A stretch of 32,394 nucleotides of DNA from Clostridia bacterium (GTDB taxonomy: Bacteria > Bacillota > Peptococcia > Peptococcales > BICA1-8), in NCBI GenBank assembly GCA_012720075.1, contig JAAXZE010000123.1, positions 1 to 32,394 of the forward strand, read 5' to 3'. The translations under genes were made by a program, and so were the position numbers. Positions 1 through 32,394 of this stretch are shown piece by piece (positions within the stretch are counted from its first letter, which is position 1; every line of letters starts with the position of its first letter). The notes under the pieces were generated by a model, which saw only the letters and a program-made list of their open reading frames with translations, ran no database searches and was not told where the DNA came from.

Positions 1-873
1 ATCCTTTACTCCTACCGGACCGGAGCCGGGTCCTCCGCCGCCATGCGGAGTAGAAAAGGTTTTATGGAGATTAAAATGTACAACATCAAATCCCATATCC
101 CCCGGACGGACATAGCCCATAATGGCATTCATATTGGCCCCGTCATAATAGAGAAGCCCTCCCGCCCCGTGGACAATTTGGGCAATTTCTTTTATTTCTT
201 CCTCAAAAAGACCTAAAGTGTTGGGGTTAGTCAGCATTAAAGCAGCAGTATCTTCCCCTACGGCCTTTTTCAATTCTTCCAGGTCTACTAATCCTCTTTC
301 ATTGGATTTTATTTCGATAACCTGAAAGCCGCTCATGCTGGCAGTTGCCGGGTTTGTACCATGTGCGGAATCCGGGACTATTACTTTATTACGTTTAAAG
401 TCTTTGTTATATTCATGATAAGCTTTGATAATCAAAATTCCCGTCAGTTCGCCATGGGCTCCCGCAGCCGGTTGTAATGTAAATCTGGCCATGCCGGAAA
501 GCTCACATAAATAACTTTCCAAATCATACATAAGCTTCAGGGCTCCTTGGGCCAAACTCTCGCTCTGATAAGGATGGGCCAAAGCAAATCCAGGCAATCT
601 GGCCATATCTTCATTTATTTTAGGATTATATTTCATAGTACAAGATCCAAGGGGATAAAAGCCGGTATCGACACCGTAATTCATTTGGGACAGGCGAGTG
701 AAATGTCTAATGACATCCACCTCAGCCACTTCCGGAAGTTCCGGCTCACTTCCTCTTAACAACTCTTCCGGCAAAAGTTCTTTAATGTCTATTTTAGGCA
801 CATCCAAATCCGGTAATGAGTAAGCTTTGCGTCCGGGAGCAGATAATTCAAAAATCAATTTTTCCTTTTTCAT
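1..873 (-). CDS. gcvPB: Glycine dehydrogenase (decarboxylating) subunit 2, partial at window edge
   Basis: C-terminal-type half of the two-subunit P-protein of the glycine cleavage system, a PLP enzyme that decarboxylates glycine and passes the aminomethyl group to lipoyl-GcvH. I translated 291 codons from the ATG at 873; the rest lies beyond base 1. The family is usually about 480 residues, so roughly 190 are missing because of the window edge, not a mutation. The PLP-binding site is visible as [14 protein letters not shown] with the lysine at residue 271, after the segment [11 protein letters not shown]. The ATG overlaps the gcvPA stop as ATGA, which indicates translational coupling. It is the last visible gene of the riboswitch-controlled gcv operon. 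Confidence 0.95.
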
Positions 874-2213
874 TGTTCTCCCTCCCAAACCCTTTTAAGT
901 AATTCAATTTCGGCCTTGGTTCTGGCTTCAGTTACGCAAAGCAACATGTGATTAGCTAGTTCAGGATAAAAACGGCCCAAATCCAAACCGCCAATAATAC
1001 CTGCCTTCAGCAAACGGTTATTGATATCTTGCGGCGGTTCCTCGGTTTTAACCACAAATTCTTTAAAGGTTTTTGCGGAAGAAAAAGCAATTTCCACGCC
1101 GGGAATTTCCTGTAATATTTTTTTAGCATAATGGGCTTTAGCCAGACACTGCTCTGCAACCTCTTTGATCCCTTTTTTACCCAATGTACATAAGTAAATA
1201 GTAGCAGCCAAGGCACAAAGAGCTTGATTGGAGCAAATGTTGGAAGAAGCCTTTTCTCTCCTGATATGCTGTTCTCTGGCCTGGAGGGTCAAAACAAATC
1301 CTTCATTACCTCTTCTGTCTATGGCAGCACCTACAATCCTTCCAGGCATCCGGCGAACATATTTATCCTTGGTAGCCATAAAACCTAAATAAGGCCCGCC
1401 AAAACTCAGCGGAAGTCCCAGTGACTGTCCTTCTCCGACAACAATATCTACTCCTAGTTTCCCTGGAGCTTCCATGAGACCTAAAAGTATGGGATCTGCA
1501 CATAGAATTACTAAAACTTTGCTTTTTTGGGCTATTTGAATAATATCTTTTAAACTCTCAATGTTTCCAAAAAAGTTTGGATTTTGGATAACCAGTGCTC
1601 CAAACTCCGAAGAAAGGTTCTTTTCCAATTCCGCCAAATTTTTAAGACCGTCAAGATAAGGAGCCTCTACTAATTTAATTCCTCTGGCCCAAGCATAAGT
1701 TTCGGCTACTTCCAGATATTCGGGATGAACTGCAGAGCTCACCAGCACTTTATTTTTTTTGCTCTGATCACAGGCCATTATGATAGCTTCCGCCAATGCT
1801 GTTGCTCCGTCATACATAGAAGCATTAGCTACATCCATCCCCGTCAACTCACAAATGGCCGTCTGGAATTCAAAGATCGCCTGTAAAGTACCTTGACTAA
1901 TTTCCGGTTGATAAGGCGTATAGGCAGTATAAAATTCAGACCTTAATAAAAGATGATCAATCAGCGCCGGCCGAAAATGTTCATAAGCTCCTGCCCCTAA
2001 AAAAGAAACATATTCATCGGCATGGGCATTTTCCTGGCTTAAAGCCGTAATTTTCTTTCTTAAAGTTATTTCATCCAAACCCGAAGGAAGTTTTAATTCA
2101 CTTTTCAGCCGGAGTTCAGAAGAAATATCCTGGAATAGACTATCGGTTGAGGAAATGCCGATTTTAGCCAGCATTTCCTCAACATCGGCAGCATTATGAG
2201 GAACAAATCTCAT
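870..2213 (-). CDS. gcvPA: Glycine dehydrogenase (decarboxylating) subunit 1
   Basis: N-terminal half of the split glycine decarboxylase (447 residues, normal for GcvPA). It forms the P-protein with GcvPB and acts on glycine and lipoyl-GcvH in the cytosol. It opens with [19 protein letters not shown], typical of the subunit, and contains the segments [14 protein letters not shown] and [18 protein letters not shown]. Start and stop are shared with its neighbours: the gcvH stop and this ATG overlap as TAATG at 2211-2215, and the TGA stop overlaps the gcvPB start. This fixes the start and implies tight co-translation of gcvH, gcvPA and gcvPB. Confidence 0.96.
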
Positions 2214-2584
2214 TATTTTTCCTCCTCAACCAACTTTTGATACTCAGCGGCATCCAGCAGTTCATCTTCGCCTCCTGTGATTTCCATTTCAATAATCCAG
2301 CCTTTTCCATAAGGATCTTGATTGATTAATTCCGGACTATCCAATAATTCTTCATTTACTGCAACAACCTTGCCGCTAACAGGAGCGTAGATGTCCGAAA
2401 CCGCTTTCACCGATTCCACTACGCCAATGGTATCCCCTACTTCCAATTCCGTTCCTATCTCCGGCAATTCAACAAAAACCACATCTCCTAAAGACTCTTG
2501 GGCAAAGTAAGTAATGCCCACTTTCTTGGTTTCAAGATCTACCCATTCATGCTCTTTTGTGTACTTTAAATTTTTAGGATACAT
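2213..2584 (-). CDS. gcvH: Glycine cleavage system H protein (lipoyl carrier)
   Basis: Small 123-residue lipoyl protein that shuttles the aminomethyl group between the P, T and L proteins. The lipoylation site is seen in [13 protein letters not shown], with the modified lysine at residue 60. The N-terminus ([10 protein letters not shown]) and the C-terminal GKGWIIEM segment are standard for GcvH. It lies 71 bases after gcvT and overlaps gcvPA by one base (TAATG). No lipoate synthesis gene and no L-protein gene is visible here, so those must be encoded elsewhere. Confidence 0.97.
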
Positions 2585-2655
2585 AATGATAACCTCCTCT
2601 GAAATAATCTTTAAAATTAACCTTGTTTAACATAATTGACGGCAAGATAACAAGA

Positions 2656-3753
2656 TTATTTAGTTGAGTAAAAGGGTATTTTAGTTACCATGGCCTTACA
2701 CGGCCGATTTCTAATCATTACCGAAACCTCATTGTCTATTTGAGCTTCCCCAATCTCAATTAAAGCCATGGCTAAATTTTTCCCTAAAGTAGGGCAAAAA
2801 GAACCGGAAGTTACAAAACCTATTTCACGCTCTCCTTTATAAACTTGATAACCTTCTCTGGGAATACCCCGTTCGATCATTTCAAGACCAACTTTTTTGC
2901 GCTTTAACCCTTCTTCTTTTTGGCGCAAGAGGACATCCCGGCCGATAAATTCCTTGCCTGATTTTAAGTCGACAAATATTCCTAACCCTGCTTCCAAAGG
3001 AGTAATCTCAGGGCTTAGCTCATGACCATACAGAGGTAACCCCGCTTCAAAACGCAAGGTATCTCTGGCTCCCAGTCCTATTGGCGCCAGTCCAAATTTT
3101 TCTCCGCTGGTTAACAATTGCTGCCATAAAGTAATAACATCATTGCTTTTCGTATAAAGCTCAAACCCATCTTCTCCCGTATAACCGGTCCGAGAAATAA
3201 TACAATGACAACCGGCCACTTCTCCTTCTTGGAATCTATAGTACTTAATGCTACTTAAATCAAGGGGGGTGAGAAGCTGGAGTATCTCCTGGGACCTAGG
3301 ACCCTGTAATGCCAATTGACCAATATCATCAGATATATTTTTCAGTTGCACGTCTTCATTTTCTTTATGCCTAACTATCCACTGCCAATCTTTTTCCGTA
3401 TTGGAAGCATTGACTACCATCCAAAAATGTTCCCAGTCAAAACAATAAATCAATAAATCGTCAACGGTTCCACCGTTTTCATAGCAAATTGGAGAATAAA
3501 TAATTTTTCCGGGCTCAATTTTTTCTATGTTATTTGTTATCAGCTTTTGGATAAATTCCTTTGCCCCAGGACCGGTTATTTCGATTTCTCCCATATGGGA
3601 TACATCAAAAAGTCCTGCAAACTTTCTTACGGTATTATGTTCTTCAATAATGCCTTTATACTGGACCGGCATTTCAAATCCGCCAAATTCAACTATTTTG
3701 GCTCCCAATTTTAAGTGTTCATTATAAAGTGGTGTACGTTTAAGTTGTGTCAT
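2656..3753 (-). CDS. gcvT: Aminomethyltransferase, glycine cleavage T protein
   Basis: Transfers the methylene group from aminomethyl-lipoyl-GcvH to tetrahydrofolate, giving 5,10-methylene-THF and ammonia. At 365 residues it is full length. Family hallmarks are visible: TPLYNEHLKLGAKIVEFGGF near the start, DVSHMGEIEI, RTGYTGEDGFELY, and GLGARDTLRFEAGLPLYGHE in the folate-binding region. The ATG at 3753 follows a strong GGGGGTGA ribosome binding site. It is the first gene behind the tandem glycine riboswitch, so expression should rise with glycine. Confidence 0.96.
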   Translation of the reverse strand: MTQLKRTPLYNEHLKLGAKIVEFGGFEMPVQYKGIIEEHNTVRKFAGLFDVSHMGEIEITGPGAKEFIQKLITNNIEKIEPGKIIYSPICYENGGTVDDLLIYCFDWEHFWMVVNASNTEKDWQWIVRHKENEDVQLKNISDDIGQLALQGPRSQEILQLLTPLDLSSIKYYRFQEGEVAGCHCIISRTGYTGEDGFELYTKSNDVITLWQQLLTSGEKFGLAPIGLGARDTLRFEAGLPLYGHELSPEITPLEAGLGIFVDLKSGKEFIGRDVLLRQKEEGLKRKKVGLEMIERGIPREGYQVYKGEREIGFVTSGSFCPTLGKNLAMALIEIGEAQIDNEVSVMIRNRPCKAMVTKIPFYSTK

Positions 3754-3813
3754 TTAATCACCCCCAAAAATAATTATTTTATTTTATAATTAGCTATTAC
3801 CAAAATTGTAAAC

Positions 3814-3857
3814 AAAAAAACAGAGCAACAAGAAAGAAAGCTGCCTTGTTACTCTGT
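3814..3857 (-). terminator. Expression-platform terminator of the glycine riboswitch
   Basis: On the minus strand, ACAGAGTAACAAG (3857-3845) pairs with CTTGTTGCTCTGT (3832-3820): 13 bp with one G-U pair and a 12-base loop, followed by seven T (3820-3814). The 5' arm starts inside the last aptamer motif (GGACAGAG), which links glycine binding to the termination decision. Confidence 0.9.
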
Positions 3858-4010
3858 CCGTAAACCTGAGAGATTTTACCCCTTGGGTGCTCAAAAAGAG
3901 CTCTCCAGAGTCCCGTCAGAATGCGGTACTGGACCTGAGAGTTTCCAATTGCTTGGCAAGGGCAATCGTTGCTCCTTCGGTGTCCATTTAAGGACTCTCC
4001 CACATCATTC
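3814..4010 (-). ncRNA. Tandem glycine riboswitch with terminator, leader of gcv operon
   Basis: Reading the minus strand, a first aptamer contains GGGAGAGTCC, then CACCGAAGGAGCAA and AACTCTCAGGTCCAGTACCG. A short linker leads to a second aptamer with GACTCTGGAGAG, CACCCAAGGGGT and ATCTCTCAGGTTTACGGACAG. This is the two-aptamer arrangement and motif set of the gcvT glycine riboswitches of Bacillus-type bacteria. A 13-bp terminator stem with a U-tract follows directly. By family knowledge it is an ON switch: glycine binding prevents termination and lets gcvT-H-PA-PB be transcribed. The aptamer boundaries are approximate. Confidence 0.93.
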
Positions 4011-4091
4011 AACCGGTTAATATATAATTAAAATTTAAAGTACTAGTTATTTTTGCTAGAGTATATTCGTCTTCTGTTTAAAAATTACTGC

Positions 4092-4116
4092 AAAAAAAAA
4101 CGCCTTTTTAAGGGCG
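4092..4116 (-). terminator. Probable terminator after the small winged-helix gene
   Basis: On the minus strand, CGCC pairs with GGCG around an A-rich loop, extended by two A-T pairs across one mismatch, and nine T follow (4100-4092). It begins 15 bases after the stop of the 4131-4394 gene. The stem is short, so the call is moderate. Confidence 0.6.
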
Positions 4117-4130
4117 ATTAAAAAATTTTA

Positions 4131-4394
4131 TTATAATTTGGATAAAATATTCGTTATCTCATCACAACCACATTCAACGGGTTTGTAACAATAACGCTTA
4201 CGGTTATTCATATCAACTGTTAAAACCCGGATTAATACCCCTTTATTGACTAAATTTTCGATAATATTACGACATTGACCTTCATGGAGCTTGGTCTCTG
4301 CGGTAATTCTTCCTATACAGCTAGCTTGACCGTTAAATTTTTTCCATAAACGGCAAACAGCTTCCAATACTTTTCTACTCTCATCATCCATCAC
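4131..4394 (-). CDS. Small winged-helix-like protein, possible transcription regulator
   Basis: I do not recognise the family. The 87 residues look like one compact helix-turn-helix/winged-helix unit: RKVLEAVCRLWKKF as a first helix, then GRITAETKLHEGQCRNIIENL resembling a turn and recognition helix, then KGVLIRVLTVD and KRYCYKPV like a wing hairpin. Five cysteines occur, three of them in YCYKPVECGC near the C-terminus, which could bind metal or sense redox state. A GGGGGTG ribosome binding site precedes ATGGATGATG; the ATG used here is at 4394 and the next in-frame ATG at 4391 is equally possible. The gene has its own promoter and terminator. A perfect palindrome between promoter and start is a possible autoregulatory site. 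Function unknown. Confidence 0.7.
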   Translation of the reverse strand: MMDDESRKVLEAVCRLWKKFNGQASCIGRITAETKLHEGQCRNIIENLVNKGVLIRVLTVDMNNRKRYCYKPVECGCDEITNILSKL

Positions 4395-4409
4395 TCACAC
4401 CCCCATGAA

Positions 4410-4425
4410 ATTAAGGAGACTTAAT
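4410..4425. promoter_or_regulatory. Perfect inverted repeat, candidate operator
   Basis: ATTAAG-gaga-CTTAAT, a perfect 6+4+6 palindrome between the -10 element (4438-4443) and the start codon (4394) of the small winged-helix gene. Its position just after the expected transcription start fits a repressor site. Binding by the neighbouring protein is a guess. Confidence 0.45.
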
Positions 4426-4437
4426 GTATACAATAAT

Positions 4438-4466
4438 ATAATAATAAAATTCTAGCTATTTGTAAA
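4438..4466 (-). promoter_or_regulatory. Sigma-A-type promoter of the small winged-helix gene
   Basis: Minus strand: TTTACA (4466-4461), a 17-base spacer, then TATTAT (4443-4438). Spacing is ideal and the hexamers match the consensus at five of six positions each. The surrounding DNA is very AT-rich, which lowers confidence. Confidence 0.5.
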
Positions 4467-4522
4467 TATTTTCACTTGAAAAAATGTTCAAAAATGTTTT
4501 ATAACAGTTTAAATGATTACAC

Positions 4523-4535
4523 TTGTATTATACAA
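4523..4535. repeat. 13-base palindrome TTGTATTATACAA
   Basis: A perfect palindrome around a central T, in the AT-rich gap between the ileS terminator and the promoter of the small winged-helix gene. It could be a distal operator or chance in AT-rich DNA; nothing else supports a role. Confidence 0.3.
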
Positions 4536-4575
4536 ATAATAAATATAGAAAAAATTATATAAGGAACTTACAAGC

Positions 4576-4609
4576 ATTTAAAAAAGCCGGTAGCATAACT
4601 ACCGGCTTT
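4576..4609 (-). terminator. ileS terminator
   Basis: Minus strand: AAAGCCGGTAG (4609-4599) pairs perfectly with CTACCGGCTTT (4593-4583) around a 5-base loop and runs into a T-tract. It starts 6 bases after the ileS stop codon. Confidence 0.92.
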
Positions 4610-4614
4610 CATTA

Positions 4615-7407
4615 TTAACTCAAAGCTTCAACACAACGGCGGCATAAAGTAGGATGGTGGTCATTTTCCCCGACATCCTCAGTAAATGTCCAGCACCGTT
4701 CACATTTACTACCGGGGGCTTGAGACACCTTAACACCCAGACCTTTGACATCTTCCGATTGATATATTCCGTCTATTTTGTCCAAATCATTGAACGGAGT
4801 AAGAATAACCTTTGAGGTAATAAATACTGTTGCCAAGTCCTTTTCATACTGCTTTAAAAATGAGAACCATTCTTTTTCGGCAAAAATTTCCACACTGGCA
4901 TTTAGAGAATGACCAATAATTTTTGCTTTACGAGCCTCTTCCAATTGTTTTGTTACTACTTCCCGAAGGACCAAAATTTTATCCCATCTTTCCTCTAGCT
5001 CCGCATTCAGATATTCACTCTTAAATTCAGGCCAGCCTGCCAATTGTACACTCAATTCCTTGTTTTTCTCCGGCAAGTGGCTCCATACTTCTTCAGTAGT
5101 AAAGGCTAAAATTGGCGTCAGCATTTTTACCAGAGCGGTACAGACCTCATAGATTACCGTCTGGGCTGCTCTCCGTTCTTTAGAATTGGCTTTGGAAGTA
5201 TAAAGGCGGTCCTTAACTACATCCAGGTAAAAAGCACTCATATCAACGGTACAGAAATTATGCACAGAGTGATAAACAACATGGAATTCATATTCATCAT
5301 AAGCTCTGGTTACCCGTTGGATTAATTTGGCCAGCTTTAAAAGGGCCCATTTATCTATTTCTTCCAAATCGACATAATCTACTTTATGCAAGGAGTAATC
5401 AAAATCACTAATATTACCTAACATAAAGCGGAAAGTGTTCCGAATCTTTCGGTATGTTTCAGTGACTTGCTTTAAAATTCCCGGCGAAACCGCTACATCG
5501 GAACGATAATCGGCCGAGGCCACCCAAAGTCGTAAGATATCGGCTCCCATCTGTTCAATCACTTCCAGAGGGTCAATCCCGTTTCCTAATGATTTGGACA
5601 TTTTTCTTCCTTTTTCGTCAACCAAGAAGCCATGGGTTAACACAGCCTTATAGGGAGCCTTCCCGGTGGTAGCTACCGATGTAGTTATTGAAGAGTTAAA
5701 CCAGCCCCGGTGCTGGTCACTGCCTTCCAGATATAAATCGGCAGGCCAAACCAGGTCATCCCTGGTAGTCAAAACCGCCTTATGACTGGAACCGGAATCA
5801 AACCAGACATCCATTATATCGGTTTCCTTTCTAAACCTGGTGCTGCCGCACACAGGGCAAGTCAAACCTTCCGGGATTAAATCCTGGGCATCACTGGCAT
5901 ACCAAATATTGGAGCCATGTTTTCTAAACAAATCTTGGATATGTTTAATGGTATGGTCATTAATAATTTCTTTATTACATTCCTGACAGTAAAAAATAGG
6001 AATGGGAACACCCCAGGTTCTCTGCCGGGAAATACACCAATCGCCTCTATCGGCCACCATATTGTAAATACGCTCTTTGCCCCAGCTGGGAATGAATTTG
6101 ACGGTGTCAATAGCATCCAAAATTTGTTGTCTAAAACCGTCAATGGAAACAAACCACTGTTCGGTAGCCCTAAACATTGTCGGGTTTTTACATCTCCAGC
6201 AATGGGGATATTGGTGGTTTATAAAACTGAGTTTCATCAATAACCCTAATTTATCTAATTCTTCAACAATCATTTTATTTGCCACATCAGTTTTCAAACC
6301 TTTGAATTGGCCGGCCTCATCGGTAAAAGTTCCGGTATTGTCTACCGGAGAAATGACCTCCAAGTTATATTCTTTACCGACGATAAAGTCCTCTACCCCA
6401 TGGCCGGGAGCAGTATGGACACAACCGGTACCTTGTTCCAAAGTAACATGTTCACCTAAAATTACCAGGGAATCCCGGTCCATAAAGGGATGGCGGCATA
6501 AAACCCGTTCTAAATCTTTGCCCTTAAACTCCTTTATTACTTGATAATCTCCGGAAAACCCAGTCTCTTTTAAGACATTTTCCACAAGTTCTTTGGCCAT
6601 TAAGAGGTTTTCGTCACCTATTTTAATTAACTGATAATCGAAGTCAGGATGTAAAGATATAGCTAAATTGGCCGGCAGCGTCCACGGGGTGGTCGTCCAA
6701 ATAACAACAAAGCTATTTTCCTCCGGAAACTTGCCATTGGCATCTTTAACCGGAAATTTAACATAAATGGAAGGAGATTTTTTGTCATGATACTCAATTT
6801 CTGCCTCGGCCAAAGCTGTTTCACAATTGGGACACCAGTGAACCGGTTTGAGTCCGCGGTAAATAAATCCCTTTTTGGCCATCTCTCCAAACACACCAAT
6901 TTGTTCAGCTTCAAAATCTGGAGTCAGCGTAATATAAGGATTTTCCCAATCGCCCCTTACGCCCAATCGTTTAAATTGTTCTCTTTGGATGTTTACATAC
7001 TTTAAGGCAAATTCTTTACAGAGTTCGCGAAATTTTACTTTATCAATTTCATGACGATTCAAACCCAACGTTTTTATGGCCTGTAGCTCGGTAGGCAGAC
7101 CATGGGTGTCCCAGCCTGGCACATAAGGTGCATCATAACCATTTTGGGAATGGTATTTGACAATTATGTCTTTTAATATTTTATTCAAAGTATGACCCAA
7201 GTGGATATCACCATTGGCATAGGGAGGTCCGTCATGCAATACAAACTTGGGTTTGCCGGCATTCTTTTCTTGTACTTTTTCATATATTTTGATTTCTTCC
7301 CAGAACTTTAATATTTCCGGTTCTTTTGTGGGGAGATTAGCCCGCATTGGAAATTCGGTTTGGGGTAAATTTAGAGTTTTTCCATAATCCACTTTTTCCA
7401 TTTTCAA
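4615..7407 (-). CDS. ileS: Isoleucyl-tRNA synthetase
   Basis: Charges tRNA-Ile with isoleucine. At 930 residues it is a full-length class I synthetase. The HIGH motif appears as HLGH (residues 69-72, in [16 protein letters not shown]), KMSKS is near residue 602, the [13 protein letters not shown] segment marks the editing-domain region, and the C-terminal zinc finger is seen as CERCW...CRRC. The C-terminal finger marks the bacterial type, in contrast to mupirocin-resistant eukaryote-like forms. The first possible start is TTG at 7407, 5 bases after GAGGTG; an ATG two codons on (7401) is an alternative 11 bases after it. Transcription is controlled by the T-box leader at 7613-7852. Confidence 0.97.
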
Positions 7408-7440
7408 TTATTCACCTCGTATAAATATAAATAATCTATA

Positions 7441-7594
7441 AAAGGAGCTGTGCTCCGTGGTTACAGTTCTACAATGCTGCAAAGAAGAAGGTAGGTTTCG
7501 CCAACTTCGTTGGCAAGCTTTCGCTTCGCTAGCTTAAGGGTCTCCGCCCAGTGATCTAAAATAATTCTCAACTCTCCATTCTCAATTCTCAATT
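7441..7594 (-). repeat. Repeat-like block inserted between T-box and ileS
   Basis: About 150 bases with no coding potential. On the minus strand it begins with four tandem 7-mers of the type GAGAATT (7590-7563). Short perfect hairpins follow: GGG/CCC around CGGAGA, GCCAAC-gaa-GTTGGC, and GGAGC-aca-GCTCC. Its base composition differs from the AT-rich flanks. It has the look of a dispersed intergenic element rather than part of the T-box, which ends in its terminator at 7613. No second copy exists in this window, so repeat status is inferred. Confidence 0.45.
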
Positions 7595-7612
7595 AATTGA
7601 TATCGGCTTACT

Positions 7613-7646
7613 AAAAAAACCCTCAATCCCAAAAGGGACGAGAGTT
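7613..7646 (-). terminator. T-box terminator
   Basis: Minus strand: ACTCTCGTCCC pairs with GGGATTGAGGGT around TTTT with a single bulged base, then a run of seven T. The 5' arm follows the T-box core, so it competes with the antiterminator in the usual way. Confidence 0.9.
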
Positions 7647-7852
7647 TTCCCGCGGTACCAACCTAATAATGGGTAAAAACTAACCCATCACTCAAAGGTC
7701 TTTAACGCAGACCAAACGAGTAGAACTACTAAATTTCGAACTACCAACTCCCGGATGATTTTCCTTTAATTTAAGATGCCCGGCTCCCACCTTCCCAGGT
7801 TCGCTGTAACCTTATAAATTAAAGTACTCTTCCGTTCATCGTTTTTTTATAT
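7613..7852 (-). ncRNA. T-box leader controlling ileS
   Basis: The minus strand carries the conserved T-box core AGGTTGGTACCGCGG (7665-7651) followed by a terminator. Its TGGT (7660-7657) is complementary to an ACCA tRNA 3' end, as expected for tRNA-Ile. Upstream is a structured Stem I region beginning GATGAACGGAAGAG, with an AGGTGGGAGCC segment resembling the distal loop. ATC at 7759-7757 is the likely isoleucine specifier; a second ATC follows directly. Uncharged tRNA-Ile should stabilise the antiterminator and switch ileS on. Confidence 0.93.
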
Positions 7853-7860
7853 CCTTTAAC

Positions 7861-7889
7861 ATATTATGACAGTTTAATCAAATTGTCAA
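7861..7889 (-). promoter_or_regulatory. Promoter of the ileS T-box transcript
   Basis: Minus strand: TTGACA (7889-7884), exactly 17 bases, TAATAT (7866-7861). The -35 hexamer overlaps the stop codon of the upstream nucleosidase-like gene, so ileS is transcribed separately from the division cluster. Confidence 0.85.
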
Positions 7890-8467
7890 CTCGCCTTTTC
7901 CACTGTTTGCTTAAGCAGCAATAAAAGTTTAGGAACAACATTATTTATTATTTCACTGTCATCTCGACTGCTTATGAGCCTAATTGCTAATGTTGATAAA
8001 CCTTTGGCTTGTAAAATGGAAAACAAGTCTTTACAAGAGCAGTCCAAACAGGTCAAACCTAAAGGGTTCTGTTGGTCAGCAGCTTCAGTTAATATATTTC
8101 CCGCAAAAATTCTTAAAGGCAAATCTTCGGATTCCGCTAGTCCATCGTTTAAAAATCTATCCATTAGTTTTTGGCAACTGCTTGCAGGATAATCGTTAAT
8201 GAGTATATCACCTTGTTTAAGGTTTGAATTTAAAGGTTGGGCTGCACCTACCGAAATAACCGTATTTATGGCCCCATCGATAATTAGCAAATCCAATAAT
8301 TCGCCCAGTGTATTACTTTCATATTTTTCCACTAGGTAAAGTTCCTTAGTATAAAACTTTCCTTTAAACCAGGAATGTTTATTAATTGCATAAGGTTGTA
8401 AATCAGATAACGCTTCTTTTATATAACGGCTGATTAAATCAAAATTTGATAAAATCAATGTTTTCAT
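7886..8467 (-). CDS. Nucleoside phosphorylase/nucleosidase-fold protein, probably catalytically inactive
   Basis: 193 residues from the ATG at 8467, chosen because GGGGAG lies 10 bases upstream; the longer frame to 8491 would run through this ribosome binding site. The segment VISVGAAQPLNSNLKQGDILIND matches the GTAG...L..GDIV region of the PNP/MTA-SAH nucleosidase fold, and LSTLAIRLISSRDD matches its late strand and loop. In E. coli MTA/SAH nucleosidase the catalytic Glu lies in MEA/MES and the catalytic Asp in ISD. Aligned by spacing, these positions are Cys143 and Ser167 here, so the enzyme may be dead or altered. It follows divIVA at the end of the division cluster. The fold call is moderate; no substrate can be assigned. 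Confidence 0.6.
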   Translation of the reverse strand: MKTLILSNFDLISRYIKEALSDLQPYAINKHSWFKGKFYTKELYLVEKYESNTLGELLDLLIIDGAINTVISVGAAQPLNSNLKQGDILINDYPASSCQKLMDRFLNDGLAESEDLPLRIFAGNILTEAADQQNPLGLTCLDCSCKDLFSILQAKGLSTLAIRLISSRDDSEIINNVVPKLLLLLKQTVEKAS

Positions 8468-8546
8468 CAAATAAAACTCCCCACAATGCAAACTTTCACC
8501 ACTTTTTAATAATAGTCATAAAGGGTCTTTTTGACAAGACCTAAGA

Positions 8547-9044
8547 CTATTCTCCTTCGGCTTGTTCCATGGTTACGTCTATGTTTGTCTTTATATACGA
8601 TGATTTTTTTCCGTCATCAACCAGTTCCAACTGAGCCAGTAAAAACGCTTTAAATTGAGCCTTAAATTGTTGAACGGTTTTTTGCAGTTCTTTATATTCA
8701 TTCTTTAACTCAATAATGTCTTCCTTTGCCTTTAAAACAATCTCTTCTGCTTTCTGCTTGGCGTTACGAATAATTAATTCCGCTTCTTTCTCAGCATTTT
8801 TCTTAACTTCCTCTGCCGTTTGTTGGGCCAAAATCATGGTATTATGTAAGGTATCTTCTAATTCCCGATACCGAGCAATATTTTCCTGAATACTTTCAAT
8901 TTGATCTTTTAGATTAAGGTTATCCTTATATAAATGTTCATAGTCTTTTATTATTTCATCAAGAAATTCGTCCACTTCATCGGCATCATAACCCCGTATA
9001 GCCCTCTTAAACTCTTTATTATGGATATCTAAAGGTGTAAGCAC
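8547..9044 (-). CDS. divIVA: DivIVA-domain cell-division/polarity protein
   Basis: Coiled-coil protein that binds curved membrane at poles and septa. The N-terminal DivIVA lipid-binding domain is clear: [19 protein letters not shown] followed by [11 protein letters not shown]. Long heptad-rich helices follow ([31 protein letters not shown]). I place the start at GTG 9044, which gives the family-typical N-terminus and has AAGGGAG 8 bases upstream; the frame is open for 12 more codons without a better site. It is 165 residues long, normal for the family. It ends in TAG and lies downstream of ylmH in the yggS-sepF-proC-yggT-ylmH-divIVA cluster. Confidence 0.93.
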
Positions 9045-9113
9045 TTTTACCACTCCCTTATAAAAAGTGACTAGCCTCAATTAACCGAGAATTTATCCAA
9101 TATACCATTCCCA

Positions 9114-9881
9114 TTATTGGTATCGGCTGATAATAATTTTTAAGCGACCTTTGGCAGTTTGACCGCAGATGCTCTTGATTTTTATCCTTCCTTTTCCTCT
9201 AAAGGATATGACATCGTCCTCAGCGCATTGAAAATCAAGATCTTCAATAACCTGCCAATTAACCTTAACTTTTCCCCCTTTAATGAAACCGGTCGCTTTA
9301 GCCCGTGAAATTCCGAAACCATGAGCCACAACTGTGTCTAAACGCAAGGAAGAAACCGTAGTGCTTATTATCTTTTCCGATTGTAAAGGAGGTTGCCACT
9401 GTCCATTCTCCAAAATCTCAGCCTTTAAAGGAACACCTTTTATCATTAAAGGTTCCATCAAAAAAAACTCAGCTATATCTTGGCTTAATACCACTACGAA
9501 CCCATCATTAATAGGAAATAAATCGCCTACCTTTTCCCGTCTGATTCCCTGACCCAACAAAGCACCTAAAAAATCTCGATGACTATAATTTATAAATTGT
9601 AATTTTCCCGAAAATTTTACCAGACATATTTGAGCCATGGATTCTTCAGGTTCAAGAAAGTCCGGGCATATTACAATTCTTTGCCGCTCTGCGTCCATAA
9701 CGCCACCAAAACCGGCATAATTAACAGCGGGGATTTGTTTTAACAATTGAAACCCGCATTTTCTCAAATAAGGGTCAACAAAATCAGTAACTTGCTCAAT
9801 ATGTTTTTTTAAAACAATATTAACCTTATCCTCCAGTCTCGACAAAAAAACTTGTGCTTCATGGTCTAATTTATTAGTCAT
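9114..9881 (-). CDS. ylmH: YlmH-type S4-domain RNA-binding protein
   Basis: A division-cluster protein with a C-terminal S4 RNA-binding domain (SSLRLDTVVAHGFGISRAKA, then FIKGGKVKVNW), as in YlmH of Bacillus and Streptococcus; recent work on the family links it to ribosome rescue or quality control. The N-terminal part (DFVDPYLRKCGFQLL, YAGFGGVMDAERQRIVICP) is the usual YlmH domain. The start ATG 9881 is 7 bases after AGAGG; the frame continues upstream through the binding site to 9905. That site overlaps the yggT stop, which suggests coupled translation. 255 residues. Confidence 0.9.
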   Translation of the reverse strand: MTNKLDHEAQVFLSRLEDKVNIVLKKHIEQVTDFVDPYLRKCGFQLLKQIPAVNYAGFGGVMDAERQRIVICPDFLEPEESMAQICLVKFSGKLQFINYSHRDFLGALLGQGIRREKVGDLFPINDGFVVVLSQDIAEFFLMEPLMIKGVPLKAEILENGQWQPPLQSEKIISTTVSSLRLDTVVAHGFGISRAKATGFIKGGKVKVNWQVIEDLDFQCAEDDVISFRGKGRIKIKSICGQTAKGRLKIIISRYQ

Positions 9882-9891
9882 TGGAGAACCT

Positions 9892-10179
9892 CTAAAGTAT
9901 ACCAATAATTAAATTAATCAACAGGGTTTTGGTTAATTGTAAAAGGATAAGCACCACTATAGGCGAAAAATCAATACCCATAGCCTGCAAGGGAAGAATA
10001 TTGCGTACAGGCGCCATTACTACTTCCGTAACATCATAGATAAATCTGATAATAGGATTATACGGGTCGTGGGGAATCCAAGAAAGGAGAACTCTTACGA
10101 TAACCAGCCAATACATGACTTCAAAAACAATATCAACAAAATCGATTAAAAAATACAAAATTAACACCTCATTCGCCAT
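9892..10179 (-). CDS. yggT: YggT-family small membrane protein
   Basis: 95 residues with two hydrophobic segments: DIVFEVMYWLVIVRVLLSWI, and a C-terminal one around FSPIVVLILLQL. Between them is the family signature WIPHDPYNPIIRFIYDVTE..MAPVRNILP. YggT (YlmG) proteins sit in division clusters of Firmicutes, cyanobacteria and plastids, and are linked to nucleoid or septum organisation; the mechanism is unknown. The start lies inside the end of proC (11-base overlap). Stop TAG. Confidence 0.92.
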   Translation of the reverse strand: MANEVLILYFLIDFVDIVFEVMYWLVIVRVLLSWIPHDPYNPIIRFIYDVTEVVMAPVRNILPLQAMGIDFSPIVVLILLQLTKTLLINLIIGIL

Positions 10180-10984
10180 CTAATCCCATTTGTTTAGATT
10201 TTAAATAGGCAGCTTCTACAGCATCCATTACTGCCGCACGAAAACCCGATTTTTCCAACACATTAATAGCTTTTATGGTAGTTCCCCCCGGCGAGGTAAC
10301 CATATCCTTAAGTTCTCCGGGATGAAGTCCGGTTTTTAATACCATAAGCCCGGCTCCCACTACCGTTTGCGCAGCCAAGAGATAGGCGGTTTTTCTGGGA
10401 AGCCCTACTAACACTCCTCCATCAGCTAAAGCTTCAATAAACTGATAAACATAGGCAGGTCCGCTGCCGCTTAAGCCTGTTACTCCATCAATTAATTTTT
10501 CGTCAATAATAACCGTTTCACCAACGGATTTAAAGATTTTTTCCGCAGCTTCCAAATGACAGTCAAGAGCAAAATGCCCTTTACACAGAGCCGCCATCCC
10601 TGCTCCGATTAAAGCCGGAGTATTAGGCATTACTCTAATAACGGGTATGGATCCAAAATGTTTTTCCAATCTAGAGAGGGAAATTCCGGCGGCAATAGAA
10701 ATAATAAGCTGCTCTTTATTTGGTTTAGAAATTAATTTATGAGCTACATCACAAAAGTTTTGGGGCTTTATAGCAATAATAACTATACACGCTTTTTCCA
10801 TTACTTCATTATTATCCTTTGTGATACATATATTCAGTTTTTGTTTTACCTGGAAAAGCCTATCCTCATTAATATCGGAGGCAATTACCTCCATGGGTTC
10901 ATAAAGACCTGCTTTAATCACTCCCGATATAATTGCTTCGGCCATTGCCCCTGCCCCAATAAAGCCTAATTTATATTGCGACAC
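10169..10984 (-). CDS. proC: Pyrroline-5-carboxylate reductase
   Basis: Last step of proline synthesis: NAD(P)H-dependent reduction of pyrroline-5-carboxylate. The N-terminal Rossmann motif GFIGAGAMAEAII, the middle motifs IRVMPNTPALIGAG and LSGSGPAYVYQFIEALADGG, and the C-terminal VTSPGGTTIKAI are all present. 271 residues is normal. It starts with GTG at 10984, sharing one base with the sepF stop (TAGTG), and overlaps yggT downstream, so it is embedded in the division operon as in many Firmicutes. Confidence 0.95.
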   Translation of the reverse strand: MSQYKLGFIGAGAMAEAIISGVIKAGLYEPMEVIASDINEDRLFQVKQKLNICITKDNNEVMEKACIVIIAIKPQNFCDVAHKLISKPNKEQLIISIAAGISLSRLEKHFGSIPVIRVMPNTPALIGAGMAALCKGHFALDCHLEAAEKIFKSVGETVIIDEKLIDGVTGLSGSGPAYVYQFIEALADGGVLVGLPRKTAYLLAAQTVVGAGLMVLKTGLHPGELKDMVTSPGGTTIKAINVLEKSGFRAAVMDAVEAAYLKSKQMGLDGE

Positions 10985-11448
10985 TAGCGCAAATCTCCTT
11001 TCTTGGCAAACTTAGAAACCCAAGCAAAGACATCTTCCCGATCTTCAACAAAGGAATCTTTCAGCTCACCGCCGATATCAATATTGGGAGGTACGGCCAG
11101 AATTATTCCCTGCCCTATTTTTTGCATTGTACCGCCAATGGCATAAGCTGTACCACCAATAAAATCAATTAACCGTTTTCCAAGCTCATAATCGGCGTTT
11201 TCCAAATTAATGATTACCGCTTTTTTATTTTTCAGGTTATCAGCTATTACCTGGGCGTCATTAAAGTCCTCCGGTTCTATAACAACAACCTTTACATTTT
11301 CTCGAATATTATGAATGGCTACCAACTGACCTCTTTTTCTTTTACTATCTTCAAACGGGGATTCCTGATACACTTCCTCGATATCTTCATTTTCTTCCTC
11401 ACGATCAACAAAGCCCATAATATCTAAGAATTTTTCCACCATTTTCAT
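10984..11448 (-). CDS. sepF: SepF, FtsZ-binding septum protein
   Basis: 154 residues. Short N-terminal membrane-binding helix (MKMVEKFLDIMGF), an acidic linker, then the SepF core: LVAIHNIRENVKVVVIEPED, AQVIADNLKNKKAVIINLEN, and IDFIGGTAYAIGGTMQKIG with the glycine-rich dimer interface. SepF tethers FtsZ to the membrane and shapes the septum. Start ATG 11448 is 6 bases after GGAGGGA. It ends in TAG fused to the proC GTG. Confidence 0.95.
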   Translation of the reverse strand: MKMVEKFLDIMGFVDREEENEDIEEVYQESPFEDSKRKRGQLVAIHNIRENVKVVVIEPEDFNDAQVIADNLKNKKAVIINLENADYELGKRLIDFIGGTAYAIGGTMQKIGQGIILAVPPNIDIGGELKDSFVEDREDVFAWVSKFAKKGDLR

Positions 11449-11465
11449 TTTTTATCCCTCCTTTA

Positions 11466-12155
11466 CTAATTTCTGGGTCCAAAAATACCACTGCCGATTC
11501 TAATCATATTAGAACCTTCCTCAATGGCTACTTTGTAATCACTGGTCATTCCCATAGAAAGATAAAGCATTTCAACATTGTTTAAATGAACATTATTTTT
11601 AATATTTTGAAATAACTCAAACATCTCTCGGAAAACGGGCCGGACCTCTTCGGGGTCGTCTACTTCCGGGGCAATAGTCATTAAACCTTTTATCTCCAGC
11701 CAGGGCAGTTGAGAAACTTCTTTAATAAACGGTATTACCTGGGAAACATCCAGACCAAATTTAGTCTCTTCCCTGGCAGGATTGACCTGGACCAAGCACT
11801 TCATTGGCCGTCTTAGAGGTTCCATTCTTTTATTTATCTCCACTGCCAAATCATAGTTTTCCAAGGAATGAATTAATTTTACTTTATCAACGATATATTT
11901 TACCTTATTCCTTTGCAGGTGACCAATCAAATGCCATTCAACTTCATTTGGCAATAAAGGATATTTGTCTCTAAGCTCTTGTACTCTATTCTCCCCTAAT
12001 ATAAAATGCCCTTTTTGTAAAACTTCATTTATTTCTTCTACACTTTTATTTTTTGTAACCGCCACTAGAGTAACTTTACCACCAGGGTCGGGACTTCTAA
12101 GCAAAGAAGAGGCAATATCGTGTTTTATTCTCTCAAGATTGGCGGCTATACCCAA
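11466..12155 (-). CDS. yggS: YggS-family PLP homeostasis protein
   Basis: Single-domain alanine-racemase-fold PLP carrier (PLPBP/YggS/YlmE family) involved in vitamin B6 and amino-acid homeostasis; not a racemase. The PLP lysine is K35 in VAVTKNKS. Other family motifs: LGENRVQE, WHLIGHLQRNKVK, LVQVNPAREETKFGL, LSMGMTSDYKVAIEEGSNMIRIG. TTG start at 12155, 7 bases after GGGAGGT; no ATG fits. 229 residues. It ends in TAG followed by an in-frame TAA, 17 bases before sepF. Confidence 0.94.
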   Translation of the reverse strand: MGIAANLERIKHDIASSLLRSPDPGGKVTLVAVTKNKSVEEINEVLQKGHFILGENRVQELRDKYPLLPNEVEWHLIGHLQRNKVKYIVDKVKLIHSLENYDLAVEINKRMEPLRRPMKCLVQVNPAREETKFGLDVSQVIPFIKEVSQLPWLEIKGLMTIAPEVDDPEEVRPVFREMFELFQNIKNNVHLNNVEMLYLSMGMTSDYKVAIEEGSNMIRIGSGIFGPRN

Positions 12156-12277
12156 GACTATGACCTCCCTCTTAAGTGGCTAATGGTTAGTGCCGGAACT
12201 AAAAAACAAGTTTAACTTTATCCGCTGTAATCCTTTAGGTTCTATAGCATTGATCTTATCAGCGAAAATCCGCAAAT

Positions 12278-13249
12278 TTAACGAATATGCTGCCCTTCTT
12301 TTACCAAACCGGGAGTTAAAACAACCTCCGAATATGGCTCTAAACCGTTTACTAATATTTTTTCGCCTTCTTCATAAACAATTTCTACAGGCTGCCAAAA
12401 AACAAAACCTTTTCTTAACCAGTATACTCCTGTTTCCTGCTGTTCATTGGCAATCAGAGCTTTTCGGGGCAATGCTATACCCCTTTTTTTATCCAAAACT
12501 ACATCAACCTTTTGGGTCCGTGGAGTAAATAAGCTATACCAGGCTTCCGGAATTTTTACCAAAACCTGAGCTGTATTGGCCAAACCTTTTAAATCAATAA
12601 TTTTCCCCTGGGTTTCTTTTTCCAAATCGGGAAAATAAAGAGTTAATTCTTGATTTTGCTGTAAAGGAGCCGAGAAAATATCCAAGGGGACTTCAAAATA
12701 AAGTTGAATGCCTTCCAAATTATTGATTATCTTGCAAAACCTTTTCCCCTTTTCTACCACATCGGCATTGTTGTTGTCAATAAACTCTATTTTTAATTGC
12801 TCTACTTTTTCTATATCCAAAGACTGCAAGCGGTTTGGCCGGAATATTTCTTCCAAACCATCGGAAATATAGGAAACCACCCCGGCCATGGGGGCGGTAA
12901 CTGTCACCGGGGTACCGGCTTGTAAAGCCGTACCTGCCGTTGTTTCAATTTGAAAAATAGGTTCTTTTAAGCTTAACCTTGAACCGGCCTGAACTTTGTT
13001 TAATATTCGTCCGGTAGCAGGCGCTTCCACAATAACTTCATCACGAATAATTAAAGCATCTACCGGATATCTTTTTTCAATAACCGTTTCTTCAACTATT
13101 TCAGTTGTAACCAAAAGGCCTCTGGCAAAACTAAAAAGGCTGCTCCCCAAAAACCAAATAACGACAAAAATAAAAGTTAACCTGCTTAAAAACAGCACCT
13201 TTTTATTATGCCGTTTTTTGTTCCACCTGGGTTGACTGATTTCTGCCAT
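12278..13249 (-). CDS. HlyD-like membrane-anchored adaptor protein
   Basis: 323 residues from ATG 13249 (AAGGTG 8 bases upstream; a GTG three codons earlier abuts the binding site). One N-terminal membrane segment (LFLSRLTFIFVVIWFLGSSLF) after a basic tail gives an N-in, C-out anchor. The rest resembles HlyD/RND-type adaptors: VEAPATGRILNKVQAGSRL and VTVTAPMAGVVSYI look like the two halves of a lipoyl-like hairpin, followed by beta-rich segments. No ATPase or permease lies next to it. It sits first in the division cluster, an arrangement I recall from other Peptococcaceae, so a role in envelope assembly rather than efflux is possible. Function unproven. Confidence 0.75.
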   Translation of the reverse strand: MAEISQPRWNKKRHNKKVLFLSRLTFIFVVIWFLGSSLFSFARGLLVTTEIVEETVIEKRYPVDALIIRDEVIVEAPATGRILNKVQAGSRLSLKEPIFQIETTAGTALQAGTPVTVTAPMAGVVSYISDGLEEIFRPNRLQSLDIEKVEQLKIEFIDNNNADVVEKGKRFCKIINNLEGIQLYFEVPLDIFSAPLQQNQELTLYFPDLEKETQGKIIDLKGLANTAQVLVKIPEAWYSLFTPRTQKVDVVLDKKRGIALPRKALIANEQQETGVYWLRKGFVFWQPVEIVYEEGEKILVNGLEPYSEVVLTPGLVKEGQHIR

Positions 13250-13320
13250 AAATTTCACACCTTGGTTAAACTTAGGTCTGTTTTATTTTTTTCGACAGCT
13301 GGGCAAAGAAATCCTTCTAA

Positions 13321-13345
13321 AAAAAACCTGCAAAGCAGGTTTTTT
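13321..13345 (-). terminator. Terminator of the iclR-synthase-aconitase-IDH operon
   Basis: AAAAACCTGC (13322-13331) and GCAGGTTTTT (13335-13344) pair perfectly around AAA. T-tracts flank both sides, so it may act in both directions. It lies about 57 bases after the isocitrate dehydrogenase stop. Confidence 0.85.
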
Positions 13346-13400
13346 AATATAGAAACTATTAGTTTATAAATTTATATAACAGGCTGACTAACCGGCCTAA

Positions 13401-14423
13401 TCAATTTAAAGTGCCCACAGAATTTTTTCTAATGTAAGCGACTAAATCTTGAGTCATTGATGTAGTTGTCCCTATTCCTCCTAAATCCGGCGTCAGCCTT
13501 TCTTTCCGGCTTAATATCCAATTTATTGCATCTTTAATACTACGGGCTGCAGCGGTTTCATTAATATGCTCCAACATCAGAACCGCTGATTGTAAGAGGG
13601 CTAAAGGATTAGCCAAATTTTTCCCGGCAATATCCAAAGCGCTGCCATGAACTGCTTCAAAAACACTGTAATGGTCGCCTAAATTTGCCCCCGGAACCAG
13701 TCCTAATCCACCTACCAGCCCTGCACATAAATCGGAAACAATGTCCCCATAAAGATTAGGCATAACTAAGACATCAAAATATTCAGGCCTTTGCACTAAT
13801 TGCATGCAAAGGTTATCTATAATTATTTCTTCATATTCAATATCAGGAAATTCTCCTTTTATTTCCCTAACACTCTCTAAAAAGAGACCGTCGGAATACT
13901 TTAGAATATTGGCTTTATGGACCGCCGTAACTTTTTTCCTCCCGTTTTTCCGGGCATAATCAAAGGCAAACAAACCAATTTTCCGCGAAGCCTCTCTGGA
14001 AATCATTTTGATAGCTTCTACATGATCGTTATCAATTATTTTTTCGATGCCACTATAAAGGTCTTCGGTATTTTCCCTGACAATTACTAAATCCACATGG
14101 TCAAAAGGTGTTCTAATACCCGGCAATTTTTTAACCGGCCTGAGATTAGCATATAAATTAAATTCTTTCCTAAGAGCTACATTTATACTCCGGAATCCTT
14201 TGCCTATCGGCGTTGTAACCGGGCCCTTCAAGGCAATTTTATTTTTCCGTATCGACTCAATTACACTTTCCGGCAGGGGATTGCCCACAGTATTAAATGC
14301 TTTTTCTCCTGCCTCCTGGATATCCCAATTAATTGAAACTCCTGTACTGTCAATTATCTCTTTTACGGCAAAGGATACCTCCGGTCCAATTCCGTCACCG
14401 GGTATCAATGTTATGTTATGCAT
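13401..14423 (-). CDS. NAD-type isocitrate dehydrogenase (beta-decarboxylating dehydrogenase)
   Basis: Oxidises and decarboxylates a 2-hydroxy-3-carboxy acid, most likely isocitrate to 2-oxoglutarate. Family signatures: HNITLIPGDGIGPEVS, VIVRENTEDLYSGIE, HKANILKYSDGLF, and the metal/substrate site MPNLYGDIVSDLCAGLVGG. The substrate loop GFRSINVALRKEFNLYANLRP has the Ser-x-Asn-x-x-x-Arg pattern of isocitrate enzymes; isopropylmalate and homoisocitrate dehydrogenases differ there. The segment after FEAVHGSALDIAGKN should set NAD or NADP preference; I infer NAD. 340 residues. ATG 14423 lies inside the aconitase 3' end, with AGGAGG 6 bases upstream. Confidence 0.88.
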   Translation of the reverse strand: MHNITLIPGDGIGPEVSFAVKEIIDSTGVSINWDIQEAGEKAFNTVGNPLPESVIESIRKNKIALKGPVTTPIGKGFRSINVALRKEFNLYANLRPVKKLPGIRTPFDHVDLVIVRENTEDLYSGIEKIIDNDHVEAIKMISREASRKIGLFAFDYARKNGRKKVTAVHKANILKYSDGLFLESVREIKGEFPDIEYEEIIIDNLCMQLVQRPEYFDVLVMPNLYGDIVSDLCAGLVGGLGLVPGANLGDHYSVFEAVHGSALDIAGKNLANPLALLQSAVLMLEHINETAAARSIKDAINWILSRKERLTPDLGGIGTTTSMTQDLVAYIRKNSVGTLN

Positions 14424-16353
14424 TTTTCTCCTCCTGAACTTTCTTGGTGTAATTTAAAAGTCCGCCGGCCAAAAGAATCATACTTTGTCGGCAGGTGAAG
14501 TCAGCCCGAACCCTGATTGTATCCTTAGAATTTATATCAATTGACCATTGTTTAACTTGGTTGGTCAAGTTTTCTCTAATTCCGGAAATTTTTATTTTAT
14601 CACCTTGCCTAAGTTTTTCGTAATCTTGATTATCTTCAAAAACTAAGGGAATTATCCCCATATTTATAAGATTATCAAAATGAATACGGGCAAAAGACTT
14701 GGCTATTACCATCCTGACCCCTAAAAAGCGGGGAACCAAGGCTGCATGTTCACGACTTGAACCTTGACCGTAATTTTCACCGGCAACGATAATCCCATTT
14801 TCCACATTAGTAATTCGGTTGTAGAAATCTTGGTCAAGACTAGAAAAACAATATTTTGCAAGATAAGGTATATTGGAGCGATATGGCAAGAGTTTTGCAG
14901 TAGACGGCATGATATCATCGGTGGTGATATTATCCGCTACTTTTAAAACCACGTCGGCCCATATTTCTTCCTCCATTTTCTCCGGAAGGCTTATCGGAAC
15001 AATATTGGGGCCCCTAACTACTTCCCCCTCCGGTGTTTTTTCCGGTAGTACCAGCAAACTGTCATTAACAATGAATTTTTCCGGCAATTCAACCTTGATT
15101 ATTTCTCCCAATTTTCTCGGGTCGGTTAATACACCTTTAATAGCTGAAACAGCAGCGGTTTCCGGACTAACCAAATAAACTTTGGAATCTAAGGTTCCAC
15201 TGCGACCATAAAAATTACGGTTATTGGTTCGTAGAGATATTCCTCCTGTCTGAGGCGCTTGTCCCATACCTATACAGGGACCACAAGTACTTTCCAAAAT
15301 TCTGGCTCCGGCATTGACTAAATCAAAAAGACTTCCGTTTTTCGCCAGCATGGATAATACTTGTTTAGAACCAGGAGCAACAGCTAGACTAACATCAGGG
15401 TGACCCGCTTTTCCCCGCAAAATGTTCGCAACCTGCATCAAATCCTGATAAGAGCTATTGGTACAACTGCCGATTATTACCTGATTTATTGGCATTCCTT
15501 CCAACTCTTTTACGGCAACAACATTATCAGGACTATGGGGTTTTGCGACTAATGGTTCCAACTTATCGAGTTCAATAACGATTTCTTCATCATAACGAGC
15601 CCCTTCGTCAGCAATGATTTCCTGCCATACATTTTCCCTGCCTTGGGCTCTTAAAAACCTTTTTGCCTCCCGATCGCTGGGGAAAATGGAAGTTGTCGCA
15701 CCAAGCTCCGCTCCCATATTGGTTATGGTTGCCCGTTGGGGAACCGAAAGACCCAAAATACCGTCCCCGGAATATTCAAATATTTTGCCTACTCCCCCTT
15801 TAACAGTCAAACGGCGCAATATTTCCAAGATAATATCTTTGGCGGAAACCCCCGGTGTTAAAGAACCGGTAAGTTTAATATTACAAATACGAGGTTTTTT
15901 CAAATAATATGGTTCCCCTGCCATACTGACAGCTACATTCAAACCTCCTGCACCAATAGCCAGCATACATAAAGCACCTGCTGTAGGAGTATGGCTATCG
16001 GAGCCCAGCAAAGTTCCCCCCGGAACAGCAAACCTTTCCAAAAAAACCTGATGGCATATTCCATTGCCCGCTTTGGAAAAATAAATTCCGTACTTTTGGG
16101 CAACTGTCTGAAGATAACGGTGGTCATCGGCATTTTCAAAACCGGTTTGCAAAGTATTATGGTCAATAAAGGACACCGATAATTTTGTTTTGACCCGAGG
16201 GACCCCTAATGCTTCCCACTGCAGGTAGGCAAGGGTCCCGGTAGAGTCTTGAGTCAATGTATAATCAATTTTCAGAGGCACTTCAACATCATTGCTGTTT
16301 ACTGACTTCAACAAATGAGTACTAAGAATTTTTTCCACTACATTTTGGGCCAT
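14416..16353 (-). CDS. Aconitase-family hydratase
   Basis: Fused-domain aconitase of 645 residues from ATG 16353 (GAGGTG 9 bases upstream); the GTG four codons earlier overlaps the binding site. The [4Fe-4S] ligands are in GSCTNSSYQD and ESTCGPCIGMGQ (cysteines 297, 357 and 360). The C-terminal swivel domain has GENYGQGSSREHAALVPRFLG. Length and organisation are those of the compact bacterial aconitase type, larger than LeuC alone. It overlaps the synthase gene by 32 bases and the dehydrogenase gene by 8, so the three enzymes are translationally coupled. Citrate to isocitrate is the likely reaction; homoaconitase is the alternative. Confidence 0.9.
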   Translation of the reverse strand: MAQNVVEKILSTHLLKSVNSNDVEVPLKIDYTLTQDSTGTLAYLQWEALGVPRVKTKLSVSFIDHNTLQTGFENADDHRYLQTVAQKYGIYFSKAGNGICHQVFLERFAVPGGTLLGSDSHTPTAGALCMLAIGAGGLNVAVSMAGEPYYLKKPRICNIKLTGSLTPGVSAKDIILEILRRLTVKGGVGKIFEYSGDGILGLSVPQRATITNMGAELGATTSIFPSDREAKRFLRAQGRENVWQEIIADEGARYDEEIVIELDKLEPLVAKPHSPDNVVAVKELEGMPINQVIIGSCTNSSYQDLMQVANILRGKAGHPDVSLAVAPGSKQVLSMLAKNGSLFDLVNAGARILESTCGPCIGMGQAPQTGGISLRTNNRNFYGRSGTLDSKVYLVSPETAAVSAIKGVLTDPRKLGEIIKVELPEKFIVNDSLLVLPEKTPEGEVVRGPNIVPISLPEKMEEEIWADVVLKVADNITTDDIMPSTAKLLPYRSNIPYLAKYCFSSLDQDFYNRITNVENGIIVAGENYGQGSSREHAALVPRFLGVRMVIAKSFARIHFDNLINMGIIPLVFEDNQDYEKLRQGDKIKISGIRENLTNQVKQWSIDINSKDTIRVRADFTCRQSMILLAGGLLNYTKKVQEEKNA

Positions 16354-17497
16354 TATTTTTTTCACCTCGTTGTTTTTCTGCTAAATACTCCTCATAAATA
16401 TAGACTAATTCTTTATCAAATAAATGTCTTTTTAAAGAAATGGCAGCTGCTCTAACCTTCTCTAAAAGATCTTGGGCCACTTGATCCGAGATTTCAGTGT
16501 TATACTCTCTAAACTTTTGCTTAATGGCAGCGGTGCCGGAGTGTTTACCGATAATTATCTGCCTGGTCAAACCAACTTCCTGGGGATCAAAAACTTCATA
16601 AGTCAGAGGATTTTTCAAGGTTCCGTCGGCATGAATTCCGGATTCATGAGCAAACATGTTGCTCCCGACGATAGCTTTCCAAGCAGGGAGTTCTCTATTG
16701 GAGGCTTGGGCTACATACTTGGAAATTTCTAGAAACTTAGCGGTATCTAACTTAACCTCCTGTTTTAATAAATGTTTCAAAGCCATGGCTACTTCCTCTA
16801 AAGCGGCATTACCTGCCCTTTCCCCTAAACCGTTTACAGTTACGCCGACATGGGTAGCCCCGGCCATAATTCCGGCAACGGCATTAGCAGTAGCCATTCC
16901 AAAATCGTTATGAGTATGCATTTCAATGTCTATATCAACGGTTTCTTTCAAGGCTTTTATTATTTCATAGGTACTTATAGGATTTAATATACCTACGGTG
17001 TCACAATACCTTAAGCGATCCGCTCCGGCTTTTTTAGCTGCCAGGGCAAATTCACACAAGAAGTTAAAGTCGGTACGAGAAGCATCTTCGGCATTTACAG
17101 ACACATAAAGTCCATGACCTTTAGCAAAGTCAGTTGCTGCAATCATATTTTCCAAAACTTTGGAACGGGTGGATTTTAGTTTATGGAGGATATGGATATC
17201 GGAAGTAGAAATAGATATAGCCACAGCATCAACACCGCATTTTATAGATTCCTTTACATCATCGATTACAGCCCTATTCCAGGCCATTATACTGGCTTTT
17301 AAATTAGAATTAACAATTTCCTGAATAGCTTCCTGTTCTTCCCCGCCCATTACCGGGATACCAACTTCCAATTGATCAACGCCCAACTGATCCAACATTT
17401 TTGCAATTTGAATTTTTTCTCTCTTGGCAAAAACTACACCGGCGGTTTGTTCACCGTCACGCAAGGTTGTATCAACAAAAATTGTACGTTTATTCAT
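16322..17497 (-). CDS. NifV-like synthase, candidate Re-citrate synthase or homocitrate synthase
   Basis: DRE-TIM metallolyase: FVDTTLRDGEQTAG at the N-terminus, EMHTHNDFGMATANAVAG with the metal histidines, VNGLGERAGNAALEEV, and GIHADGTLKNPLTYE. 391 residues from ATG 17497 (AAGGAGG 9 bases upstream). It resembles NifV homocitrate synthase most, but no nif gene is nearby. The operon continues with aconitase and an isocitrate-type dehydrogenase, the set needed to turn citrate into 2-oxoglutarate. Several anaerobes use a NifV-like Re-citrate synthase in place of the Si type. I therefore favour acetyl-CoA plus oxaloacetate to citrate. Homocitrate synthase remains possible; sequence alone does not settle it. 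Confidence 0.85.
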   Translation of the reverse strand: MNKRTIFVDTTLRDGEQTAGVVFAKREKIQIAKMLDQLGVDQLEVGIPVMGGEEQEAIQEIVNSNLKASIMAWNRAVIDDVKESIKCGVDAVAISISTSDIHILHKLKSTRSKVLENMIAATDFAKGHGLYVSVNAEDASRTDFNFLCEFALAAKKAGADRLRYCDTVGILNPISTYEIIKALKETVDIDIEMHTHNDFGMATANAVAGIMAGATHVGVTVNGLGERAGNAALEEVAMALKHLLKQEVKLDTAKFLEISKYVAQASNRELPAWKAIVGSNMFAHESGIHADGTLKNPLTYEVFDPQEVGLTRQIIIGKHSGTAAIKQKFREYNTEISDQVAQDLLEKVRAAAISLKRHLFDKELVYIYEEYLAEKQRGEKNNGPKCSGKNS

Positions 17498-17518
17498 TTT
17501 TATCATCCTCCTTAATTT

Positions 17519-18286
17519 TTATTTTATATAGCCTAGGTTTTCCGAAATTTTAGCAGCGCCGTTTATAACCAATTTTGTGTAATTTAAAAGATTTTCATCA
17601 TTAAATCTGGCATCCGGACCGGAAATACTTAAGGCTGCTATTACCATTCCATTATGATTTTTGATGGGAGCGGCAACTGAAGTAACTCCTATCTCTCGCT
17701 CCCCATGGGAATAGGCATATCCTTTTTCCCGAATTATCTTCAATTCTTCCCGAAAAGTAGTTATATCAGTGATTGTATTTTGGGTCCAAGCTCTTAATCC
17801 ATTCTTTATAACTTTTTCAATTTCATCTTCGGTTTGATAGGCCAGTAATAATTTGCCCGATGCCCCACAGTAAAGAGGCAAAACATCACCAATATTAGAA
17901 AACCTGCGTAAATTGTGAATCCCTTCCGCCTGTTCAATACAAACCCTTTCTAAACCCCTTTTTAAATAAAGATTAATGGTCTCTCCGGTCAAATCCCGTA
18001 ATTCAATCATTACCGGCAAAGCAATTTCTCTCAAATCAAAATTTTTTAAAACAATATTTGCCAGTCTTAGAAAGGGAACACCCAGTTGATACTTGCCGCT
18101 TAACTTGTTATGCTCGATAAATCTCCGCTTCTCTAAAGTGGAAAGTAAACGATAAACAGTACTTTTGGGCATATTCATTATTGCACAGATTTCCGGCAAG
18201 GAAAGCTGTGTTTTTTCCTCACTGAAAGCCAAAAGAAGATCCATAGCCTTTTCTACTGAACGAACAGTATCCCCTTTATTTTCCAT
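17519..18286 (-). CDS. IclR-family transcription regulator
   Basis: 255 residues from ATG 18286 (AGGGGTG 5 bases upstream). N-terminal winged helix: RSVEKAMDLLLAF, LSLPEICAIMNMPKSTVYRLLSTLEKRRFIE. C-terminal IclR effector domain: LPLYCGASGKLLLAY, YAYSHGEREIGVTSVAAPI, ALSISGPDARF. It is the first gene of the synthase-aconitase-dehydrogenase operon, 21 bases upstream of the synthase, so it probably autoregulates and controls this pathway in response to a small organic acid. Effector unknown. Confidence 0.93.
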   Translation of the reverse strand: MENKGDTVRSVEKAMDLLLAFSEEKTQLSLPEICAIMNMPKSTVYRLLSTLEKRRFIEHNKLSGKYQLGVPFLRLANIVLKNFDLREIALPVMIELRDLTGETINLYLKRGLERVCIEQAEGIHNLRRFSNIGDVLPLYCGASGKLLLAYQTEDEIEKVIKNGLRAWTQNTITDITTFREELKIIREKGYAYSHGEREIGVTSVAAPIKNHNGMVIAALSISGPDARFNDENLLNYTKLVINGAAKISENLGYIK

Positions 18287-18334
18287 AGCATCACCCCTTT
18301 TCCCGCATAGTGGAACCATTGTCTCTTATTTCGG

Positions 18335-18356
18335 AATTTAAATTTGGTTTATTATA
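18335..18356 (-). promoter_or_regulatory. Possible -10 element and palindromic operator of the iclR operon
   Basis: Minus strand TATAAT (18356-18351) followed by the palindrome AATTTAAATT (18344-18335), both upstream of the iclR start. No good -35 element is seen at 17 bases, which would fit an activator-dependent or weak promoter. The palindrome is AT-only and could be chance. Confidence 0.35.
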
Positions 18357-18413
18357 ATTCGATAACAATGAAAACTTTCCTTCTGAAAAATTAATGTATT
18401 ATGTATTCTTATT

Positions 18414-18438
18414 AAAAAAACCAGCCCTAAAAGGCTGG
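18414..18438 (-). terminator. Terminator after the zinc-ribbon gene
   Basis: Minus strand CCAGCC-TTTTAG-GGCTGG (18438-18421), perfect 6-bp stem, then seven T (18420-18414), beginning 14 bases after the stop codon. Confidence 0.9.
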
Positions 18439-18452
18439 CCTGAGCAATATAT

Positions 18453-18692
18453 TCATATTTTTTCCAGGGGAATTGCCACCTGCTGTTCTTCATTGCAATT
18501 AGTACAAGCAAATAAATGAATACAATTTCCCGGAGATTCCGCTAACTGAGGAATTTTATCCTGTTCTTCATAAGGACTATAGGGATTATAATAATCCTCT
18601 ATCCTCCCCATGTCCTCCATTACTCCCTGACAATTTTTACACACTTCACCGATGCTTAAGAGACCATTGCAAACAGGACAACCGATTTCCAT
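18453..18692 (-). CDS. Small zinc-ribbon protein of unknown function
   Basis: 79 residues with two paired-cysteine knuckles at the N-terminus (GCPVCNG, VCKNCQG) and a later CTNCNEEQ, separated by an acidic, tyrosine-rich linker (DYYNPYSPYEEQD). The pattern is that of a zinc ribbon. Ribosome binding site AAGGAG precedes ATG 18692. It lies downstream of pgeF with a 182-base gap and has its own terminator. No function can be assigned. Confidence 0.8.
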   Translation of the reverse strand: MEIGCPVCNGLLSIGEVCKNCQGVMEDMGRIEDYYNPYSPYEEQDKIPQLAESPGNCIHLFACTNCNEEQQVAIPLEKI

Positions 18693-18874
18693 GAAAAAAT
18701 AACTCTCCTTAACTAAGATAGATAATAGTGTCCTCAGTTTTCCATAAAAAATGCTATTCTATACGTTTATTTGTTAGATTGGTTATAAATAAAAGTATAT
18801 AGCTTAAAGCCAATAATGACCGGACTTTCAGGAGCAACATGGAAATAATGATTCCCTGCCACCAATTGACGCCT

Positions 18875-19699
18875 TTAATCTTTGAGCATGATAATACCTG
18901 CTAATCGTCCGGTATTCCCATTGTCATACCGATATGAATAAAGCAAATGAGGATTACAAAAAGTACAGACCTCAGCAACTGTTATATGCTCATATAACAG
19001 TCCTGCTTCTAAAAGGGTAATCCGATTGGCTTCCCATAAATTCAATTGTCCTTTTAAGCCCTTGTCTTTTAATTGAATAAAACTCTCCCATCTGTTAAAG
19101 TTTTCCTGAAATTTGGCAATGACGGGAATGTCCACTTCATAATGGCATGGTCCGATGGAAGGGCCTATAGCGGCTAAAATGTTTTCCCTTTGACAGCCAA
19201 ATTCCTCAGCCATCTTCTCAACGGTTTTTTTGGCAATTTTTAATACTGTTCCTTTCCAGCCGGCATGGGCAATTGCGATTACTTTTTGAACAGGATCTAA
19301 AAACATGATGGGAACACAATCGGCAAAAAAAGCAATCAAGGCCACTTCAGGGTCTCTAGTTATTAAAGCATCGGTTTCCGGAATCGACGTATCCTGGGAT
19401 AACGCTCCCTTACCCCGGTCTTTTACGCCGGCAACATAAATATTATCTTTATGAACTTGATTAGCCGCTACTAAATTATTTATTGTAATTTCCAAAGTTT
19501 CGACAAATAATTTTCGGTTTTCTTTAACCGACTCCCAGGAGTCTCCGGTGTGGAAACCCAGATTTAGACTATGAAAAGAACCTTGGCTGACTCCTCCTAT
19601 CCTTGTACTAAAACCGTGCTTTACTAATCCCGTTTCCGCAAAAGAAGAGATGGTAAAATATTTAATTCCGTTTTTTTCCGTTAAGTCAAAGCTTCCCAT
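18875..19699 (-). CDS. pgeF: Peptidoglycan editing factor PgeF (multicopper oxidase-like, DUF152/YlmD)
   Basis: YfiH/YlmD family, 274 residues from ATG 19699. GGAGGTG lies 6 bases upstream; the longer frame from TTG 19714 includes this site. Metal and active-site motifs: VKHGFSTRIGGVS, FADCVPIMFLDP (Cys), IAHAGWKGT (His), AIGPSIGPCHYEV. E. coli PgeF hydrolyses wrongly incorporated L-Ser from muramyl peptides; purine-nucleoside activity is reported for other members. In Bacillus the gene (ylmD) sits next to the division cluster, which fits the neighbourhood here. Confidence 0.92.
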   Translation of the reverse strand: MGSFDLTEKNGIKYFTISSFAETGLVKHGFSTRIGGVSQGSFHSLNLGFHTGDSWESVKENRKLFVETLEITINNLVAANQVHKDNIYVAGVKDRGKGALSQDTSIPETDALITRDPEVALIAFFADCVPIMFLDPVQKVIAIAHAGWKGTVLKIAKKTVEKMAEEFGCQRENILAAIGPSIGPCHYEVDIPVIAKFQENFNRWESFIQLKDKGLKGQLNLWEANRITLLEAGLLYEHITVAEVCTFCNPHLLYSYRYDNGNTGRLAGIIMLKD

Positions 19700-19890
19700 G
19701 ATCTCCACCTCCAAGCTGATGACTGCTTATTATAACCGCTAACCTAAACTAACGCTCTTATTAAAAACCGGTTTTAAAAGTCCCTTTTCAAAGACTTTAA
19801 AATATACTGTATACTTGAGCAAAACCTCTAAAATATATTTATTTTGTGTTTTATAATAGAAATACAAAATAGGAAAAGGAGCTGATAAAT

Positions 19891-20022
19891 ATGTATAAAA
19901 ATCTGACTAGCTTTGTCAACTCTCCCGAATATTTAATGCTCCCTAGTATTGAAAGAAGGAAAATAGAAGCAGAACTTTTGGAAAAAGAAAAAAATAATAA
20001 TGAAGTAGCCAATAAGGAATAA
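19891..20022 (+). CDS. Small 43-residue protein of unknown function
   Basis: The only plus-strand gene between 1 and 30 kb. It begins MYKNLTSFVNSPEYLML and ends with a charged helix (ERRKIEAELLEKEK) and an Asn-rich tail. AGGAG lies 9 bases before the ATG, a TATAAT is at 19852-19857 (no good -35), and a long terminator starts 7 bases after the stop. This complete expression context and the amphipathic composition argue for a real gene despite its length. It is divergent from pgeF and converges on the RACo-like gene. I do not recognise the family; it does not look like Sda. Confidence 0.6.
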   Translation: MYKNLTSFVNSPEYLMLPSIERRKIEAELLEKEKNNNEVANKE

Positions 20023-20028
20023 AGTTAA

Positions 20029-20085
20029 AGAGGGCTTGATAATTCTACCATTTCCTGGAAATTATCAAAGCCTCTTTTTATTTTT
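20029..20085 (+). terminator. Terminator of the 43-residue gene, probably bidirectional
   Basis: AGAGGGCTTGATAATT (20029-20044) pairs with AATTATCAAAGCCTCT (20060-20075) with two mismatched positions, then a T-rich tail. It lies between convergent genes and may also stop the RACo-like transcript. Confidence 0.85.
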
Positions 20086-20165
20086 AATCGATTGAGGCTT
20101 TAAATAATTTTCCCCATATATTAGGAGGCTGAAAACTTCTTCCTCATTACAAGAAACCTGGCCCC

Positions 20166-21965
20166 TTAGATTTGATTGCCAAAAGAAAAGGATTTAAGAA
20201 ACTCCTCTTGAAAGTCCTTGTGGACAGAAAGTTCCACATGCCGGGTTTTTCTGGCCAAAACCTTTGCCCGAAACCTTTCATCGGGAGATAATAGCGCCAT
20301 TTTTGCGCCTTCGCCGGCTGCATTGCCAATAGCACTGATCTTTTCCGGTTCAACAGGAGGCAATAAACCTAACATTAGAGCGCTTTCTTTTTTAATATAA
20401 TTGCCAAAAGCCCCAGCCAAAAAGACCCTTTCAATATCCTTCACTTTTACACCCAATTCTTTTAAGAGTATTTTGATTCCGACCGCAATCGCTCCCTTAG
20501 CTAACTGCAATTTTCTAATATCCTTCTGAGTAATTACTATATCTTCGCCTATGGAACAGTCAGAGGCCCAAACTAAAACAAATTCCGCTCCACCCTCATT
20601 ATTAATGCGGACCCGCTCTTTAACACCGAAGGGCAGTTTTTCAAGATTGTCACTTTTTAACTGAAAACTACCCGAGGAATCAATTATGCCCGTCCTTACC
20701 ATTTCAGCAACTGCATCTATCAGACCGGAGCCACAAATGCCTTGGGGTCTCTCGTTGCCAATAATATCCAACTCAACATTTTCATGTATTCTTACTCCTT
20801 CAATAGCTCCTGCGGCAGCTCGCATGCCGCATTTTATCTCTCCTCCTTCAAAGGCCGGCCCTGCAGCCGTTGAACAAGTTAACAGTTTTCCTTTGCCTAC
20901 TAAAATAATTTCGCCGTTGGTACCAATATCTACAATTAAATTGACGCCTTCCAGATTATCAACCCCTACAGCCAGCATTACTCCCACAGTGTCGGAACCT
21001 ACATAACCGGCAATATTAGGTAAAACAATTACTTTTCCTGTGCTAAGAATAGCTAAACCCAATTCTCCTGCCTCCACTTCCACCTCCTGCCGAAAAACAG
21101 GGGTAAAAGGGAAAGAAGCTAAATATCGCGGATCAATCCCTAAAAATAAATGGGCCATGGTTGTATTGCCGACAACTACTGCTTGATATATTTCCTCAGA
21201 GCTGACAAAACACTCCGCACACAACTGGGAAATAAGCCAATTCAGAGCGGCAACAATTTTTTTCTGCAGTTCTTCTAACCGGTCAGGTCCTTGAGAGGCA
21301 TAGGCAATCCTTGAAATAACATCGGCTCCGAAGATATTTTGGGGATTGGTGGTTGCCCGGCCGGCTAGCACTTTTCCCTGAATTAAATCCACCAAATAGG
21401 CAACAACGGTTGTTGTGCCAAGATCAACGGCTATGCCAAAAGCCCGAGAGCTGGTATCCCCCGGTTCTACCGCCAGGATGGAATTACCATGCAAAACAAC
21501 CGTTACTTCATGCTTTTGTTGTCGTAATATTTGGGGTAAAGAAGCCGCCACTTTACGATGAAAACCAATTTCTTTAAAGGGTAATAACTGCCCAAGCCGT
21601 TCCCAATCGGGGCAGGGGTTATGCAAACTTGGCCGGGGGACGAGCAGATGAAGCTTTTTAATGCCAGCCTTTAACCGGAATTCTTGAGCTGAATTTAAGT
21701 TAATTTTCCGGTCCGTTACTTCCCTTTTTTCCATGAGTATGATAAGAGTGTCTTCTGTTATTTTTTCCTGACAGGCCAAAACAGCTTCCGGTGTCTTTTC
21801 CGGACAATCCAGAGGCCTTTTCAGCACTTTGCACTTTCCGCATGTTCCCCTGCCGCCACAGGTACTTTCAACTTCTACTCCTGCTAAAACTGCAGCATCT
21901 AAAATCTTAATTCCCTCAGGAACTTCTACCGTTTTTTCCATAGGTAAAAAAGTAACTTTAACCAA
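20166..21965 (-). CDS. RACo-like corrinoid protein activator (2Fe-2S ferredoxin plus DUF4445 ASKHA domain)
   Basis: 599 residues. N-terminal 2Fe-2S domain with STCGGRGTCGKCKV and a fourth Cys in VLACQEK (Cys36, 42, 45, 65). A linker follows, then an ASKHA ATPase domain: GIAVDLGTTTVVAYLVDL (phosphate 1), NLIVDIGTNGEIILVGKG (phosphate 2), GSGLIDAVAEMV, and FLAGAFGNYI (adenosine). Proteins of this type (RACo and relatives) use ATP to reduce inactive Co(II) corrinoid to Co(I) in methyl-transfer systems. TTG start at 21965, 8 bases after GAGGAGG. A corrinoid-type methyltransferase gene lies upstream on the same strand, but no corrinoid protein gene is present. The partner is inferred. Confidence 0.88.
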   Translation of the reverse strand: MVKVTFLPMEKTVEVPEGIKILDAAVLAGVEVESTCGGRGTCGKCKVLKRPLDCPEKTPEAVLACQEKITEDTLIILMEKREVTDRKINLNSAQEFRLKAGIKKLHLLVPRPSLHNPCPDWERLGQLLPFKEIGFHRKVAASLPQILRQQKHEVTVVLHGNSILAVEPGDTSSRAFGIAVDLGTTTVVAYLVDLIQGKVLAGRATTNPQNIFGADVISRIAYASQGPDRLEELQKKIVAALNWLISQLCAECFVSSEEIYQAVVVGNTTMAHLFLGIDPRYLASFPFTPVFRQEVEVEAGELGLAILSTGKVIVLPNIAGYVGSDTVGVMLAVGVDNLEGVNLIVDIGTNGEIILVGKGKLLTCSTAAGPAFEGGEIKCGMRAAAGAIEGVRIHENVELDIIGNERPQGICGSGLIDAVAEMVRTGIIDSSGSFQLKSDNLEKLPFGVKERVRINNEGGAEFVLVWASDCSIGEDIVITQKDIRKLQLAKGAIAVGIKILLKELGVKVKDIERVFLAGAFGNYIKKESALMLGLLPPVEPEKISAIGNAAGEGAKMALLSPDERFRAKVLARKTRHVELSVHKDFQEEFLKSFSFGNQI

Positions 21966-22181
21966 ATATTACGCCTCCTCAGACCAAATAACAGCCGGTA
22001 ATACACCCATATCCCAATACTCCTTCGGAAAATTCCATCAATTAAACAAAAAAGAGAATAGTTTTTAGCCCACCTAATTGTTCTTAGGTCCTTTTTTCAA
22101 AATCATTATCTATATTCATAATATATATTATTTTCCCAACGCAACCAACTAGCAGCCGCGAAAACCTTTGCCCTTTACTCC

Positions 22182-22979
22182 TCAATCAGCTAAATTGTTG
22201 TTTTGGTAAGCTTTTAAAAAATTATTGCCTGATCTATCTTTTCCTAAAAGAAGCTCATTGGTTACTACAGAAGTCATAATTTTAGGGTCCGTTGGATCCA
22301 AAATTGCGGCATCAACGCCAAAAGCCATGCACATGGTTAAGAAATGACGGTTTAAAATTTTTCTTTTGGGCATCTTATATGAAATATTGCTCAACCCCGC
22401 CACCGTTTTTACATTAAATAATCTTTTAATTTCAGTTGAACATTTTAAAAAAATGACGGCACTAGCATCATCAACGGCCAGAGGTAACACCAAAGGGTCA
22501 ATATAAAGCTTCTTTAAATCATAACCTTCTTTATCCAAAATATTAATTAGCCGTCCTGCAATTTCTATTCTTTCTTCAACAGTTTTGGGGACGCCATTTT
22601 CATCCATGGTCAAACCGATTACCGGACACCGGTATTTAAGGACAAAAGGGAGAAGGCCATAAAGACAGTCTTTCACTAAAGAAATAGAGTTAATCATAAC
22701 TTTGCTTTTGTCACCCTTAATACAACTAAGGGCTTTTTCCACTACGGGAGCTGAGATGCTGTCAATACACAAAGGTATATCGGTTACTTCTTGGACTGTG
22801 TTTATTAACCACTCCATATCCTTTATTTCCTCACACTCTGCTGTATTTAAGTCCAGATAGTCTGCCCCTCCCACAACCTGCTTCAGGGTAAGGTTCTGAA
22901 CAGCCGCTTTGTCTTTATCTTTAATAATCTGTTTGACACCGGGAATGGAACTGTTAAGTTTCTCACCGATAATCAACAT
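22182..22979 (-). CDS. Methyltetrahydrofolate:corrinoid methyltransferase-like protein (AcsE/MtgA family)
   Basis: 265 residues from ATG 22979 (GGAGG 9 bases upstream; a TTG two codons earlier is an alternative). TIM-barrel of the pterin-binding family: IIGEKLNSS, GADYLDLNTAECEE, PLCIDSISAPVVEKAL, VMINSISLVKD, VIGLTMDENGVPKT, LYIDPLVLPLAVD, TVAGLSNISYKMPKR, FGVDAAILDPTDPK. This pattern is AcsE/MtgA-like and lacks the longer architecture of MetH. It transfers methyl between CH3-THF and a corrinoid protein. AcsE (acetyl-CoA pathway) and MtgA (methylamine, betaine or methyl halide catabolism) cannot be told apart without the partner. The RACo-like gene downstream supports corrinoid chemistry. 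Confidence 0.87.
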   Translation of the reverse strand: MLIIGEKLNSSIPGVKQIIKDKDKAAVQNLTLKQVVGGADYLDLNTAECEEIKDMEWLINTVQEVTDIPLCIDSISAPVVEKALSCIKGDKSKVMINSISLVKDCLYGLLPFVLKYRCPVIGLTMDENGVPKTVEERIEIAGRLINILDKEGYDLKKLYIDPLVLPLAVDDASAVIFLKCSTEIKRLFNVKTVAGLSNISYKMPKRKILNRHFLTMCMAFGVDAAILDPTDPKIMTSVVTNELLLGKDRSGNNFLKAYQNNNLAD

Positions 22980-23043
22980 TTTCAAAAACCTCCGTTTTTA
23001 TAACTTCTCCTTTTCATACTTGGCTTATTCCCCAAACCATTTC

Positions 23044-23082
23044 CCAAGAAAATAACCCTATTAAACCAGTGTTTAATAGGGT
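23044..23082 (-). terminator. Terminator of the nrdR-nrdD-nrdG operon
   Basis: ACCCTATTAAAC (23055-23066) and GTTTAATAGGGT (23071-23082) form a perfect 12-bp stem with a 4-base loop; the minus strand continues into TATTTTCTT. It begins 10 bases after the nrdG stop. Confidence 0.9.
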
Positions 23083-23092
23083 CCGGCCTTTT

Positions 23093-23602
23093 TTAGATAT
23101 TGACTGCATTTTTTTCCGGTAAAATTTCGATTATTTTTCCCTGTTTTAAGGTGTTAGGCACATCGATAATTCTTTGATTACGAGAACCCTTAAAAACCAG
23201 AGAAATACTCTTTTCTTCCATAATAAAGGGTCCGTCAACCAAAACATCAATTAATCCTAAAACCGGCAAATCTTTTATTTCTTCAAAATAATATCCTGTA
23301 TATACCCAAATATTTATTTCGGGCTTACGTTTGCGGATATAGGTTATTACATTAAATAAAGCCTCCGGCTGCATCAATGGGTCTCCGCCGGAAAAAGTAA
23401 TGCCGGCATGTTTGGCCGTTAATTTTTTTAAAAGGATTTTGGCCAACTCCCGTTCGCTTATTTCCTTTCCTCCCTCAATCGGTAACAACTGGGGGTTATG
23501 ACATCCTATACACCTGCGGGGACACCCCTGAAGAAAAGCCACCACCCTTAGACCCGCGCCATCAACGATGGAATCACTTATTATATCTCTGTAACGAATC
23601 AT
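23093..23602 (-). CDS. nrdG: Anaerobic ribonucleotide reductase activating protein
   Basis: Radical-SAM enzyme that makes the glycyl radical in NrdD. The cluster motif CxxxCxxC is GCPRRCIGCHNP (cysteines 27, 31, 34 from the chosen Met), followed by ITFSGGDPLMQPEAL, the GGE-like SAM site. About 169 residues from ATG 23602, which is 5 bases after AGGTG; a GTG two codons earlier overlaps this site. It lies 18 bases after nrdD. Confidence 0.95.
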   Translation of the reverse strand: MIRYRDIISDSIVDGAGLRVVAFLQGCPRRCIGCHNPQLLPIEGGKEISERELAKILLKKLTAKHAGITFSGGDPLMQPEALFNVITYIRKRKPEINIWVYTGYYFEEIKDLPVLGLIDVLVDGPFIMEEKSISLVFKGSRNQRIIDVPNTLKQGKIIEILPEKNAVNI

Positions 23603-23620
23603 TGTCACACCTCATGAGCA

Positions 23621-25735
23621 TTAGATTTCCATATGGCTGACCCGATTTCTCTCCTCGGCTTTTTTGGCATCATTAAACATATCCAAGGTAGAAAGATAAC
23701 CAGTAATCCTACGCACTCTGCTGATTTTTCCGCTGGTACCGCAGGCGGGGCATGTTTCGGCATCAATTACACCGTTAAAGCCACATTCCTTACAAATATC
23801 CACCGGAAAGTTTATAGCCGCGTAACCCATATCGGCTTCGTACATAGCTTGAATAATGCTTTCAAAGGCCTTCAAATTATTAGTGGGCGCCGATGGCAAT
23901 TCGATGTAAGAAATATGGCCGGCGTTGCACAATTTATGATAAGGGCCCTCGATATTAATTTTGTGAATGGCGTCAATTTTAAAATCAACAGGCACATGGA
24001 AAGAATTGGTATACCATTCTTTATCTGTTATACCCGGAATGACACCAAATAAAGCCCTGTCTTTTACTACAAATTTACCGCTTAATCCTTCGGCCGGTGT
24101 AGCCAACAGGGAAAAATTCAATTTATATTTTTGAGTAGCTTCATCACATCTGCGCCGCATGTGGTTTACAATAGAAAGACCCAAACCTTGAGCTTCCTGG
24201 CTTTGACCATGGTGTTTACCGGTCAAAGCGATTAAGGTTTCAGCCAAACCGATAAAACCAATGCTTAAAGTACCATGCCTTATAGCTTTCTCAACAGGGT
24301 CATCAGGACCTAAATCCTCACTGTCCAAATACAGTTTCTGACCCATCAGGAAGGGAAAATCTTTTACCTTTAAACGTTTTTGCAAATCATAACGAGTTAA
24401 AAGCTGTTTAATAGTCAAATCGATTATTTGGTCCAGGCTTGCCCAAAACTTGGCCAAATCCCCTTGGGATTTAATCCCTAAACGGGGCAAATTAATGGTC
24501 GTAAAGGAAAGATTGCCCCTCCCCTCGGTGACCTCAGGACCGTTGACGTTGCCGATGACCCTGGTCCTACAGCCCATATAGGCTACTTCATCATCATAAA
24601 CAGAGTTAAAGCTGGAATCCTGGAAAGAAAAATTGGGAAACAATCTTTTGCAAGCCACTCTCATGCTTAATTGAAAAAGATCATAGTTAGGGTCTTCAGG
24701 GTCATAGTTTACACCGTCTTTAATCTTAAAGCAGATATTGGGGAATATAGGGGCTTCCCCTTTTCCCAAACCTTTTTCATAAGCCTTTAACAGCATTTCG
24801 GTTACCATCCGCCCTCCCCGGGAAGTATCGGTCCCCAGGTTAATGGAGGAAAACGGCACCTGAGCTCCTGCTCTGCTGTGCATTGTATTTAAGTTATAAA
24901 TAAAACCTTCCATGGCTTGATAAACTTCATCTTCGACCCGTTCCTGGACCAAAGAGGCAATTTTGTCGTCATCGACCCGAAGTCCAAGCCTTTCCAAATT
25001 ATCCCGGATTATTTTTTCTTGGCGGGCAAATTCTAATTCTACAAATTCTCCCATATCCCGGTCAAAATAAGCAAAAGATTGACCCCCATGCTGGTCATTC
25101 TGATTACTTTGCAAAATAATAGCCGCTAAAGCAGCAGCGGTTTTTATACTTTTGGGGGGCCTTATGTAACCATGACCGTTACTAAAACCGTTTCTTAATA
25201 ATTTCCGTAAAGGTATTTGCAAACAGGTTGTGGTTTTGCCGTACCAGGCCAAGTCATGGATATAAATATCGCCTTTAATATGGGCTTCAGCTTCATCGGG
25301 AGGAATAACCCTTTTTAAATAATATTCTTTGGAAGCAATCTCAGATATTTGTAAAACTTTGGCCGAAGGCGAATTGCCGACATTGGCGTTTTCTCTGCTG
25401 GTTTCCCGAAGAATTTGGGCCACAGCATCCATTAACTCCGAACGGGCTTCTCTGATCCGGGTCCTTTTGTCCCGGTATAGTATATATGCTTTGGCCGTTT
25501 TAGCATGTCCTTTTTCGATCAAAACCTTTTCAACCACATCCTGCACATCTTCTACCGTAAAGATATGTCCATTAAAGCGCTCTTTAAGAAAACGAAGCAC
25601 ATCCAGGGTTAGCTCCATGGCCAGCTGCCGGTCTTCTCCCCCTACCGATTGAGCAGCCTTAAAAATTGCATCAGTTATCTTTCCTTCGTTAAATGGAACT
25701 TCCCGTCCGTCCCTTTTACGGATAACAGTAAACAT
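23621..25735 (-). CDS. nrdD: Anaerobic (class III) ribonucleoside-triphosphate reductase
   Basis: Reduces NTPs to dNTPs using a glycyl radical; oxygen-sensitive, so it points to an anaerobe. 704 residues: N-terminal ATP-cone (FTVIRKRDGREVPFNEGKI), catalytic barrel (DIYIHDLAWYGKTTTCLQIP, GGQSFAYFDRDM), and C-terminal zinc site with CKEC and CPAC (Cys648, 651, 662, 665). The radical Gly is 679 in RRITGYLSTLD. The binding site AGGAGGT overlaps the nrdR stop, 11 bases upstream. Part of the NrdR-controlled operon. Confidence 0.97.
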   Translation of the reverse strand: MFTVIRKRDGREVPFNEGKITDAIFKAAQSVGGEDRQLAMELTLDVLRFLKERFNGHIFTVEDVQDVVEKVLIEKGHAKTAKAYILYRDKRTRIREARSELMDAVAQILRETSRENANVGNSPSAKVLQISEIASKEYYLKRVIPPDEAEAHIKGDIYIHDLAWYGKTTTCLQIPLRKLLRNGFSNGHGYIRPPKSIKTAAALAAIILQSNQNDQHGGQSFAYFDRDMGEFVELEFARQEKIIRDNLERLGLRVDDDKIASLVQERVEDEVYQAMEGFIYNLNTMHSRAGAQVPFSSINLGTDTSRGGRMVTEMLLKAYEKGLGKGEAPIFPNICFKIKDGVNYDPEDPNYDLFQLSMRVACKRLFPNFSFQDSSFNSVYDDEVAYMGCRTRVIGNVNGPEVTEGRGNLSFTTINLPRLGIKSQGDLAKFWASLDQIIDLTIKQLLTRYDLQKRLKVKDFPFLMGQKLYLDSEDLGPDDPVEKAIRHGTLSIGFIGLAETLIALTGKHHGQSQEAQGLGLSIVNHMRRRCDEATQKYKLNFSLLATPAEGLSGKFVVKDRALFGVIPGITDKEWYTNSFHVPVDFKIDAIHKINIEGPYHKLCNAGHISYIELPSAPTNNLKAFESIIQAMYEADMGYAAINFPVDICKECGFNGVIDAETCPACGTSGKISRVRRITGYLSTLDMFNDAKKAEERNRVSHMEI

Positions 25736-25746
25736 TAAAATACCTC

Positions 25747-26214
25747 CTATTTATTAGCCTTCAGTAAAGCTTCTATTTCCTTTAAAAAGGTATTGATATC
25801 TTTGAACTCCCTGTATACTGAAGCAAATCTTACATAAGCCACCTCATCCAAATTCTTCAGCTTGTCCATAACCAATTCGCCTATGACTGCGGAACTGACT
25901 TCCCGTTCCAACCGGTTTTTCAATTCCCGTTCTATTTCATCGGTGACCTGTTCCAATTGATGAAGAGAAACCGGTCTTTTTTCACAGGCTTTTATAAGCC
26001 CGTTTAATACTTTATTGGGGTCATAAACCTGACGTTTGCCGTCTTTTTTAACAACAACTATGGGAACATCCTCAATTTTCTCATAGGTTGTAAATCTTTT
26101 GGCGCAGCTAATGCATTCTCTTCGTCTTCTTATGGAGTTACCATCATCGGCGGAACGGGTATCTAGAACTTTTGTCTCAAAGAAACCGCAAAAAGGACAA
26201 CGCATTTGTATCAC
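25747..26214 (-). CDS. nrdR: Transcriptional repressor NrdR
   Basis: 155 residues, the standard length. N-terminal zinc ribbon: MRCPFCGFFETKVLDTR and RRECISCAKRFTTYEKI, then an ATP-cone that senses ATP/dATP (VVVKKDGKRQVYDPNKVLNGLIKAC). NrdR represses ribonucleotide reductase genes when dATP is high. Here it leads an operon with nrdD and nrdG, and two NrdR boxes overlap its promoter, so it should autoregulate. Ends in TAG within the nrdD ribosome binding site. Confidence 0.97.
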   Translation of the reverse strand: MIQMRCPFCGFFETKVLDTRSADDGNSIRRRRECISCAKRFTTYEKIEDVPIVVVKKDGKRQVYDPNKVLNGLIKACEKRPVSLHQLEQVTDEIERELKNRLEREVSSAVIGELVMDKLKNLDEVAYVRFASVYREFKDINTFLKEIEALLKANK

Positions 26215-26301
26215 TCCTGCATTATCGTGAAAATACTGATTATTATTAAAAAAGGGTTTTTGGAAATTAGGACGAATATAGTATATGTAAGTTGACCAAG
26301 A

Positions 26302-26349
26302 CCACTATATCTTGGGTCAAGTAATATTTTAGACTACTATATATAGTGT
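26302..26349 (-). promoter_or_regulatory. Pair of NrdR boxes
   Basis: Box at 26334-26349 reads CTACTATATATAGTGT on the plus strand, 14 of 16 matches to ACACTATATATAGTGT. Box at 26302-26317 reads CCACTATATCTTGGGT, 12 of 16. Their starts are 32 bases apart, three helical turns, as is usual for NrdR sites. The better box fills the promoter spacer and the weaker one covers the start of the transcript. The weaker box is flanked by an imperfect inverted repeat (TTGACCAAGA / TCTTGGGTCAA, 26292-26321). Confidence 0.8.
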
Positions 26350-26354
26350 GTCAA
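26326..26354 (-). promoter_or_regulatory. Promoter of nrdR-nrdD-nrdG
   Basis: Minus strand TTGACA (26354-26349), 17 bases, TAAAAT (26331-26326): near-consensus sigma-A promoter just after the ylmC terminator. The spacer holds an NrdR box. Confidence 0.85.
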
Positions 26355-26364
26355 TCCTAATTTT

Positions 26365-26397
26365 GGAAAAAATAAAAAACGGGCTCCTGCCCGTTTT
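26365..26397 (-). terminator. ylmC terminator
   Basis: AAAACGGGC (26376-26384) and GCCCGTTTT (26389-26397), perfect 9-bp stem around TCCT. The minus-strand T-tract continues to about 26365. It separates the spo/ylmC transcript from the nrdR promoter. Confidence 0.9.
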
Positions 26398-26430
26398 ATT
26401 AGTTTTCGGTCCATCAGTTGGCCATAAAAG

Positions 26431-26718
26431 TTAACGGATCCATTCCCCATCTGACCTTTCTTTACGAGGAATTTCGGTATAAGGTTGGGCCTCAACCAGG
26501 ATGACGTCAACACCTATCCGAACTATTTTTTCCCATGGCACAATATAATCTTCTCTTCTACCAAAAATATTTAAAAATTTCCCTTCTCCGGGAAGAATTA
26601 TTGCCGTAATTTTTCCGGTCTCAATATCAATATCAATATCCTTGATGGGACCTAAGCGCCGGCCGTCAACTATGTTGACAATCTCTCTTTCCTGTAAATC
26701 AGATACTTTGGCAAGCAT
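26431..26718 (-). CDS. YlmC/YmxH-family PRC-barrel sporulation-associated protein
   Basis: 95 residues with one PRC-barrel-like domain: LQEREIVNIVDGRRLGPIKDIDID, then DYIVPWEKIVRIGVDVILV. Members are found in spore-forming Firmicutes near sigG or in other sporulation clusters; the molecular role is unknown. AAGGAGGGG precedes ATG 26718. It lies 73 bases after spoIIR, past that gene's terminator, and has its own terminator. Confidence 0.87.
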   Translation of the reverse strand: MLAKVSDLQEREIVNIVDGRRLGPIKDIDIDIETGKITAIILPGEGKFLNIFGRREDYIVPWEKIVRIGVDVILVEAQPYTEIPRKERSDGEWIR

Positions 26719-26778
26719 AAGAACCCCTCCTTAATGGTGGACAATATATTTATATTAAATAAAAGTCTGGTTCATGAC

Positions 26779-26803
26779 AAAAAAAAATCGCCTAAAGCGA
26801 TTT
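26779..26803 (-). terminator. spoIIR terminator overlapping the stop codon
   Basis: Minus strand AAATCGC (26803-26797) pairs with GCGATTT (26791-26785) around a 5-base loop that contains the spoIIR TAG, then nine T. A translating ribosome would cover this stem, so termination may depend on ribosome release. Confidence 0.8.
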
Positions 26804-27421
26804 AGAAAAACTCCAAACTCCACGAAGCAAGGAAAAATATTCTCTTGAAAACTCTTTCAGGCTTAAATTGGTTTCCGCCCTTTCCCCCATATCTGCCATT
26901 ACGGTAATAGTATTTTCTTCTTCAACCATTCTTTTGGCCGGTTCCCGCACCCAGTCACCGTGGCAAATGGGTGGAAACAGCACACACCACCAATTTGAGC
27001 CTTTTCCTTCCCCAATAACAACTTTCAAGGCCAGGTATCTACCGGCCGGCAAAACCATATCATGGTACTTCCGGGTAGGAAAAGAATATTGGCCAAATTG
27101 GATATTAACGGAATAACTAAAACCCATCTCTTTTATTTTCCTATTTAACCTCTCCTCCAAAATTATTATGTTCTCCCAAATATATTTTTGAGCTTTTTGG
27201 GGAGAATTAATTTGTTGTAAAGGCCGCAATTCCTTTAAAACTTCATCCCTTATTATTAATTTCAGAACTTGATCTTCTTCTTTATCCGAATTTGCTATTA
27301 CATGTAACCGTACAAGATTATTCCCAAAATAATCTTGCTCACTGCCCCAAATATTGGCCGGAAAAAGTAATAAAGCAATAAAAAAGGTGATTAATGCTTT
27401 TTTCAACAATGAACCCAACAC
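26792..27421 (-). CDS. spoIIR: Stage II sporulation protein R (SpoIIR)
   Basis: Forespore-secreted signal that triggers SpoIIGA to process pro-sigma-E in the mother cell. N-terminal signal segment (ALITFFIALLLFPANIWGS), then the conserved LVRLHVIANSDKEEDQVLKL and GSNWWCVLFPPIC. About 209 residues. GTG 27421 is four bases after the sigG stop; TTG 27409, nine bases after AAGGGTG, is an equally good start. In Bacillus it is a separate sigma-F gene; here it directly follows sigG, so it is probably co-transcribed with it. Confidence 0.93.
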   Translation of the reverse strand: MLGSLLKKALITFFIALLLFPANIWGSEQDYFGNNLVRLHVIANSDKEEDQVLKLIIRDEVLKELRPLQQINSPQKAQKYIWENIIILEERLNRKIKEMGFSYSVNIQFGQYSFPTRKYHDMVLPAGRYLALKVVIGEGKGSNWWCVLFPPICHGDWVREPAKRMVEEENTITVMADMGERAETNLSLKEFSREYFSLLRGVWSFSKSL

Positions 27422-27425
27422 CCTT

Positions 27426-28199
27426 CTACATATGCTTCCTCATATGATTAAGGGCCGCTTTTTCCAAACGGCTGACTTGAGCCTGAGAAATTCCTATTTC
27501 TTCAGCAACCTCCATCTGGGTTTTTCCATCAAAAAATCTCAGAGTTAAAATCAATCGTTCTCTTTCATTTAGTTTACGTAAAGCCTCTTTTACCGCGATA
27601 CTTTCCAGCCAATTTATATCGGAATTTTTCTCGTCACCGACTTGATCCATAACAAAAATGGGATCCCCACCATCATGGTATATTGGTTCGAATAAAGATA
27701 CGGGCTCTTGGATGGCGTCAAGGGCAAATACTATTTCTTCCCTTGGTAATTTTAATTCTTCAGCAATTTCTGTGATAGTAGGCTCTTTAGAATGTTTATT
27801 GACGAGGGAATCCCGAACCTGAAGAGCTTTATAGGCAATATCCCGTAAAGAGCGGCTTACTCTTATAGGATTATTATCCCTTAGATATCTTCTTATTTCA
27901 CCTATAATCATGGGAACGGCATAGGTTGAAAACTTGACATTTTGACTTAAATCAAAATTATCTATGGCTTTCATTAAACCTATGCAACCAACCTGAAATA
28001 AATCATCAACATATTCGCCCCGGTTGGTAAATCTCTGGATAACGCTTAATACCAACCGCAAATTTCCTTGTATTAGTTGTTCTCTGGCTTCTTCGTCACC
28101 AGCCTGAAGTTTTTCAAATAACTCCCGCATTTTTGCGTTATTTAATACCGGCAACTTTGCTGTATCTACTCCACAAATTTCAACTTTATTAATTATCAA
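27426..28199 (-). CDS. sigG: RNA polymerase sigma-G factor, late forespore
   Basis: 257 residues. N-terminus NKVEICGVDTAKLPVLNN is diagnostic of sigma-G. Region 2 is FQVGCIGLMKAIDNFDLS and KFSTYAVPMIIGEIRRYL; region 4 is GKTQMEVAEEIGISQAQVSRLEKAAL. Intact to the end, unlike the neighbouring sigE. TTG start at 28199, 7 bases after GGGGGGT. It lies 168 bases after the sigE end, past the sigE terminator, so it needs its own promoter; I found no convincing one. Confidence 0.96.
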   Translation of the reverse strand: MIINKVEICGVDTAKLPVLNNAKMRELFEKLQAGDEEAREQLIQGNLRLVLSVIQRFTNRGEYVDDLFQVGCIGLMKAIDNFDLSQNVKFSTYAVPMIIGEIRRYLRDNNPIRVSRSLRDIAYKALQVRDSLVNKHSKEPTITEIAEELKLPREEIVFALDAIQEPVSLFEPIYHDGGDPIFVMDQVGDEKNSDINWLESIAVKEALRKLNERERLILTLRFFDGKTQMEVAEEIGISQAQVSRLEKAALNHMRKHM

Positions 28200-28341
28200 C
28201 CAAAATACCCCCCGACTTCAGAGCTTATTTTAGTTATTGCCTGGGAGAAAAGGGTTTATGCGGGTTAATTTGGGAAATGCTAAAGTATTTGCATTCAGAG
28301 ATTTGTTAATTTTCAATAACAAAAGCAACTTTTTCAACATT

Positions 28342-28368
28342 AAAAAAACTGAGCCGGGCTCAGTTTTT
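28342..28368 (-). terminator. sigE terminator
   Basis: Minus strand AAAAACTGAGC (28368-28358) pairs with GCTCAGTTTTT (28354-28344) around CCG. It starts at the original sigE TGA at 28370-28368, so the terminator remains placed for the full-length gene. Confidence 0.88.
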
Positions 28369-29102
28369 CATTCCAAACGTTGAATCTCTTTTTTTAGCCG
28401 TTTAATAATTCTTTTTTCTAAACGGGAAATATACGATTGGGATATTCCCAAGTAATCGGCAACTTCCTTCTGGGTTTTTTCCTGGCCTCCTTTTAGACCG
28501 AATCTAAGCTCCATTATCTTCTTCTACCGGGGATTTAATTTTTTCATAGCGGCATGGAGAAGTTTTTTATCTATTTCTTCTTCTAATGATTTATATATAA
28601 TATCATTGTCGGTTCCCAATACATCGGAAAGCAATAGTTCATTACCGTCCCAATCTATATTGAGGGGTTCGTCAAAACTGATTTCCGACTTGGTTTTATT
28701 GCTTCGCCTTAAATGCATGAGAATTTCATTCTCAATGCATCTTGAGGCATAAGTTGCCAGTTTTATTCGTTTAGCCGGGTCAAAAGTGTTAACGGCTTTA
28801 ATTAAACCAATGGTCCCGATGGATACTAAATCCTCAATTCCTACTCCCGTGTTCTCAAATTTCCTGGCTATGTAGACTACCAGCCTTAAATTTCTTTCGA
28901 TAAGAATACTTTTTACATTATTATCTCCCGCTTCTAACCGATCTAATAATACTCCTTCTTCATCCTGAGTCAGCGGAGGAGGCAGGGCCTCACTGCTGCC
29001 TACATAAAAAATATCCTCAGAAAGTCCTAACTTGATTAATAGCTTTACCAACACCGCTTTAAAGCTAATTTTTGTCTTAATTACCTGACCTTCCGGAAAC
29101 AA
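28368..29102 (-). pseudogene. sigE: RNA polymerase sigma-E factor gene interrupted by an in-frame TAG
   Basis: Sporulation mother-cell sigma factor. From TTG 29102 (AGGAGGTG upstream) 192 residues are read: pro-region, [52 protein letters not shown], and [21 protein letters not shown] follows at 28526-28524, after LNPR. The same frame continues for 51 clean sense codons ([34 protein letters not shown]) to TGA at 28368. Bacillus SigE has Glu at this position (NEREKQIMELRFG), so GAG to TAG explains it. The truncated product lacks region 4 and should not recognise -35 elements. With the TAG bridged the length is 244, normal. No frameshift and no other stop. Confidence 0.92.
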
Positions 29103-29119
29103 TTTTGCCCACCTCCTGG

Positions 29120-30043
29120 TTAATTTTCAGTCAACATATCAGGGTGAACTAAGGCCTGATATGTACCTTCGGAACAAAGTTTTCGGTAATAAATTCCCAA
29201 TACAACTCTTATGTTGCAGTAGGTTTTCTGCCCATCCTGAATTAGGACCTTATCGTGTTTAATTCCCAATAACATTCCATTTTGGTTACCCAAAGATGAA
29301 AAAGGTATTAATCGTATCCTGGTAATCCATTTAGGGTCCTGAAGGATGGCAATTTGCTCATCTAACGAAGGCGGTTCTTTTTTGTTGAGCATAGCTGTTA
29401 ATTGGGGAGGCAAAATGCCTGACAGTTTAGTATGTTCAATAACCATTACCGGTTCTTTTGTAATAGGGTCATTTAGCTGATTGCCGGTATCAACAAGGGC
29501 ATCGGCTTCAATAACCTGACCAAATATCTCCAGATATGCTTTCACCAGCCATGGACCTTGTTGCAAGGTGCGCCGGAAATAACTTGCTCCCCATAAGCCT
29601 AAAATTAAAGCAATTATTAATCCTACCAGCAACCAGGCAGTTTTAAAGTTTATTACATTTACTGCGATGCCGTTCCAGGTTTCCAGGATAAACAAGCTGT
29701 CATCAAAAAGATACATGGACCCTAAAACCGCCCCGCCCATGATAAAAGATACTAAATAAAAATAGGCGGCAGATTTTAAAAACCGCCCAATATTTTTAAA
29801 ACCAAAGGCAGCCCCTACCATCAGCAAAGAACAAACTACTTTTGCCGGGAAAGTAGCGGTAAAGGAAAATTGAGGCAGAAAAATAAGCACGGCATAAGAG
29901 GCGACTATTAAAGCACCCAGACAAAGACCCCTTAAAGTTGTTGCAAGTTTTCCAAACTTGCTGGCCGCCCACAGTACAAAAAAGTCCATAATAAAATTGA
30001 TTAAAAAAACCATATCGATGTAGATATTTGTGTTGGGCGACAC
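29120..30043 (-). CDS. spoIIGA: Sporulation sigma-E factor processing peptidase SpoIIGA
   Basis: 307 residues: about five N-terminal membrane segments ([62 protein letters not shown]) and a cytosolic aspartic-protease domain with ALVDTGNQL (Asp185). It cleaves the pro-sequence of sigma-E after the SpoIIR signal. GTG start at 30043, 5 bases after GGGGGTG. It lies 17 bases upstream of sigE, the usual spoIIG order. The gene is intact even though its substrate gene is interrupted. Confidence 0.93.
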
Positions 30044-30087
30044 TTAGACACCCCCGTAGACAACAACTCAAATTGAATTCCTCTTTC

Positions 30088-30120
30088 ATTATAACTTAAT
30101 CCTTTTCAGAAATATGTCAT
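30088..30120 (-). promoter_or_regulatory. Candidate spoIIG-type promoter with long spacer
   Basis: Minus strand ATGACA (30120-30115), 21 bases, TATAAT (30093-30088). The Bacillus spoIIG promoter also has a consensus-like -35 and -10 held too far apart (22 bases) and depends on Spo0A. TTTGCGAA on the plus strand at 30123-30130 is one base short of a 0A box and is weak support. Confidence 0.4.
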
Positions 30121-30162
30121 TATTTGCGAATATTAACATTTCTATAAATACATTTAACGCAT

Positions 30163-30182
30163 TTTCCCGGCTTGTTTCCCGG
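30163..30182. repeat. Two direct copies of TTTCCCGG
   Basis: TTTCCCGG at 30163-30170 and 30175-30182, 12-base period, in the divergent region between spoIIGA and the CofE-like gene. The outer bases also form ATTTTCC/GGAAAAT. Could be a regulator site; no other support. Confidence 0.3.
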
Positions 30183-30309
30183 AAAATTACTTGTTAAATA
30201 ATATAATGATTAAAACTATTCACAACTATTACCAAAGTCTGGCTAAATTAAAGTAAAAGTAGTAAAATCTAATGTGTTGGGTATTGCAGTGTAGAGGAGG
30301 ATGTTAAAT

Positions 30310-31488
30310 ATGGTGAGGACGGTAGGAACAACCATCAGAGGAATTCGAGCTCCCATTGTAAAACAGGGAGATGATTTGATTACTGTTGTTGTTGACTCTT
30401 TAATTCAATCAGCTGCTCAAGAAAAATTTCATTTTAATGACGGAGATGTAATCGGTATAACCGAGTCGCTGGTGGCCAGGGCTCAAGGAAATTACGCAAC
30501 CCTTGAAGATATTGCCGTGGAAATAAACACTAAATTTGACGCCGAGGAAATCGTAGTTCTCTTTCCTATTTTAAGCAGAAACAGGTTTATGCCAATTTTA
30601 CAGGGAATATTAATGAGCGGCAAAAAGGTTTTTCTTTATTTGAATTATCCTGCCGACGAAGTTGGTAATCCCTTACTTGACATAGATATCATTGATGAAA
30701 AGGGTATTAATCCCTATACTGATGTGTTGAGCGAAAAAGAATACAGATTATTATTTGGTTCAAAGATAGTTCACCCTTTTACCGGAATTGATTATGTACA
30801 ACTTTATAGGGATTTGGACATCAACAATAATATGGAAATTTATTTGGCCAATAACCCTACTGCAGCCTTAAAACATGGCAGGCAAATCTTGGTAGCCAAA
30901 ATCCATGAAGGACATCGGACCAAGAAACTGTTAAAAAAAGCCGGAGCAGAAAAAGTTTTAGGCCTTGATGACCTTTTGACCCAATCAGTTAACGGCAGTG
31001 GTTTTAATCCTGAATACGGATTACTAGGTTCCAATAAAGCTACTGACGGTAAAATTAAACTTTTCCCCAGGGATTGTCAAACTTTGGTTAAGAAAATCCA
31101 AGTCAAAATGAAGGAAAAAACCGGGAAGCAGATAGAAGTAATGATTTATGGTGACGGCGCTTTCAAAGATCCCCAAGGAAAGATATGGGAATTGGCCGAT
31201 CCGGTAGTTAGCCCCGGCCATACCGATGGCCTCATCGGAACACCCAACGAAATAAAGCTAAAGTATATAGTTGATTGCGAACTGGAAAAAAATGTTTCTC
31301 CCAAAATCGATGAAATAATAAAAAGAAAAATCCGGGAAAAAGATTCTCATTGCCAATCGCTGGGAACCACACCTCGAAAAATAACGGATCTTTTGGGAAG
31401 TCTATGTGATTTAACCAGCGGAAGAGGCGATAAAGGAACTCCTATCGTTCTTATCCAAGGATATTTCGATAATTACGCGGTAGAGTAG
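30310..31488 (+). CDS. CofE-like protein (coenzyme F420-0:L-glutamate ligase family)
   Basis: 392 residues from ATG 30310, chosen because GAGGAGG lies 9 bases upstream while ATG 30301 abuts it. N-terminal VGTTIRGIRAPIVKQGDDL and DGDVIGITESLVARAQGNY, then a C-terminal MIYGDGAFKDPQGKIWELAD with SPGHTDGLIGTPNEIKLKY, match the F420_ligase family fold. True CofE adds glutamate to coenzyme F420, which most Clostridia do not make, and no other F420 gene is here, so the substrate is probably different. The gene is single, on the opposite strand from its neighbours, with its own terminator. Confidence 0.8.
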   Translation: MVRTVGTTIRGIRAPIVKQGDDLITVVVDSLIQSAAQEKFHFNDGDVIGITESLVARAQGNYATLEDIAVEINTKFDAEEIVVLFPILSRNRFMPILQGILMSGKKVFLYLNYPADEVGNPLLDIDIIDEKGINPYTDVLSEKEYRLLFGSKIVHPFTGIDYVQLYRDLDINNNMEIYLANNPTAALKHGRQILVAKIHEGHRTKKLLKKAGAEKVLGLDDLLTQSVNGSGFNPEYGLLGSNKATDGKIKLFPRDCQTLVKKIQVKMKEKTGKQIEVMIYGDGAFKDPQGKIWELADPVVSPGHTDGLIGTPNEIKLKYIVDCELEKNVSPKIDEIIKRKIREKDSHCQSLGTTPRKITDLLGSLCDLTSGRGDKGTPIVLIQGYFDNYAVE

Positions 31489-31511
31489 CTAATAGGCTAC
31501 TCTTCTTTTTT
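31483..31511 (+). terminator. Terminator of the CofE-like gene
   Basis: GAGTAGC (31483-31489) pairs with GCTACTC (31496-31502), then TTCTTTTTT. The stop codon TAG lies inside the 5' arm. Confidence 0.85.
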
Positions 31512-31578
31512 AACTTACAAAAGTTCTATAAAATTATGCTTCCTACTTTATATTCCCTAAAAAAAAAGATGGATGAAC

Positions 31579-31604
31579 AAAAAAATCCTTGTCCGGAGAC
31601 AAGG
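31579..31604 (-). terminator. Minus-strand terminator without an assigned gene
   Basis: Minus strand CCTTGTC (31604-31598) pairs with GACAAGG (31593-31587) around a 4-base loop, followed by ATTTTTTT. It could end the tatA transcript, an uncharacterised small RNA, or the remnant ORFs upstream on this strand. Confidence 0.75.
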
Positions 31605-31699
31605 CAGCTTGTTGACAAACCATAATTTATTTTCAACGAAAAGCTAGCCCAAACAATTATAAGGAATGAATTCGGTGGCTTCGGGAATTATCAAAACTC

Positions 31700-31804
31700 C
31701 CCGGCACTTAATTGAAAATTTAGTTACATTCATAATTATTCTTTTATTAATATTCATTTTTTATTTTAAAGATACAAAATTGATAATTTCAATTAAGTGC
31801 CGGG
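31700..31804. repeat. 105-bp element bounded by perfect 18-bp inverted repeats
   Basis: CCCGGCACTTAATTGAAA (31700-31717) is repeated in exact inverse orientation at 31787-31804, enclosing 69 very AT-rich bases. No target-site duplication is obvious at the outer edges. A 12-base direct repeat, TTTAGTTACATT, occurs inside the left end (31719-31730) and outside the right end (31822-31833). Candidates are a MITE, an invertible segment, or a large hairpin. The intergenic stretch 31511-31967 otherwise holds only the short ORF at 31789 and the terminator at 31579. Confidence 0.75.
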
Positions 31805-31920
31805 ATAAATCTCATATCCTTTTTAGTTACATTAATTAATAACTTTGTCCACTGTCTGCCTCGTCCTGAGACCAGGGTACATTTATCACCAATAAATAAA
31901 GGTACAGCGGTTTCCGCCAT
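31789..31920 (-). CDS. Possible small ORF running into the inverted-repeat element
   Basis: 43 codons from ATG 31920: begins MAETAVPLFIGDKCTLVSGR and ends DMRFIPALN, the last codons lying in the repeat arm. The composition looks protein-like, but the ribosome binding site (AGGGG) touches the ATG; a TTG at 31947 would extend it. On the far side of the element another frame reads VLIIPEATEFIPYNCLG and then TAG, so this may be the 5' part of a gene broken by the element. Family unknown. It lies 47 bases downstream of tatA. Confidence 0.35.
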   Translation of the reverse strand: MAETAVPLFIGDKCTLVSGRGRQWTKLLINVTKKDMRFIPALN

Positions 31921-31967
31921 ACCCCTAAGCTTTAATAATGGTTTCAATTTATTTTAAACGATACGGT

Positions 31968-32150
31968 TTAGTCGACTTCTTCCTTAACAGTGTCTTTTTT
32001 ATCGGCATTCAGAGCAGTCTTAAACTCCCTAATACCTTTTCCTATTGCCTTACCTACCTCAGGTAGTTTTCCAGGGCCAAAAATTATCAGGGCAAGAACT
32101 AAAATTAAAATTAATTCCGGCATTCCCAAATTAGGCAGTAAACCAAACAA
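31968..32150 (-). CDS. tatA: Sec-independent protein translocase TatA/E
   Basis: 60 residues: membrane helix ([18 protein letters not shown]), hinge [10 protein letters not shown], and amphipathic helix [15 protein letters not shown], the full TatA plan. It forms the pore of the Tat export system. TTG start at 32150, 8 bases after GGAAGGGG; the first in-frame ATG (Met10) would remove part of the N-terminus and lacks a binding site. No tatC is next to it in this window. Confidence 0.9.
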
Positions 32151-32321
32151 AAAAATCGCCCCTTCCTAAAAAAATAAAAAAATCCATAAAACCTTTTTAT
32201 ATTATAACTAATATTTTTTACAAATGCACTAATTTTTTAAAATTTATCTTAATTTTATAAATTGCAAGTTTAAATGCCCACCATATTTTGTAAATTCCCT
32301 GATCAAGCGATATGTAGTTCC

Positions 32322-32377
32322 TGGATGTCAAGGGCGAGTGCTTTTTGCTCGTGTATTTACCCTTGACATCCATACAC
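32322..32377. repeat. Nested inverted repeats at the right edge
   Basis: TGGATGTCAAGGG (32322-32334) and CCCTTGACATCCA (32360-32372) are perfect 13-bp inverted repeats around 25 bases that hold an inner hairpin (CGAG...CTCG). A competing pair, GTGTAT (32351-32356) and ATACAC (32372-32377), shares bases with them. It may belong to a mobile element or to a gene beyond the edge. Confidence 0.7.
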
Positions 32378-32394
32378 AAGTTATCCTGTTGTCA

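Follow-up and report, generated by a model that had tools for sequence, protein, structure and literature searches.

An in-frame amber codon in a clostridial sigE gene, very probably a consensus error of the draft assembly

How can a gene for the early mother-cell sigma factor of sporulation be complete over 244 codons and yet carry a stop codon inside its last domain? The window, by which we mean the whole 32,394-nucleotide stretch of DNA analysed here, is an entire contig (C79) of a draft genome of 2.64 Mb in 206 contigs that is 98.5% complete, and whose nearest relatives include the metagenome-assembled genome Clostridiaceae bacterium BRH_c20a. Its sigE could have been truncated by mutation, could be decoded in an unusual way or could be misread in the consensus; we weighed these readings against the gene itself, its sporulation neighbours and the rest of the assembly.

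The sigE frame and its amber codon

The frame runs from 29102 to a terminal TGA at 28370-28368, and the TAG at 28526-28524 is its sole internal stop (Table 1). A six-frame translation read through the TAG matches the SigE family model TIGR02835 with 422.8 bits, rising to 425.9 bits with the TAG read as Glu, where the cut-off is 348.6; the part before the stop scores 321.4 bits on its own, below that cut-off. The preliminary description's single amber in an otherwise complete sigE is thus borne out. Membership in the family follows from the whole-protein score and from the operon, in which spoIIGA precedes sigE and sigG lies downstream, whereas an uninterrupted frame through region 4 is absent as assembled. 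The Pfam Sigma70_r4 match covers residues 185-238 and the TAG stands at residue 193, so the product as assembled would have 192 residues, retaining region 2 and losing nearly all of region 4. A profile search of the genome for a second sigE, which the preliminary description had raised as a possibility, returned none, the next best match being SigK.

Table 1. Features of the sigE locus (first six rows, positions in the window) and single in-frame stops found elsewhere in the assembly
Feature	Position	Strand	State	Match or relatives
sigE reading frame (sporulation sigma factor SigE)	28368..29102	minus	244 codons, one TAG inside	TIGR02835 422.8 bits across stop
In-frame TAG, codon 193	28524..28526	minus	just within Sigma70 region 4	Glu in 108/109 relatives
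Region 4 coding remainder 3' of TAG	28371..28523	minus	normal purifying selection	
spoIIGA (pro-sigma-E processing protease)	29120..30043	minus	intact	TIGR02854 224.7 bits, cut-off 209.55
sigG	27426..28199	minus	intact, TAG terminator	TIGR02850 508.5 bits
spoIIR	26792..27421	minus	intact, TAG terminator	TIGR02837 155 bits, cut-off 151.9
argS	L215:19633-19635		one TAA in 479-bit match	only genome copy; Tyr and intact gene in all four family relatives
pyrG	L232:1470-1472		one TAA in 861-bit match	only genome copy; Glu in relatives
nadK	L221:2711-2713		one TGA	Gly in both relatives
EF-G	L202:6095-6097		TAA in 980-bit match	Tyr in one relative and in Thermus EF-G
fliD	L240:6340-6342		TAA in 340-bit match	
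GlpC-like iron-sulphur protein	L216:6298-6300		TGA at Fe-S cysteine	Cys in a relative; candidate error

Residue 193 is Glu in all but one of the 109 relatives (65 GAA, 43 GAG) and Asp in the remaining one. The Glu that had been proposed for this position therefore stands, but the proposed single GAG-to-TAG change is possible only, since the nearest relatives, all from the same family (L011, L012, L016/L039), have GAA.

Downstream of the stop, the coding sequence has not decayed. Its pN/pS against three relatives is 0.03-0.05, the same as among the relatives themselves, and at the 128 columns conserved in at least 95% of relatives we counted no departures, 0 of 96 before the stop and 0 of 32 after it; neither measure gave a sign of relaxed selection on sigE. 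The sporulation genes around it are in a similar state: spoIIGA, sigG and spoIIR, previously described as intact, all score above their NCBIfam cut-offs, and the remaining window genes that we compared with relatives are full length. Elsewhere in the genome sigK (on contig C132), spoIIIAE and spoIVA are intact as well; the last two are sigma-E-dependent in Bacillus subtilis. The undecayed remainder of sigE, together with these intact genes, means that the stop is very recent, or tolerated, or absent.

Clean stops in other genes of the assembly

To this choice the rest of the assembly brings the deciding evidence. We scanned about 0.71-0.73 Mb (~27% of the genome) for single stops flanked on both sides by coding sequence, and set 167 kb of homologous coding sequence beside samples from two relatives. 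Six further clean in-frame stops emerged, in argS, pyrG, nadK, an EF-G gene, fliD and a gene for a GlpC-like protein (Table 1). The fliD stop probably replaces a Glu of FliD. Our counts omit two other stops, neither with a family model shown spanning it: the TAG at L204:14086, in a HEAT-repeat-like protein, and the TAA at L235:575, in a repetitive frame. The argS and pyrG stops were both assigned to G000:C184, a contig of this genome.

Stops of the same kind as that of sigE thus occur in single-copy genes that are essential for growth, namely argS and pyrG, and also nadK; all three are core essential genes in a large transposon study in Enterobacteriaceae (PMC11481867). Without arginyl-tRNA synthetase or CTP synthase a cell is not viable, and the consensus must therefore contain false nonsense codons; what look like pseudogenes here call for confirmation in reads before they are believed.

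The frequency of such stops is also out of line with that in relatives. Homologous coding sequence holds 5 internal stops per 167 kb here (in sigE, pyrG, nadK, the EF-G gene and the GlpC-like gene), compared with 0 in ~303 kb sampled from two relatives, after overlapping frames had been removed and antisense shadows, as well as matches lying 5' of genuine starts, had been set aside by eye; the difference in rate has p = 0.006, or p = 0.016 when sigE is omitted. Scaled to the genome as a whole, this comes to ~55 stops of the kind, and with that many expected, one landing in sigE requires no special cause.

The residues replaced at the seven stops, sigE included, are Glu three times, Tyr twice, and Gly and Cys once each, with no Gln, Trp, Lys, Leu or Arg among them. 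All seven fall within the five residues from which a stop can be reached by G>T or C>A, for which P is ~0.004 under uniform substitution. A passage in PMC5994075, which cites primary work for it, gives this G-to-T and C-to-A pattern as the product of oxidised guanine in library DNA. As a cause of the errors, oxidised guanine is suggestive only, as the Tyr and Cys stops can also come about via T-to-A.

Because the argS and pyrG stops cannot be real, the sigE TAG is most readily taken as a further false stop, and we regard an artefact, judged from these like stops in the same assembly, as very probable. It would be a single-base consensus error in a fragmented draft, one that is probably metagenome-assembled and thinly covered, and the real sigE would most likely have an ordinary codon (Glu or similar) at 193 and encode a normal sigma-E. 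Some points count against this reading. Unlike argS and pyrG, sigE is dispensable for growth, and a lone stop in it may be genuine however rich in errors the assembly is; moreover, the GAA of the four nearest relatives is two changes from TAG, which requires a true codon one change away from TAG, such as GAG. The sigE stop most likely has no biological meaning, and its lesson is one of caution: when a lone nonsense codon turns up in a draft genome, the essential genes of the same assembly should be checked before a story of recoding or lineage loss is told.

Rival readings and the sporulation background

The main rival to an artefact is a real and very recent nonsense mutation, by which some or all of the sampled population would make a 192-residue SigE without region 4, would not enter the mother-cell programme and would not sporulate. 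Growth does not need sigE, neighbouring lineages have lost sporulation (G006, G008, G009 and G013, all of the same order, are without sigE, spo0A, spoIIIAE and spoIVA), and the genus offers no other genome for comparison, all of which leaves room for such an event. Set against it are the unbroken conservation at the 128 columns and the low pN/pS past the stop, the intact state of the other sporulation genes tested, and the presence in the assembly of stops that cannot be real; we consider it unlikely. An asporogenous lineage, one of the four options that the preliminary description had listed, is unsupported, as every sigma-E-dependent gene that we tested is intact and sigE is free of relaxed selection; sequencing error, another of them, is the best supported, and general recoding is refuted.

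Far less probable is a stop that is real and tolerated, either by readthrough or by a restart at the in-frame ATG at 28512-28514, 9 bases 3' of the TAG, with region 4 made as a separate chain and the two pieces forming a sigma factor like SigO-RsoA. The region 3' of the TAG is indeed kept as protein, but the ATG encodes a Met common to most relatives and so speaks of no adaptation to a split. Searches bearing on decoding were likewise unfavourable: the best match to PylS in a profile search of the genome reached 23.9 bits against a cut-off of 178.15, and the 44 tRNAs found, an incomplete set in which Ala and Ile tRNAs were missing, included none with an anticodon for any stop codon, CUA included, so that neither the pylS nor the amber suppressor tRNA envisaged in the preliminary description came to light. 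Folding of the RNA past the stop is no more stable than in shuffled controls (z = -0.72), an Rfam search gave no match, and nearby genes terminate normally at TAG. Were the stop real and tolerated, it would amount to a new way of controlling sporulation; that sigma-E is made as two chains or by programmed readthrough, with entry into the mother-cell programme tied to a translational event, is in our estimate more doubtful still.

A general reassignment of TAG to an amino acid, by pyrrolysine or a suppressor tRNA, has one in-frame TAG in a conserved gene to its credit and is vanishingly improbable, indeed refuted unless a pyl cassette lies in unassembled sequence, as had been argued from the window: PylS is below its cut-off, no stop-reading tRNA is among those found, the other interrupted genes of the assembly carry TAA or TGA, and TAG is a normal terminator, closing nine other window genes, as stated earlier, and 53 of 201 long coding frames, about a quarter, in a sample of the genome. 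Even taken jointly, functional recoding and a split sigma factor are very improbable.

Several observations on sporulation genes in this genome and its relatives deserve mention in their own right. We did not find spo0A or spoIVB in the window's genome (G000:C3:4-1527, G000:C169), where recN is broken by a contig end right before their expected place; this is probably a gap rather than a loss, with the genes possibly in unassembled sequence, and because the contig ends exactly there we reject the absence of the two genes as proof that the line is asporogenous. An orphan copy of the final 20 spo0A codons (TNSEFIAMVADKLRLTYKVS) is present on the minus strand upstream of steA (L177:6533-6592, that is, G000:C169:20532-20591), adjoining a gene whose product has a bacterial Ig-like (Big_2) domain, and this tail has the look of an attachment site for a prophage, or for another element, inserted at the spo0A 3' end. 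BRH_c20a has, besides an intact spo0A, a second and orphan spo0A tail of 32 matched residues (G004, contig C48, minus strand, L231:924-1019), close to transposase-like frames and others of element-like character; in this family, elements may repeatedly use the spo0A 3' end as their target.

The sigK gene is uninterrupted in the window's genome. In several relatives it matches in two pieces, either separated by tens of kilobases or situated at contig ends (G007:C22:361722-405475, G003:C14/C24, G004:C29/C65, G037:C1), as expected for skin-like elements. In BRH_c20a, sigE and sigG, adjacent in the window, are separated by ~10 kb (L165/L166, G004:C19:72153-83550), which is an insertion of something. 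In G006, G008, G009 and G013, sigK is missing together with sigE, spo0A, spoIIIAE and spoIVA, which suggests wholesale loss of sporulation in these lineages.

Relation to known systems

Pyrrolysine-decoding bacteria resemble the present case in having an in-frame TAG in a conserved gene; here, by contrast, PylS falls below its cut-off, no CUA tRNA was found among the tRNAs recovered, and sigE is not a methylamine methyltransferase. SigO-RsoA of Bacillus subtilis is a two-subunit sigma factor whose core-binding and -35-binding parts are on two chains, and a split sigE would divide the same parts; sigE differs in lacking both a separate gene for the second part and any mark of adaptation, and it can be explained more simply. 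Nonsense and frameshift artefacts of draft and metagenome-assembled genomes offer another parallel: in one fragmented assembly, conserved genes, essential ones included, are each interrupted by a clean stop, and such stops are absent from the relatives' samples; here the stops checked are of the substitution type only. The gene itself belongs with SigE (sigma-E; TIGR02835 / NF006158), the early mother-cell sporulation sigma factor: it matches the family in full, with spoIIGA upstream, sigG downstream and all conserved columns kept, and departs from it by one in-frame TAG at codon 193.

What the first reader, a model, noticed from the sequence alone, without database searches (positions are those of the whole stretch)
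31700..31804. Perfect 18-bp inverted repeats around a 69-bp AT-rich core
An exact 18-bp match in inverse orientation with no coding content is far beyond chance for this DNA. It lies at the end of a protein-like ORF. The layout fits a MITE, or an invertible DNA segment that could switch a promoter; a weak TTGTAT-N17-AATATT lies inside on the minus strand.
Basis: seen in the sequence. Interest (0 to 1): 0.6.

Follow-up and report, generated by a model that had tools for sequence, protein, structure and literature searches.

The report
Mini-transposon that inserts into terminators
The 18-bp inverted repeat is the tip of a small, probably non-coding transposon, present in about 50 copies in this bacterium, that inserts at the "stop signals" of genes and usually duplicates the whole stop-signal hairpin, so that one copy is kept beside the insert.

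Summary
It is not the whole feature. It is the apical hairpin of a fold-back element at 31605-31858, a copy (shortened by ~79 bp) of a ~333-bp family with about 50 copies.

The family has imperfect 15-bp ends, CAG(C/A)(T/C)TGT(T/C)GACAAA. Copies abut the foot of an intrinsic-terminator-like stem (34 of 45 left flanks; 4.5% of random sites), and the whole hairpin is often duplicated on the far side. The window copy has a decayed pair: CCTTGTCCGGAGACAAGG and CCTCGTCCTGAGACCAGG.

The same ends, target and hairpin duplication occur in related IS1182-family insertion sequences: 52 of 60 have the duplication, against 9 of 3,540 mismatched pairings. One such IS end is present in this genome; its body is not assembled.

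The MITE reading is right. The invertible-switch reading fails: the core has one orientation in 22 of 22 copies, and promoter matches are at chance level. Terminator-targeting IS1182 elements are published; the MITE, whole-hairpin duplication and nested palindromes appear to be a new variant.

The parts
31587..31604 (-). Left copy of the target hairpin, CCTTGTCTCCGGACAAGG on the minus strand followed by ATTTTTTTGT: an intrinsic-terminator-like site that ends exactly where the element begins
   Evidence: terminator scan; flank table
31605..31858 (.). Whole mini-transposon copy (254 bp; family consensus ~333 bp)
   Evidence: limits of similarity among copies in the genome
31605..31619 (+). Left terminal inverted repeat CAGCTTGTTGACAAA
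   Evidence: 68 matches with up to 2 mismatches in the genome against 2 in the reversed control
31844..31858 (-). Right terminal inverted repeat, reads CAGACAGTGGACAAA on the minus strand (family consensus CAGACTGTCGACAAA)
   Evidence: alignment of copies
31700..31717 (+). Left arm of the reported inverted repeat (apical stem of the fold-back)
31718..31786 (.). 69-bp AT-rich loop; same orientation in all testable copies, 72-84 bp between the 12-bp arm cores in other copies
31787..31804 (-). Right arm of the reported inverted repeat
31804..31805 (.). Junction of an internal deletion of about 79 bp of the right arm, relative to the family consensus
31859..31876 (-). Decayed duplicate of the target hairpin (CCTCGTCCTGAGACCAGG on the plus strand)
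   Evidence: left/right flank score 10.5, above the maximum 9.5 of 240 mismatched pairings

Best explanation
The inverted repeat is the innermost long stem of a ~333-bp fold-back MITE mobilised in trans by an IS1182-family transposase. The transposase recognises the imperfect ~15-bp ends and inserts the element at the feet of an intrinsic-terminator palindrome, the two strands being joined on opposite sides of the hairpin. Gap repair then duplicates the whole hairpin (about 16-27 bp), so one hairpin keeps its T-run and the neighbouring gene keeps a stop signal. Shown by sequence: the repeat family, its ends, the target choice, the hairpin duplication, and the sharing of ends, target and duplication with IS1182-family elements. 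Inferred: the strand-joining geometry, mobilisation in trans, and retained termination. The 18-bp repeat itself is a conserved hairpin module in the apical loop, not a recombination site; its own role (folding of the element or of its transcript) is not shown.
For: Multi-copy family in the genome. Consensus with terminal repeats and fold-back. Terminator-like stem of 6 or more pairs abutting the left end in 34 of 45 copies against 4.5% of random places. Duplicated hairpin in 9 of 16 two-ended candidates against 0 of 240 mismatched pairings, including the window copy. IS1182-family IS in a same-family genome with an end identical over 17 nt to the MITE's consensus right end. An IS end with the same 15-bp repeat in the window genome, behind terminator hairpins in both places, coding for the last 38 aa of a related transposase. 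52 of 60 related IS1182-family insertions duplicate the whole hairpin against 9 of 3,540 mismatched pairings.
Against: The transposase body is missing from this draft assembly, so the partner is known only by one end. Some copies have two different hairpins or no clear hairpin. No sister genome of the same genus was available to show an empty site. Transposition itself was not observed.
Confidence: 0.9

Rival explanations
1. An invertible DNA segment: a recombinase flips 31718-31786 between the 18-bp repeats and switches a promoter.
For: Perfect inverted repeats around a 69-bp AT-rich core.
Against: Core orientation is the same in 22 of 22 copies; promoter-like matches are at chance level; the same arms recur in dozens of copies as part of a larger mobile element.
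Confidence: 0.02
2. A small mobile gene: the element encodes a ~70-aa hydrophobic peptide (MNSVASGIIKTPRHLIENIVTF...) and the repeat is incidental.
For: An ATG-started frame of 71 codons is open in the consensus, and some indels in the loop compensate each other.
Against: Intact (60 aa or more) in only 5 of 12 full-length copies; mismatch rates at the three codon positions are nearly equal, 0.069, 0.050 and 0.072; no Pfam match.
Confidence: 0.04
3. The element is a MITE at terminators, but it is moved by a different enzyme than the IS1182-family transposase, the similar ends being an old relic.
For: The inner fold-back module exists in G007 with other ends, so other movers act on related DNA; the IS1182 body is not assembled here.
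Against: Ends, target choice and whole-hairpin duplication all agree with the related IS1182-family elements, and an IS end of that type is present in this genome at two terminators.
Confidence: 0.06

Closest known systems
ISCbo5, IS1182 family (PMC3098183)
   Same: IS1182-family element whose insertion sites, all but one, are hairpins at gene ends that probably act as transcription stop signals.
   Different: Complete IS with transposase; in the passages read, duplication of the whole hairpin is not stated, and no MITE is described.
IS1272 / TnSha1, IS1182 family (PMC4923244, PMC5678879)
   Same: Targets stem-loops, among them RNA-seq-confirmed terminators, without sequence consensus.
   Different: Deletes all or part of the stem-loop and leaves no duplication; here the hairpin is duplicated (the alternative 'pathway b' that PMC5678879 only proposed).
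MITEs of ISMac2, IS1182 family (Methanosarcina acetivorans, PMC3852290)
   Same: Non-autonomous miniatures of an IS1182-family element (160-169 bp, 7-14 copies).
   Different: Archaeal host; listed direct repeats of 0 or 4 bp; no terminator targeting in the passages read.
BOX, RUP and SPRITE repeats of Streptococcus pneumoniae (PMC10969869)
   Same: Small dispersed fold-back repeats of a Bacillota genome; SPRITE contains terminator-like sequences.
   Different: Not reported there as inserting into terminators with duplication of the hairpin; sequences were not compared here.

Membership tests
MITE (miniature inverted-repeat transposable element) | Short, multi-copy, dispersed element | tested here: met
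   ~333-bp consensus; 46 matches, and 68 left-end matches against 2 control
MITE (miniature inverted-repeat transposable element) | Terminal inverted repeats | tested here: met
   Imperfect 15-bp ends CAGCTTGTTGACAAA and CAGACTGTCGACAAA
MITE (miniature inverted-repeat transposable element) | No functional transposase gene | tested here: met
   Longest frame 71-72 codons, no Pfam match, not conserved as coding
MITE (miniature inverted-repeat transposable element) | Target duplication | tested here: met
   Whole hairpin duplicated in 9 of 16 two-ended candidates against 0 of 240
Non-autonomous derivative of an IS1182-family element | Ends shared with an IS1182-family IS | tested here: met
   G003 IS end CAGACTGTCGACAAAGT equals the MITE's consensus right end; relatives have CAGACTGTAGACAAA
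Non-autonomous derivative of an IS1182-family element | Autonomous partner in the same genome | tested here: inconclusive
   Two identical IS ends with the last 38 aa of a related transposase; the body is not in the assembly
Non-autonomous derivative of an IS1182-family element | Mobilised by that transposase | not testable with these tools
   Needs a transposition assay
IS1272-type stem-loop replacement | Target stem-loop deleted, no duplication | tested here: not met
   Hairpin kept and duplicated
Invertible promoter switch | Both orientations of the core | tested here: not met
   22 of 22 copies in one orientation; reads not available
Invertible promoter switch | Promoter inside the core | tested here: not met
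   3 matches found, 3.0 expected
REP / RAYT-associated palindrome (considered for the inner 18-bp hairpin) | REP motif and a RAYT (Y1) transposase that moves it | not tested
   The arms recur with 23-24-nt loops in relatives; no RAYT search was made

The most novel reading that the evidence does not exclude
A three-layer element. IS1182-type ends that duplicate terminators have captured a fold-back module that also exists with other ends in another family of the same order (G007). The apical loop of that module in turn carries a hairpin module (CCCGGCACTTAATT arms, 23-24-nt loops elsewhere) that occurs in unrelated places in related genomes. Because an insertion keeps a stop signal downstream, the fold-back would be transcribed as a new structured 3' end of the neighbouring gene's mRNA and could act as a mobile 3'-UTR RNA module.
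Probability: 0.25. Interest if true: 0.65.

Novelty: new variant of a known kind. Interest (0 to 1): 0.5.

Why it matters
Duplicating the whole terminator hairpin would let a transposon spread to dozens of places at gene ends while leaving a stop signal in place. PMC5678879 proposed whole-stem-loop duplication only as a theoretical alternative for IS1272; here it is the dominant outcome in related IS1182-family insertions (52 of 60) and is shared by a high-copy MITE. That makes structure-guided target choice by a DDE transposase directly testable.

Tried and rejected
Invertible switch: core orientation uniform, promoters at chance level. Known structured RNA: no Rfam family matches the element, in the window at gathering score or in member loci at E up to 1. 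Coding element: frame intact in 5 of 12 copies and no codon-position bias. PF13751 in the own genome: none, because only the last 38 residues of the IS are assembled. Group IIC introns, which also sit behind terminators, were considered from general knowledge and set aside, since this element has inverted ends, a target duplication and related DDE transposases; not tested with intron models. Whether the hairpin beside the T-run decays less: clear in the window copy, mixed in others, so not used. Literature searches on IS1182, MITEs and terminators found terminator targeting but no whole-hairpin-duplicating MITE; subscription papers, ISfinder and TnPedia were not searchable.

Full report
CHECK. 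The 18-bp perfect inverted repeat is real: arms 31700-31717 and 31787-31804, spacing 69. It is the only exact inverted repeat of 14 bp or more with a gap of 100 bp or less in the window; random sequence with the same neighbour frequencies gives 0.015.

THE TRUE UNIT. A 231-bp query from the site gives 46 matches in the 2.64-Mb draft genome. A longer query shows that similarity begins at 31605, well outside the inverted repeat. Aligning the copies gives a ~333-bp AT-rich consensus with one large imperfect fold-back (-93.6 kcal/mol, three flanking bases included); the 18-bp arms form its innermost long stem. The left end CAGCTTGTTGACAAA has 68 matches with up to 2 mismatches against 2 for the reversed control, and a diagnostic inner 30-mer has 36. 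Further copies are shortened internally. I estimate about 50 copies; the exact number is uncertain because many contigs end inside the element. The window copy lacks about 79 bp of the right arm, the junction being at 31804/31805.

TARGET. The left end sits directly behind the 3' side of a stem-loop, and beyond the right end (GACAGTCTG) the same stem-loop appears again, usually with a T-rich tail. Example: AAAAACCCCGTAAAGGGGTT | element | AACCCCGTAAAGGGGTTTTTTAA. The hairpin sequence differs from copy to copy, so it is target, not element. In 45 distinct copies 34 have 6 or more Watson-Crick pairs abutting the left end, against 4.5% of random places. In 16 two-ended candidates (a few of them chance matches or the same copy read from its other end) 9 have a left/right duplicate, against 0 of 240 mismatched pairings. 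In the window, 31587-31604 is a minus-strand terminator-like site (CCTTGTCTCCGGACAAGG, then ATTTTTTTGT) and 31859-31876 is its decayed duplicate (score 10.5; null maximum 9.5).

ENZYME. A same-family genome (G003; the same sequence appears as a Clostridia MAG record, L111) carries a complete IS with ends CAGACTGTCGACAAAGT and CAGATTGTAGACAAAC around a 490-aa transposase (NF033551 IS1182 family, 452.7 bits; PF13751 and PF05598). The first end equals the consensus right end of the MITE. In the window genome, contigs C110 and C165 both break off in an identical ~140-bp end, CAGCTTGTAGACAAA..., that encodes the last 38 residues of such a transposase and sits behind a different terminator hairpin in each place. 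The rest of that IS is not assembled.

GENERALITY. A scan of genome contigs with that transposase returned 80 relatives, nearly all from Bacillota. Among those with both ends well matched and both flanks present (n=60), 52 duplicate the whole terminator hairpin, against 9 of 3,540 mismatched pairings, and 55 have a stem of 6 or more pairs at the left end. Several of the remainder carry two different hairpins, which could reflect recombination between copies or assembly error.

MECHANISM (inferred). If the transposase joins the two element ends at the 5' feet of the stem-loops formed by a terminator palindrome, gap repair duplicates the whole stem-loop. This is pathway b in the model of PMC5678879, proposed there but not observed for IS1272, which deletes the stem-loop (PMC4923244, PMC5678879). 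The outcome keeps one complete terminator and so should be nearly neutral for the neighbouring gene. That the MITE uses an IS1182-family enzyme in trans rests on shared ends, target and duplication; it was not tested.

INNER STRUCTURE. The core has the same orientation in 22 of 22 copies, which argues against an inverting switch. In G007, from another family of the same order, fold-back modules align with the MITE from ATTTATTATCA to GATAATAAA but lack both the IS1182-type ends and the apical 18-bp hairpin. Hairpins with the same arms (CCCGGCACTTAATT) and 23-24-nt loops occur in other contexts in related genomes, once with a matching change in both arms (CCCGACACTTAATT), apparently inside an RNase P RNA gene (my reading of the sequence, not tested). 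The element therefore looks modular; whether the modules move separately is open.

NOVELTY. Terminator-targeting IS1182 elements are known (ISCbo5, PMC3098183; IS1272), and MITEs of an IS1182 element are known (ISMac2, PMC3852290). A high-copy MITE with whole-hairpin duplication, and that duplication as the rule in the related IS clade, were not found in the papers searched. I rate it a new variant of a known kind.

Noticed in passing
32258-32394: The window contig ends in a second repeat (TATAAATTGCAAGTTTAAATGCCC...) that begins at the same base in at least five contigs (C79, C127, C53, C159, C75) and also lies at the start of C69, near-identical in all; it contains a hairpin (32309-32334 / 32360-32385). 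It looks like the end of another multi-copy mobile element.
   Followed up: partly
L191-L199 (relatives G001-G004): Free-standing hairpins with CCCGGCACTTAATT-type arms and a loop of constant length (23-24 nt) but variable sequence occur in genomes of the same family, one apparently inside an RNase P RNA gene (L194).
   Followed up: partly
L217-L221 (G007): Fold-back modules homologous to the MITE interior, with other ends (GGTAATTTATTATC...GATAATAAATTACC), one in a cluster of partial repeats (L217).
   Followed up: partly
L090 (G000 C57): A MITE right end (TGTCGACAGTCTG), a terminator hairpin (AAGGGGCTTTCGCCCCT) and another MITE left end follow each other directly: apparently two insertions at the same terminator.
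   Followed up: no
3914-4012 and 7631-7848: A glycine riboswitch and a T-box leader on the minus strand (Rfam matches).
   Followed up: no
27426-32150: Neighbouring genes: two sigma-70-type factors and SpoIIGA (a sporulation cluster), an F420-0:gamma-glutamyl ligase-like gene (30301-31488, +) and a TatA-like gene (31968-32150, -).
   Followed up: partly
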